Below are positions 1-64,000 of a DNA stretch of 64,000 nucleotides, in pieces. Below the pieces are notes generated by a model that was not told where the DNA came from, ran no database searches, and saw only the letters and a program-made list of their open reading frames with translations. This DNA is from Arbacia lixula (Eukaryota; Echinodermata; Echinoidea; Arbacioida; Arbaciidae), in NCBI GenBank assembly GCA_963669155.1, contig OZ022588.1, forward strand, positions 7,526,679 through 7,590,678, read 5' to 3'. A program made the position numbers and the translations under genes. The first letter of the stretch is position 1. Every line of letters starts with the position of its first letter.

Positions 1-497
1 CGTTAATATGGAGTCTTTTGGTGAATTCCCCTACAATTATTTAGCAACTGTACAATATTGTATTGTCCACAATTTTTCTGCCTGTTTTTTTTTTCTTTTT
101 TGTCTGTATACTCGGTTTTTATATAAAAATCTTGTTTTTTTTGGTTACATTATCCTGATCTGATGTAATTATTTGTAAATATTGTGATTTTTCTTGATTT
201 TGGTCGTATGATTAAAAAAACACATAAATATAAAAAAAAATATTCAGCTACCTGTACATGTAGACACATAATGTTGAATCAAATTGTACTGAATTTACAC
301 TCCATAATATGCAAATACATATCAATTACACAGTAAGCAAAATTAATGTGGATTTGATCATCCATAAACTTCGAAATAACTTATCAAGTGCAGAACATTT
401 GAAAAAAAATGTCAATGTTTTCAGTAGTGCTAATGTAAATGATATGTTGGACTCTTCATTTGCTGTAAATTGCAGGGAACTTATTACAGTTATTTTG
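1..497. other. AT-rich non-coding stretch
   Basis: I see only AT-rich sequence with several T and A runs. No exon with splice sites and no clear repeat end is visible. Confidence 0.5.
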
Positions 498-859
498 CTA
501 AGACCATGACCTTTCTATTGATATCAAAATCAATAAGTTTTGAAAAGAAGAAAGTTCGATGCAGGAAGTGCATAGAAAAGCCTGTATGGCCCAGAATTTG
601 GCTTGATTAGGACTCTAGGAGCTCTTTGTGTTGTAATACAAAGAGATCGCCTACAATGCGTACATTTACACACACCTACTAAGACCATGACCTTTCTATT
701 GATATCAAAATCAAGAAGTTTTGAAAAGAAGAAAGTTTGATACAGGATGTGCATAGAAAAGCCTGTATGGCCAAGAATTTGACTTGGTTAGGATTCTAGG
801 AGCTCTTTGTGTTATAATACAAAGAGATCGCCTACAATGCGTACATCTACATAATCACA
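498..859. repeat. Tandem duplication, two units of about 181 bp
   Basis: The unit starting with ctaagaccatgacctttc at 498 is repeated at 679. Both copies contain the same landmarks in order (a gatatcaaaatcaa block, gcatagaaaagcctgtatgg, aggagctctttgtgtt and gatcgcctacaatgcgtaca) with scattered substitutions. There is no coding potential beyond short shadow frames. Confidence 0.85.
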
Positions 860-2156
860 GTACAATAACAAGGAACTTGTGTGATTTTCTTCTGTACTGT
901 TACAGCCTAACATGCATGTATACACATCATTTGTTGTTGTTTTCCATATACATGCAATCCATAATAACCCAGACTTGTGTACAGGAGAATACATTGTCAA
1001 AAAGGAAGTGCTTGTGTGTATGATGACAAGATGGAAAACTACCGAAACAAAATGATCAAAATTCTCCGAAATCTTCTATGTAACCCTACGCTGCAACACG
1101 AACGAGCGGAAAGCCTATTACAGTGACGATCGCGAGCAATAGTACCGAACAGTGGTACGGTTCGCAGTACGCACATATTTCCATTTCCATTCACCTACGT
1201 GTGTTCTGTGCAAAATTGCGAACGAAACGTGTCCACGGTTGTGCATTGATGCGAACGAAACGTACAAAGACTTAAAAAAATGATGATGTGTCATATGAAC
1301 ATGACATATCATCTTTTTTGTACATTTATCTTCTATACTTAAATGGTGTATCCCCTTTGCAGGCCTAAAGTATAGATTTGTTCAAGATTCCACTGCATGG
1401 AAGAAACTACCGTTCAAGAATTTCCTTCAGATATGATGATTGATAAGTTACTTTTAATGCGTTCATATTGACCATTATATTTTAAATGGATTTTTTTGTT
1501 AGATTGTCTTGAAGTATAGTCTTTAATACCTCCCTAGACTTGCACTGACAACGTCATAAGCATCACGATATTTCTAAGCAATTACATCAGGCTAATGCTG
1601 TTTATACAGAGACTATTCCTTTCAGCGATATGATGAGACATCATTATTTAATATACTGTAAAATCAAAAGAAATTAATGAACTATTTGGATTTTATTAAG
1701 AAGGTGAACATGTGAGGCAAACTTAGATGTCAATGTACATGTGGATCTGAACATATGTGGTTGTAACTTGTAACAATGTTTGACAGAATTTGGTAATGTG
1801 TGCACAAGAGATGAACTCCCTCACACAACAGACAAGAGCAAGATTTTGCTTCTGCTGACACGTGGTTGCCACACATGCACTGATATAATCATGATTGGTC
1901 AATTTGTTCACCCCGCAAAAACAGCTTAATCTGTTTGATAATGTGTGCAGACACCTACTAACATCTCGATAAGAGAATTACTGATCGCTCATGTACATAT
2001 CAGCCCCCTTTATCTTGAAGTAAAATAAACCCTCAAATTAACTTGATTGGACATAAGCTGAAAAATATAGACAGGTTGGCAAGAGTTTTAGGAGAACATT
2101 TTAAGGAGTACACAGCAATTCATTTGATCTCCCTAAAACATTCACTTATCTGATCT
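860..2156. other. Non-coding stretch
   Basis: No exon with convincing splice sites, no simple repeat and no clear transposon end was recognised here. It lies in the minus-strand downstream direction of the TTLL11-like exons, so it may be intron of that gene. Confidence 0.4.
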
Positions 2157-2453
2157 TTATAGTTTTCTTTTGTCCTTCCCAGAAATGAGTTCCTTGATCG
2201 ATCTATGTATTCTTGCAAGTTGTATAAATGCCTTAAAATTTGCCCAAACCATGGAAAAGAAAGGAAGCAATTTCTCAACACCATTTCTTTTCTGAAAACA
2301 TGACTGGATGGATGCAAGAATGGAGAGCACTCTGGCTCTCACCTTTTTGTCCTCTTTATATGTTCTCACTTGCTCTCTGGGCATGCAGCTCTTTTCAAAG
2401 CTATTCCAAAGGAATGAGCCAACAGCTCTATTCAGAGTTTGTGTAAATTCTCT
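2157..2453 (-). other. Unassigned open frame, possible exon
   Basis: On the minus strand an open frame runs from a plausible acceptor (ttctttcag, near 2455) through a good donor (AAAAAG followed by GTGAGA, near 2353) and on to a stop near 2157. The stretch between the sites would read EFTQTLNRAVGSF and onward. I do not recognise the protein. Its incoming phase (one base completes a codon) does not match the phase-1 end of the TTLL11-like exon upstream, so it is probably not the next exon of that gene. It could be a transposon remnant or chance. Confidence 0.2.
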
Positions 2454-2487
2454 GAAAGAATACTAAGTACTCTCACTCTTTCCAATC

Positions 2488-2722
2488 TACACTACAGCTT
2501 AAAGGAATTGGCATAGGGAAAGGGAAAGGGAAAGGGAAGAAAGGGAAGGAGCCGCAGTCTTAAACCGCGGTATATTTTGTCCAGTTCAGTGCGAAACATG
2601 ATGCTTTTTAGGCTAAAGCATCGTGTTTCATGCTGAACTGGACAAAATATACCGCGGTTTTAAACTGCGGCCCATTCCCTTTCTTCCCTTTCCCTTTGCC
2701 AATTCCTTTGAGCTGTAGTGTA
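2488..2722. mobile_element. Foldback MITE, family A copy 1 (TA-flanked)
   Basis: A 235-bp palindromic element begins TACACTACAGCTTAAAGG and ends in the inverted form, AGCTGTAGTGTA. It has GGGAAA-rich arms and a central near-perfect inverted repeat around accgcggtatattttgtcc. The TA on both sides fits a Tc1/mariner-type target duplication. Sister copies are at 46619-46852 and 53498-53736. There is no transposase, so it is non-autonomous. The transcript would fold into a long hairpin. Confidence 0.9.
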
Positions 2723-2787
2723 TCTGTTCTCATTCTTTTTCCTCTCTGAGCAACACTTTACAGGGCTATATATTCCCAAAGGATAGC

Positions 2788-2807
2788 CCCCCCCCCCCCC
2801 CCCCCCA
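2788..2807. repeat. Poly-C tract
   Basis: A homopolymer run of about 19 C lies in the intron or flank of the TTLL11-like gene. Similar C or G runs recur near 20427, 20611, 20978, 31511, 43206, 55543, 62004 and 63169. Confidence 0.9.
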
Positions 2808-2918
2808 CCAATTCAGTCCTTTTAAAGACTATCAGATGGCATACATGTACCTTGAAACTCATCTTGAATCAAGAAGGATGGAAAGAAAAACAAAAGAAAT
2901 AAAAGAGTTCTTACTCAC

Positions 2919-4066
2919 CTGGAAATTTATTGACCATTCCTCCCTGAGGTTTTTCACAGTCAAAGAATGAGACTCCATTCCAGTGCAAATCACATGGTAC
3001 CCTCTGGCTTCCAGTGTACTGAGAAAATACATGATGTAGAGTATGTTAATACTTGTTTTTGTAATAATTTTTTCTCATAAATTGGCAACATGACAAGAAC
3101 AATAATCATACAAATTAAACTGATAATCATAGAAATACAAGTAAAGCATCTAATGACCATCACACAACATTAATGTCTGTGGCTTATATAGAACAATTTT
3201 GATACATGCATTTTAAAACACATACTCAACAGGGTTCCATTTTCTATATGAATTTTCCTTCAGCTTTTATTTTGCAATCATTAATTTTGTACATCAGACA
3301 CTGCCAATAAACATATGTAAAATGACTATGACAACAATTGTGTATTTGGCCACATTAATACTTCTGTTCTGTACCGGCCCACATAACCTAATGACATTCA
3401 GTCACACATTGATTTTTACGGTACAACAAAACATGGTCCAATTCAAGGTGTAGTCTAGTCTGTAGAGTAATGATGCTTGAGAGGGTTACAAAGCAAAACA
3501 TTGAGCTTCCACACTTTCATGGAGGGGCCTTTAATTATCCAGATGAAAACTAGATGTATCCCCAATGTTATAAAACAACCCCTAATATGAACGCCCCTTA
3601 GCTTTAATCAGGCTAAATTAATGTAGAAAAAAATCACCTCTCTCCATCTCCAGCCCAACTCATTGAGACTGATGCGTAGAACTTCGCCACTTGATTTTGC
3701 CTTGGCAGTGTTGACAACTAGCATATTGTGACGTCTACGCCTTCTCCCGCTCCGACTGCGAACTTTCTGGCCATCTTTTGAAGTCTTCCCTCCTTTCTTT
3801 CCCTCCCCTGTTGTACATTTTACTTTGCTACTCGATTCACCGTCACTGCTGATAGCTACTTTCTTGCGAGCTCCAGGTTTCAGGGGAGCGTCCCCACCGG
3901 TGCTCACGGCGTTTTGTTCCTCGGCTTCCCGCTGTCGATCAGCGACTAGCTGCGCAATTTGTTGTTTCAGGCATTCTTCGTAGGCAAATTGAGCATGGGA
4001 AGATCGCGGATATATTGGTTCTAGCTTGATGCTACTGCTAGAATTTGAACCAAACGGAGACGACAT
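2919..4066 (-). CDS. TTLL11: TTLL11-like tubulin polyglutamylase, first two coding exons (3' part outside window)
   Basis: Family role: TTLL11 adds long glutamate side chains to tubulin in cilia and on microtubules. Exons read on the minus strand are 4066-3638 (143 codons, from MSSPFGSN, ending phase 0 before GTGATT) and 3018-2919 (100 nt, ending phase 1 before GTGAGT). Exon 1 is a basic, Ser-rich leader with RRRRRHN, then LVVNTAKAKSSGEVLRISL and LGWRWRE. Exon 2 continues with VPCDLHWNGVSFF and MVNKFPG. The order VNTAKA, LxxLxWxE, PCDxxWxGVSF, VNKFPG is the start of the TTL domain as seen in TTLL11. The ATG is the first Met of the open frame and lies 1.7 kb head-to-head from the Ig gene. The ATP-grasp core and C-terminus must lie left of position 1. 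Other TTLL paralogues are possible but fit less well. Confidence 0.85.
3019..3637 (-). other. Intron 1 of the TTLL11-like gene
   Basis: A 619-bp AT-rich intron with donor GTGATT and acceptor ttttctcag. I see no repeat boundary or nested gene in it. Confidence 0.75.
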
Positions 4067-5762
4067 AATGTTCTCTCTTCATGGTGGGTTTTAAACCGCT
4101 TCTTTGAGTTGATCATATGTCAACATTTTAAAAATAAAACACGATGATCATCGGCCCACGTTCAGGGTCACGTCTATGGGCGTCACTCGTTGCTCTGTCA
4201 ACTGTAAACAAATGGCTTTCACCTACCGTAGCTGGCGGTAGGTCAAGACTGCTCCAGATGCAGACTGCTCATGACTGATCAAGGTCACATGCATTGTAAT
4301 TATGATTTAGGCGCTGGCCGACACAAGGTACAGAAATGATTTTGTAACAACAAATGCGTGTTAATTAATTGTTCCTACAAAATAGGCCTATATCATGAAT
4401 ATGTTGTATTGAATTTGAAATGGACTAAAACTAAAGGCTTCATGGGAGTGGAACACTTTGTGACGGCAAGGATGCTTCGCTTTTAAAGCTTCATATATGA
4501 TTAGTCAGGGTCATGAGTACAGTAGTTAGGCCCTATACATCAGTTTCCATGGTAACTGTATTCAGGCCAAATTGATAATTGACCTTTTCATTTGTAAATG
4601 TTAAACAACCGTTGAGTGATAAAGTATGCCTTTCATTATTAACAGAACCGTTCGCAGGGCTGAGAGTCCCAGTAATAGGATTACATTATTGTCCAAAATA
4701 TTTCGTCACGGAATAACAACCACGGACGTTTGAGATTTCCAAGATAAAGCAAAAACAAAGATATATTACAAACTGCACGTTATTTGAGTATGTATATAAT
4801 TAGGTAGATAAAAATTAAGTCCTAAACTGAATGGACTTTTTTATGTGCTTAAATTGAATGAAAAATTATATCTCATGCAGGAGTAATTTGTAATAGTTGT
4901 TTAAAACAAGGTACATTATCGTGTCCCTGGCTCCTTGGTACAGCAAACGCGAGCTCAACAGTGCATTTAAATGCATTAAAACACAACAAATAAGTTCATA
5001 AGCCTACTGTATAGGCCTAGTTGTTTTTAAGATTCCTGTAATTATATAGGTCTACGTGTACTTTCATTGTGCACCAACATATAATTAGAACAGTACGTGT
5101 TTTGTGCAGGTCTGCGCTTATTTGCTTGTCCCATGATTTCAACATGTAATGCAAATACGTGGAAAAGGTTAGTGCAATATTTGCGCTAAAAAGATCAATG
5201 ACTGAAATCAGTGCAACGCAATGCAAGCAAACGTGTCAGTCGAGTCGCCTGAATAGGCAGACGTAGACTCTTAAACAAGACCCAATTGTGAAAAGTACTT
5301 CGCGCAAAGTCGAAACGCGCTCCACAAAATAATCAATTTCAAGAGTTCTCGATGATTCCTCGAAATACTTGCAGCGGAATATATTTCTTTTTGGAACCTG
5401 AGTGCACATAACCGTAGTATTCTGAATGTTTTAGCATGGCAATACAAACAAAGCGTTTCGTTTGAAAGAATACCATACTTTGTGTGTTGGATGCTCTGAT
5501 TGTACAGAAAAGCAACAGCTGCCACGCACAACTTCTTTTTTCTTCTTATTACTCATGTAAATATATTATAGCGGTCGTCATCTCAGCCACATGGGCTTTA
5601 TTACAAACCGACTCCAAATTACTCGCTCCCCATTTCATTATTTGTAAATTCCGTGAGAGCTAGACAGTTTCGTTGATTTACATCGTTTTGGAAAAACCAT
5701 CGCATCAAAGTGAAATACTTTTGGTTACTGTAGATTGCAAATAGATAAGTAATTACGGTAAC
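4067..5762. promoter_or_regulatory. Shared upstream region of two divergent genes
   Basis: This 1.7-kb stretch separates the start codons of the minus-strand TTLL11-like gene and the plus-strand Ig gene. It must hold both 5' UTRs and promoters. No clear TATA box or coding exon was identified. A short inverted motif (ctaccgtagctggcggtag) lies near 4223. Confidence 0.45.
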
Positions 5763-7544
5763 ATGAATCTTGCAGTAGTTTTTATCACGCTTTTATTTCT
5801 GTTCTTATCTGTCGGTGAGCTTCAATGTTTATCTGCAAACGATCTGCCTGCAAATGGTAAGTTATACATTAATTTGTTCTTATCAGAATTGATAGAATGT
5901 TTGTTTAACCATCTTTTCTGTTTTAATGGTATATATCTCCATCGCGGTCTAATTAATTAAGTGGGGTGTTACAATCATTGTCCCACAAATAATATAATAT
6001 GCACCATCTCCACCCCCTGGAGAGTATATCCTGCTCACGCAAAGTCGATATCGGCGCTGGGTCAATATCATTAATATAACCACGATAACCGTTCACCTCG
6101 TATCAGGTATAGACAAAGAATTAAACTCATTTCTGGGCGGGGAGTAGTGATAAGGATTAACTCTTGTCATGCTTGTGTCATGCAGGTTTTTTTTTTTTTT
6201 TATCAGTAATGCACACAAAAACCCATAGAACCACATTAATTTTGTCTGGCATGCACACCAATGCACGCAATGATGGGGTCACACGTCCAACCAAAGATGA
6301 CTTGTATGAAACAAACTGATCCATGCATCGAAAACCTACTTTACAGTTCAGTTTACAATCATCATGATCTCTCCACAAAACTTGAGCAGCAATATTGTTA
6401 GAATCGCATTTCCCATGCAGCCGTTTTGATAATGTTATGCATATCTTTCAAAGAATAGGCTACACGTGTCATTAAAATTGTATGCACTGCACTATACGTG
6501 CGTCCCGTGTATAGAATATCACTTTGTATTACACCCAAATAGGTAAACATAACTGGTCGATATGATAAAGGCCATGCCATACACATATTTTGTCGATGCT
6601 CTACAATAACAATATAATCAACCAATGAGCACTCAGCATTTCAATTACGAAGTGTATTACCGTGGTATAATTACGGTGACTGTTTGGATACATAGTCGAA
6701 GTGTAGTATAAAACATAACGGCGTTGAAGTTAACCGGCGCGTCTCAAAATAATCTTTTAACTAGAAAAAAAATAATAAAAAAATTGACTTCTCAATTTTT
6801 TTTAAATTAAAAAAAATATAATGTTGCTTCATTTCCTTATTATAACTAGGTATGAAGCAGCAGCTTCGAGTCGACCCCAGTGACGTCACAGTAGTTCAGG
6901 GGCACTCGGTCACATTGGCCTGCTACGCAACCCAGCTCCCCGTCACACTCACTTGGGTGAAGGACTCCATCTACGCCCTCGCCATAGATAAGTTCATCGT
7001 TTCTCCTGAGCAGACGAGGATATCTGTGAGTGTGAACGAGACCCTGGGCTCCTACGAGCTGCACATTGCCGATGTGCAGCCGGGAGATGCGGGCAGTTAC
7101 CACTGCGAGTTGGCCGCTAACCTGCCATCTGAACAGGTCGTCTCGGAGCCGGCCAAGATGACAGTGATAGGTAGGTTATTCATTAGTGAATGTTCGGTTA
7201 TTTGTTGCGTAATTCGATGTGCTCGTTCAACTATCATTTTAATCATTCAGTCAGTCATCATTTAATTGGTTCGTAGAGTCTGTCTCTATCATATCTTTCG
7301 CCATGAATAATTATGATGATTGCACTCAACTGAATCTTATATCTATCCTACCAAATGATTTAGTGTAAGATAATATCAGTCGGAGTGATTTATGTGTGAG
7401 TGATTTGCCCCAGCAGTTAAACGTTGGAAACAACCCTCAAATACAAATTTACATGCTTGGAACTTTGATTTATGCATTTGTAGTGAAAAGCGGTTCAATT
7501 TCGATGTAACGTGATACGATGAGAAAATATGCACGTGTTAGTGC

Positions 7545-7591
<47 letters not shown>

Positions 7592-8190
7592 GGGGGGGGG
7601 GGGTGAAGCTATAACGAAAGAACGGCAATCGTGCTTTAATTGGATGTGGTAGCAATTTAAATCTATTCCTTACTACTTAGATATATACAACCTCTATGTA
7701 TCCTCATTATTGGTACGTTGCGTAATATCTTGTCCTTTAATATGTCACAGTCCATCTCGGTCACAGAATTATCTAAGGCAAGCGTCTATTGGTCAGATAC
7801 ACCGCTATCTTCATTTGGGGCAATTATTGTTCAAATCTTAGTTTTTGTTTCAAAGAGTGTACCATAACAGCTGGCGAGTTTTTATGATAAGTGTATATTG
7901 ATATATGATTTATCATAATATTACAATGATATTGAATGTAATGATTTAATGACATCTAATGATATATGACACAAAGTTAGACAACGGCAGAATGATAGAT
8001 AGAAAGGGAGAGAGAGAGAGAGAGAGAGGAAATGGGGGGGGGGGGGTTGAAAGGGACAGAGGGAGGGACAGAGGGAGAGATGGAGGGACAGAGAGAGAGG
8101 GGAGGGAGAGAGAGAGAGACAGAGAGAAAGAGAAAGGGAGGGGCAGAGGGAGGGACAGAGAGAGAGAGACAGAGGGAGAGGGAGAGAGAT

Positions 8191-8246
<56 letters not shown>

Positions 8247-11200
8247 GGGGATAGAGGAAGGGATGGAGGGAGAGGGGAACAGAGAGAAAGAGAGAGGGGT
8301 GGAGAGGGACGGGGGAAGGGACATATGGACATAGGGAGGGACAGAGAGAGAGGGACAAAGAGAGAGGGAAAGTGAGAGAGAATGATAAATAGAGATAAAG
8401 AGAGAGGCGTGCAATAAGCCAACGGGGTTTTTCAAAGTTCGCTAATGTAAGATTTAAACATGCTATTTAAATATTGTAGTTTAATGACGTCATTTAACTC
8501 ATCCGACCTCCTCTACGATAGTGCCTCCGACCTTCCACGCGCAACCCCAGGACTTCGAGGGCATCGAAGGACAGGTCGCCATGTTCCGGTGTGTTGCTGA
8601 AGGCTACCCGAAGCCCCTCTACACATGGTTCGACAACTCGGGTGACGTCATTGACCGGGCCGAGTCCAAGTACGGAGTGTCGCCCAGCGGGGAGTACCTG
8701 ACCGTGTATGAACTTACGGAGGCAGACGGTGGCAGGTATGAATAGCTGGACGCTTTACAGTGGAAACAGCTCTAACGGCCACCTATACAGAAAGACCGTA
8801 TTATGTTCATATTATGTATGAAATTATGTAATTTCATGTATTGTAACGTGGATCCAATAACCATACAAGCCTTGCTTTTTGATAGGCTCCCCAATATGTT
8901 ATAAATTTTCTATAATTCAAATGAACAATCGTTTTTTTTTTTAAATTTAAAATTGTCTATACTCATTGCATTTATTTTGTTAATGTCCGTCTATATTCAT
9001 TATCTGCATGAAAACATTTGTATGTTCTTGTATATTCTCTCTGTATATGCGGAAACAAATTAATTCAACGTTTCGATGTCATTCTCATCCATGCTCAGCT
9101 ACTCCTGCGAGGCAAGCAACAAGGCGGGCGTCATGACTGCGCGCGCGACGTTGTCCGTCGTGGTGCCGCCGGGACTGAACGACGCGCAGACGGAGACGCG
9201 CGAACAGGGACAGGAAGTGACGTTCGCGTGTCACGTGGTGCGTGGGGAAGGGGAGCCGTCGTGGTGGCGCAACGGCAAGCACATTGAAGAAGGTCACGTG
9301 GTACGTATCACCCAAAAAGCTTACAGGCTGATTGAAGGGATAGTTCTCCCTGAAAATAAGTAGTAAAAAGCATAAACAGTGCTCTCCCAATGCTGGGTGC
9401 ACTAAGATTCCATGAATTGCTCTTTGTTCTGTTTTTGACAACGGAATGATTTGTTTCCGTATGTTTGTAAAAACGTATTTCTAATGATGTATTAAATGCA
9501 CAGGTAAAAGGGTGCATATCTTTTTGAGAAAATGCACATTAAAACAAAATTGTACACAACATTATGGGAGAGTACTTCACACGTGACGTCACAAAATTAC
9601 AACTTTAGACTGTCGTGACTTTCTTTGAGGGATTTTCATCAAACCTTCAATAATATGTTTCGTTCACGTGTCTGTTTTTATTGAAACAAACTTAACTATC
9701 CCTTAAAAGAGTTTAATATTCTGAAACTAGTCAGACCCATTTATTTAACGGTGTGGTTTAGAAACGGCCTACAACTTGGAAGCCAGGATTATAAGCAACA
9801 ACTATGATAAATAACCATCTCGAAAAGAAGAAAGAATGAAAACGGAATCGTAAAAGCCAACACCATGCAGGGCCACGTTGCATATAGGTTTTCACTTATT
9901 GTAACTTCCCACCAATGGTAACTACCATGCCAATAGCCAATGAGCTCTCATTATTGCAACTGTTGCCATTGTAGTTGCCATTCATGGTAGGTTAAAACAA
10001 TTGGAAACCTATATGCAACATGTTACTGATCAATAAAAAGAACATCATAGATGTTCACTCATCTATTATTTATCAATTTTCGAATGAATAACTCGGTCAA
10101 AAGGCCAAGGCTTACACTTCTGCCCTCTATCGCCACAGGATGGTCAGCGGGTCTCGGTGGAGAGACATGCGCTGACTGGTCATCTTCATCTGACCCTGAC
10201 GAAGATCGAGAAAGGGGACGAAGGTGCCTGGACGTGTGCGGCCTTTGGACGGAAAGGGAAAGAAACCATCTCAACTGTCGACCATCAACTGACTATCAAA
10301 GGTATTTCGAGTCTGCAGATGTTGCTGTCAACCCTATGCTTGCTCTGCGTGATGTGGGTGTATAAATGGTAACATAATCCATAAGTATAGCATGTTGAAA
10401 GATATTGTTTATTTCTTATATGTATACGTGGTTTCGAATTGAAAATGTGCAGATTTTCGAATGGAAGGTACGTGAGGAAAGGTAGTGGTAAAGATTCGGG
10501 TCCCGTAATAAAAAAAAAATAAAAAATTTCGTTTGATTTCAAAGGCTCATTTGACATGTTTGAGACGAGTCCTGACTCCTGCTGACCCAGTTCACTCTAC
10601 TCTATGCACTCTGATCGTACTTTGCATATGTACGACATTAACAAAATGCAAATTTCCTCAATAATGCGTCGTTTCTTCTGCGGCACACTGCCAAAGTATC
10701 TTAATCCACATGCTCTCTTAAAATATTTCGATTCATGACCACAATACGAGGGCTGCAAATGAATTTCACTCATGGAAAGTTACGTATTTATTCAAACACC
10801 TTTACGACACGTTGGACCAGCTTCTTGGAATTCCCTACCACGTTTCATTCAACATCTTTAACTCTACAATTCTTGTAAAAGTATTCTGAAAAAAAAACAT
10901 ATATTGTTAGCTTAATGTTCTTTGATTTGATTCTCAACTGTTAGGAGTAAATCCTGTTATATCTAATAAATATCTATCAAGCCTCTACGGTTATTACAGG
11001 CGTCCCTTTTCCCCAGTTGTAACCATTCATAAATCTTATATTCAAATTGTTTATTCATTATTATCACTCAATCATTAACCCGTACAGTTCGCCCTATCGT
11101 GCTACAACCCAATACGCAGCTCCTCACGGTCCGAGCCGGGGATCCGATGAAGATGTCTTGCCAGAATATCCGCCCAGGTGGAGGGCAGCCGAGCTGGTAT

Positions 11201-11868
11201 GACACCAAACATGGCATGGTCGTCACGGAAGGTGCGTTAGCGTCACCATGGTTACCCTGCTTTTTTATTCTTCTATATGTTTTTCTCGTTCTTGTTGTGT
11301 TTTTGTTGTTCTCTTCATTTGTTCTTCTTCTTCGTCGTTTTTGCCCTTTCCCCGTTGTTTCTTTTCTATCTAATTTTGTCTAAGCATGATTATTGAAGGA
11401 AGGTTATTGCATAGTGAAAGAAGTATACAGTGAGTTCCACGGTTTCCCACTGTAATAGTTATAGTTATGTGATATAAGTTTATCTACTGCTCCCCCGCCG
11501 AAATCATGTTTCCATATTATTACCATTTTCAAGAGGAAGAATTACTCTGAAGGTTAAAGCTGACCGTAGAGTTGTGTGGGCTCTCTCACATAAGGAACCG
11601 ACGTCAGTTGATCGTGAGCTCACCTCAAAACAAGAATAGATGTTACACATCCACCTTCACCAAATTAAACCTAATTGTTTATTATTATCATCTTCTCCTT
11701 TCAATCTTTGTAGACCCCAAGAAGAGGCTCTACGCCCACGTCTCCTCTTCCTCCACCACAACTACCGACCTCGTCGCTGCCGAAGTGACGGCGGAGGACC
11801 AAGGAGTCTTCTGTTGCGTCTCAGACGGCGACATGAATTGCTTCATGCTACTCGCGTTCATCAAATAA
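5763..11868 (+). CDS. Secreted four-Ig-domain protein, seven exons, 430 aa
   Basis: Exons: 5763-5856, 6850-7170, 8522-8735, 9099-9300, 10139-10301, 11088-11231 and 11714-11868. All junctions are GT-AG and phases agree (1,1,2,0,1,1), giving 1293 nt. Exon 1 encodes a signal peptide (MNLAVVFITLLFLFLSVG). Ig1 is exon 2: C56, W67, and C117 in DAGSYHC. Ig2 spans exons 3-4: C162, W174, C213. Ig3 spans exons 4-5: C254, W265, C310 in WTC. Ig4 spans exons 6-7: C356, W368, and C414 in DQGVFCC, with extra cysteines C413 and C422. The chain ends LLAFIK with no membrane span or GPI signal, so secretion is inferred; the spare cysteines could link chains. The fold is Ig superfamily (I-set-like), usual in adhesion or immune-type proteins; ligand and function are not recognisable. 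Exon 4 ends at 9300, not at the upstream GTCACG, because only that keeps the frame. Confidence 0.87.
7548..7589. repeat. (GA)n microsatellite
   Basis: About 20 GA units followed by a G run, inside intron 2 of the Ig gene. Confidence 0.95.
8008..8398. repeat. Long GA/GGGA low-complexity tract
   Basis: About 390 bp of GA, GGA and GGGACA simple repeats in intron 2 of the Ig gene, ending roughly 120 bp before exon 3. It opens spurious frames on both strands. Confidence 0.95.
9336..9706. mobile_element. TTAA-type foldback element, family B copy 1
   Basis: Inverted ends gaagggatagttctccctg and aactatccctTAA carry TTGA/TTAA at the borders. Inner arms repeat the words (ttgacaacggaatgattt, aaatgcaca, acacaacat, gtgacgtcac) seen in copies at 34206-34708 and 35309-36959. 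A TTAA target and AGGGRWAGTTCACCCT ends fit a Kolobok or piggyBac-type non-autonomous element. It starts 35 bp after exon 4 of the Ig gene. Confidence 0.8.
9870..10022. mobile_element. Foldback MITE, family C copy 1
   Basis: A 153-bp palindrome with ends ggccacgttgcatataggtt and aacctatatgcaacatg and internal accatcaatggtaa-like words. A sister copy is at 37918-38073. It lies in intron 4 of the Ig gene, about 115 bp before exon 5. Confidence 0.88.
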
Positions 11869-11869
11869 A
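11864..11869 (+). terminator. Possible polyadenylation signal overlapping the Ig gene stop codon
   Basis: AATAAA sits across the TAA stop (ATC AAA TAA AG). If used, the 3' UTR would be only a few tens of bases. A further signal downstream cannot be excluded. Confidence 0.4.
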
Positions 11870-12944
11870 GAGTTACAAATGCTGAAGTAACGCTTGTCCT
11901 GACCATGTGTGGCTTGGATGCATTTTCGCACCATTTATGAACACAGATGTGTCTGATATTGAGAGGACCGTTTAATCTGGCGCAAGCCGGGTTATTGGAA
12001 CGAAAAGTCGCCGTACGTTTTGTGCATAAGTATTGCATTATTAGGTGTTCGGCGTCGTTGGGTGATCTGTACAGTCTACTAAATCAACACTGGGGGCGAA
12101 CTATTCTCGCACACTACTTTCGGGGAAGTTGCGTGCGCACGATGTTATCATCACGTGCTTATTCACATTCCTGCGCAACGCACAGTGACCATAATTACAT
12201 CTAGGATGTAAAATATGTCACCTTTTTATGGTGTTGCTAGAAATCATTATATCTCTTTTCATGAAGCCCGGGGAAATGAATATCAGCGTTGAGAATCTGC
12301 GTGCGCGTGAACTTGACCACGTGACTTTTCGCATTCCTGAGAATCGCAAGGCGGCCTTGAGTATTATAAGAAATATGTCTTCCCATTTTGTGTCGCTATA
12401 AATTCTCCTGTCTCTGACATGACCGGTGAAAACCAATATACTTATTGACACTTAACTGTTGTTCCTTGTTCTTAAAAATCCATCAAATGAAAGATAAATT
12501 ATCACTCGTGCGGAAAAACCGTACTGACGTGACCTTGGACATTGGTACGAAGTCAACGGTATAGCGATGGACTTTCCTGAGTTATGCACAAATCACTAGA
12601 AATTACTCAGCGAGTGACTGATTCGCCTGGTTTACAGGCGTTTGGTCATGGCTAATTCAAACTTAAAAATAAGAGCCGAGTACTCGGAAGACTACTCACC
12701 TTTTCACTCTCCTACTTTCTCCCTCCGTCCAGGAGAAGAAATTAAGAATAATTAGTCTACTGCAGCCACACCATTTTTTAAGTGATGTAGTTTGGATTGG
12801 AAATGTATGACAGCCTGAAAAACAGGCTATCGACTGGCGTGACTGGAGTACACAAACATCTCCTTTTAGCTCTTCATGTTTCAGCTCCTATCGGTTCTCA
12901 ATAAAACAAAATTAAGAAGACCGACGAAGAACGTGAGGTGGTAA
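11869..12944. other. Intergenic stretch
   Basis: Stretch downstream of the Ig gene. I see no exon or clear repeat boundary. Several CACGTG-like words occur, with no evidence of use. Confidence 0.5.
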
Positions 12945-13210
12945 ATGAGGGGAGGAAGAAGAACACGAAGGAGAAGAGGAAGTAGAAGTAGAAGGAGAAG
13001 AAGAAGAAGGAGAAGAAGAAGAAGAAGAAGAAGAAGAAGAAGAAGAAGAAGAAGAAGAAGAAGAAGAAGAAGAAGAAGAAGAAGAAGAAGGAGGAGGAGG
13101 AGGAGGAGAAAAAGAAGAAGAAAAAGAAGAAGAAAAAGAAGAAGTGAAAGGAAGAAGAAGCAGAAGCAGAAGGAGAAGAAGAAGAAAGAAAGAAAGAAAA
13201 GTAAAGGAAG
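12945..13210. repeat. (GAA)n-rich purine tract
   Basis: About 260 bp of GAA/GAG repeats, with an almost pure (GAA)n core near 13010-13090. Long frames of Arg or Phe/Ser here are artefacts of the repeat. Confidence 0.97.
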
Positions 13211-13481
13211 GAAATTAGAAAAAATAAACAGCCGTATTTAGTACTAGCAGTTACAATTAGAGGGTATAATTCGATTAGCATTACGTATTCCTGCCAGGTA
13301 CCAATTTACTTCACCTGGGTTGAGAGGGATAAAAGCACGCACCAGTTTTCTAAATCAAAAGCATGCTTAACTTGAACCCAGGATTTCTTGATCAGAGAAT
13401 CTTACACTCTTACGACTGGACTCCTTGTGGGTGTAATGAAGAGATTTCGAAAGGTTAAGTTAATTTCCCTTTCCTTTATGT

Positions 13482-13487
13482 GTACAG
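13482..13487. repeat. 6-bp target duplication, left (gtacag)
   Basis: gtacag directly precedes the left terminal repeat and is repeated at 18336-18341 directly after the right one. Confidence 0.8.
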
Positions 13488-13830
13488 TACGGAAGCTTAA
13501 AAGTGCCCCCAGAAGACGAGATAATTTAGGACGTGAAGACGAGAAGACGAGACGAGAAGACGAGAAAAAGAGTCAAGAAGACAAAAAGACAAGATCTTGG
13601 ATCTCGTCAAGTCGACTTCTGTAGGACGAGAAGACAAAAAGACAAGATCCTGAGAAGACGAGAAGACGAGAAAAAGAGTCAAGAAGACAAAAAGACAAGA
13701 TCTTGGATCTCATCAAGTCGACTTCTGTAAGACGAAAAGACAGAAAGACAAGATGCTGGATCTCGTCAAGTCGACTTCTGTAAGACAAGAAGACAAGAAG
13801 ACAAGATCTTGGATCTCGTCAAGTCGACTT
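13488..13830 (+). repeat. Left terminal inverted repeat of the 4.85-kb element
   Basis: Four passes of a degenerate block ending gatctcgtcaagtcgacttc-like sequence, preceded by a unique 60-bp end that matches the right terminus in inverse. Confidence 0.85.
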
Positions 13831-14459
13831 GATGAGGATGGGAAGGCAAGAAGGCGAATTCGAGGTCGTCGCTCTATACGACCGACTCTAGGCTATATAT
13901 AGGCAAGGGTGTTTGTCTATTGTGATCAGGCTTGACGCAACGTTTCATATTCACACTCATAACATCGTTAAAACTTGTATAAAATCTACCAGTTGGTGTG
14001 ATGGCTGAAAATGCAGTTGAGAAGGAGGGCGACTCTCCTTCGTCGACAGAGTTTAATGACGACGACAACGACAAAACTGAACCTGAACCCATCAAGCTTC
14101 TATGTTTATAGTCCTGGAGCCCAGAAGATTTATTCATATGAAAAGGGCCGGAACAACTGACCCCATAGGTCGAAAGGATATACCCTGGACATCACAAAAA
14201 TGTTTTGCTGGCAAGGTGTACCCGATGCTTTTCCCCCCAAATCACCACAAATGTGACGTCACTACCGGAAAGCCTTTTTTTTTTTAAATAGTCAGAATAT
14301 AATACATGGTACCGTCATAACAAAGTGTGAACACACATTTTTTATGCCCAATTATCAAACTTGATTGGTATATTTTGGTTGCCTAATAAATGTACAACAT
14401 CATCATTGACTTGTTTTGGCAATGGCAGGTCTGTGGGCGACGTCGACGACGACGACATG

Positions 14460-16100
14460 TCGCGACGACGTCAGCAAAATGCAACACTTTTGTTCGTTTT
14501 TTGTGCTCTTTTTCGGTTAAAACTTTTTCAATTCTTGTAGTTCACAAACCATTCCAAATATTTATTTTAAACTTAGTTTGCTGTGTTTGGCATCTCTCAT
14601 GCTTTTCAAAACATATAAGAATGTGACGCTAATGGCCATCTCCTGACTAATAATAAAGCGTAGTGTTTTGGAAGAATGCACGTAAAGTCGTACAAAATAC
14701 TGCCTACGTCCTGTACACGCGTATATTCTGGATATGTGCTACTGTTTGGTTGCCCGGTTTGGTTGAAACATTTTAAATCCTTGTAATCCAAGAACCGTAC
14801 CACACATTTCCTTTTAATTTAGCCTTCTATTTTTGGTATTTCTTCCACTTTTTAAAACATATATGGACGTTACACATTGTCACACCTATGGTTATCTCCT
14901 GACCAATAATGTAACGGAGCATTTTGGAACAACTGCGTAAAATCGGACAAAATTCTGCGTATTCACTGCATACGTGTATACTCTGTATGCGTGTTACTTG
15001 TGGATTGGAACTTGTTAGATCCTCGTACTCCAAGAACCATACAACATATTACTTTCCGACATGTTCTGGTGATTTTGGCATTTCTTCTACCTTTCAAAAC
15101 ATATATTGATGTTATATATTATCACGCTTATAGTCATCTACTGACCAATAACATAATGTCACATTTTGGAAGAACGAGCGTAAAATCCGACAAAATACTG
15201 CATGCGTTCTATAAATGCGGATATTTTGCTACGTGTTACTCTTCGGTTGAAACTTTTTAAAAGCATTGTAATCCAAGAACCGTCCAACACATTTCCTTTT
15301 CATTTAGCCTTATGTTTTTTGGCATTTCTTCCGCTTTCCAAAACATGTATGGGTGTTGCACATTGTCACATCTATGGTCATCACCGGACCAATATTGTAA
15401 CGGAGCATTTTGGAAGAATTGAGTGAAATCGGACAAAATTATGCGTATTAACTGCATGCGTGTATTATTAGGTACTTCTGTTACTTGATGGTTGAAACTT
15501 TTTAGATCCTCGTACTTCAAGAACCATATAAAATATTACATTTCGACATGCTCTGTTGTTTCAGGCATCTTTTAGCCATTCAAAACATGGATGTTACATA
15601 TTGTCACGCTTATAGTCATCTCCTGACTAATAGCATAAAGTATCGTTTCGGGAAAATGAGCGTAAAATCTGACAAAATATTGCGTATAACCTTTTGTGTT
15701 CGGTATACGTGTTCTGGATGCCTGATACTTTTTGTTTGAAACTTTTTATATCCCTTTTGCTGAAAATCAGTTAGAACTTAGTTCTTTCAGACTTCCTCTA
15801 ATGTTTTGGCATCTGTTCCGCCTTTCAGTAAATGTATGGATTTCACATATTGTTACACTTATGGTCATCTAACATCTCTGATGTCTAATAATATACAGAA
15901 ACATTATGCAAGAATGCGCGTCAAATCGGACAAAATAGTGTGTCGATGCTACATACATGACACACGTGTATGATTCATGCCCGTTTTTCTTTTTGCACGA
16001 AACCATTAAACCTATTGTTGTTAAAAAAAAATCATCCAACATATTTCTTCGAAACTTGTACTAATATTTTTGCTTATTGTCTGCTTTTTAGATATGCCTA
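14460..16100. repeat. Tandem array of about 245-bp units with dimeric higher-order structure
   Basis: The word catctcctgacyaataa recurs at 14637, 14893, 15135, 15379, 15617 and, diverged, 15866, giving spacings of 238-256 bp. Alternate units are more alike: catttcctttt-atttagcctt occurs at 14805 and 15290 (485 bp apart) and ttac-ttccgacatg-type units near 15049 and 15536 (487 bp apart). So a two-unit block of about 486 bp was amplified. Each unit also carries aaatcggacaaaat and ttggcatttctt. No coding frame runs through it. Confidence 0.85.
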
Positions 16101-17550
16101 TTGTAATATTTAGTAAGGATATCATTGTAAATAAGGTATTAACATTAAAATACACACTATGTTGATCTTGCTTTCCTTGTACATGGGCAATATCAACATC
16201 AATTTTTTTTCTGGCAATGGAAGCACCCTGGGCAACGTCAAAAGTGACGGCTTGCCGCGGTGCCGTCTGTGAAAGCGTGTTTTTTTTTTTTTACATTTGG
16301 AAGTATTGCTGGTTTTGATGAGAATTAAGTGAAAATGTTGCGTTCGACAGATTGCTTTCCAAGTTTCTTTGAACTTTTGGATTTTTATTCATTTTTTTTT
16401 CGGGGTGGGGGGGGGGGGGGGTGGGGTGGGGGGTGGGGGATGAAACCCACTATAAATTACGAAATGTCAAGGTTGCTTACAATTCAAGAACGATGGCCGA
16501 CTAACCCCGAAGTATGTTGGATTCTACTTTGTCGATGAGGTGCACTGTGTACATTAATGTGTTGATACATGGCAGATTGTGAACATAGCCATGTCCTTCC
16601 CCCCCAAAGTACCAAAGTTTATGACCAGACCCAGTCACGGCAGAATGGTTCTACCATGATAACGGCGTGATGATAGTAACCCCAACTTTAAACTCAGTTG
16701 CCTGCATGGTATGGGCGCAATAGCTCATGCGTTTTCCGGCGACATCGACGACGAAGGCATGCAGCGGCCATGTCTGTTTTGGTGGTGAAATTTTGCATGT
16801 ACATCTATCATAATCCGTTTAGCATGCTCCATTCACACTATAATTAAGTATGGTCCACATGTGGGTGCCCTGCTAATGCTGATTGTGGTAAGGATTACGG
16901 GGCCACATTACGGGACCATGACTACATTCCAAATTATTGTTAGATATCATGACTGCTTTAAATTGTTTTGAAATTATGGAATAGTTAAGATCAAACCCGT
17001 TATGATACAAAACGGTTCAGTCATGATTCGTTTATTATTTTTTGACTAGCATATATTAAGGTGTGGGGTGAGCCTTCTTCAATGCATGATTTTGAGTTTG
17101 TGATCAAGGGGGTTATAGGATTGATATCAAATCGACGACCCGAAATCCATGAATATGCATTATAACATAATTACATAAGTAAACAAATATTCCAACTCTT
17201 ACCCGTACGTGAACGAAATGCTTGATCGATGATGAATAATGATGTATCTGTGTTTTACGATTATAAGCATAAGCTGGAGCCGGAAGGATAGTTTAGCCAC
17301 CACACACATTGTCACACTTAAATAGATTTACAGCATTTTTGAAGAATGTAAAAGTGACTTTTCGAAAGATTTCCGGAAACTTGCCAAACACTCTTGGTTT
17401 GCGTCAGTTTGGCAATTATGCTCGTGGAAGCAAATATCTACTGGAGGCTCACATCTAACATGTCTAATGTGTTTGTGAAAGTAATCTGTCAAACAAATAC
17501 TTGCCAAATTTCACTACAAGCTTAAAAGGGTATTTCAAATATAATTAAAT
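16101..17550. other. Interior of the 4.85-kb element, non-coding
   Basis: No transposase-like frame. It contains T runs, a G-rich tract near 16401-16440, and ggcaatgg..gggcaacgtc at 16215 that echoes ggcaatgg..gggcgacgtc near 14418, so related sequence brackets the tandem array. Confidence 0.5.
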
Positions 17551-17790
17551 TTCGCAGGCGTCGCTATTTCATGTCTCCGTCGCCAGTGGCGTAGACAGGT
17601 TCGTTCACCTGGGGGGGATGATTGGGCTGCCAACCCTCGAGAGGGCGCGAAAGCGCCCGAGCGAGGGAGCGGAGCGACCGAGCCGGGGGGAGGGTGTGGG
17701 AGGGGGGTGTCCCCCCTCCCACGGTAGGGAGCTTTTGCAATTTTGAAGTTGAAATCGTGCAATCTGATGCATACTTAATGAGGTAAAATA
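17550..17790. repeat. GC-rich dispersed-type repeat
   Basis: A compact GC-rich block (gtggcgtagacaggttcg, gagggcgcgaaagcgcccga, gagcgagggagcggagcg, cccctcccacggtaggga) unlike its AT-rich surroundings, containing strong local hairpins. Its composition suggests a repeat inserted in the larger element. I cannot name the family. Confidence 0.5.
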
Positions 17791-17879
17791 ACGCACACAA
17801 GCGTGCACGCACACACACACACACACACACATACACACACATATTCGCCTTCTTGCCTTCCCCTCTTGCCTTCCCCTCC

Positions 17880-18335
17880 TCATCAAGTCGACTTGACGAG
17901 ATCCAGGATCTTGTCATCTTGTTTTCTCGCCCTACAGAAGTCGACTTGCCGAGATCCTTGGATCTTGTCTTTTTGTCTTCTTGTCTTACAGAAGTCGACT
18001 TGACGAGATCTAAGATCTTGTCTTCTTGTCTTCTTGTCTTACAGAAGTCGACTTGACGAGATCCAAGATCTCGTCTTCTTGTCTTCTCATCCTACATAAG
18101 TAGACTTGACGAGATCCAAGATCTTGTCTTTTTGTCTTCTTGACTCTTTTTCTCGTCTTCTCGTCTTCTCAGGGTCTTGTCTTTTTGTCTTCTCGTCCTA
18201 CAGAAGTCGACTTGACGAGATCCAAGATCTTGTCTTTTTGTCTTCTTGACTCTTTTTTCTCGTCCTCTCGTCTCGTCTTCTCGTCTTCACGTCCTAAATT
18301 ATCTCGTCTTCTGGGGGCACTTCTAAGCTTCCGTA
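17880..18335 (-). repeat. Right terminal inverted repeat of the 4.85-kb element
   Basis: Inverted counterpart of 13488-13830, with five to six passes of the aagtcgacttgacgagatcc block and the closing end ggcacttctaagcttccgta. Confidence 0.85.
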
Positions 18336-18341
18336 GTACAG
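18336..18341. repeat. 6-bp target duplication, right (gtacag)
   Basis: Matches 13482-13487. Confidence 0.8.
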
Positions 18342-19566
18342 GGTTGGTAGTTTAAAGTACGCGATTGAAATCATGTTTGTGTTTATGAACTCGTCCACTG
18401 TAAATCACGTCTTTACCTACAACTCATACGTTTACATTGCGGAGATGCGATAGATCAAAACTTACGACTCAGTACCCATAAATTATTTCCACCGAAAAGA
18501 GAAGAAGATAGATTAGACTTTCAAAATATACCGATGGGTGTAACTTCTAATAGGACGAGATAGTGGAACGCATTTTTTCATACTGTAATTCCTTTATGAT
18601 AAAGACATACATCCTGGAATTACTTGTCATAAAAAAAAATGCGTAAATATGATTTATATTAACTTATCAATTGAACATTCCTTCAAGACGGCTCTGGGCT
18701 CTGAACCTGCGAAATGATTGATTTTGAGTCCAGCAATTACTGCCACCTTGGTACGCGTTGTTTTCAATATTTCATTTTTGAACGTTATTTATTATGTTTT
18801 TTTGAAAGACTGAGGCCCGAATAGTCAAGATTGAGAACATCATTGTGCTGTAATCAAAACTTGTTTTTAGCAAGATCCTCGTATTTCATCGGGCATTCCA
18901 ATCTGTCTATAGAGTACGAAAGAAAAGCTTTTTGTAATCATGTTTTTAGTAGCACAAATATAAGATCCTAAATAGACCGGCATGCTGATTCGAATAAAAC
19001 GCAAACGAAATAAGAAAGCATGATCGGTGATGGTGGGAGAAATGATTTTGAATAGACAAGCAGACAGGTTTTACTTTTACAACGCGTAATTATTATCCCT
19101 GAACTCCAGTTGGCCCATATGGAGCATGTCAAGTGAACTACAAATACTTTCAACCCTCTGAGCTTCCGCGGATGGTCTTTGGGCTTACTTATTTGTCATT
19201 ATCTTTGTACATTTTTTTTTAAATGTTAGTATTCGTTCCAAAAACACTTTTCAAAATCAAGCCGGGAAATTAAAGCAATATCATGTATATTCACATGTAG
19301 CAGTTGTTAGAAAGGAATAGTGTTCGTATGATTATTTGTGAGTCTGTATTGTTCTGTAGGAAATAAACTTGCTACAGTGTATTTTGTACGCAAATTATCA
19401 ACCTATGTTTCTCCCTATGTGTGTGTGTGCGTGCGTGCGTGTGTGTGAGGGGGGGGGGTGGTAAAGCAATTCTGAAGTTATGTTCAAATGAAATACATAT
19501 TTACGGATTATCTAAATGTTGATTGTTTCTCACGTGAAAACAAAATATGAAACATTATTGTTTATA
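18342..19566. other. Intergenic stretch
   Basis: AT-rich, with a short GT/GCGTGC simple repeat and a G run near 19421-19460. No exon was recognised. Confidence 0.5.
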
Positions 19567-19630
19567 ATGCTAAATATGTTACTCATTGCGGATAAATCGC
19601 TAGTGATAATCGTCTGTCTCGCAAATTATT
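19567..19630 (+). repeat. Fragment of the foldback family centred on 45121-45420
   Basis: gctaaatatgttactcattg followed by cgctagtgataatcgtctgt repeats the first 60 bp of the element near 45121 with a few changes. Confidence 0.6.
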
Positions 19631-19764
19631 TTTCATGTTTGTTACTGGCAAGAAGTATACTAATCGAGGGAAAGAGAGAAAGAGGTGTATACTGATTGAG
19701 AGAATAATGTAGAAAACACATGCTCAGAAAGAGAGATTTAAAGGAAAGTTGACAGCTAGAAAAA

Positions 19765-19847
19765 GTGAGCGAGAGAGAGGGAGGGAGAGAGAGAGGGAGA
19801 GAGAGAGAGAGAGAGAGAGACATAGATAGAGGGAGAGAGAGAGAGAC

Positions 19848-19880
<33 letters not shown>

Positions 19881-19945
19881 AAAACAGAGAGACAGAGGGA
19901 GAGAGAGAGAGAGGGAGGGAAAGAGAGAGAGAGAGAGGGGGTGGG
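19765..19945. repeat. GA-rich microsatellite
   Basis: About 180 bp of GA, GAC and GGGA simple repeats. Confidence 0.95.
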
Positions 19946-20052
19946 AAGAGATAGATAGACAAATTTATCTAGTGATATGTGATACATAACTATCTTGGCA
20001 AATACAGCGAACTTTTATTTTTAGCAAGTCCTAAAGTGCTCACAAAGATGGA
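19935..20052 (+). repeat. Dispersed repeat, copy 1
   Basis: gggtgggaagagatagatag through gtgatatgtgatacataact, tttatttttagcaagtc and ttcacaaagatgga-like sequence. It is repeated at 22150-22277 in the same orientation with about 90 percent identity by eye. Confidence 0.8.
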
Positions 20053-21023
20053 CTATATTTAGACTTAAGTCCACAATACTATCTTTTTCAATATCGTAAT
20101 CGATATGATTTCGAATGGAACAGGTTATTTTTAAACCAATATATCTTCGAGTGAAAACATTGCCATGACTGCCATTACAATATACGTTATTTTTAAATCA
20201 AACGCATACCTTCGACGTGTTTGTTGCACGTGATATACTGACATTACGTGAAAAGGTGACTGGGTGAAGACATACTCAAGCCTAAATATTTACTCTGTTT
20301 GTTCAACAATCTCTTGAAGACGGAGATAGCTATGCCAAAAATCTGTCCCGGATCCCCGCCTGTCAGCGTGACGAGGGTGACGCCCAAGGGAGCGACAGGT
20401 CCCCCCTCCCCCTCCCTTCGACCCCCCCCCCCCCCCATACACCCACCCGCCTTTGTTCGCAACGAGACTATCGAATGAGAATGAAGGTAACTAGTGTGAC
20501 ATAAGACCAGTGCCAAAACGAATGTACAATGCGGACTGTTTTTTCATTAAAAAAACCCCACATGATTTCATCCGAAACTCTGACGGTGCGTTTATACGAA
20601 AATGAAGTACGGGGGGGGGGGGGGGGGGGGGATCATTCTTAAGAAGTAAGTGGTAAGAGAAAGGGTTTAAGCGCCCGTGATTTCAGACAATTAAAGACAA
20701 ATTTTCTTCAGATTAAGCTTCTGTTTTTTACCGTTTATATGAATGAGCTCCTATAAATTGTCGAACATATATTGATTGGTATCTATCGTATGAGACAAGT
20801 CTAAATTTGGAAAGATGTCATTCTGTTACATTTCTTTCTTCAGGATTTGCTGGATTAAGGTACATATCACATAAGAAAGATGTATTCTATGTTTAATTTC
20901 CCCGAACATGATGCACGGTATTTCGGAAAGTTAGTTGATGGTTTGCTTTCCATTTAACCCGTCTTCAGGTACCCCCCCCCCCCCCCCGATATGGAATTAG
21001 ATTACCCCGCATGCGCGAGGCCC

Positions 21024-21030
21024 TATAAAA
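21024..21030 (+). promoter_or_regulatory. TATA box of the secreted-protein gene
   Basis: cccTATAAAAgagcg stands in a GC-richer context, 280 bp before the start codon at 21304. Transcription would start near 21055, leaving a 5' leader of about 250 nt. The promoter role is inferred from the match and position. Confidence 0.55.
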
Positions 21031-21303
21031 GAGCGCGACAAAAATCCAATCAACATGATCAACAAGATCCATTTGGTATAAATGACCATGCACGTGCTGA
21101 CGTTGTTGTTACTCGTCGAATAAACTGATAACAGGGGGTCAACAGCACGAGTCGTGTCTTCTCGAAATCCTCTTGAACCAACCTCCTCGGAGATGATTAG
21201 ATCCAAAGTTTCGAACCTGATCTCTCAAATCTAACTACAACTCTGGATGAGCATTACATCTGATTAATTATTCTACGCGAGAGACTAAGATCAAGACCGC
21301 GGC

Positions 21304-24291
21304 ATGGAAATGTTCTATCAAGACGCGAACTTGTTGGTTTGGCATCTTTGGCGTTGTGTTTTAATCTTTGTTTTATGTATACACTGTGAAAGAGCGGATG
21401 GACGACCAGTAATTGTGAGTAAATCTTTTTGATTATTGAACCGTTTACAAAATGAACACACTCATACTTTGATGATATTTGTAGTACTGTAACTGTATAA
21501 TGGAATACGTGTTTTTTTTTTTCTGGGGTACGTGTTCCGGGGCAACAAAACAAAACTTGGATTGGATGCAGAAACAAAACCTTCCTGTTACCATGGTTAT
21601 CATTATAACAGTCACTACTGGGTACAATAAAATTAACCCTGTGCATGCCAGACAGAATGCTGTTCTATGTTATTTGTGTGTATTGATGTTGAAATAATCT
21701 ACAAGTTACATGTTAAGGGTTAACAGCTTTTCAAGTGAGAAGAATTAAGGAACATCAGCTTACGAGTAAAATTTCCAGCTTGCACTGGGAGCCAACGTCG
21801 TTCTTAAAAGATAGTAGCCCGTATTCCCAACGGTGGTTTAAGTTAGACCGCATACTGAACTTAAAATAATTTCATGGAGGGGAAAATAAATCATCTGATG
21901 CTGTCACAAAATAATCGCAGAATCACAACAATGGGTGATTTCAATTACTGAATTTAGTTATGAGCATCCAATCGAGCATCCAATGTGATTCCGCCTACAT
22001 TAAGATTTTAGTTTTGATATTGTGAGGGAAGTTATAAAAGACAAGGTGTCCGTTTTGCTGCCCCCCCCCCCAAAAAAAAAAGGATTTTGAAAAAAAGAAA
22101 CGAGACATACTTCTGGACAAGTATAAGGTGGTCTATATTGAGTGATAGAGAGAGGGGTGGGAAGAGATAGATAAACAAATATATCTATGTGATATGTGAT
22201 ACATAACTGTCTTGGCAAACATGGCAAATACAGCGAACTTTTATTTTTAGCAAGTCGTAAAATGTTCACAAAGATGGAAAGCTCATGATGGAAAGCTATG
22301 AAAGCTCTTAGCGCACCTACAACATACTAACATTACAACGATTTGGCTGAATAGTCATGTGTATGTGCTAACAAAATGTATTTAAAAGTAGCCCATCCCT
22401 TTTGCAGTCATAATTCTGAAAGTTCCCTGACTTTGTCATCATTTGAGAGAGACTGGCTATAAATAATATTTTTCCTTGAGTCGACAAAGCGTAATATTCG
22501 GTTTTGAGGAAATAATCTTCCATAATTGATCGGGACGGGTCAACTTTCATACGCATTTTAGATAAATGGGCGAGAGAGAAAAAAAAAGGGAAAAGACAAT
22601 TTCAAAGAGAAGGACAAAGTGTGGGATAGAACAGAAGAAGGTGGCAAAAATCACATTGCAAAAGGCCTTACCCATCCCAGGATTCGAATCTGGGTCGCAT
22701 TATACCGATCGCTAGATTTTAAAGAGGTTTGGGCCTTTGAGGGAGGGTCGTCCGAAACATATAGCCTAGAGACCGGAGATCATTGCGCGCTATGGTCCGC
22801 AGCGGTCCTGCCTGTGTTCAATGGAAGCAATGCTCGAATTGCGCGCTGGCGGGGACAATACGATTACGTACGTAGACTATGGTCGGCGTGTTTCAAACGT
22901 AGACTATGATTGGTGCATTGTGTTTCAAACGTAAACAAGAATAGTTTTCCTGAAAATTTTTGTGAAGCTATGACGCCTCTGATTCCTGCTGAGTTTCATG
23001 ACTTTTGCATATAATGGGACACCCTGTGTTTAAACGTTCAATTGTGGAAACGCAAACTCCATCTGCACGTGGTCTGCCTGGTTCAAAGAGGAACAACGCC
23101 ATCTATCGGGAGCGCGTGTGATTATTGAAATGGGCTGATAAAAAAAACCCACACGAAACAGAGCTTTACATTTGCAATACATGTAAACGGAAGAGAGCAC
23201 CAATATCATGACGGAACCATTTCTATTTTTTTGCTTTTATTTAGCAATCGAGTTGCTTAGCGTTCATATCATATCATGACTAGACTATAGGGCTGGCCGC
23301 TGAAGGGAACTTATTCAGGTCTCTGTTGCATAAAACTAACCATTGATGGTAACTTTGCTCCCAAATGGCAACTTGTATGGAAACCTCGAATTCGATTGGC
23401 TGTCAAGCGATGTTGCCATTGTAATTACCATTGCCCAGGTCTTCCTCATCATGTCCACCACATCCTCCTATGCGTTTCTAATCTTTGGCTCCCGAGTACA
23501 GGTAGGCGTTTACCACGTCTATTGGTTTACCATCGGCACTCACAATCCCCTCTGGCTCCATAGTCACAGTTGACTTATCTGGGCTTTAAGGCCAGGGGGT
23601 GGGGTGGGGTGGGAGGGGTAGTCATCCCCCTTCGCCCCCCCTTCTCATGAGTTGTCCCCCTCATATGTTATACGTGCTCCGAATGATTCAGAATAATCAC
23701 CGATTGTTATCGTATCTGTCAAATGTCTTTCCTCAGGTATATGGCGATGCTCACTTGGCCACGTCGAGCCTAGATCTCGTTCCTACCACACGCACCACGC
23801 CTACCTCGGCCACCTCTGCCGCAACCACTGACGCAGGCGAAGCATTTCAGGTCTCAGGCGTCGAACACGCAGGGAGTTTATCTTCACTGAACCACGTTCG
23901 AGTCGACAGCCGTTACCATGACAGCCATCATCAAAATACGACATTTCCCGTCATGCATCAGCAGAAAAAGTCCGACTTCGACGTCTACCGCCGCCTGCTT
24001 GCCGACATTGCTCAATTAATCGAAAGCAAAACGACCGGAGATCGTCAACACACCTCGTCAACAGACGGCAGTGTACCAACACCGTTTACGATGATGACGA
24101 CGGCGGCGGCGGCAACGACGGCCACACCCTCGAGGACGATGTCCGCTACACATGGTCGGCGATCTCCGTCTCGATTGAAGGCCACTTTGGACAGGTTTCT
24201 TGGGAGGAACAATGGGATCGATTTAGCGGAGCTGCGGTCACTGATGCATCGATACCGACATTCGAATGACACTGCGCAACTCATGACGTGA
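21304..24291 (+). CDS. Unrecognised secreted protein or peptide precursor, two exons, 221 aa
   Basis: Model: exon 1 21304-21414 (37 codons, ending before GTGAGT) and exon 2 23737-24291 (after tttcctcag, 184 codons plus TGA), both phase 0. Exon 1 opens MEMFYQDANLLVW and has a hydrophobic core VLIFVLCIHC before ERADGRPVI, as in a signal peptide. Exon 2 has Thr/Ser/Ala-rich low-complexity parts around residues 50-65 and 145-165, a dibasic KK before SDFDVYRRLLADIAQLIES, and a C-terminal region SRLKATLDRFLGRNNGIDL then AELRSLMHRYRHSND after a GRRS site. Both look like amphipathic helices set off by basic residues, as in peptide-hormone precursors. I do not recognise the family. No Gly-Lys-Arg amidation site is present. 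Another phase-0 exon could lie in the 2.3-kb intron. Confidence 0.55.
21818..21970. repeat. Partial copy of the dispersed element near 24352-24672 and 46010-46200
   Basis: cggtggtttaagttagaccg and atcatctgatgctgtcacaa with gggtgatttcaatta match words in the other two places. It lies in the intron of the secreted-protein gene. Confidence 0.55.
22095..23050 (+). repeat. Dispersed repeat, long copy
   Basis: Blocks shared in the same order with 58365-58925: ggacaagtat-aggtggt, cctacaacatactaacatt, atgtgctaacaaaatgtatt, gtgaagctatga, and tgagtttcatgacttttgca. A 128-bp block (22150-22277) is also shared with 19935-20052. It includes a tRNA-like B-box word (ggattcgaatctgggt, near 22679). It is probably an old transposon; no coding remnant is recognised. 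Confidence 0.65.
23318..23450. repeat. Diverged relative of foldback family C
   Basis: gttgcataaaactaaccatt, gatggtaactttg and tgttgccattgtaattacca share the words of 9870-10022 and 37918-38073. A further fragment is at 32944-33012. Confidence 0.5.
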
Positions 24292-24351
24292 TCAACGAGC
24301 AAAGTATTTATCGGTGCTCATTTTGAGGCAAAGACATGAACACTTTTACAC

Positions 24352-24672
24352 ACATTGGCCCGTAGTCTGAACAGAGGTTTAACGCAAATAGTATACTAAG
24401 CTTGGACTTACTTGATGGGACGCCATATAAAACAGCATAAAACAATATTTTTTTAATTTAATGTAACTGATTTTTCCTTGGAATCAGTATAGTTTATTGA
24501 GTTTGTCCACATAACAATTATAGCGAATAATTGGAATCCCCCACTGTTGTCATTCTATGATGAAAATCAATGATATGATGACAGCGCCAGACGGTCATAG
24601 TTTGCGCCCCATCAAGTAGGTCTAAGTTTAGTACATGGTCTACGTTAAACCACTATTGCGAATATGGGTCAT
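24352..24672. mobile_element. MITE with inverted ends, family D
   Basis: The left part (gaggtttaacgcaaatagta, ttggacttacttgatgggac) reappears inverted at the right (gccccatcaagtaggtctaa, gtctacgttaaaccactatt). It is about 320 bp and lies in the 3' flank of the secreted-protein gene. Partial relatives are at 21818-21970 and 46010-46200. Confidence 0.7.
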
Positions 24673-24891
24673 TGATGGCAGTTTATCTTATTTATGATGG
24701 TGGCCTTGCATATTACTCCGACAGATGCACTACATGACTACGTTAAGGAACAGTGAAGTGTGGAATTGCTCAACTAGCATGTGACTATTTCACTTGGTCA
24801 AGTAGTTAAAGTATCAGTTGTCTGATTACCGGCATGTTCTTTCCCTGTGTAACCCCTTCCTACATTTGTATTATTTTCCTTCATTTCTCTC

Positions 24892-24892
24892 T

Positions 24893-24945
<53 letters not shown>

Positions 24946-24958
24946 CCTCTCTCTCTCA
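24892..24958. repeat. (CT)n microsatellite
   Basis: Almost pure CT repeat within a longer pyrimidine-rich stretch (24860-25100). Confidence 0.95.
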
Positions 24959-25100
24959 TTTCTTTTCCTTCTCTTCTTAACCTACCTTTTCTATTTCACT
25001 ATCTCCCCTCGTTTCACTGACCCCCCTTACACTCTCTCCCTACTTACATGTATCTGTCTCTTCTTCCCGTCTCTTCCTCCTCTCTTTCCACATTAGGCTC

Positions 25101-28100
25101 TCCAACTCATCTCTTCTTGATCTAATTTGTTTCTTCTTCTTTTCCTTAACATATTGCATATCTCCCTCTATATTTCTCTACTATTGAAGCCACAGACAAT
25201 TATAGCATTTGTATTTATTTTGTAGTTTACTATTACTGCCGAAAGAGCAAATAATCGGAATATATTTATATGAAATAAATTATATCTTGTCATATTTGTG
25301 AGACTTACGTTTGTATAACTCTTTTCATCATGTTCATACTTTTTAATCACATTGTATTCAATTTCTCACTCTTCTTCTTATTATGTTCCTAGAAAAAAAG
25401 AGTGCTATATGTAATTCTTTCTCGTGACATTGAATGTAAATCAGGATACATTCAGTATAGTGACGAAGTACTTGACAACATGAAGAGAGGTTTCAAAAAG
25501 AAATCCAGGTCTACGAAGATTATAAGTAGATTGGTGAAAACAGACAGATTGTATATAAACAAGGAACGAGACTGCTATACAAATTAATGAAAAAGATGAA
25601 TCAGTTAACGTTATTTTTCCATCAACTGTATTATCCCCTCCTTAATATAATTGCATTCAGGATAATTATCACATATGTTTTATGTTAGGATATTCTGCAG
25701 TAAAGATCAAGCGGATTATAAAACCTGCTAAATGACAATACATGTATAGGCATAGGTAGAACGTTCACAATTTTGAGTGCAGAAATAAAGAGCTTACAAA
25801 TTCTGCACAGTGCACCGTTGATGGCAGTCTGAGCTGAGTGAATATTATTCAAATAGATTCAAGCATTGTGTATGATGAAATGAGAACATTATAATTTTAT
25901 TGTGGGTACGGTGTAAGTTTAGGTTGGATTAACGGAGGTGGCGTAATATACATATAAACCACGCCTTTATCTACCATTATATCGAATATCATATTGATGC
26001 ATGCATGTTGCTAGTACCATGAGTACCACTAAATATAGTGAACGGAAGAATATCAGTTATGACATATGTTGGAAATAGGAACCGGAAACATGGCTAGATT
26101 GTACAAATGACTTTTACATAGGACTTGGTGTTTGGGAGAATTTCAGAGAAATGTAAATCGAAATAGTATAGTAACACATTAACTTTCCTCTTGAATCATA
26201 AAAAGCATGCTTTTCGTTGTTTTGTTTTTACTTGCCAGACTTTATTATATGAGGATCAGCTACGTACGAAAAAAAATATTCTTTGAACACGTAGATATTT
26301 TTCCCTTTCGTGTACCGATCTAATGGTAGCACTTTTATCGATAGTTAGTTTATATATTCTTGGCACGCCAGACATTCACCACTATAAAGAAGGGTATGCA
26401 TGCATTAACGACATCATAAATCAGAATACCATTTTTTTTCGAGGTTACAAAACAATACATGGACATTTGGTAAATAAGTGATCTTTGAGTTCAAATTGTC
26501 CGTTTATTATTAGCAAATATTTAACATTGTGAGTGACAGCTGGATACGATTAAAATGTAGACATTGCAATAATTGTTTGTCCTCCCTTGTCTTCTATTTC
26601 TTTCATTTTCAAGTCATGAGAAGTTAGGAACTATATGTAAGCAGACACATGAAATGATGTACAGTCATTCTTAATATTCTTTTACATTTGATGAATCGTC
26701 TCCTTCGTTCACACAGTTATCACTCTTCTCACTGTCTCAGTTTAAATCATTGTCCTGCCTTATATTTCTTTTATTGTTATGTATGTCGTATTGAAACTTT
26801 CAGACAATGTATAGACCCAATTTCTATAATGATTGCTGCAATAAACAATGCATGAATGTGACGAAGTACAAACCTTTCCTAGATGTTAATGTCCGTGTAT
26901 GGGTCACATTTACCGCCGTAACTGATCTTCATTTGATTTTAATCAAAGTTAAACAAGATACGTGGTTAAACAATCACAAAAACAGGTATGTATCGGGTTT
27001 TAAATGTTTAGATATAAAGTATAGAAACACAAGAGTATAAGGTGATAGAGATTTTAGGCTATATCACAAAAATACATAAATAACATATTAGCAGAAAGAT
27101 GGGCATAAAACGAATTTGATAGAAACAGAGAGTGAAAGAGAGAGAGAGAGGGGGTGGGGGGTGGGCAGGTGCTAGTCGTCACAACGTATGCACATTTTAT
27201 TCACGCCGTTCAAACAATACGTTACTGATGGTAACCTCAAAGCTTGTCCAAGGTTTATCCAAGTAACAATAACTAATACAAAATATCTGAGTGTTCCATC
27301 CATTGAAACTGAATCACGAAATACAGGTGAATGTGATATCACATCGCTATGCCGTTTGGAGAGAAAGTTGTGAATATAATGACGATAATGGAGTACTCAG
27401 AGAATTCTTAATGCTTACACTGCATTTCTAATCAAGTAATGCTACATCAAGTATGAGGGTACACTGTGTGAATACATAAGTATACAGCCATGTATCTTCA
27501 CGAAACAACATTGCTGGCTAACTCTGTCGGTACCAAGCAATTATAGTCAACTGGTATCAACCGTTTGAATACAAAGGCGTTACTTTAGAACACTTCGGGT
27601 CTACACATAATCTCCATTTCAGTGGTTATTCTCCCATATCGTCTTCTTTTTCTTCAATTTGTCACCAGTGGTATGCTGGACGTCTTGGCATTGCTTGAGG
27701 AATTCCGCCGCGCACAGGCATTAACCACCTCTAACATGTGTATCAAACTTGGTGTATAATACTAACTGATTGGGCACTGCCTACGGGAATCTTAACAGAA
27801 AAACACTTAGGCCTACTGCTGGAGGCTTCACATACGTATTTCTGCATTCAAGGTAAGAGACGGGATTACGGAAGCCGCAATCGTGTTATAATCGATCTTC
27901 CATTATTACGATCCGGTTTTATTTCATATTCATATATTCATATATTCATATATTCATATATTCATATGTATGAATTTGTAAGTATAATACGAGATGATTC
28001 ATTCGCATGGTCCTGATATAAAAACACAATGGGGTCAGAATTCAGGATGTGAATAGGGGAAAACAACGCTTCATGACTGAATCTCATCCCGTCTTCATTG

Positions 28101-28380
28101 GCACAGCTGGGACATTTCTGACATAGCAACACGTATTCCTATTTGCAAGGTTGTTGGTAGTATTGTGTGAAGATGTATAATTGTATGCACATCTAGAAAC
28201 CAACTCTGGTAACCACACACCTGTTTGTATACAGGTGGTAAACTTAAGTCGTATCACTAAAGCTATTTTCGAAAAGACGTGAGCATCGTTTGTTTTTGTA
28301 TTTATGGCCTAACTTCGCGCATCAAATCACACAGATAAAAAGAGAGTGCCGCTATTGTAGCTGATTGGGTATGGGTTAAA
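25101..28380. other. Intergenic stretch between the secreted-protein and MIF-like genes
   Basis: AT-rich sequence with no convincing exon. It includes a GA/GGGGT simple repeat near 27127-27165 and a (TTCATATA)n run at 27926-27966. A 5' non-coding exon or promoter of the MIF-like gene may lie here but I cannot place it. Confidence 0.45.
27926..27966. repeat. (TTCATATA)n short tandem repeat
   Basis: About five copies of an 8-bp unit. Confidence 0.9.
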
Positions 28381-28527
28381 AAGGTAGGCAATCCTTATGA
28401 TATATTGAATAGAATACATGTAGTAGTTAATTGTAGTGACGTCATAGATGGACAAGTAGTGAATCAAAATATGAAATACAATATAATTTGTGTTATCAAC
28501 AGGCAGCGATTATCGCAAGTCTACGCG

Positions 28528-29182
28528 ATGCCAACAGCTATTGTCACGACAAATGCCTCGGGGGAAAGGTTCTCACCCAACTTTCTCACCGACACTGTAA
28601 AAATGCTTTGCGATCTGCTGAACAAACCAACCTTTCAAGGTAACTTTCCTTTCATTCATTTATTCATTCGACTATTTCCCGCACGAAACATGTATAGAGA
28701 TATAACAGGCAACTCTGATAGATAGGCAATCAAAGTTCAACTTTCAATATATACAATTAATAATTTCACTAAGAAAATAATCTGTAGAGTTTTCATTGAT
28801 CAATGCCCATATAAGTATCGATATGACACACAATGTTAAATCTTGCACTTGTTGCACACAAACGCACAATTCCAAACATAGCTAGAAGTTTGACACATTA
28901 TACATAAACATGGTCATATGTGCGCGTATGTGTGTATAAACATTCATATATACATGTATATGTAGAGCTTATTAATGATATTCATTCAACAAAATTGTTC
29001 ATGGATATTTTATAGGACTACTGTGTTTTGTTTGTTTTTAATGGCGACGCATATTAATTAAAAAAAAAACTTCTGTGTTGTGTGCATGGTTCTTGTTCTA
29101 TTGCTATTTTATTCTCTCCCCCTCCTTCTCTCTCTCTCCCTCTCTCCCTTCTCTCTCACTCTCTCTCTCCCTCTTTTTTCAC

Positions 29183-29213
<31 letters not shown>

Positions 29214-31156
29214 CCTTCACACTTTCCCCTTCCCCCTTTTCACACGTTTTCTTCTCTGACAATGTCCAAGTACCCTTCTTTTCTTTTCTTTTCTTGAATG
29301 CTCATTTTCCTTCCCCCACTTATTTTGCTCCGGGTCAACATGCAGGGTGTTGCTGTTATTCTGTGTAATAACGTCAATATGCATACCGGAGAACTTGCCG
29401 ATCACGTGATTGACGTGAGCATCATCAGTGTGGGTGACTTTGCAGATGACAGACAGAACGACCACTATGTATCCGTTGTAATCGATCACATGGTTAAAGA
29501 GACAGGGATACTAGCAGAATTGTAAGGAGGCCTGCTACTTTCAATCGATTCTTTTTCACAAAGGATGTGCCTCATCCTTATCAACTGATATGTTAGCCAA
29601 CTATGCTGGCGCCGTTATAAAAACTATTAGTTTACACACTCCTTATACAATGAAGGCCGTATGTTAGAAATCGCATCGTAACAGTTTATCCAGGGATGTG
29701 TTAGGAAGGAGAAACAACTCGAGCAAACATCTGTATGGATACTAAAGCGTGCTAATGAATGTCAAAAACATTCCACAATCACTACAATGCTTTGATGTCC
29801 CATGCGCGGCACCGACATTTAGCTGCTGTCAACTTGGAAAGCAATATCTTTAATTCACTGTTTTGTCTCTGGAAGCTATGTTTGTTATCACATTTTTCTG
29901 CAATTTTAAAGAAAGTTACGGGCAACACCACTAAAGATCCTGTACTCGGTTTTCTTCTAATTAATATTTTGTTGAATGATGCACAAACGGAGATATAAGA
30001 TAATATTCTACTTTACACAATGAACAAATTTCTTCACTTTCCGCAGATTTCCGCAAATGTGGGATTCAATCATTATCAAAATTATATCTTAAGCTGTTTA
30101 TTTTCACTAACAGAGTTTGCGTGCATTTGCGTGCAACTGAGATATTGTAGTAGAAAAAAACTGTTTATTTTTGTTCGCTGATATCTCTTTTCCTCACAAA
30201 AGTATTGATGCAATCCAACAGAACTGGACAAGTGAAATAAGACTCTACATTTCAAATTGTTGCTACGCAATCCTGTTCGTTATTATTAAAACACCTGAAG
30301 AGCACATGCTGAGGAGACATTTTTTTTTCGGCGGTGCCACGCATGGGTTCAAAGAAAGAAAGTTGTTTCATATCCTTCCATAACACATTCCTGGTTTATC
30401 TATGTTGTGGTTGTCTATTGAACCCGTCTTACGTTGCCAATCTTTAAGGATTTTAGATTGATTAATTTCCATCTAGAGTGAAAGTACTACAGAAAAACAT
30501 TTGCATTGATTGATTTGTTCACTTGATTTATTGTAAAATCAGAATGTGTATATTGATGTTATTGTTTTCATGGTCGCGGCTTCTCTTAAGTACAGCCTTT
30601 TTTGCTGATTGAAGGCTCCCATGAATTAATGAAACTAAATCAATTCAATCAAATCTAACTGAAATGGGTCAGAAATCAGACTACCCTGTTGATGTTACTT
30701 GCTGGCATGTATTAATTGATGCAATGCATGCACACTTAAGACGGCAAGTCAGACAGACGACGTCATACACGTGGTATTCGGTGACTTGCTAGAGATAATA
30801 CGCATCAAGAAAGTGATTGATGGAAGATTATATTCACAATTTAATTTCACACACGATTATCCACACATGATTTTCTCATTCAGTTTATTAATATCCCTAC
30901 TTTTTTATTAAGAAAAAAACAATCAAAAGTACCAAGAGTACGACCAATCTAGTGGAAAATAAATGGTCAATTTCCATGTGGAAAGATATAATATAATGTA
31001 ATCTAATCCTCCCATTTGTTAACCCCCTGCAGGATTAGTGTCGGACTCTCGGATATCTCCCCGGCTCAGGTGGGATTTGCAGGAGGGCAGCTTGCGCTCG
31101 ACAAAATACGGGCTCGAAAACAACTCTGTCCTACTTCGACAGAAGGAAGCAACTAA
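28528..31156 (+). CDS. MIF / D-dopachrome tautomerase-like protein, three exons, with a one-base frame conflict
   Basis: Family role: MIF and DDT are small tautomerase-fold, cytokine-like proteins with a catalytic N-terminal proline. Exons: 28528-28639, 29346-29521, 31033-31156. The start MPTAIVTTNASGERFSP gives Pro at position 2 after Met, and LLNKP places the family lysine (Lys32 of human MIF). Exon 2 (GVAVILCNN, SIISVGDF, VVIDHMVKETGI) and exon 3 (ISVGLSDISPAQVGF) align with the MIF core. The sequence extends about 20 residues past the usual end (GGQLALDKIRARKQLCPT). The second junction has phase 2, as in vertebrate MIF. The first should be phase 0, but the only donor (CAAG|GTAACT) leaves one extra base, so the joined frame breaks. 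This is either an error, an inactivating change or an unusual splice. There is no CXXC motif. Conceptual length is 136 aa. Confidence 0.8.
29105..29250. repeat. CT-rich microsatellite and C run in MIF-like intron 1
   Basis: A pyrimidine tract ending about 95 bp before exon 2. It may double as a long polypyrimidine tract. Confidence 0.85.
29522..31032 (+). other. Intron 2 of the MIF-like gene
   Basis: A 1.5-kb AT-rich intron with donor GTAAGG and acceptor cccctgcag. No nested gene is seen. Confidence 0.7.
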
Positions 31157-31729
31157 CCAAAGCGACTTTTCTGGTACTTAAGCAATATGTATATGTCACT
31201 TGCATCGTCATCGGTGCAACACAATATCGTGTTAGATTAAATACCTCTCAACAAGATTAATATTTTCTTTCCGTATTGTGTCTCTGTGTAGGGGATGCTT
31301 GGTACAGTCTACGAGTACCAACAACACAAATTTGTCAAAGTAGGGATGAACCTCAGCTGTGCCGTCTGCCGAGAAAAAAAAACCGTCACATCAAAACTCT
31401 AGGCTTACATAGGATTACCATAAGAAAAAAAAATTATTAAAGAGGAAAATCACCAAGTTTCGAGTTCTATAGTCACTATACAGTAGTAACAGGGTGGGGC
31501 TTGTGTGTAACCCCCCCCCCCCCCCCCCCTTAATCCGAATCATAGTGCTTGCCTCGTTGCAAGCCTCACTCGTCTCTCTTCCTTCCTCTGAGTTCAATGT
31601 TTTAATTCTTGTGCAATTATCTTGAATAGCATTTTTGTACTCATTGTCCAAATCTGTTAATGGATTATGTCAATTATGTAGAAGCAGATTTTGAGACATT
31701 TCATAAATATTTATAATCACTCTAAGATA
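31157..31729. other. Downstream flank of the MIF-like gene
   Basis: Non-coding sequence with a run of about 22 C at 31511. No canonical AATAAA was found close to the stop codon. Confidence 0.45.
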
Positions 31730-32040
31730 ATTTAATGAGATTATCACTTGTGGACGAATTTGGACCTAAACATTTATGTATATCAGATAATTCATTTAGA
31801 ACACAATGCCCATTTTGCATCACTCCTGTCAATCCACTAGCAACTGCCATCACAGTGTCATTAATAAGACATTTTGTGCTTTTGGCAGAAAAGACCTTGT
31901 GGGTTGACATGTGTGACGCCCAACGGGCATTGTTGTGTTTTGAATTCGTTCAACGAATTATAACAAGCATAATAACTGATGACATGCAACATAACCTGCT
32001 TCTAAAGTGTGTGATCCTTTGACTTTATGATTCGTAAGGT
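31730..32040 (+). repeat. Dispersed repeat, plus-strand copy
   Basis: aatgagattatcacttgtgg, cgaatttggacctaa, gaacacaatgcccat and tgtcattaat match, in inverse orientation, 63255-63500. An open frame of 95 codons crosses it but no protein family is recognised. Confidence 0.65.
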
Positions 32041-33525
32041 TCACCTTGATTCGAGTTGTAACTACATGTATTCATGTTTTCAAGTGGTGAACAATTTTTT
32101 TTAACGCTTAGTATTTCTGTCAAAGTGTATTAATGAAAATACCATTTTACTGAATTGAGACCAGGATTAGGCCTACACCACCAAGGAGCAACAACATGTA
32201 AAATATCCTATTTTGAATTGAACAAATGAGGCAGATGTGAAAATAAATTCTTTACAAAGAGTTGTACGATGGCTTAATGTGTGCGTACTGTACCAAAAAA
32301 TAACCCACAAATAACGACAGCAGACAAATGTCTTTTATTTTTGAAGTGGTATTTTATTTAAAAAATAATGTGACTATCGCTGATATACAAACTGTATTAC
32401 TACAAGTACGTGTACTGAAACAAATTGGTTAATTGTGTAATCTCACAATTGCAGTACTTTTTATATCTCTACGTTTCACTCCTCACTTAGCTATCTGACA
32501 AAAGAATTTAGCCATAAGTCCTAATCATAATGACTAAATATGCTTGATCAAAATATTTACAGCTTATGTTTACTTATTTCGCTATATACATTATCAACAT
32601 TATGTGTACAATGTAAAACTGTATTGCATATATATGTTTGTCTTTACCCTTCAGTCAATTCGAATGTGGTATTCAGAATGGAGTTGTTTGTACAAAAGTC
32701 CATAAATCAAAAAATAAAATATAAAAATCAATATTAAGTTTTCACTTTCTGGAATTTTTTAGGGGAATTCTGTTAATGGCACTACTTCATATCATACATA
32801 AGGCACAAGACCTGCAACGTAACTATTCTACATGTATATGAATTAAAAATATACTTTTCAACAATGATTAACATAAATAAGGATATCCCCAAAAGTATGT
32901 ACAAAAGCAAACAAGACAGCAACTCCTGATGCTCTGCCAGAGCCCTGTTGCATAAAACTTTCCATTGACAGTAACTTTGCTACCAATGACAATTTCTATA
33001 GAAACCTAGAATTTCATTTTTTCAGAATCGTTTGTTTGAAATGTATATCCCACTTTCTCAATTACTTCATTCAAAATATGTCTATACATTATTGTTCATA
33101 TAAGTAATGGAAAATACAACACTTAGTATTCCTAAGGACTATGTGAATGTACAATTGATACAAGGGTTAGTTTGACCACAAATTAAAAAAAAAAGAAGTT
33201 ATCTCTCATCACAAGGGAATGTAGCGTTCTCCTCCAATTGGATGTTTCTAGAGATGAATCTATTTATCTAAATAAAGCAATAATCATAATGTTTCTCTTT
33301 ACTCATGAGAATACACTAATTACCTGGACCAATATAAAAAAGAACAAAGTATATATATTTTATAGATGAATGAATCACTTGTGACCTTAAACATATTTCA
33401 GACAAGTTCCATGGCACTAAAGTTGAGTTTTACTCCCATAAGTCTGAACAAAATGTAACATTTCTAATCCCCTTTAAGCCAGCTACGGAGTGATCTACAC
33501 TTCAGGGACATCTATATCTGTCTTT
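32041..33525. other. Intergenic stretch
   Basis: AT-rich, with no exon. A fragment of the family C foldback is at 32944-33012. Confidence 0.5.
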
Positions 33526-33923
33526 CAATTCTCCCTATCGCATATAGCCGATATCAAGCGATATCACCTCACGATACCAATATCTGATCGATTGCTCTTG
33601 GGACGTATACTTCCGGTAAGAGCTGGTTGTCGGCAGAAAGTGACCAAGAAATCACTTTTTTTATGAATTAAGCAGTGAAAATTTTGTGTAGGGTTGTGGT
33701 TAGGGTCAGGGTTAGGTTTAGAATAAGGTTTAGGGTTAGTGTTAAGGTCAGGGTTAGGTTTAGGGTTAATATTCATAAAATTAGTTGGATACCCTGGTCC
33801 CTTATTGTACGGGATTGCCGAATGTTCGTGGACCGGAAGTTCATATCCCAAGAATTAAAGGTAAAAAAATTAGAGCGCCACACACGTTCAGATTCGGAGA
33901 GCTATATGCGATAGGGAGAATTG
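33526..33923. mobile_element. Foldback MITE, family E copy 1, with telomere-like cargo
   Basis: Inverted ends caattctccctatcgcatat and atatgcgatagggagaattg bracket about 398 bp. Next to the left end is gatatcaagcgatatcacct; next to the right end is ggaagttcatatcccaagaa. Both side blocks recur in the inverted copy 41057-41470, while the centre (33690-33772, GGTTAGGGT-like repeats) does not. Confidence 0.85.
33690..33772 (+). repeat. Degenerate TTAGGG-like tract
   Basis: About a dozen GGTTAGGG, GGTTTAGG and GGTCAGGG variants. It resembles telomere repeat but is imperfect and sits inside a MITE. Confidence 0.7.
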
Positions 33924-34205
33924 ACAGTCACTGGGCATTCACTACAGCTGGCGATAACAATATCCCTATTTCTTGGTCCAGCTAGGCGGTGGTTTTCTCA
34001 CAAGGCCAGTTGTCTGTAAATCAGTTTCCAATTGACCCTAAAAATAAGAGAGAGAAAGAAGCTAAATTAATATAAAAGAAGTCAAAATGATTCACCTGAC
34101 CAGTATGTGTGTATGAATCTTCTAAATATAGAGGAGCTGAGGGTGACGTGGGGGAAAGTGCAGGAGGAATGATCCACACCACTTCCTCTCTTTTTGTGAG
34201 ATTAA

Positions 34206-34708
34206 AGGGATAGCCTACCATGAAATTAAGTTGGTTTCAATTCGAGTAGAATCATGAAAGAGACAAATAAGTGAAGGTTTGACGAAATCCGCCAAAGGAT
34301 AAGAAAATTACTATATGATCTTTTAAAAATCTTAATTTTATGAAGTTGCGTACGAGATGCTGCACATATGTTGTGTGATGTATGATTCCATAAACTGCTC
34401 TTTTTCTGTTCTTTAATGAAGGAATTTTTTTTTTATTGAGGTTTGTGTGTAAAAACATGTTTATAATGATGTATCAAATGCACACACAAAATTGTGCATA
34501 TCATTTTGAGAAAATCGATATTTTCAAAAAAATGAGTACATTACATATGGGAGAGCATCTCGCACCTAAGTAACGTCATAAAATCAAAACTTCAAACAAT
34601 TTGATGTTTCTTATCCTTTAACGAATCAAATCATCAAACCTTCCCTAATATGTTTCTTTCATCGTTCATATGTTTTCTTTCAACTTAAATCCAGGGTGGG
34701 TATTCCCT
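34206..34708. mobile_element. TTAA-type foldback element, family B copy 2
   Basis: Ends AGGGATAGCCTACCATGAAA and gggtgggtattccct, directly flanked by TTAA at 34202-34205 and 34709-34712. Inner words match copies 1 and 3. Confidence 0.88.
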
Positions 34709-34891
34709 TTAAGCAACATAAGAGCCCCCTAATGTACAATATTCTCTTCTATGACTCAAATTTTATCAAACTGGAGGCCTGTCTAAGTGGTGTGATTTCT
34801 GTGGGATAGGGCTGCACTAGAGCCTTATAAACTAGTGTTCATGAAGCCTTTTAACAAGGTTGCTCATGTTTAGATTTTCAGTCTTTGTGAG

Positions 34892-35161
34892 CCCTGGTCC
34901 AGTTAGGATGTCAAAATTTGCCATGGAATTGCAGTAACCAAAGGGGTGCGGCTTGATTGCACCCTGTAAGGTATTTGAAGCTGATTCCTACTCTGTCATT
35001 GATTGTCCGTACAACAGATTACGCGGGAGTCGCGCTGCTCAGTATCTGAGTGGAGAAAAGATGACCCACATATTCGCAGGCTCAGCAAAGAACGGGTTAA
35101 GCCACATCCCTTTGGTTATTACATTTCTGTGACGAAATTTGACATCCTAACTGGACCAGGG
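34892..35161. mobile_element. Foldback MITE, family F
   Basis: ccctggtccagttaggatgt at the left is mirrored by catcctaactggaccaggg at the right, with further pairing inward (tcaaaatttg / caaattttga-like and aaccaaaggg / ccctttggtt). About 270 bp. Confidence 0.85.
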
Positions 35162-35631
35162 TTCATGAAGTCTGATCATACTAAGAGCAATAGTTTAATG
35201 AATAACAACTACTGGTGGTGATCTTTCAGAATCAAACCTGAAAACGCTTGTCTGGATTCGTTTTTATCACCAGTTGTTTTGTGTTAAAGATATGAAAGGT
35301 CTTCTTAAAGGGGAAGTTCACCCTGAAATCATTTTGGTTTCAATAAAAAGAGACAAATGAAAGAAACATATGAGTGAAGGTTTGATGAAAATCGGTCAAA
35401 GGAAAAGAAAGTTATTTGATTTTAAAGTTTTGATTTTGTGACGTCACATGCGAGGTGCTCTCCCATATGTTGTGTACATTTTTTTTCGAAAATGTGCATT
35501 TTCTCACAAAGATATGCATCCTTTTACTTGTGCATTTGATACATTATTAGAAATACATTTTAACACACATACCTGTACAAAAAAAAAATCATTCCGTTGT
35601 CAAAAACAGAAACAAGGCATTAGCAATATTG

Positions 35632-36766
35632 TGTCTCGCCCACTTCCGAAAATAACCAGAAATATCGCGATCTCCGTTGCTACGCAAAAGAAAACTGAAA
35701 CAAACAAATAAGCAACTTTAAACAGACAACATCAAAATCAGGTGCAAAATAGTGACTTTGAATAAATTTGCATAAATGTGCATGAGTAATGTTTGCCTAA
35801 ATCTACATCAGTAATGCTCACACATGCTCACACAATTCTGTGCACAAGTTAGGAAGCCTTCACCAAGAGTCTTGCAAGTAAACTTTAATGTATGACCTCA
35901 AATGACCTTTGACCTTATCATGTGACCTCTTACAGCACAATAACATGCAGGTGCCCCCAGTGCATCCATCATCCAATTTTGATTGCCATTGTAGCAACAT
36001 GTGATGAGATATGTGTGATAAGAGAGTCTTGCAAGTAAACTTTAACGTATGACCTCAAATGACCTTTGACCTTATCCTGTGACCTCCAACGGTACCATAA
36101 CATGAAGGTACCCCCAGTGCATCTATGACCCAAGTTAGGTTGTAATCCAAGCAACCTATGTGAAGTTATTTGTCAAAAGAGAGTCTTGCAGGTAAACTTT
36201 AACGTATAACCTCAAATGACCTGTGACCTTATCCTGTGACCTCCAACAGCACCATAACATGTAGGTACCCCCAGTGCATCTATGACCCAAGTTAGGTTGT
36301 AATCCAAGCAACCCATGTGAAGTTATTTGTCAAAAGAGAGTCTTGCAGGTAAACTTTAACGTATGACCTCAAATGACCTTTGACCTTATCCTGTGACCTC
36401 CAACGCCACCATAACATGAAGGTACCCCCAGTGCATCTATGACCCAAGTTAGGTTGTAATCCAAGCAACCCATGTGAAGTTATTTGTCAAAAGAGAGTCT
36501 TGCAGGTAAACTTTAACGTATGACCTCAAATGACCTTTGACCTTATCCTGTGACCTCCAACGCCACCATAACATGAAGGTACCCCCAGTGCATCTATGAC
36601 CCAAGTAAGGTTGTAATCCAAGCAACCCATGTGAAGTTATGGATCATAAGAGAGTCTTGCAGGTAAACTTTAACTTTTGTGACGGACGACGGACGGACGA
36701 CGGACGGACGACGGACGGACGCCATTTGGATCCCTTAGTCTCGCCTTCACCTCCGGTGGGCGAGAC
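35632..36766 (-). mobile_element. Nested tandem-core element with GGACGGAC microsatellite
   Basis: Inverted subterminal words tgtctcgcccac (35632) and gtgggcgagaca (36755-36766) bracket, in plus order, a unique region, five 157-bp tandem units (35867-36651) and a GACGGACG microsatellite (36680-36720), then a hairpin gtctcgcc..ggcgagac. Short inverted ends, tandem core, microsatellite and terminal hairpin are the layout of Helentron-derived non-autonomous elements (HINE/DINE type) and of sea urchin and bivalve tandem-core elements. The minus-strand reading matches the element at 59820-61336. Confidence 0.75.
35867..36670. repeat. Five tandem 157-bp units, each with a DR1-type TGACCTTTGACCT
   Basis: gagtcttgcarg begins at 35867, 36024, 36181, 36338, 36495 and 36652, exactly 157 bp apart. 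Units 1, 2, 4 and 5 carry TGACCTTTGACCT (for example 35903-35915); unit 3 has TGACCTGTGACCT. Confidence 0.95.
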
Positions 36767-36992
36767 AAAAAGCAATTTATCGACTTGTTTTGTACACAAC
36801 ATATTGGAGAGCACCTCGCATTGTGATGTCACAAAGTCAAAATTTTAAAATCAAATTACTTTCTTTTCCTTTGACCGATTTTCGTAAAACCTTCACTTAT
36901 ATGTTTCTTTCATTTGTCTCTTTATTGAAACCAAAATAATTTCAGAGTGACCTTCCCCTTTAAAAGGCTGGTGTTGATGAGGCAATGGGTTG

Positions 36993-36998
36993 TTTATT
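36993..36998 (-). terminator. Possible polyadenylation signal overlapping the MetX-like stop codon
   Basis: On the minus strand AGC AAA TAA AC contains AATAAA across the stop codon, the same arrangement as in the Ig gene. Confidence 0.35.
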
Positions 36999-39900
36999 TG
37001 CTCACCTTGATGGCTCCCCCTACACTGGAGAGATCCAGGAGAAACGTATCGTGCCCAAAGATGGAGTTGATCTCGTAAAATGCAACAGCTTCATTTCCTA
37101 CATCGAAGAGATAACAAAAGTATTAATAATAGGTTGTATCTATACAGCACGTAATTCATAACAGTATCAACTTTAAGCACTTTACAGAATTATTGCGCCA
37201 TTCATCGGATGCTTGTAAGTCTTTATGATACCTGTCCAATCCCAAGAGATCCTTTTAGCATCATGGCAGCCAGTTAAGTGCACTCATTCCATTCCTACTG
37301 GTTAATTAATAAAATAACATGGGTAGAGAGCAGCAATGTGGATTAAGGGGCCTACTGAAGGACACAAGTGCCATGGGTGGGTTTGAACCTGGGATCATGA
37401 AAACTTCATTCACAACTCACAACCACTATACCACTAACCCGCCAGAGCACATGTTAGTCATCACCTAAAAACTACATAACTACACATTAGTTCTTTCTCA
37501 TTCTTTCTGCCTTCACTAAATTTTGGTTTGAATACAAGTAGAAGGAGAGGGTGTACTATCTGAAATACTGCATGGGTGCAGAGACAAGGATATTATTTTG
37601 CCCATTTTCATTAACATCATGATTAACCAATGACCTAATACAAACTTACAAAATATGCCTAACACATCAAAATAGTCGCCTGAATGATTTTTTGCCTTAG
37701 ATGACCCAAGTATGGATATAACATATATATATGTCAATCATTTATCAAACATATCATATCACATCAATCAGACATACCTACATAAACATTTTATTCAATA
37801 CTACACATTCACGCCCACAACAAACATGCATCACCATAAAAATGTCTACAATGACGCACTTGCAATTTTTCACTTTCTGTCAAATGGGTGCATACCACAA
37901 CGGCTCATTTTCATCAGGGCCATATTGCATATAGGTTTTCGATTATTGTAACTTACCATTAATGTTAACAACCACGTTAACATGTGCAATAATGAGAGCT
38001 TATTGGCTGTTACCATGGTAGTTACCATTGATGGTAAGTTACAATAATTTAAAACCTATATGCAACATGGCCCGGGTTAGGGGTTAGGGGTTTGACACTG
38101 GGACCTTAAGATCTTTCGTCACGTTTTACAACCGCTTTATCATGACACCTCCACTTAACACTTTGTGTGCAACATGTGCCTTTTTGCCACTAAAAATACA
38201 CATAAATCCCATAGAGCAGTAGTTTATATGAAACATAAAGAGTTAATTGATTGAAATCTGCATTCCTGCTACAGACACATTTCCTTGGAAGACACTGACC
38301 TGAAGCCTTGAGGAGGTTCACCATCTCCCTCTGCTGCCAGATGGGAATGAGGATGTCCGTCTGCGCTCCGAGGACCATGACGGGGCATTTCACCCTGGAG
38401 ATGCCTTCCTGCAGGGACCCAAACCCCTCGGCCATGTCAAACATGTCCATCGCCTGAAAAGATCAATAGACACAGGGGAAATAAGATCGACAAAACCTTG
38501 CAAAGGTGATGCATCTTTATTGCAGACTATGACATGCTGGTGATATAATGAGCTCAGGACAGAGAGTTGTGGCGCTAACATGATTGCCACCGTCTCTGGA
38601 TATGGCGCTTAGATGGACAGATTCCTCATCAATTAAATCCTGTACATTGAAAGATGTACAAAGCGTCTTGTGAACAAACATAACATTGCAATGGTGTTGA
38701 TGTTTAAAACAAAATGGAGACAAATTTGCTTTACCTTGACAACATTCATGGCATCATGCACTTTACCATGATTATCATAGATATGCCATCGATTATTTTT
38801 CTTGATGGCATGTGGCAAGTGCTTCGAGGCCACTGTGTATTAATCGTGTTCCCTGTAATACAGTAATCATTTGTGCTGCAATACATAAACAAGCAACAAC
38901 AATGACAACAGCCTCCACAAAGCAAGATCTCCCATTAATAACACAGTAATACCCTTTTCCTTTTTATTCACTCTCTTTCCTATGTCTAAAATCTCCCTTT
39001 GTAACTATCATGTCACCTTTGAGATGTAGAGGAGTGAGTTGGGGTCGTATTTATTGCAGAACTGTTCGCCCTGGTGCATGATGTAGGCCTCGATCTCAAA
39101 CGAGGGGCAGAGAGAGGGCGGCTCTTCCGGATCAATCATCTTACGCCCAAACCTCTCCTTCCACTCCGGGCCGCTACGGTACGTGATGGTGGCGATCTCT
39201 CTGCGAGGAGGACACACACAAAAAAAAAATGTTGTATCATGATACTACAAAATTGTGACCCACTAGCACTTCGTACACACAGAAATCACACACACAGCAA
39301 CATCATTGTAGACTGAATGATTTATTTACAGATTACAAATGATAACATGACCCTTAAAAAGCAGTACTGTTCTGCCATCATTACTAATCTTGGTCTTACT
39401 CAATTGGATGCTTGAGATCAACCGATAACTGAAGCTATGATCAGGAAAGAACATTTTGGATGTGATTCAAGTCCCATCATCTTTATGCCTACCACAGTCA
39501 AACCTGATTTTGTGATCACGTGTATAGAAAGACCACGGGCTTATACAGATGACATTCATTTTGTTTTTCGTCCACAATGTTTCTCATTGAAACCTGTATG
39601 AAAGCAACCTGTACTGAAACACCACCTGCTCATAAGGTCTATATTTCTTGTCTCCCTTGAGTGGCCTTGATACAGCTTTCACTGAATTCATTACCGTGAA
39701 AAGACCATTTTCATAACGTTTCCACAATTTTCTCCCTAACTACGTACTAATGAGTTATGACATTCACCTGTATCTTGTGATTCATTTTCAATTAATGGAA
39801 TGCACTTGGGATAAATTAGTTGTTGCTCCTCGGACAAACCTCAGACAAGCTTTGGGATTACCATTAGAAACGTATTGTTTAAACTACATATATGTGCATA

Positions 39901-42900
39901 AAATTTGAGTACGTAACACAAATGGGCTATTGGAATGGAAGGCAACGTAGTCTTGTTCTCACCTTGCAAGCTTCATGCCCATCTTGGGGTAGGAGGTGCC
40001 ATAGTAGTGTCCCCTTTGCCAGTTTGGGTCCGTCATGATGGCCCGCCTCTGCAGGTAGCGAAGAGCGATGGAGCTGGCATGGGTCTGGGCACATGCAGAG
40101 ATCGAAATCGCCCTGGGCATCGGGGGTAGAAGGGGGTGGGGGGCGGAGGTCAGTCAGTCATTCGAAATAGTTAAAAAGCTTTGCTGACTCCCGACATCCA
40201 CACTTGTTATGCTTGTTATTCTGACTGAATTTGTTGATTTTCATGATTGGGTCTGTAAATCATGGAATATTTTTAAATAGATGTCTTGTAAAGAAAGAAA
40301 GAGGCAGGAATGTCCAAGATTTTAGCTTTTAGTCTCCACTCCACTCTTTCAGTTCATATGTTTCTCTATTTACATTGTTAACATATATGTAGGATTTTAA
40401 TGTTTGGATATCTATATTGGATTTGAATGCATCTTGTCTTTTATGAGTGGAATAAAATGAATCCTGGATCTAGAAATTGAAGGCCTTCGAGCCTTCTTAC
40501 TTCTTGCCAATGACATCCAATGGTTTTAGCTTTGCTCACCTATTGACTCTATCAGGGAAGAGGGCCGCAGCCAGAATGGAACACATGCCTCCAAGTGATG
40601 AACCAAGTGCTGCATGAACCTGCAAATATGTGCATTGAGGGTCTCATAGATTTAGAAAGGATTACAATTCTACAAACAAGAAGCATGTATTCATCAGTGA
40701 AAGTTCAATAAACATTATCTCTCTGTATCTTACTTTCTTCCTTCCTCACTGTATCTCTTTGTCCTTCTCTCTCTCTCTCTCTGTCTCTGTCTCTCTCTCT
40801 CTGTCTCTGTCTCTCTCTCTGTCTCTCCCCCTCCCCCTCTCTCTCTGTCTATGGCAATGCCCTTGGGCATCTTCTGTACCTGTTTTTTGCAGGGCTAAAC
40901 CTCCCCTGCCTTTCCATATCCCAAGGTGATAAATGTGAACGTTGTTCATTGGTTACGGGACCTCACGTTGCTTTCTCCCAACTTAACCCCCTTTCTCTTC
41001 AAATCTGATGGTGGGTCACATACAGTCACATACAGTGAAGTCTGAGACCAACTGCACAATTCTCCCTATCACATATAGCTCTCCAAATCTGTATGCGTTT
41101 GGAGCTCTAATTTTTTTACCTTTCATTCTTGGGATATGAACTTCCGGTTCACAAACATTCTATAGCCATCGTCTTGCTCGTGTCTTTTCATTCTTTCATT
41201 AGTCCATCCACAATCAATGTTGAGGTAGGCAAAAACATCGCCGTGAGTGATTGGTGGTATTTTTTCAAGTCCTTTGTCCATGTAACAACCCTTCCATTTT
41301 AATATTACGAGGTTTACGGGGGTCAAAATTAACAGATTCTGTGCATTATTAGGTGAATTGAATACGTACCAAACTCTTACCGAAAGTATACGTCCCAAGA
41401 GCAATCGATCAGATATTGGTATCGCGAGGTGATATCGCTTGATATCGGCTATATGCGATGGGGAGAATTGCATTGACTGCAATCGATTCCAATCAAATGC
41501 AATCAGCTCCATGCATTTCTACATGTACACATTCATTGCAATCACCCGCAATTGATTTCACTCTCTGCTGTATTCACAGCAGGACAACACTCAGTTCTGA
41601 CCTTCTCAATGCCCAGGTGGTCCATGAGTAGAAACTGGACGTTCACCATATCATCCACAGTGACCAGAGGGAAGGTGGTACCATACGGCTTGTTGGTGAT
41701 GGGGTTGATGGCTGAAGGCCCACTGAAAATACAAAGGATACATTGGAGAACTGCGGTTTAGTGGTCAGAATCTCTTGTCTGTGGAGCATCTGTGGAGCAC
41801 TGTGGTTTAGTGGTCAACTAATTCGAGAAGTCTAGTTTGGTTCATACACTCTTATCATAATCTGTGAAGCACTGAAACACTGAAGTATTCTAGACGTCTT
41901 ACGTTCAAGTGCAGTCTGGTGCAAACATCCTTATCATAATGAAATTGAATATCTGTGGAGCACTGGCACATACAACCTTATGCAATGAAATTGCACATCT
42001 GTGAAGCACTGCAGTTCAGTGGTCAGAAGGTCGTGGCTTTTATTCTAGACGTCCTACATGTAGGTCCAAGTGCCTCTGGTGCATGCATCCTTATCGTAAT
42101 GAAATTGAAAATCTGTGGAGCACTGCGGTTCAGTGGTCAGAAGTTCATGCCTCTCATTCTAGGTGTCCTAGCTTCAAGTCTAGTCTGGCACATACACCCT
42201 AATCACAAGGAAATTACACATCTGCGGAACACTGAGGTTCAGTGGTCAGCTCATGTCTCTCATTCTAAAAGTCCTAGATTCACATCTAGTCTAGTGCATA
42301 CATCTCTATCTCAATGAAATTGCACAACTGTGGGCACTGCAGTTCAATGGTCAGAAGGTCGTGGCTCTCATTCTAGACGTCCTAGGTTCAAGTCTAGTCT
42401 GGCACATACACCCTTATCTCAATGAAATTGCACATCTGCGGAACACTGAGGTTCAATGGTCAGAAGGTCGTGACTCTCATTCTAGGTGTCCGAGGTTCAA
42501 GTCTAGTCTGGCATACACCCTTATCTCAATGAAATTGCACATCTGTGGAGCACTGCAGTTCAGTGGTCAGAAGGTCGTGCCTCTCATTCTAGACGTCCTA
42601 AATTCATATCTAGTCTAGTGTTTACACCCTTTATCACAAGGAAATTGCACATCTGTGAAGCACTGTGGTTCAATGGTCAGAAAGTAGTGGCTCTCAGTCT
42701 AGACGTCCGAGGTTCAAGTCTAGTCTGGTACATACACCCTTATCGCAATAAATGCTTATGGGCAATTTTGATATACAATGCGATTCATAGTACACAAACA
42801 CTGTGTATCGCACCACGAATGTTTATTTAGATGACCGAGTGTAAAGAGCAGATCTACATTTGTGTACACAGCAGAATAGCAAATAGCCCTTATCGGAATA

Positions 42901-45900
42901 ATCAGACTTCACAAGAAACAAAATATTTGCTAACGCAGAAAGAATTCAGGAAAATGACATAGCATTTTGAGTATTTATTTTGTGTTATAAAGCTGCTACT
43001 CCATGTACATGTATGGTTTGTCCCCCCCCCCCCCAAAAAAAAAAAAAAAAAAAAAAATAATAATAATAACAATAATAAATAGATAAATAAATAAATAAAT
43101 AAAAAAATTAAATAAAACAGAAAATAATAATAAAATAAAATAAATAAATAAATGAATGAAAAAATAAAAATAAAAAAGAATACTTCTCTATGACCCTTAC
43201 TCACTCTGTCACTCACTCTGTCCCCCCCCCCCCCCCACACCCCCCACCCCTCTTTCTATATTCCACTCCAAAAGAGTGCTGTGATGTTATTGATATACTG
43301 CTTGTTAACCCTTTCACCCTCAACATGCCACAATTGTTGCACCATGAACACACACAAATCCCACAGATTGGCATTGGTCTGACACACAATGGGTTAAAGG
43401 GTACTGTACTGGGAAGACAAAAAGTCTTCAGAAGGGTGATCGTGAGCAATCTTCTGGCCAATGGTCTTAAACTCATGTATTGTCCATTTTAGAATCTTGC
43501 TGAAAATGATTTGCCCTATGATCCACAGTTGGTGCAATTAGTGACTAATCCACAAATTCTTAAAAATGTTAGGGCCGAACATTTTGATTTAATCACTAAT
43601 TACATGAATTTAAGACCATTGGTAAGAAGATTGCTCATGATCACCCTTATGAAGGCTTTTTGTCTTCCCAGTACAGTATATTCCCTTTTGAGGCACATGC
43701 AACTGATACTGTAAAATGCGCGATTCCGTAAGCCCCATTCAGTCGTACACAAACCCCGTGCGTTATGCGTGCTCATCGGACTAGTCTAGCAATCTCGGAA
43801 AGTGTCCGACAACGTCCAACAGCGACCCGAAGTCAAAGGCTTCATGTTCCAAAAATTCGCAGCCGACTGCACTGTACTGGGTATATGATGCGAGCTGTAA
43901 CGCTCAGCTCACCGAGCTAGACGTTGCCGATTACACAGAAAAACATCGGCACCTACCTTGTGCCATAGCAGCCACCGATATGATTGCAGCAGACCACAAA
44001 GAACTTGTTTGTATCAATGGCGCAGCCCGGTCCGATGAACTTCTCCCACCAGCCAGGCGCTTTGTTAGCCTGCAACCATGAAATTAAAGACACAATAGCA
44101 AGGTGGTTGGGGAACTGAGGGTTTCATCTGTATCATGATACATACCGGCACTTGTCAGCATAATCGCTTGCGAGTATACATACCCGTATACTCTCAAAAC
44201 TGACTTTGAAATTACCTTTGAAGTTTTAACCACATGTTCTATGAAATGCCAAGTGTCAACATTTCTATTCTATATAAATTATGTAGTTGTGTAACATAGT
44301 TTAAACAAAATTCTATCTGCCATGTACAATGATTACTTGTAAGGTGAAGGTAAAAAAAAGAAACACTTCAGTTAAGAAAACAACACGTTTTTATTCACCG
44401 GTACCGGTATACATGTCATGGTATCAAAAAGAACTTTGTTTTTTGAGCCTGCAAAAGGGACACATGCTCCTTTTATTTATTTTTTAATGTAACATGATAA
44501 AGTGAACAAACACCCATGAGGATAGACCAGAAGTTCAAAACAAATATAGACCCAAGAGCAGTATAAAATAATTCACATGGCCAAATCAATGGTTCACAGC
44601 GGCTTAGATACAAACAGAGTGAAGGGTTCAAGAGCATCATACAAGCGAGATAAGATGCCTGTGCACTCTGCTCTTCAAGGGCAGGTGTCATTGTCATGGA
44701 TGTGTCTTACTACTTCATTTTGTAAACTGTTCTATACTTGAACTGCAGTAGGGATGAATGCTATGCCTGTAGAGACAGGCATCTAAGTGATTTGAGGCCA
44801 AATAACTCAGACTTGTGGAGTCTGTTAACTTCTGTAGCACCTACACTGTAGCATACTGTTACTCACGTACCTCATGGCTTTTTGCGTGTGAACTGCTTGA
44901 CAGGCCTGTGAATAACAGCACAGCATTGCTCCTCTCCTCGTTCAGCACACCCCATGTCTCGTAGGCAACCTTGACTTCTGGCAGCACACAGTCGTTGTAT
45001 TTCAGTGAGAAGGGCTGGTCATAATGAAAGGTCTGGTAGCCCGAGACTATCTTGTGATATTCTGGCTCTGGACCTGCAAGTGGCCTGGAGATAAAAAAAA
45101 ACCAGACAAATGATTACTGGTAATGCTAAATATGTTACTCATTGCAGATATAATCACTAGTGATAATCATTTGTCTCGCTATGTATGGTCAACAAGGAAT
45201 CTAAAACGATCACAACATTTTGTGCGCTGCTGCAACACTTCGTCAGGTGTGATACAAAGTTGTAGTGACCAAAAGGGCATTTAAACCCCTACTTACTACA
45301 ATTTTGTATCACACATGACGAAGTGCAGCGGTGCACAAAATGTTGTTATTTTTTTAGATTCCTTGCTGACCATACATTGCGAGACAAATTATTATCACGA
45401 CTGATGATAATTGTTCTTTATTGTTTCTTTTCATCTAAGAGCATTTCCAGGGATGGGATTTGACTATTTTTAAACAAACCACTTTTACTAATAAATACTA
45501 TTTAGAAAATAGCAAAACTTTCGGTAACACCATGTGGTTGTATTCTTTCGGATAATTGGCCCACTTATGGGGTGAAGAAAGGAAAGGAAAGTGAAAAGTG
45601 AAAAGGAGAGGTGAATTATAAAAAAAAAAAAATTCACCTCTCCTTTTCACTTTTCACTTTCCTTTCCTTTCTTCACCCCATAAGTGGGCCAATTATCCGA
45701 AAGAATACAACCACATGGTGTTACCGAAAGTTTTGCTATTTTCTAAATAGTATTTATTAGTACACTCTCACCATGGAAACATTCAAAGAACATTTAAACC
45801 ACTTTTAGTAATACGATATCAGAGAAAACATTTTAAGACTAGGTATACTTATCAAATTCATAACAATGTAAGTATTGCCTGCAATTCTGCACCACACACA

Positions 45901-48872
45901 CTGGTGTACACACTGAACAGCTACGGGGAAGGATTTGGTTACTTTGAGGTATGGTCCCCCTCAATTAGATCAGTGGGGCAAACGTTTGATCTCAACACTC
46001 TTAAGCCCATATTCACAAAACACTACTAAAAATAGACTAACTTCATACATGTAGGCCCACAAATCAATCATCTGATACTGTCACAAATTCATTGAATCCC
46101 AATAGTGGGTGATTTCAATTATATGCTGTAATTACACTTGTGGACAAACCTGATATACCATAGTGCTTCTGAGAACAACATCAATTATATTAATAATTTA
46201 ATCAACAATGTTTCCTATTTTTTTATATGGCGTCCCAAAGAGAACTTTTAGTCAAGATTTAGTAAACTGTGTTAAAACTCTGTTCCGCATAGGGCCATAA
46301 AAAAAGCATAAAAAACAAAGGGAGGCCCTACACATACACAAACCTGATAAACCATAGTGCTTCTGAGAACAAAATCAATTATGTTAATAGTTTAATCAAC
46401 AATGTCTCCTGTTATTTCATTTGGCATCCCATAGAGTTAGTGAATGTTTAGTACACTGTTTGTATCAAAACTCTGTTCTGATTAGTGGCCAGCCCATTAA
46501 GGCATAAAAAACAAAGGTTGACCTACACATACACTTAGACAGGGACTCAGTATGCAGCCAGATACCTGTGTAAGTCACAGGTTTGTTCAGATCAATTCAT
46601 CTTTTCTTTCTTTACATGTACACTACAGCTCAAAGGAATTGGCATAGGGAAAGGGAAAGGGAAGAAAGGGAAGGAGCCGCAATTTTAAACCGCAGTATAT
46701 TTTGTCCAATTCAGTACGATACACGATGCTTTAGCCTAAAAAGCATCATGTTTCATGCTGAACTGGACAAAATATACTGCAGTTTAAAACTGAGGCCCCT
46801 TTTTTTCTTCCCTTTCCCACTCCCTATGCCAATTCTTTTGAGCTGTAGTGTATGTGCAGGTAGTAGTGGTACCAGTGTTCTTGGAATTGTTGTACCAGTC
46901 CCTAGCCCTGTGGAGCTGTAGCACAAACAAATAACATGTGCCATAAAATCACTTGTTAAACTGACCTACTAACCTACATAAACATTGTGAAAGGATAAAG
47001 ACGATAGTCAAGACTGGTGCATAATCATGATCCACTTTTGAAAGTCCTTTATATTGTATCGAGATCACAGATCCTTGCTAAAATATAAGTGATTTACTGA
47101 ATCACAAACCCTCAATAGCCTATGATTGATGTGATTGGAAGTGCTGATAGTATTTATAGAAAGTTGATAAGCACAACCCTGTCTATGGGTGCATTTATAC
47201 ATTTTCGTAAGTTGGAATCAGCTGTACACGTTTAGAAACACCAACATTTCTAGAAAAATTATTTTACCTTTAGAAATTTGATTATTGCACCCTGAGAGTA
47301 ACCTGAATAGGCTAAACCTTGATTTCTTTACAATGTATGTTATGTGTAGTCCAATACTATCAGAAAATAGGATTGACGAACTTTTTGCTGCTAAATATTG
47401 TATTCTCAAGTACATCTACATGAAAATAAATTAAAACGTATTTGCGAGGGGCTATTTTTCATGCCTGACAGCATGAAACACACACCCTAACCATTCTAAT
47501 GCATTACGACATCCAAGTATTAAGGGAAAATTACATTTCATTGGTACAATAACAAAATTGGTTGAAAAAAGTTGGCACATCTAATTTCCAGATGGCATGT
47601 ACATCTAAGACCTTGGTCGTTTACGGTTTGCACAACATACACCCAATGCATCCTAATTCATGCAATCACTCATAAATACAATGGTATGAGATCACTATTC
47701 TTACTGAGCAATTTCACTTTCATAGTTAAGGGTTTGCACAACATGCACCAACAATTTCAGACTAGCGTCCTCATTTATGCAATCACTCATGTAATGGAAG
47801 AATGTTCTAGATCTCTATTCTTACTTAACAATTTAATTTTTAATTGCCAATTACGAGGGACAAAGTTCCATGAACCAGTAAGTTGTGTTGCTTACGTGCA
47901 AGGTTGCATAAGACCATCTAAGCTCCTTGTTTGCACTTCAGTAGGGCCATTTTAACCTTTTGCGTGCCAAGCTTATGGGAGTTTTGTGTATCAGTGCTGA
48001 ACCAATCCACATGTTGTACATTCAAGTCCCTCTATTTGTTATGCCTGTTCTAGCTCAAACTTAATTTTGAGATTCAAAATACTGGTGCACATTATTTGGG
48101 GAATATATTCCTGTACTACTTGTAGACTGACTACTGACTCTACATAATCAAACTTGGTATCTGAAAGCCTCACAATGAATTCAATTCACCTTTGCATGCC
48201 AAACAAGTCTATTTGTTATGCTTGTTCTAATGTGCCTTGATACCTAGGTGAGTTTTTTTTTTCTGACTTCAAAAAGGTTCTTAATGCTTTTTTATCTATA
48301 TGTAGAATATCTTTTGTGGGAATAAATGGAGGGTTCATAATGAAATATTGTGATACCAGTTTAAGAATACGAATGGTATTGTTAGTGTAGCAAACATGGT
48401 ATTTTACATTTTACAATATTCTACTAGGGTGCTTATTTATGATGAGAAAAAGAGATGGAGCAGCAATGGACAATTGATATAAATGTTAACAATACAAGAT
48501 AATTACCAAATATGGGTATTAAAATCTGTCTACAATGAGCAAAATTTTTAAGTGTTTTGTGAGAAGATAAGAGGTTCCTTACGATCGTGAGAGGCAAGGA
48601 AAGTCCGTCTCCAGACCCTTGAACTTCCAGTCCAAGTCGTAGTCTGGCACGTCCAACTGTGGTAAAGCAGTCTTCCCCTCTGCCTGTGAACTCTTCAACA
48701 GTGTGGAAGATCCCGCAATGGTTCTGCATGGGAAACGCACAGCCTTGCTCAGCTGGCTCTTCCTCACCAGAGCCTGGTGCAATCTGCACACCCGCTGGAC
48801 GGACGGGGTCTCCGCTTTGAGCAGGTTGGGGAGCAACCTCTGCAGACTAGAAGCTACTTTTTGGGTTGCCAT
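36994..48872 (-). CDS. MetX-type homoserine/serine O-acyltransferase-like protein, nine exons, 469 aa, probable mitochondrial leader
   Basis: Family: alpha/beta-hydrolase acyltransferases that acylate the hydroxyl of homoserine or serine from acetyl- or succinyl-CoA. Exons (minus): 48872-48583, 45084-44871, 44069-43957, 41722-41602, 40619-40540, 40112-39963, 39200-39017, 38453-38300, 37097-36994. Every junction is GT-AG and phases agree; the total is 1410 nt. The N-terminus ([18 protein letters not shown], then many Arg/Lys/Ser and no acid for 20 residues) looks like a mitochondrial transit peptide. Core motifs in order: [51 protein letters not shown], nucleophile elbow GSSLGG (Ser254), [22 protein letters not shown] (Asp417) and GHDTFLLD (His451), a full triad. 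The chain ends GGAIKVSK. The last exon also has a usable donor (AAG|GTGAGC) just before the stop, so a further exon is possible. Exact substrate cannot be told from sequence. Confidence 0.92.
37107..37447 (-). mobile_element. tRNA-derived SINE-like element
   Basis: On the minus strand a head with A-box-like ggttagtggtatagtggttg (near 37420) is followed about 50 nt on by B-box ggttcaaaccc (near 37384). A unique body follows, and a tail gtgctgtatagatacaacct before an AT-rich end. It lies in intron 8 of the MetX-like gene, starting about 10 bp from exon 9. Confidence 0.65.
37918..38073. mobile_element. Foldback MITE, family C copy 2
   Basis: gggccatattgcatataggt and acctatatgcaacatggccc are exact inverted ends of a 156-bp palindrome that includes accatggtagttaccattga-like words. 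Same family as 9870-10022. Intron 8 of the MetX-like gene. Confidence 0.9.
38454..39016 (-). other. Intron 7 of the MetX-like gene
   Basis: A 563-bp intron (donor GTGACA, acceptor cttttcag). Nothing else is recognised in it. Confidence 0.6.
39201..39962 (-). other. Intron 6 of the MetX-like gene
   Basis: Donor GTGAGA, acceptor ctcctcgcag. No repeat boundary or nested exon is seen. Confidence 0.6.
40762..40852. repeat. (CT)n/(CTGT)n microsatellite
   Basis: Simple repeat in intron 4 of the MetX-like gene. Confidence 0.95.
41057..41470. mobile_element. Foldback MITE, family E copy 2, different centre
   Basis: The inverted orientation of 33526-33923: ends caattctccctatcacatat and atatgcgatggggagaattg, with the same side blocks (gggatatgaacttccgg and agtatacgtcccaagagcaa). 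The central 170 bp is unrelated to the telomere-like centre of copy 1. Intron 4 of the MetX-like gene, about 130 bp from exon 4. Confidence 0.85.
41745..42760 (+). repeat. Tandem array of about 110-bp tRNA-like units
   Basis: A-box-like gcrgttcagtggtcagaagg and B-box-like ctaggttcaagtctagtc recur near 42011, 42126, 42234, 42343, 42452, 42557 and 42669 (spacing 105-115 bp), with degenerate first units near 41752 and 41803. The distance from A box to B box (about 45 nt) and the ctag..ctag stem around ggttcaagt look like a tRNA D arm and T arm. Acceptor stems are poor, so functional tRNAs are unlikely. It lies in intron 3 of the MetX-like gene. Confidence 0.7.
43025..43185. repeat. A-rich low-complexity tract with AAATAAATAAAT repeats
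   Basis: C run, A run and AATA repeats of about 160 bp in intron 3 of the MetX-like gene. Confidence 0.9.
43396..43690. mobile_element. Foldback MITE, family G
   Basis: aaagggtactgtactgggaa and gacaaaaagtcttcagaagg at the left are mirrored at the right (gaaggctttttgtcttccca, gtacagtatattccctt). Arms of about 90 bp, centre about 110 bp. Confidence 0.85.
45121..45422. mobile_element. Foldback MITE, family I
   Basis: cactagtgataatcatttgt, ctatgtatggtcaacaagga and acaacattttgtgc at the left pair with gcacaaaatgttgttatttt, ttccttgctgaccatacatt and caaattattatcacg at the right. It lies in MetX-like intron 1. A fragment is at 19567-19630. Confidence 0.82.
45486..45762. repeat. Perfect palindrome, 132-bp arms, 13-bp spacer
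   Basis: Arm 45486-45617 and arm 45631-45762 are exact reverse complements by direct reading (132 of 132), separated by an A-rich spacer. Outer ends are tactaataaatac and gtatttattagta; next to the spacer are ggagaggtgaatt and its complement. No second copy is in the window. Intron 1 of the MetX-like gene. Confidence 0.93.
46145..46538. repeat. Tandem duplication of about 195 bp
   Basis: acaaacctgatataccatag at 46145 recurs as acaaacctgataaaccatag near 46340, each followed by tgcttctgagaacaa, aatcaacaatgt and gcataaaaaacaaag. The first 130 bp upstream (46010-46140) resemble 21818-21970. Confidence 0.8.
46619..46852. mobile_element. Foldback MITE, family A copy 2 (TA-flanked)
   Basis: TACACTACAGCTCAAAGGAA to TTGAGCTGTAGTGTA, with the same arms and hairpin centre as 2488-2722. 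The loop word (ctttagcctaaaaagc) is in inverse orientation relative to copy 1. Confidence 0.9.
47626..47865. repeat. Tandem duplication of about 115 bp
   Basis: tttgcacaacatacaccc, atgcaatcactcat and ctattcttactgagcaattt recur as tttgcacaacatgcacca, atgcaatcactcat and ctattcttacttaacaattt. Intron 1 of the MetX-like gene. Confidence 0.75.
48051..48192 (+). repeat. Direct repeat, left copy (142 bp)
   Basis: tagctcaaacttaattttga through atgaattcaattcacctt, repeated at 51688-51829 with only a few changes. Confidence 0.93.
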
Positions 48873-49765
48873 GGTTATGGAGTCTTCTCCTCTTAAACAA
48901 TTTCGGAACTCCTCACTGGTCTGTGCTCAGTTGATGCTGACTCTGTAAGAAAGACAAAAGAGAGACATGCATATAACTTTGTAATGATTACAAAGTAGCC
49001 CAGCTGCAGGTTTTTTTCTGCTTCTGCAACCTACCCAAAAAAGTGAATTAGCAAGGCAGTGACCCTTCACAACTTTGTTCTGTTTTGACAAACGTAGATG
49101 TACAGCTGTACACTGGACTACACACTACAAACTCACATGAAACACTCATAATAATACTGACACAGAAACTGATATAATGATAAATATGAATAGTGTAGAA
49201 TGGATGAATAATAAAAACAGACATCACAAACTATTTGAATAAATAGTAAATACCTGATGGTATACACCTGTTTCAAACACCATTGAAGTGACATGCATAC
49301 AGAGAATTAAGTGTTGCCGGAAGCTTTTCTTGCAGTCTGTCAAGCATCCAAATACAGGTAATATGCCTACCAAAAGAAGACTGTTTACATGTATGATGTA
49401 GCACTAGAAGTAGTGTTGCTGCATGGTTGGCACCACGCTATATAGAACACCTTATCAAGGAAATGTCAATATAGCCCAGATATTGGTCTGTAGCAGTATG
49501 ACTAAGCGGGAAAGGGGGAAATATGTCATGAAGTAAACAGATACAATGTATTTGTATATATATTTCCCTTTTGTTATTTGCAAACATATATGTATATAGG
49601 TCACAGAGTGTAGCAATTGAATGTTTTTTGCTTTGTCCAACTTTATACAGTATGCATTGTGCAAACAGTGCCCTTTCTTTACCAAACATGCATTACAGGC
49701 ATGCACAGGGCATGCTGCATGACTAAGCATAAAAGAACCAATAAAGTTCCAAGTCAACACTATTC
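48873..49765. promoter_or_regulatory. Upstream region of the MetX-like gene
   Basis: This holds the 5' UTR and presumed promoter of the minus-strand gene. No TATA box was recognised. The nearest feature is a (GT)n tract about 0.9 kb upstream. Confidence 0.35.
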
Positions 49766-49769
49766 ATTC

Positions 49770-49770
<1 letters not shown>

Positions 49771-49847
<77 letters not shown>

Positions 49848-49848
49848 A

Positions 49849-49899
<51 letters not shown>

Positions 49900-49905
49900 T
49901 TGTTT
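49771..49905. repeat. (GT)n microsatellite
   Basis: About 135 bp of GT with a few GTAT interruptions; potential Z-DNA former. Confidence 0.97.
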
Positions 49906-49984
49906 GTGTGCATATATCTAGCTCTGAGCTCTTTTATTTTCTTTGCAAGCATACATAGACTCATACTATGAAAGCATTTTGAAA

Positions 49985-50415
49985 GGAATATTTTAAGATT
50001 TACTCTGCAATTTCTGTTGGAGCAATTGTGACTTGATTTTATGAACATACAGGGTCCTTGGAAATTTTGTAACTTTAGAATTTGAAGGCGATAATGCTCA
50101 CACATCATAATGGCAGAGGCATCACAATGGTAGGTTACACTCTATCCATGAACTGTGTCAAGGATGAGCTATAATATTCTGACAAAACATCTTGAGATTT
50201 GCTCCCCTGGGGCGGTATTCAATTCAATATCAGAATATTATAGCTCATCCTTGACACAGTTCATGGATAGAGTGTAACCTAGCCATTGGTGATGCCTCTG
50301 CCATTATGATGTGTGAGCATTATCGCGCTTCAAATTCTAAAGTTACAAAATTTCCAAGTACCCTAGTATTGTTCATAAAATCAAAGTCTACAAGTTTGCT
50401 CTCAACTGAGTAATT
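49985..50415. repeat. Inverted duplication, about 190-bp arms
   Basis: The left arm (ttactctgcaattt, cttgattttatgaacata, ggaaattttgtaacttta, cgataatgctcacacatc, ctatccatgaactgtgtc) is mirrored to the right of a centre near 50200 (gacacagttcatggatag, gatgtgtgagcattatcg, taaagttacaaaatttcc, aattgcagagtaaa). The two arms are about 90 percent identical by eye. Confidence 0.88.
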
Positions 50416-51412
50416 GCAGAGTAAAGTATTTTGCCTCCTCCTGATAGGACACTTAAGATAGGCCTGTCCATTCATAGTTGAAAGTTCATTGCTACGTGTT
50501 TTGAGAAATGGCTGCATTCATCTTCACAATCACCATCAAGAAATTCGCCAACATATTGCTTATCATCAGCGTGTACATCCTCTTCAAAAATACATTGACA
50601 CTGAATTAATCAAACGGTATTGATAAATCGTAACGGGATTCGTCGCATAACTGAACTCGTAGCACAAGACATCACCAAAGAGCAACACAAATCATTAACT
50701 TAGGCCATAAAGCATACACAGATTGCAGACTTTGCCTGGGCGGCTACGCTACGGCACGGTACCTTTACCTATGACATGTATGCATACACTGCCATTCATC
50801 GGCTCAGAGTGGACGAACGAAGGACCAATTAAAGCAGGGGTCATTATATTGAAGTTCTGAACGGAATAAAATACGCACCCTTTGGTAAAATATTGTGTCA
50901 CTTCATTTCGAATGCTGGTAATTGATGCCCAACACGTATTCTTGCTCCACGGAAAGACTGAGAGTCCGGTAATGCTATTTTAGTACTAAACAGTAAACTA
51001 GACCATCTAAAGTGCTGCGCGTACAATAAATGTATTGCGAAGCAGCGCTGCGCTGCATATGCTGCGCGCTTCGCAGCGCTCTTCGTCGCGTCTTTGGTTA
51101 AACTACCATACGTTGCGGTACACCGTATACACAAAACCTATGGAAATTTCACCGAACAAAATGATTGTGCGATTATTCTTTTAACACGCAAAGAGCCATA
51201 GAGAATTTTCGCACAAAACTGTTCGCCAGCTGTGATGAATCAGCTGATGTGCGTGACGTCACTATTTTGCTAAGTATTTTACTTAGCTGTCGTCTACATA
51301 AGTAAAGATCTAAGAACTGTCTTGAATATGGATTAAGCCAAATACTTAGCTGAGCCAAATACTAAGTATTTTTTGTACTTTTCTTAAGTATCGAATTGAA
51401 TACCGGCCCTGG
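50208..51412. mobile_element. Possible element with inverted ends (GGCGGTATTCAATTC)
   Basis: ggggcggtattcaattcaat at the centre of the inverted duplication is mirrored by tcgaattgaataccggccc at 51391-51409. Between them lie the right duplication arm, a GC-rich palindrome-rich stretch (51010-51080) and a gctaagtattttacttagc hairpin near 51277. No transposase is seen. Confidence 0.55.
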
Positions 51413-51687
51413 TGCAGTAAGATTGCATTTCTGACATTGTTTTTTCTGGTTTCAAAACCAATTCTCAAAACAATGATTCTCGCTTGGAAAATAATCTTAT
51501 AGATTAATTTTACATCACTTTTACATCACTTTTAAGCACTGTTTTGAAACACACAAACATATGTACTTCATAAGAAACATGACATCACGTTAGAAGTGCA
51601 CACCCGTTTGAGCTATTCCCTGGCACTTATCTTCCCATGCAAGTTCACATCTTACGCTGGTGACTTCCACTGTAAATTTTGCAATTT

Positions 51688-51829
51688 AGCTCAAACTTAA
51701 TTTTGAGATTCAAAATACTGATGCACATTATTTGGGGAATATATTCCTGTACTACCTGCAGTCTGACTACTGACTCTACATAATCAAACTTGGTATCTGA
51801 AAGCCTCACAATGAATTCAATTCACCTTA
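51688..51829 (+). repeat. Direct repeat, right copy (142 bp)
   Basis: Second copy of 48051-48192, 3.64 kb away. Confidence 0.93.
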
Positions 51830-52660
51830 ATCCTGAGAGTCAACAGCCTTCATCAAATAACTGTGATGGCAAATATACCATAGAGCTCGTTGAATGACGC
51901 AGCTTTCAAGGACAGTGTTATTCGTGAGTGTCATGTGTCCTCAATTTGTCCTTAAAATCAAGGACTGACAGTCACTTTGCTCTGAAAATGCAGGTTTCCT
52001 CATAGGTAATGTTATTCTTTTGTCCTATGTGTCCTTAAATTTGTCCCTAAAGAGGACTTACAGGGACGGTTAATCTTGCTTTAGCTTTGCTCTGGTAATG
52101 CAACTCACAGGTAACACTACCCTATACCCTTCTCTCACCTCCAATTTCTGCTGTTTAATATACGAGAGAACATTAAATTTTGAGTTGATTTTTGGACAAT
52201 CTTGCTGCCACTATTCCACACAGGCCGATGAAGTCCAGAGCTGAAGATGTAATCGTACCTCACCAAATTGCTGCATTAAAAGAATACCCAGCCAATTTCA
52301 CATTCCGTGCAAACGGTGCAGTTTTTCGTGACACAGACAGCGACATGTGAACATTAAACAGAACACTTTCTGTCGCTTTTTTCATGGGAATCTTATGAGT
52401 GTGGCTTGTGTTGTCCAGTCGATTTTTAACTTAGTGCAAACACGTTATTCATGGGAATGTTGCTAAAAAATGAGAAACTACCAGATTGTTTTCCAGTAAG
52501 CAACACACATTTATTCCCATTTCATGATGAAACTATTTCTTTTGAAAGTAAAGTAGTTTTTGTTATGTTAATCACAATAAACAATAATAAAGAAAAATGG
52601 CATTACATAATCTTCACGTTACAATGAAAGTAAAAGAAGAAGCGAGAGAGAGTGAGATGG
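51830..52660. other. Intergenic stretch
   Basis: No exon is recognised. Two diverged copies of a short gtcctta-rich block (51935-52060) hint at an old tandem duplication. Confidence 0.4.
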
Positions 52661-52711
52661 GGGGGGGGGGGGGCTAACACGGCTAGCCTGCACCCAAACT
52701 TGATATATTCT

Positions 52712-53281
52712 TATCTCACTGGCAAAAATTTCCTTAGCCCCGTACTATAGGTGGGGCTAAGGGGGGCTTAGCTCCACTTAGTACGGGTCTAAGCTTAGAC
52801 CACTTTCTAGTCTCATTGGTTTTTACCAAAGTGGGCTAGCCCCACCAATAATCCGGGATTATTTGGCCCTGCAAAAAAGCAGGTCTAACCCTTCAATTGC
52901 AGGGCCAAGCCAAATAGTCCGGGGCTAAGAGCGCCTGTGAGAACAGAAACAAAAAATGGTACGAGGCTAAGGAAATTGTGGTGTCAGCTCTCAAGGCCGA
53001 GACGCCGTGACCAATCAGATAATGCCCGATGGGCAATTGACCTTGATGCGGAATGGTAAGGACCACATGTGCAACACGTACACTCATAAATATTCGTAAG
53101 CTGTCAAGAAAGTCCAAGGCTAACGATTTTGAGTGAGAACAGCGTGGATTTCTTTAGACGGGTTTAAGAAATAGTACGGGGCTCAGAAATGTCAGTGTGA
53201 AAAGCTTCAAAAAATAGTCCAGGGTTAAGGAAAGTACGGGGCTATAGTACGGGGCTAAGAAAACCCAATGAGAAAAGGGTA
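52712..53281. mobile_element. MITE with repeated GTACGGGGCTAAG motif
   Basis: The left end (tctcactggcaaaaatttcc, ttagccccgtactatagg) is mirrored at the right (ctatagtacggggctaagaa, aacccaatgagaaaaggg). Inside, variants of tacggggctaag or its complement recur at least six times. About 570 bp. Confidence 0.8.
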
Positions 53282-53497
53282 ATACAGTGCATGCTGATCG
53301 CTTTTCTGGTAGGGGATTACCGCTCAGCGCTATTGTTTACTTAGGCTGGCCTCAGATCTCAGAAAAATGATAAGGTTCCAGGTGTTAACCAGCCATTGCC
53401 ATCATGAAAAATGTTAGAAAATTCTCCCTGATTTCCCTAATATCCCTGATGGGCTGGGAACCCTGCACTTGGACCAGAATGCCTGGATGTACATATG

Positions 53498-53736
53498 TAC
53501 ACTGCAGCTCAAAGGAATTGGCATAGGGAAAGGGAAAGGGAAGAAATTAAGGGAAGGAGCCTCAGTTTTAAACCACGGTATATTTTGTCCAGTTCAGCAT
53601 GAAACATGATGCTTTAGCCTAAAAAGCATCATGTTTCATGCTGAACTAAACAAAATATACCGCGATTTAAAACTGAGGCCCCTTCCCTTTCTTTCCTTTC
53701 CCTTTCAATTTGCCAATTCCTTTGAGCGGTGGTGTA
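53498..53736. mobile_element. Foldback MITE, family A copy 3 (TA-flanked)
   Basis: TACACTGCAGCTCAAAGGAA to TTTGAGCGGTGGTGTA. Arms and hairpin centre match copies 1 and 2. Confidence 0.9.
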
Positions 53737-55618
53737 GCTGCAGTAGAGAAAGATCATAAGTACACATTGACGACTTAAAATTCCATCATTGACGACTTAA
53801 TATTCAATCAGTACATTTTCAAGAAAGCCAAAAGATCCCTCTTATTCGATGTACGTACATACTTTCACATGCCGATCCAAGACAATTTTCTCGCTACAAG
53901 TACAATGTATATGAAATACATCTTTTCTAGGCAATCCGGAGATCTACATACATAGACCTGTTTTGGGTGAGCTAGAATTTTTGCTAGCTGGATCTATTTA
54001 CAATGTAAGCTTCCTCAGACCTCTGACGAGTGAGTTGGCATACTTCTCGCCACCGTAGATAGAGCTGTTTGACATACTGTACTGTACATGTAGTATTCCC
54101 AGACTGTACATGGGACTGTAAGACGTATGAAGGCCAGGGTAGGCAGGGTATGGGCTGGGTAGAGATTAGACCCAGTGGTTGATTTGTGATCGTTTTCACC
54201 AGCCCGAAGTGGCAAAATAGCTAACTACTTTGTGATCAGCTATGTTCAGTAGCCATTTGCCTGATCACAAAATAGCTTTTTGCAGATCTATTCTAGTATT
54301 ATTTTGGTCATTGAAGATATCCCCCTACATGCCATGGTTGCAAGCATGGATACAAAACATGCCCCATACATTTTGGACAGTTAACTGTTGAAAGGCAAAA
54401 CAGCTACCTATAGTTTGCATGAGCTTCTTTTACTATCAAAATGTATCCAGCTCCCTCAACACACCAGGCCAGCATGCAGCAGGCACATGCACAGTATTAT
54501 CATGTTATGTTACAACAGCTGACAGCTAATCGACCTCAAAGTTAGACAGATGGCATCTGGCCAGTAACATGCAAACTTAGTCGTCTACACAGACAACATA
54601 AAATTATGTGGTGCAATTTTTACAAGTAGAAATTAATTCTCTCACATTCTTTTTTTTTGGAAACATGATTTGCTTACTACATTTGCTATCGATTGCAGAT
54701 CTCCATACCATCAGGGACGTGGGAGTTGGTACCACTAATTTGAGCCTCTGTATGGATCTCAAATGTCCGAAATTGGAAGACAAATTTGCGTCAAATAAAT
54801 CTCTGGCACTGCAGTACCTCTGGCTCTATCCCCGGGACTGCTCCCGCGAAGCCCGCTCACTGCGTGAGCGCGAGCAGGCTGCACTGGTCGCAGATGAACT
54901 CTGGCTCATGATACTATCATTGATAGTGTTGTAAATTAAATGTACGGGCCAGCGCCACGCCCTCAGTACAGTCCGGTCCAAATACATAACGTGTCCGAGC
55001 GGTATCAATTTTCATGAGCATAACGTCGATAAATTAATAACATCTCTCTGGCCTAGTTGGCATATATATGGCTAGCTGGCCTGCTGGCCTGCATGGCTAG
55101 CTGACTAACGAAACCATTATTAATGTATCACAAAAAAACACAAAAGACAATGTCAACACGATCAAGTCTCCCGGTACAGCACAATAATGTAATTAACATT
55201 TTTTAACAGATATGGTATTACTTACATGTTCAAGTCCACGTCGGGTCAAAAGGCCGTGTCATCAGATACCAGTGCACAGCTGGCCGAAACGTTGGCGCTG
55301 GTCTGGCGGCCGGGGCGCGGAGTTCGCGTACTACATTAGTCTAGGTTCTAGACGTATTTTTATACACTACACAGCGCGCATTGCTATTCTGCGGGCTGGC
55401 AATTCTCGGCGATCGCTATCGCTGCGCTGAGTTTCGTCGCGCGCTGTGTATACGAATTCGGGCTGATAAAATAAGTCTATAACCTAGACTAATTCCGGGG
55501 TAAGAGAATCTGGGAGTAATAAACACACTGGAAACTAGATTGGGGGGGGGGGGGGGGGGGGGGGGTGAGCGAAGGAAAGAGTTTGGTCCGTATTTTTTTC
55601 GGACATCTTTGCACATGA
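53737..55618. other. Intergenic stretch
   Basis: No exon is recognised. It includes a short GC-rich hairpin region (ctcactgcgtgagcgcgag, near 54858) and a run of about 23 G near 55543 that abuts the retroelement. Confidence 0.45.
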
Positions 55619-57797
55619 AATATCAAGAAAATATGTAAACTGAATTCAAACCAATCGCAAATTCCTGGTGCTGAGTCTAATCCCACAGCTACTGCAATAT
55701 CTATCAATGCCCACTTTGCAGCAATATGTTCTCGACTGCCCCCTTTGAATCATGCATCATTACCTGCATATTTACCTGCAACGGCACCTCCTATCATTTA
55801 TCCTGGTCAAGTGCTCAGAGTCTTACGGAAGCTCAAGGCATCAAAAGCGGGACATCCCACTGACTTACCTATAAAATTGGTAAAAGAATTTGCCATAGAA
55901 CTTGCTGATCCATTGACCCATATTTTTAATAAGTGTATCCAAGATGGAATTTTCCCCAATAGTTGGAAAACCGCAGCGATCACACCTATTCCAAAGGAGA
56001 AGACTATAAACTCTCTTGATCAATTGAGACCCATATCTCTCACACCAATTTTCGCTAGAGTCCTCGAGACGTTCATTGCGAAGTGGGTAATTGACGATGT
56101 TGTGGAGCACATTGACAGACAGCAGTTTGGAAATGTCAAAGGATCCTCGACAGTTCATTATTTAGTGGATCTTATGAAATTTGTTCTTGAGGGTCTTGAT
56201 AAACCTGGACACTATGCTTACCTGACTACAATAGATTTCACCAAGGCGTTTGATTGGGTAAATCACAACATAGTGGTGAAAAAATTAATAGAACTTGGTG
56301 TGCGCAGGTCCATCATACCTGTTATTTGCAGTTTTCTCACAGGCAAAACTCAATGTACTAAGATAGGAATACATACTTCACCATTATTGCAAATTTCCTG
56401 TGGTGTGCCGCAAGGCACCAAACTAGGCCCAGTTTTATTTCTGATCCTTGTGAATGATGCCGCAGTTGATTGTGAAAACAAATGGAAGTACGTAGATGAT
56501 TTGACACTGGGAGAAGTTGTTGCAAGAAACAAGCCTCCTACCCTACAAAAGTTACTTGACAATGTCTCACAATGGTGCCAACACAATGATGTTCTCCCTA
56601 AACCTGCAAAGTGCAACCTTATGAGTGTTTGTTTTCTCCGGCACATGAACCCTCGTACTGATTTTTCACTCAACAATGTTCAACTTAACGTAGTTTCTCA
56701 CTTGAAATTGTTGGGAGTTATAATCCAAGATGATTTAAAGTGGAACCTGCATGTTGAAGAAATTGTGACAAAAGCATCTCGAAAACTGTACACCCTCTGT
56801 ATCCTTAAAAAGTGCAAGACCCCCATTGAAGACATGGTAACAGTGTACTCCTGTTATATCAGACCGGTTCTTGAGTATGCATGTCCAGTATGGCATACGT
56901 CCTTGACAGAAGTTCAGACCAGTAAAATTGAATTTGTTCAAAAAAGAGCTCTTCGAATCATCTTGGGTGCTAACTACACTAACTACGATAAGGCTCTTGA
57001 AGTGTGTAAACTTCCAGCTCTAAGTTCTCGCCGAGATGCACTCCTTCAGAGCTTTGGCGCTGGAGTCTTGCGTTCGGCAAAGCACAGACATCTACTTCCA
57101 CCAACAAAAGCAAGCACTCTCACCAGACAACTACGTAACACATCCGGTTTATGTACCATTAAATGCAATACAGAACGGTTTCGCAAATCAACAATCCCCT
57201 ATCTGGCACGCACATTGAAAGCTTAGAATAAAAGGAATAAATTTAATAAACCTCAAATCTATCATACATGTATAATTCCCTGTCTCCTTTAATTTCTTGT
57301 CCAAACATTATACTTATTTACATCTCGCCTGTCTTTGCTGAATGCTTGATTCCGGTGCTGGAGCTATGAAGGAGTGCATCAGCAAAACAAACAAACAAAC
57401 AAACAAACAAACATTCAGCAAAAATTCACAGAAACACGTTAAAACTTGAAATAGGTCTTTTTTTTTGTCAAATGTTATTTTATGGATGTAATTACTACTA
57501 TCATATATGAAACGTATATTTCAGTCAATTTCACTTTCACTTTATTTGGGCCTGGTTTGTTTCCGTTTAGTTTCGTTATAAATACCCATTGATACATGTT
57601 TTTGTATATTTTTGTATATGTTATATCCCTTGTACTTATTGTATGTAAAATTGATTTTTGTTGTTGTTTATGCATGAATATTCAATATTGAACTTGCCCA
57701 CTTAATGTAGACTTTTGTAAACTGATGCTTTCAGCCTGTGCTGCTAATCAGTCTTCTATATACCAATTAATAATAATAAAAAAAAATAATAAAAATC
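55619..57797 (+). mobile_element. 5'-truncated non-LTR retrotransposon
   Basis: An intact reverse transcriptase frame is preceded by only about 125 nt of in-frame sequence (INAHFAAICSRLPP before the Met at 55745) and then a stop. No endonuclease domain or ORF1 is present. The 3' part holds AATAAA right after the stop (57227), a (CAAA)n run at 57384-57412 and ends in an A-rich (AATAAT)n tail near 57765-57797, as expected for target-primed insertion with 5' truncation. Confidence 0.85.
55745..57226 (+). CDS. Reverse transcriptase of a CR1/Jockey-like LINE (493 aa, N-terminus truncated)
   Basis: Role: copies element RNA into DNA at a nicked target. Motifs in order: GHPTDLPIKLVKEFA; LRPISLTP (about residue 94); motif A TIDFTKAFD with Asp164; GVPQGTKLGPVLF (about 220-232); catalytic YVDD at 249-252 (Asp251, Asp252); LKLLGVIIQDDL; and the C-terminal YIRPVLEYACPVWH and RALRIILG blocks typical of the Jockey/CR1 group. 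The frame is open without stops, so the insertion is young or recently active. The Met at 55745 is just the first in the frame; the true protein would start upstream with an endonuclease. The exact clade (CR1, Rex, Daphne or other) is not certain. Confidence 0.93.
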   Translation: MNHASLPAYLPATAPPIIYPGQVLRVLRKLKASKAGHPTDLPIKLVKEFAIELADPLTHIFNKCIQDGIFPNSWKTAAITPIPKEKTINSLDQLRPISLTPIFARVLETFIAKWVIDDVVEHIDRQQFGNVKGSSTVHYLVDLMKFVLEGLDKPGHYAYLTTIDFTKAFDWVNHNIVVKKLIELGVRRSIIPVICSFLTGKTQCTKIGIHTSPLLQISCGVPQGTKLGPVLFLILVNDAAVDCENKWKYVDDLTLGEVVARNKPPTLQKLLDNVSQWCQHNDVLPKPAKCNLMSVCFLRHMNPRTDFSLNNVQLNVVSHLKLLGVIIQDDLKWNLHVEEIVTKASRKLYTLCILKKCKTPIEDMVTVYSCYIRPVLEYACPVWHTSLTEVQTSKIEFVQKRALRIILGANYTNYDKALEVCKLPALSSRRDALLQSFGAGVLRSAKHRHLLPPTKASTLTRQLRNTSGLCTIKCNTERFRKSTIPYLARTLKA

Positions 57798-58364
57798 GAG
57801 GTTGTTTCTATGGAAGGTGAAACACTCAATGAACGATTTACAAAATTGTAAGAAAAAATAATTGTCCAATGTGCGATAATTCTCTGCCATGTTTTCGACA
57901 GTATTCTCGATATAAAAAAATGAATCAACAATATAATTTGAAATTCACATAATCGTATCATTATATACGCTGTTTTACTACTGCACATGCACTTGTCACT
58001 GAAATGAAGTGCTTCTGAAATCTTCTGCGCATACAGAATATATATTCCTCAAAATGCATCCTACATTTGTCTTGCTTGTGTATGGCGGCGGATCTCCCTC
58101 GATGAAAGAGCCAAACGCGTAAAATATTCCATTGTGATATCAATGCATGCGACTGAGCTGTAGGTATAAATTACACTTCGTGCCGACTCCATTCCTTACA
58201 CCTCTCTGCTCTCAGATATCATTGCGTGGTAAAGAGTTATTAATTCGTTATTCAAAATTGGTAGAGTGAAAAGAAAAGAAAAAAAAAACGTAAGTAAAAA
58301 TTGTGTCTGAAATGACACAGACTGTACAGGGGAACATGTGAGAACACAAAAAATACAACGAAAT
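57798..58364. other. Intergenic stretch
   Basis: AT-rich flank of the retroelement. No exon is seen. Confidence 0.45.
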
Positions 58365-58925
58365 TTTACTTGTGGACAAGTATATGGTGGTGTGTATTGG
58401 CAAATTCATGCGCAGACATGGGCTGGTAAATGCACGGTGACACCATGGATCTTCCATGGTGACACCATCTACACGTATTCATAAGAAATCAGAGGCAACG
58501 CTCACGGACAGCTCCTAGCGCAGCTACAACATACTAACATTGCAAAGATTTGTATGCATGTGCTAACAAAATGTATTTGGCATTTAAGATAAAGGGGTGA
58601 GAGAAAAAAAAATGGGAAAGAAAAAAACATTTACACATCACACTCTTTCAGAGTATTAACAAAAACGTACTGATGAGCTATAGCCGATTGAAGATTCCGA
58701 ATTGGAATCAGCACCCTCAAATTGACAAGAAACCACACAAAAAACAAACATTGTATATAAATTATGACCATGACCTTATATGAATAAGGTCATGTGACTT
58801 CTAGCCTGGACTAAAAGTTTCGTGAAGCTATGACTGAGATTTCATTATTGTTAGGGTATGATTCCTGCCGAGTTTCATGACTTTTGCAAACGAGCTACCC
58901 AGTCTTTAAACTGATCATTAAAACT
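58365..58925 (+). repeat. Dispersed repeat, second copy
   Basis: Shares ordered blocks with 22095-23050, including ctacaacatactaacattg, atgtgctaacaaaatgtatt and gagtttcatgacttttgca. Confidence 0.65.
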
Positions 58926-59339
58926 GATTATTATACACTTCCTCTGACAGTAACGTTTCTGAAAATGTGGGTTTAAAGTGTTAAAATTGTTTCTAAGTGT
59001 AGAAATATTTCTTTAAAACTGTTGTTCGCCAAATATCCCTTTTTTGAGTGTTTTCTACCTTTAAGGCACCCAGGTTTTTTAATCCATCACAATTAAATAA
59101 AATCTTTAATGTTAAGATTTTGTCATTCATTGTGTACATCTCTGAAGGCACATCAATTTTCAGAGAATAGCCCATATCTCTATGATGTTTAATCTTCCTT
59201 CCAATAGGCTATAGACTTAACAAATTAAAAGAAAAGTTTGATATATATATATATACCGGAGCTTAGAGCCAGCAATTAGCGTTACATGATATGATAGTGA
59301 AGGTAGGCCCTAATGAAAAGTAACAAAATCGCGAAGCCT

Positions 59340-59485
59340 CGTATAACCGTCCATATTGTAAAACGTTATAAAACTGTTTAGCTAACGATGTAACACCCAC
59401 CTGCATACCTTTTAAAAAGTTAATCAGGATGCATGCTGCTAGGCGTTAACATATATCATGTTTCCCCTTTCTTTTGATTATACAG
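59340..59485 (+). repeat. Flanking direct repeat, left copy
   Basis: cgtataaccgtccat, acctgcatacctttta and gttaatcaggatgcatgctg recur in order at 61549-61760, on the far side of the tandem-core element. Confidence 0.75.
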
Positions 59486-59878
59486 ACAGTCTGCAGGCAG
59501 CAGAATACACGCGTATTTTATTTTCAGCTCGGTAGTCGTGACCTTCACTGTCTTGACCTCTCGAACCGCGGAAAAGATCTCCTTTTCAAACTGCGATATC
59601 TCCATGAATAAACCATATTTTCGTACACTTTCTTTTGCAAGTGTATGTTGGATGTCGAAATTAACAAAGTGTGAAAAACATTTAATTAAAACAAGCAGAA
59701 AAAATATTGCAAATTAGAGATAAATATGTGGTTCTAATTTAAAAAAAAATGAGAATAAACTCTATATTTCAATGTCAATCGCCTATGAGCCCCCAACGCT
59801 TATAGATCATCTGAAGGGAATCTATTGCACTTTTTATGCCTCCGCCACGAAGTGGCCGGAGGCATTATGTTTTCAGGT

Positions 59879-59950
59879 TGTCCGTCCGTCCGTCCGTCCG
59901 TCCGTCCGTAAGTCCGTCCGTCCGTCCGTCCGTCCGTCCGTCCGTCCGTC
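59879..59950. repeat. (GTCC)n microsatellite of the tandem-core element
   Basis: About 18 units of tccg with one interruption (gtaagtcc). Confidence 0.95.
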
Positions 59951-60059
59951 CCGAATCCGTTTAGGCAATATCTTGAGAACCGTTTAGCAGATTTGCTTCA
60001 AACTTGGTACATGTATGTATTGCATGAAACTAATGAAGTGTGTAAAATTGGGGTCAAAT

Positions 60060-61100
60060 CTGATTGAGGTCAAAGGTCAAAGGTCAATGAACGTTGTAAA
60101 AATTGCCCCAAAATGACCTTTTCCACAATAAATCCAAATCCAAGGATGCAATTCTCATTAAACATGGTACAAGGAGTGATCACTACTTGGGGATAGACTG
60201 GTGACATTTTTGGTAAAGTTCCTGAAAGATCAGAGGTCAAAGGTCAATGAAATTTGTGAAAATTTGCCAAAAATTGACCTTTTTCACAATAAATCCAAAT
60301 CTAAGGATGCAATTCTCATTAAACATGGTACAAAGATAGATAACTACTTGGGGATAGACTGGTGACATTTTTGGTAAAATTCCTGAAAGTTCAGAGGTCA
60401 AAGGTCAATGAACTTTGCCAAAATTGGCTAGAAATTGCCCCAAACTTTAAATTTTTCACAATAAATCCAAATCCAATGGTGCAATTCCAACCAAACATAG
60501 TGAAACGATGGATCACTACTTAGGGGTAGACTGGTGACATTGTTGGTGAAATTGCTGGAAGGTCAGAGGTCAAAGGTCAATGAACTTTGCAAAAATTGAT
60601 ATTTTTCACAATAAACCCAAATCCAGATCCAATGGTGCAATTCTAACCAAATATAGTACAGAGATGTTTCATGGAGGTAGACTGGTGAAAGTCTGGGTAA
60701 AACTCCTGAGAGTTCAAAGGTGAAAGGTCAAAGGTCAATGAATTTTGCCAAAAATTAGCTAAAAATTCCCCCAAAGTGATAATTTTCAAAATATATCCAA
60801 ATCCAATGGAGCAATACCAACCAAACATGGTGCAAAGATGGATCACTACTAGACTGAGGACATTTTTGGTGAAATTTGTTGAAGGTCAGGGATCAAAGGT
60901 CAATGAACTTTGCCAAAATTGGCTAAAGATTGCCCCCAAATAGATATTTTTCACATTGAATCCAATACTAATGATTCAATTCAAACCAAACATAGTACAG
61001 AGATGTATCACGTAATGGAGGTAGGCTGGTGAAGTTTGGGTAATATTCCTGAAAGGTCAAAGGTCAATGAACTTCACCCAAAATTTGGCTAATTTTAAAC
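60060..61100. repeat. Seven tandem units of about 160-170 bp carrying AGGTCAAAGGTCA
   Basis: aggtcaatga starts at 60081, 60241, 60402, 60574, 60732, 60897 and 61061. Six of seven units have AGGTCAAAGGTCA just there, and the first has three AGGTCA in a row with 1-bp spacing. Units also share cacaataaatccaaatc and gactggtgacatttttggt. Confidence 0.92.
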
Positions 61101-61469
61101 AACCTTGATACAAGGATGGATTTAGACAGACTGGTTAGATTGGAAGTCAAAGAAGTAAGAGGTCAAAAGTTAATGAGCATTGCCAAACTTGGCTAAGCTT
61201 GAAAAAACAGAATGTGATATTTTCATTTCACATAGGAGCAATGGTACAGTATTGCCCACCAAACATACACATTTTCTGAGAATAGCAAATAGGCGGAGGC
61301 ATATTTATCGACTGCGTGGCAGTCGAATTGCTCTAGTTGAAAATACATGTAGCAGTATTTTTCAACCTCTCCTTGTAGAAGGGTCAGGATCCAGCAAAAT
61401 ATCAACCATGTTCAAATCCAAGATGCTTGAGTCATGACGAAGTTGTGAACGATCCTAACCAACCAATCA

Positions 61470-61545
61470 TAGTCCGCGATAATGACGTCATTTTGTCATC
61501 GGCGATTCGACCAAACCAAGTTCGTTCGGTCGAATCGCTGGTGAC
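61470..61545. repeat. Short inverted repeat
   Basis: ggcgattcgaccaaacc and ggtcgaatcgctgg pair around gttcgtt. Unassigned small palindrome with tgacgtcatt next to it. Confidence 0.55.
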
Positions 61546-61548
61546 ATG

Positions 61549-61760
61549 ACGTATAACCGTCCATCGATGTTAACCCTTAGTGTGTCACATGTGACTTTAT
61601 TCATAAGTAATACACAAATATCACATAGAGCAGCACTTTATCTGGCACTCAAAGGGTTAAAAAGTTATAAAACGGGTTTGCTAATGATGTATCACCAACC
61701 TGCATACCTTTTAAAAGTTAATCAGGACGCACGCTGCTATCATGTTTCCCCCTTTCTATT
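61549..61760 (+). repeat. Flanking direct repeat, right copy
   Basis: Counterpart of 59340-59485, itself interrupted by about 70 bp of inserted sequence (61590-61665). Confidence 0.7.
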
Positions 61761-62644
61761 ACCATTAAAAGCATGAAAAGTGCATGAACATGCCGTTTCA
61801 CGGAAAGTAGCAGTGGGCTTGAAATCACCAATCTAAATCGTTTAAATTTTTACGCGATTATCCAGAAAACTCCTTTTAAAGCTTATAATAGCGCGCATAT
61901 GTCACGGTTAATGAAAGTGCTGATGAATTATTGATTACATTAGTCTCATTCATAATACCTAATACATGCCATTGGTATTCATTGTGTGAGGACTCACAGA
62001 ACCCCCCCCCCCCCCCCCTTTAGATTTGGGTATCTTATCTGACCCTCTGGGTATATGGATATGAACCACCCCTAACCTAGAATGGAGGAGCCTCCCAAAC
62101 AAAGACGTGAAAATCGACACATCGACATGGTGGGGCATCACGATCCTTCTTATTGACGCCAGCTCAACATCAAGGTTTGTATTCCACTTCCTTGTCTGTT
62201 TGCCAGGTAATAAATAACTTACTTTCTATTAGTTGTGAGTGCTTATAGGCCTATGAATATTTGTTCCGTCCTTATCTGTCTGGAATATATGCTATGATGG
62301 ATATTGATGTTGGCAGGTTTGGGTTATATATTACCTTATATCAGGATAAATGTTAAGAAGACTGATAAAATTCACTCAATGGGTGATCATGATATACTGT
62401 CATAACTAAGATGGAAAGAGATAGATTGAAGGAAGACATGAAATAATGTTAAATCACGTTCTATTGTCACTCCTTAGATATCTGGTTCATGTATTATACT
62501 AGTTGATACGAGTGTATAAGCCCATTTTGAATACTAACCTTTAACATAATTACTCTCAATATAAATGAAGATTGTATGATTGAGAAGGTGGTTACAATGT
62601 TGATACGGATATGTTTACGCAATTACGTGTATACCGAGGGTTTA
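61761..62644. other. Intergenic stretch
   Basis: AT-rich, with a run of about 17 C at 62004. No exon is recognised. Confidence 0.45.
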
Positions 62645-63232
62645 AAAAATATACACTTGTGAAATGGCTGCCGAATAAAAAACATTTGATTCTGGGAGAA
62701 TGATTTACATTTATGGATAGTTTATGGTCTCAACTTTCATCCGACACCAAAACGTTCAAAAATAATAATTGCTTTTATAAAGAGTATGAAACTTAGGCTG
62801 CGCAGGAATTAGCCTTCCAATTTTGCGAGAGGTTGAATATTGAATATTCAATTGAATATGTATTTCGTTGAGAAAGAAAAGGAATGTCTCAGCTACTGGC
62901 TGCATATTCTTCTCATATCCATTGACCTAAAGAATAAATTACCGGCATCTTTGACATTTTTTTCTTTTTGACAACCCATAATTGAATATTTAATTGAATA
63001 TTCAATATTCAACCTCTCGCAAAATTGGAAGGTTAATTCCTGCGCAGCCTTATTTTCATACCCTTTACAAAAGTGAGAAGTGCTCATCCAAGCATGAACT
63101 ATTTTCAAAGGTTTTCGTGTCATATGAAAGTTGAGTCCATAAGCTATCCATACATATCCTCCTCCTCCCCCCCCCCCCCCCCCCGAATCAAATATTTTTT
63201 ATTTGGCCGCCATTTCAAAAGTGTATAGTTTT
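62645..63232. mobile_element. Large foldback element, about 590 bp
   Basis: The left arm (atacacttgtgaaatggctg, catttgattctggga, ttaggctgcgcaggaattag, ccttccaattttgcgagagg) is mirrored by the right arm (cctctcgcaaaattggaagg, taattcctgcgcagcctta, gaatcaaatattttttattt, catttcaaaagtgtat). The centre holds ttgaatattcaattgaata palindromes. Confidence 0.85.
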
Positions 63233-63254
63233 ATTTCTGTTTTGTTTGTAGACA

Positions 63255-63560
63255 CACGGTATAAACAGTTATATATTTGTGTGTATCAGATAATTTATTC
63301 AGAACGCATGTTGATCCGTAAGGTCTTTTATGCCAGACACCTCATGAATCATTAATGACACATGTATTGGCAGTTCTAGTGGATTCACAGGTGGAAATGC
63401 ATATAATGAGCATTGTGTTCTGAGTGAAATATGTGATACACACACATTCTTAGGTCCAAATTTGTCCAAGAATGGAAAACTCATTAAATATTCCAAGGAC
63501 TATTACTAGAATAGTAATCATGGTAATGAAGGAAATGTCAGTAAACTTTTTCCTAAAAGC
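63255..63560 (-). repeat. Dispersed repeat, minus-strand copy
   Basis: In reverse complement it shares aatgag, gacaaatttggacctaa, cagaacacaatgctcat and tgtcattaatg with 31730-32040. Confidence 0.65.
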
Positions 63561-63853
63561 ATTGACATCCTTTGAATTTATGATGTGTGTAAATTTTAGA
63601 TTGATTCGTGCTGTAACGTTCTAATTATTTTTCAAATGTGTCAATGTGTGCTTTTACATCTACAACCTACATCTACCTACATATACAACTGTTTCCTTTG
63701 TTTCTCATTTTCAATTGGCAATACTAAATAAGAGTTTATTGTTTTACTCGCATGTTACATGTGGAGACATTGTTTTTCCCTCCTCGTGTTGCATCTTTTT
63801 ATCTTCATTATAGGCCTCTGTATTTTAATTTTACAATATTCATGTTACCATTA
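63561..63853. other. Intergenic stretch
   Basis: Nothing recognised. Confidence 0.4.
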
Positions 63854-64000
63854 ACATACCGGGTGTTGCAAAAGAAAACTTACGGACACGTTTAAAAAGT
63901 ATAATTAACAGAGTTAAAACTCGAATCAACCTGAAATTTACACATCCTAATTTCAACCGATGACAATGTCTAAGACGCAGATTTTGTGACACTTCCTTAA
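63854..64000. other. Possible start of another mobile element, cut by the window edge
   Basis: ccgggtgttgcaaaagaaaa followed by cttacggacacgtttaaaaa resembles the end of a DNA transposon or UTR of a retroelement by style, but no second copy or inverted end is in view. Confidence 0.2.

Follow-up and report, generated by a model that had tools for sequence, protein, structure and literature searches.

The window, that is, the whole stretch of 64,000 nucleotides of Arbacia lixula DNA analysed here, contains on its forward strand (59831-61336) a 1.5-kb non-autonomous Helentron (HINE) of a high-copy family, here called family A. The core of the element is a tandem array in which a block of AGGTCA half-sites is better conserved than the rest of the unit. 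We favour the reading that this is a selfish element keeping a docking array for a host nuclear receptor, in which receptor binding would aid the HINE and rolling-circle transposition would spread the array. Judged from the sequence, we give this reading a probability of roughly 0.45.

From 5' to 3', family A consists of a hairpin with a subterminal repeat, a GTCC microsatellite, eight units of ~160 bp, a 3' subterminal repeat, a palindrome, and CTAG followed by TT (Table 1). The last two of the eight units in the window copy are shortened. The subterminal inverted repeats ATGCCTCCGCC and GGCGGAGGCAT are located near the two ends, the 5' one is palindromic, and both vary by less than 10% per column among 30 copies. 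The 5' hairpin has a DNA fold z-score of -6.1, and none of 200 shuffles was equally stable. The end of the palindrome CGACTGCGTGGCAGTCG is 11 bases from the end of CTAG. The family consensus comprises 1,485 bases, from TTTTTATGCC to CTCTAG, and similarity drops sharply beyond these ends in the alignment of the 30 copies (loci L009-L038, including the window copy), which are the best 30 of 48 matches, with 40 of 3,388 candidates scored. The first-pass annotation had described the 3' hairpin and the CTAG before a T, and both are present; the start, which it had set at 59820, is placed by the alignment at the T-run, 59831.

Among the 42 loci searched, a T-run was found at 37 left ends, where each of five positions reads T in 35 to 37 of the ends, and TT was found at 37 of 39 right ends. 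Both ends could be located in 31 copies, the flanks of which are 31 different sequences on each side. No target-site duplication beyond the T's was seen in these 31 copies; 22 of them have no flank repetition, the longest repetition is 3, and the pattern resembles that of mismatched pairs. Genome-wide, the 3' end of family A matches at 2,216 positions with at most 3 mismatches, while the reversed control gave 0. The aligned copies, the matching 3' ends, and the two-ended copies in distinct flanks all support the proposal that the element is mobile. However, it shows no gene of its own and would need a partner to move, so that the earlier wording "can move" holds for past movement rather than for a present ability of its own. 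A search of Rfam across the window gave no matches.

Table 1. Features of the family A and family B elements, by position in the window.
Feature	Position	Strand	Basis
Family A HINE, complete	59831..61336	+	abrupt ends, 30-copy alignment including the window copy
5' T-run, hairpin, and 5' subterminal inverted repeat ATGCCTCCGCC	59831..59865	+	fold; <10% variation per column in aligned copies
(GTCC)n microsatellite	59880..59951	+	Tandem Repeats Finder
Unit 1, receptor-like block: three consecutive AGGTCA (two overlapping DR1) followed by A and TGAACG, which is TGAACT in the family consensus	60067..60093	+	
Unit 2, DR1; downstream half degenerate (TGAAAT)	60234..60246	+	
Unit 3, DR1 and IR1-like composite AGGTCAAAGGTCAATGAACT	60395..60414	+	
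Unit 4, DR1 and IR1-like composite; extra AGGTCAG upstream at 60560	60567..60586	+	
Unit 5, DR1; downstream half is TGAATT in the window copy	60725..60737	+	
Unit 6, first DR1 half degenerate (GGATCA); IR1-like AGGTCAATGAACT intact	60890..60909	+	
Unit 7 (shortened), DR1 and IR1-like composite	61054..61073	+	
Unit 8 (partial), decayed site AGGTCAAAAGTTA	61160..61172	+	
3' subterminal inverted repeat GGCGGAGGCAT	61292..61302	+	reverse complement of the 5' copy
3' palindrome CGACTGCGTGGCAGTCG, hairpin	61309..61325	+	DNA fold z-score -2.9, 3/200 shuffles as stable
CTAG 3' end	61333..61336	+	sequence, copy alignment, genome-wide 3' ends
TT after the family A HINE, target or terminal T	61337-61338	+	right-end comparison
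Family B HINE-like element, approximate extent	35640..36800	-	subterminal repeats TGTCTCGCC/GGCGAGACA, CCGTC-rich microsatellite, five 157-bp units

The DR1 13-mer, AGGTCAAAGGTCA, occurs as seven exact sites on the forward strand of the element, at 60067, 60074, 60234, 60395, 60567, 60725, and 61054, in line with the array of DR1 sites reported by the first-pass annotation. The three consecutive AGGTCA of unit 1, likewise reported, form a 7-bp tandem. The annotation had also assigned a DR1 to six of seven units; the six are exact (units 1-5 and 7), but the units number eight, and the exact site is lost in two of them. Allowing one mismatch, AGGTCAAAGGTCA is found 14 times in the whole window, compared with 0.14 on average over 100 shuffles. 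Besides the seven exact forward sites (60067-61066), there are four exact sites and one with one mismatch on the reverse strand (35903-36543), and sites with one mismatch at 60560 and 60718.

Nuclear-receptor response elements consist of RGKTCA half-sites at DR or IR spacing. The core of the family A consensus contains 21 such half-sites in the forward and 8 in the reverse orientation, while the maxima over 1,000 shuffles were 11 and 5; since the units are repeats of each other, these counts are not independent. By the general rules for receptor sites, the block AGGTCAAAGGTCAATGAACT can be read as a DR1 (AGGTCA-A-AGGTCA) whose second half also belongs to an IR1-like pair (AGGTCA-A-TGAACT). An additional upstream half-site varies among the consensus units between AGGTCA and AGTTCA, both of which are permitted by RGKTCA.

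The 607-Mb genome contains 23,903 exact copies of AGGTCAAAGGTCA (11,850 + 12,053), compared with 48 (15 + 33) for the reversed control, and these counts, together with the window shuffles, rule out that the DR1 is a chance word. The carriers were sampled at 26 loci (L039-L064), which take in every cluster of the 100 listed sites and lie within the initial 4.1 Mb of contig C1, one stretch of one contig, and were classified by BLAST against one family A consensus and one family B copy. Of the 101 exact sites, 44 belonged to family A, 53 to family B, and 4 to neither, which places 97 inside one of the two families, and the 28 clusters were divided into 14, 10, and 4, respectively. One of the four sites outside the families is element-like: a single-unit HINE-like element at ~2540 of L050, here called family C, with the subterminal repeats TGTCTCGCC/GGCGAGAC, the palindrome GTGGTTCGCGAACCAC, and one DR1, as judged by eye. 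The other three (L039:2309, L042:2502, and L054:2547) lie in DNA that by eye looks unique and is partly flanked by exons. L054 and L042 have additional half-site-like words close by, and all three sites are candidates for ordinary response elements.

The conservation between units was assessed in an alignment of the seven consensus units of family A, from which the partial eighth was excluded. The mean pairwise identity is 0.956 in the DR1 window and 0.676 across the unit, which places the DR1 ninth among 149 windows. Each of the eleven highest-ranking windows begins within the block, and all of them lie within AGGTCAAAGGTCAATGAAATTTG of unit 2. Eleven of the 13 DR1 columns are invariant, compared with 36 of the 159 others (p 1.2e-5), and the corresponding numbers for all eight units are 10 of 13 and 24 of 159. 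For the wider 20-bp block AGGTCAAAGGTCAATGAACT, which was picked after viewing the alignment, 17 of the 20 columns are invariant, compared with 30 of the 152 others (p 1.4e-8); with eight units the numbers are 15 of 20 and 19 of 152. The conservation maximum covers the middle half-site and the ATGAA downstream of it, which is not predicted by a plain DR1. The DR1 alone was rejected as too narrow a description of the conserved feature; the block is a composite that is wider than the DR1. When the search model had its DR1 columns masked, AAAGGTCAATGAA came out as the best window; this held for 245 units taken from 30 loci as well as for 69 units taken from 13 diverged family A loci, the latter recruited via an exact DR1. 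The masked-model alignment has false gaps at units that are one AGGTCAN shorter, and the DR1 variants that it lists are to be disregarded.

Differences between the copies of family A were examined with CpG columns excluded, both in the copy comparison and on the tree. Among the 30 copies, substitutions account for 26 of 2,527 bases in the DR1 (1.03%) and 847 of 33,250 in the other non-CpG columns of the core (2.55%), and singletons for 13 of 2,527 and 260 of 33,250. When the position of the DR1 was shifted along the unit, the true phase ranked 7th of 160 by substitutions, with the six better shifts all overlapping the DR1, and 18th by singletons. The terminal branches of the tree contain 14 DR1 changes where 23.7 were expected (p 0.019), and the internal branches contain 2 where 8.5 were expected (p 0.008). 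The reductions on internal and terminal branches do not differ significantly (p 0.26), for which reason the inference of host selection on single copies from this contrast was dropped. For the wider core, 31 changes against 42.1 expected were counted on terminal branches and 8 against 15.1 on internal branches. Taken over all half-sites in the 30 copies, variation is 1.71%, which is not below that of the spacers (1.53%); it is 2.60% elsewhere, and 316 of 5,000 random hexamer placements did equally well. The first-pass annotation had asked whether the DR1 is as variable as the rest of the unit across genomic copies. It is less variable, but the reduction is modest among these young copies.

The family B element in the window lies on the reverse strand at approximately 35640-36800, and no 3' palindrome was identified in it. 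The unit consensus reads AGGTCA-7-AGGTCA-1-AGGTCA-4-AGGTCA and contains five forward half-sites, a number reached in none of 2,000 shuffles. The family is uniform across 11 loci, ten of which were recruited via an exact DR1 and the eleventh of which is the window copy, and it is probably younger. In the 68 units from these loci, the four AGGTCA hexamers show variant bases at 3 of 1,452 positions (0.2%), the spacers at 17 of 727 (2.3%), and the other non-CpG columns at 357 of 7,149 (5.0%). Sixteen of the 17 spacer variants are in the first spacer, and the TTTG spacer has none. Only 9 of 20,000 random placements matched the four hexamers. The same test was weaker when restricted to the two hexamers that lie outside the DR1 (527 of 20,000), and it gave 225 of 20,000 when the GGGTCA elsewhere in the unit was added as a fifth half-site. 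The DR1 core exceeds its flanks in conservation between units, as had been anticipated, and the hexamers of family B are likewise low in variation.

The units of families A and B remain colinear when all half-sites of the block are cut off, with a score reached by none of 5,000 shuffles of B and one of 5,000 shuffles of A, and this argues for a common descent of the units. With the DR1 alone cut out, which leaves a single AGGTCA in both, the score is 181, the best shuffle 171, and none of 2,000 shuffles reaches it. The units of A and B are therefore probably related by descent, if distantly, and the receptor-like block appears to be their best preserved part. With the DR1 cut out, the score between A and C was reached by 25 of 2,000 shuffles and that between B and C by 114. 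For the left part of A, before the array, the score was reached in 1,011 of 2,000 shuffles against C, 242 against A, and 91 against B. For family C, with its single unit, the evidence of kinship is no more than suggestive.

Taken together, the constraint on the block appears clear on the long scale, whereas on the short scale it is modest. This would be the pattern of a constraint that holds in the active lineage but leaves most insertions unaffected, although low mutability of the motif may also account for it. Under the reading that we favour, the half-sites would have been retained because a host nuclear receptor would bind them to the benefit of the element, for example through accessibility in germ cells or early embryos while the partner Rep/helicase acts. 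Rolling-circle transposition would disperse the arrays, most copies would afterwards drift, and a few could turn into receptor-responsive switches.

The main alternative, possible but less probable, is that the conserved block serves the machinery of the element itself, as a site for the partner Rep/helicase or as a signal for making or keeping the array, and that its likeness to receptor sites is coincidental. It would explain why conservation peaks on AAAGGTCAATGAA, off the centre of the DR1, and it agrees with CAAAGGTCAATGAACTTTG in family A being almost palindromic. However, the near-palindrome was rejected as a common feature, as it is missing from the family B consensus and from family C, and family B nevertheless has four AGGTCA at differing spacings. 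Moreover, the hexamers of family B vary less than its pooled spacers (3/1,452 compared with 17/727), which suggests that the half-site is the unit being kept, as a receptor would need. A parallel is provided by the bivalve satellites BIV160 and Cg170, whose repeats are 160 and 170 bp long, as their names indicate, and thus similar in length to the family A units. They are related to the CvA repeats of pearl elements and contain two motifs that are conserved despite divergence, the role of which is given as not known in the available part of the source (PMC5139131); these motifs fit a role in the machinery of the element.

It is unlikely that the block has no function at all and reflects repeat homogenisation, low mutability of the motif, or slippage of the 7-bp AGGTCAA, multiplied by transposition. 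The modest reduction in young copies (singletons 13/2,527 compared with 260/33,250) is consistent with such an origin, as are the tandem triplet in unit 1 and the reduction also on terminal branches, which low mutability would produce. However, homogenisation should affect the entire unit, while invariant columns are concentrated in the DR1 (11/13 compared with 36/159), and CpG columns had been excluded from the copy tests. Furthermore, the half-sites in family B start 13, 7, and 10 bases apart, which is not a 7-base slippage ladder.

We consider it improbable that many copies serve the host as receptor-responsive enhancers kept by host selection. The somewhat low number of DR1 changes on terminal branches (14 compared with 23.7 expected, p 0.019) would fit this, and precedents, as far as described in the accessible text of the sources, are the HSF-1 sites in Caenorhabditis Helitrons (PMC6927752) and the HNF4 sites in Alu (PMC3252374). 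However, the statistic is weak, and constraint on the element or low mutability would give the same result. The reduction in young copies is only modest and gives no clear sign of host selection on many copies.

Canonical Helitrons have a 5' TC, insert between A and T, and end in CTRR. While the CTAG with a hairpin just upstream fits such a 3' end, the start TTTTTATGCC contains no 5' TC, T is found on both sides (a T-run to the left, TT to the right) rather than A and T, and the palindromic subterminal inverted repeats, the microsatellite, and the tandem core are traits of HINEs, so that a canonical Helitron is very improbable and was ruled out on the 5' end and the target. The earlier label "Helitron-like" is better read as Helentron/HINE.

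The closest known elements are Cg_HINE of Crassostrea gigas and the bivalve pearl elements, which consist of a 5' subterminal repeat with an inverted copy, a microsatellite, repeats of mostly 140-180 bp, a 3' subterminal repeat, and a palindrome (PMC7492417). Cg_HINE inserts at oligo-T without duplication, and there are multiple families per genome with related or unrelated cores. Layout and target are alike in these elements and family A. The part of the same source available to us describes two conserved segments in the oyster HINE repeats of clusters CL1, 2, 10, and 13 that are in common with CL4, and makes no mention of receptor sites in the repeats of Cg_HINE. The DINE-1/HINE elements of Drosophila, a mite, and Culex share with family A the subterminal inverted repeats, the 3' palindrome, and the unmodified T-rich target, and some copies are tandem-repeated; compared by description, they differ in that no DR1 arrays are described in the accessible text (PMC4067079).

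Dispersal of binding sites by mobile elements has also been described. In the portions available of PMC6927752, Caenorhabditis Helitrons resemble family A in that a rolling-circle transposon disperses clustered sites of one host transcription factor, and its authors also speculate on a selfish start. However, those sites are heat-shock elements, for which HSF-1 recruitment and heat induction are experimentally reported. Alu elements with HNF4 (PMC3252374) or DR2 (PMC1785376) receptor sites disperse nuclear-receptor sites, as here, but Alu is a primate retroelement and, in the text available, has no conserved tandem array. Tandem-core HINEs and Helitrons that spread transcription-factor sites are thus already known. 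The open-access full text searched, which covers few subscription papers and no figures or supplements, yielded no report of receptor sites in Helitrons, Helentrons, or bivalve satellites.

Oysters and other bivalves are rich in HINE and pearl tandem cores and the related satellites, and a conserved block that reads as receptor half-sites turns the question about the role of such motifs into a binding experiment. The ~24,000 exact DR1 sites in this one genome, nearly all element-borne in the sampled stretch, provide a test bed for regulatory sites spread by transposons, and the family A element is well suited to the question of whether receptor-controlled switches are hijacked or distributed by elements of this kind. 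A broader and more doubtful extension is that tandem-core Helentrons may be an old class of receptor-docking transposons, in which AGGTCA clusters would be kept across families despite turnover of the remaining unit, since bound host receptors would promote spread. The conserved motifs of pearl, BIV160, and Cg170 may then be the same, and thousands of ready-made arrays would have been sown through animal genomes.

The window contains several other features. Two tandem arrays at 41963-42753 and 498-851, with units of 109 bp and 181 bp, contain no DR1 at up to one mismatch. A foldback-like structure at 13488-18335 has inverted arms of at least ~370 bases composed of 53-bp tandem repeats, which include a pair of 289 nt that is 92% complementary, and a 242-bp tandem array between them. 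An open frame of 493 amino acids on the forward strand at 55745-57226 contains a reverse transcriptase domain (PF00078) and is perhaps the remnant of a retroelement.
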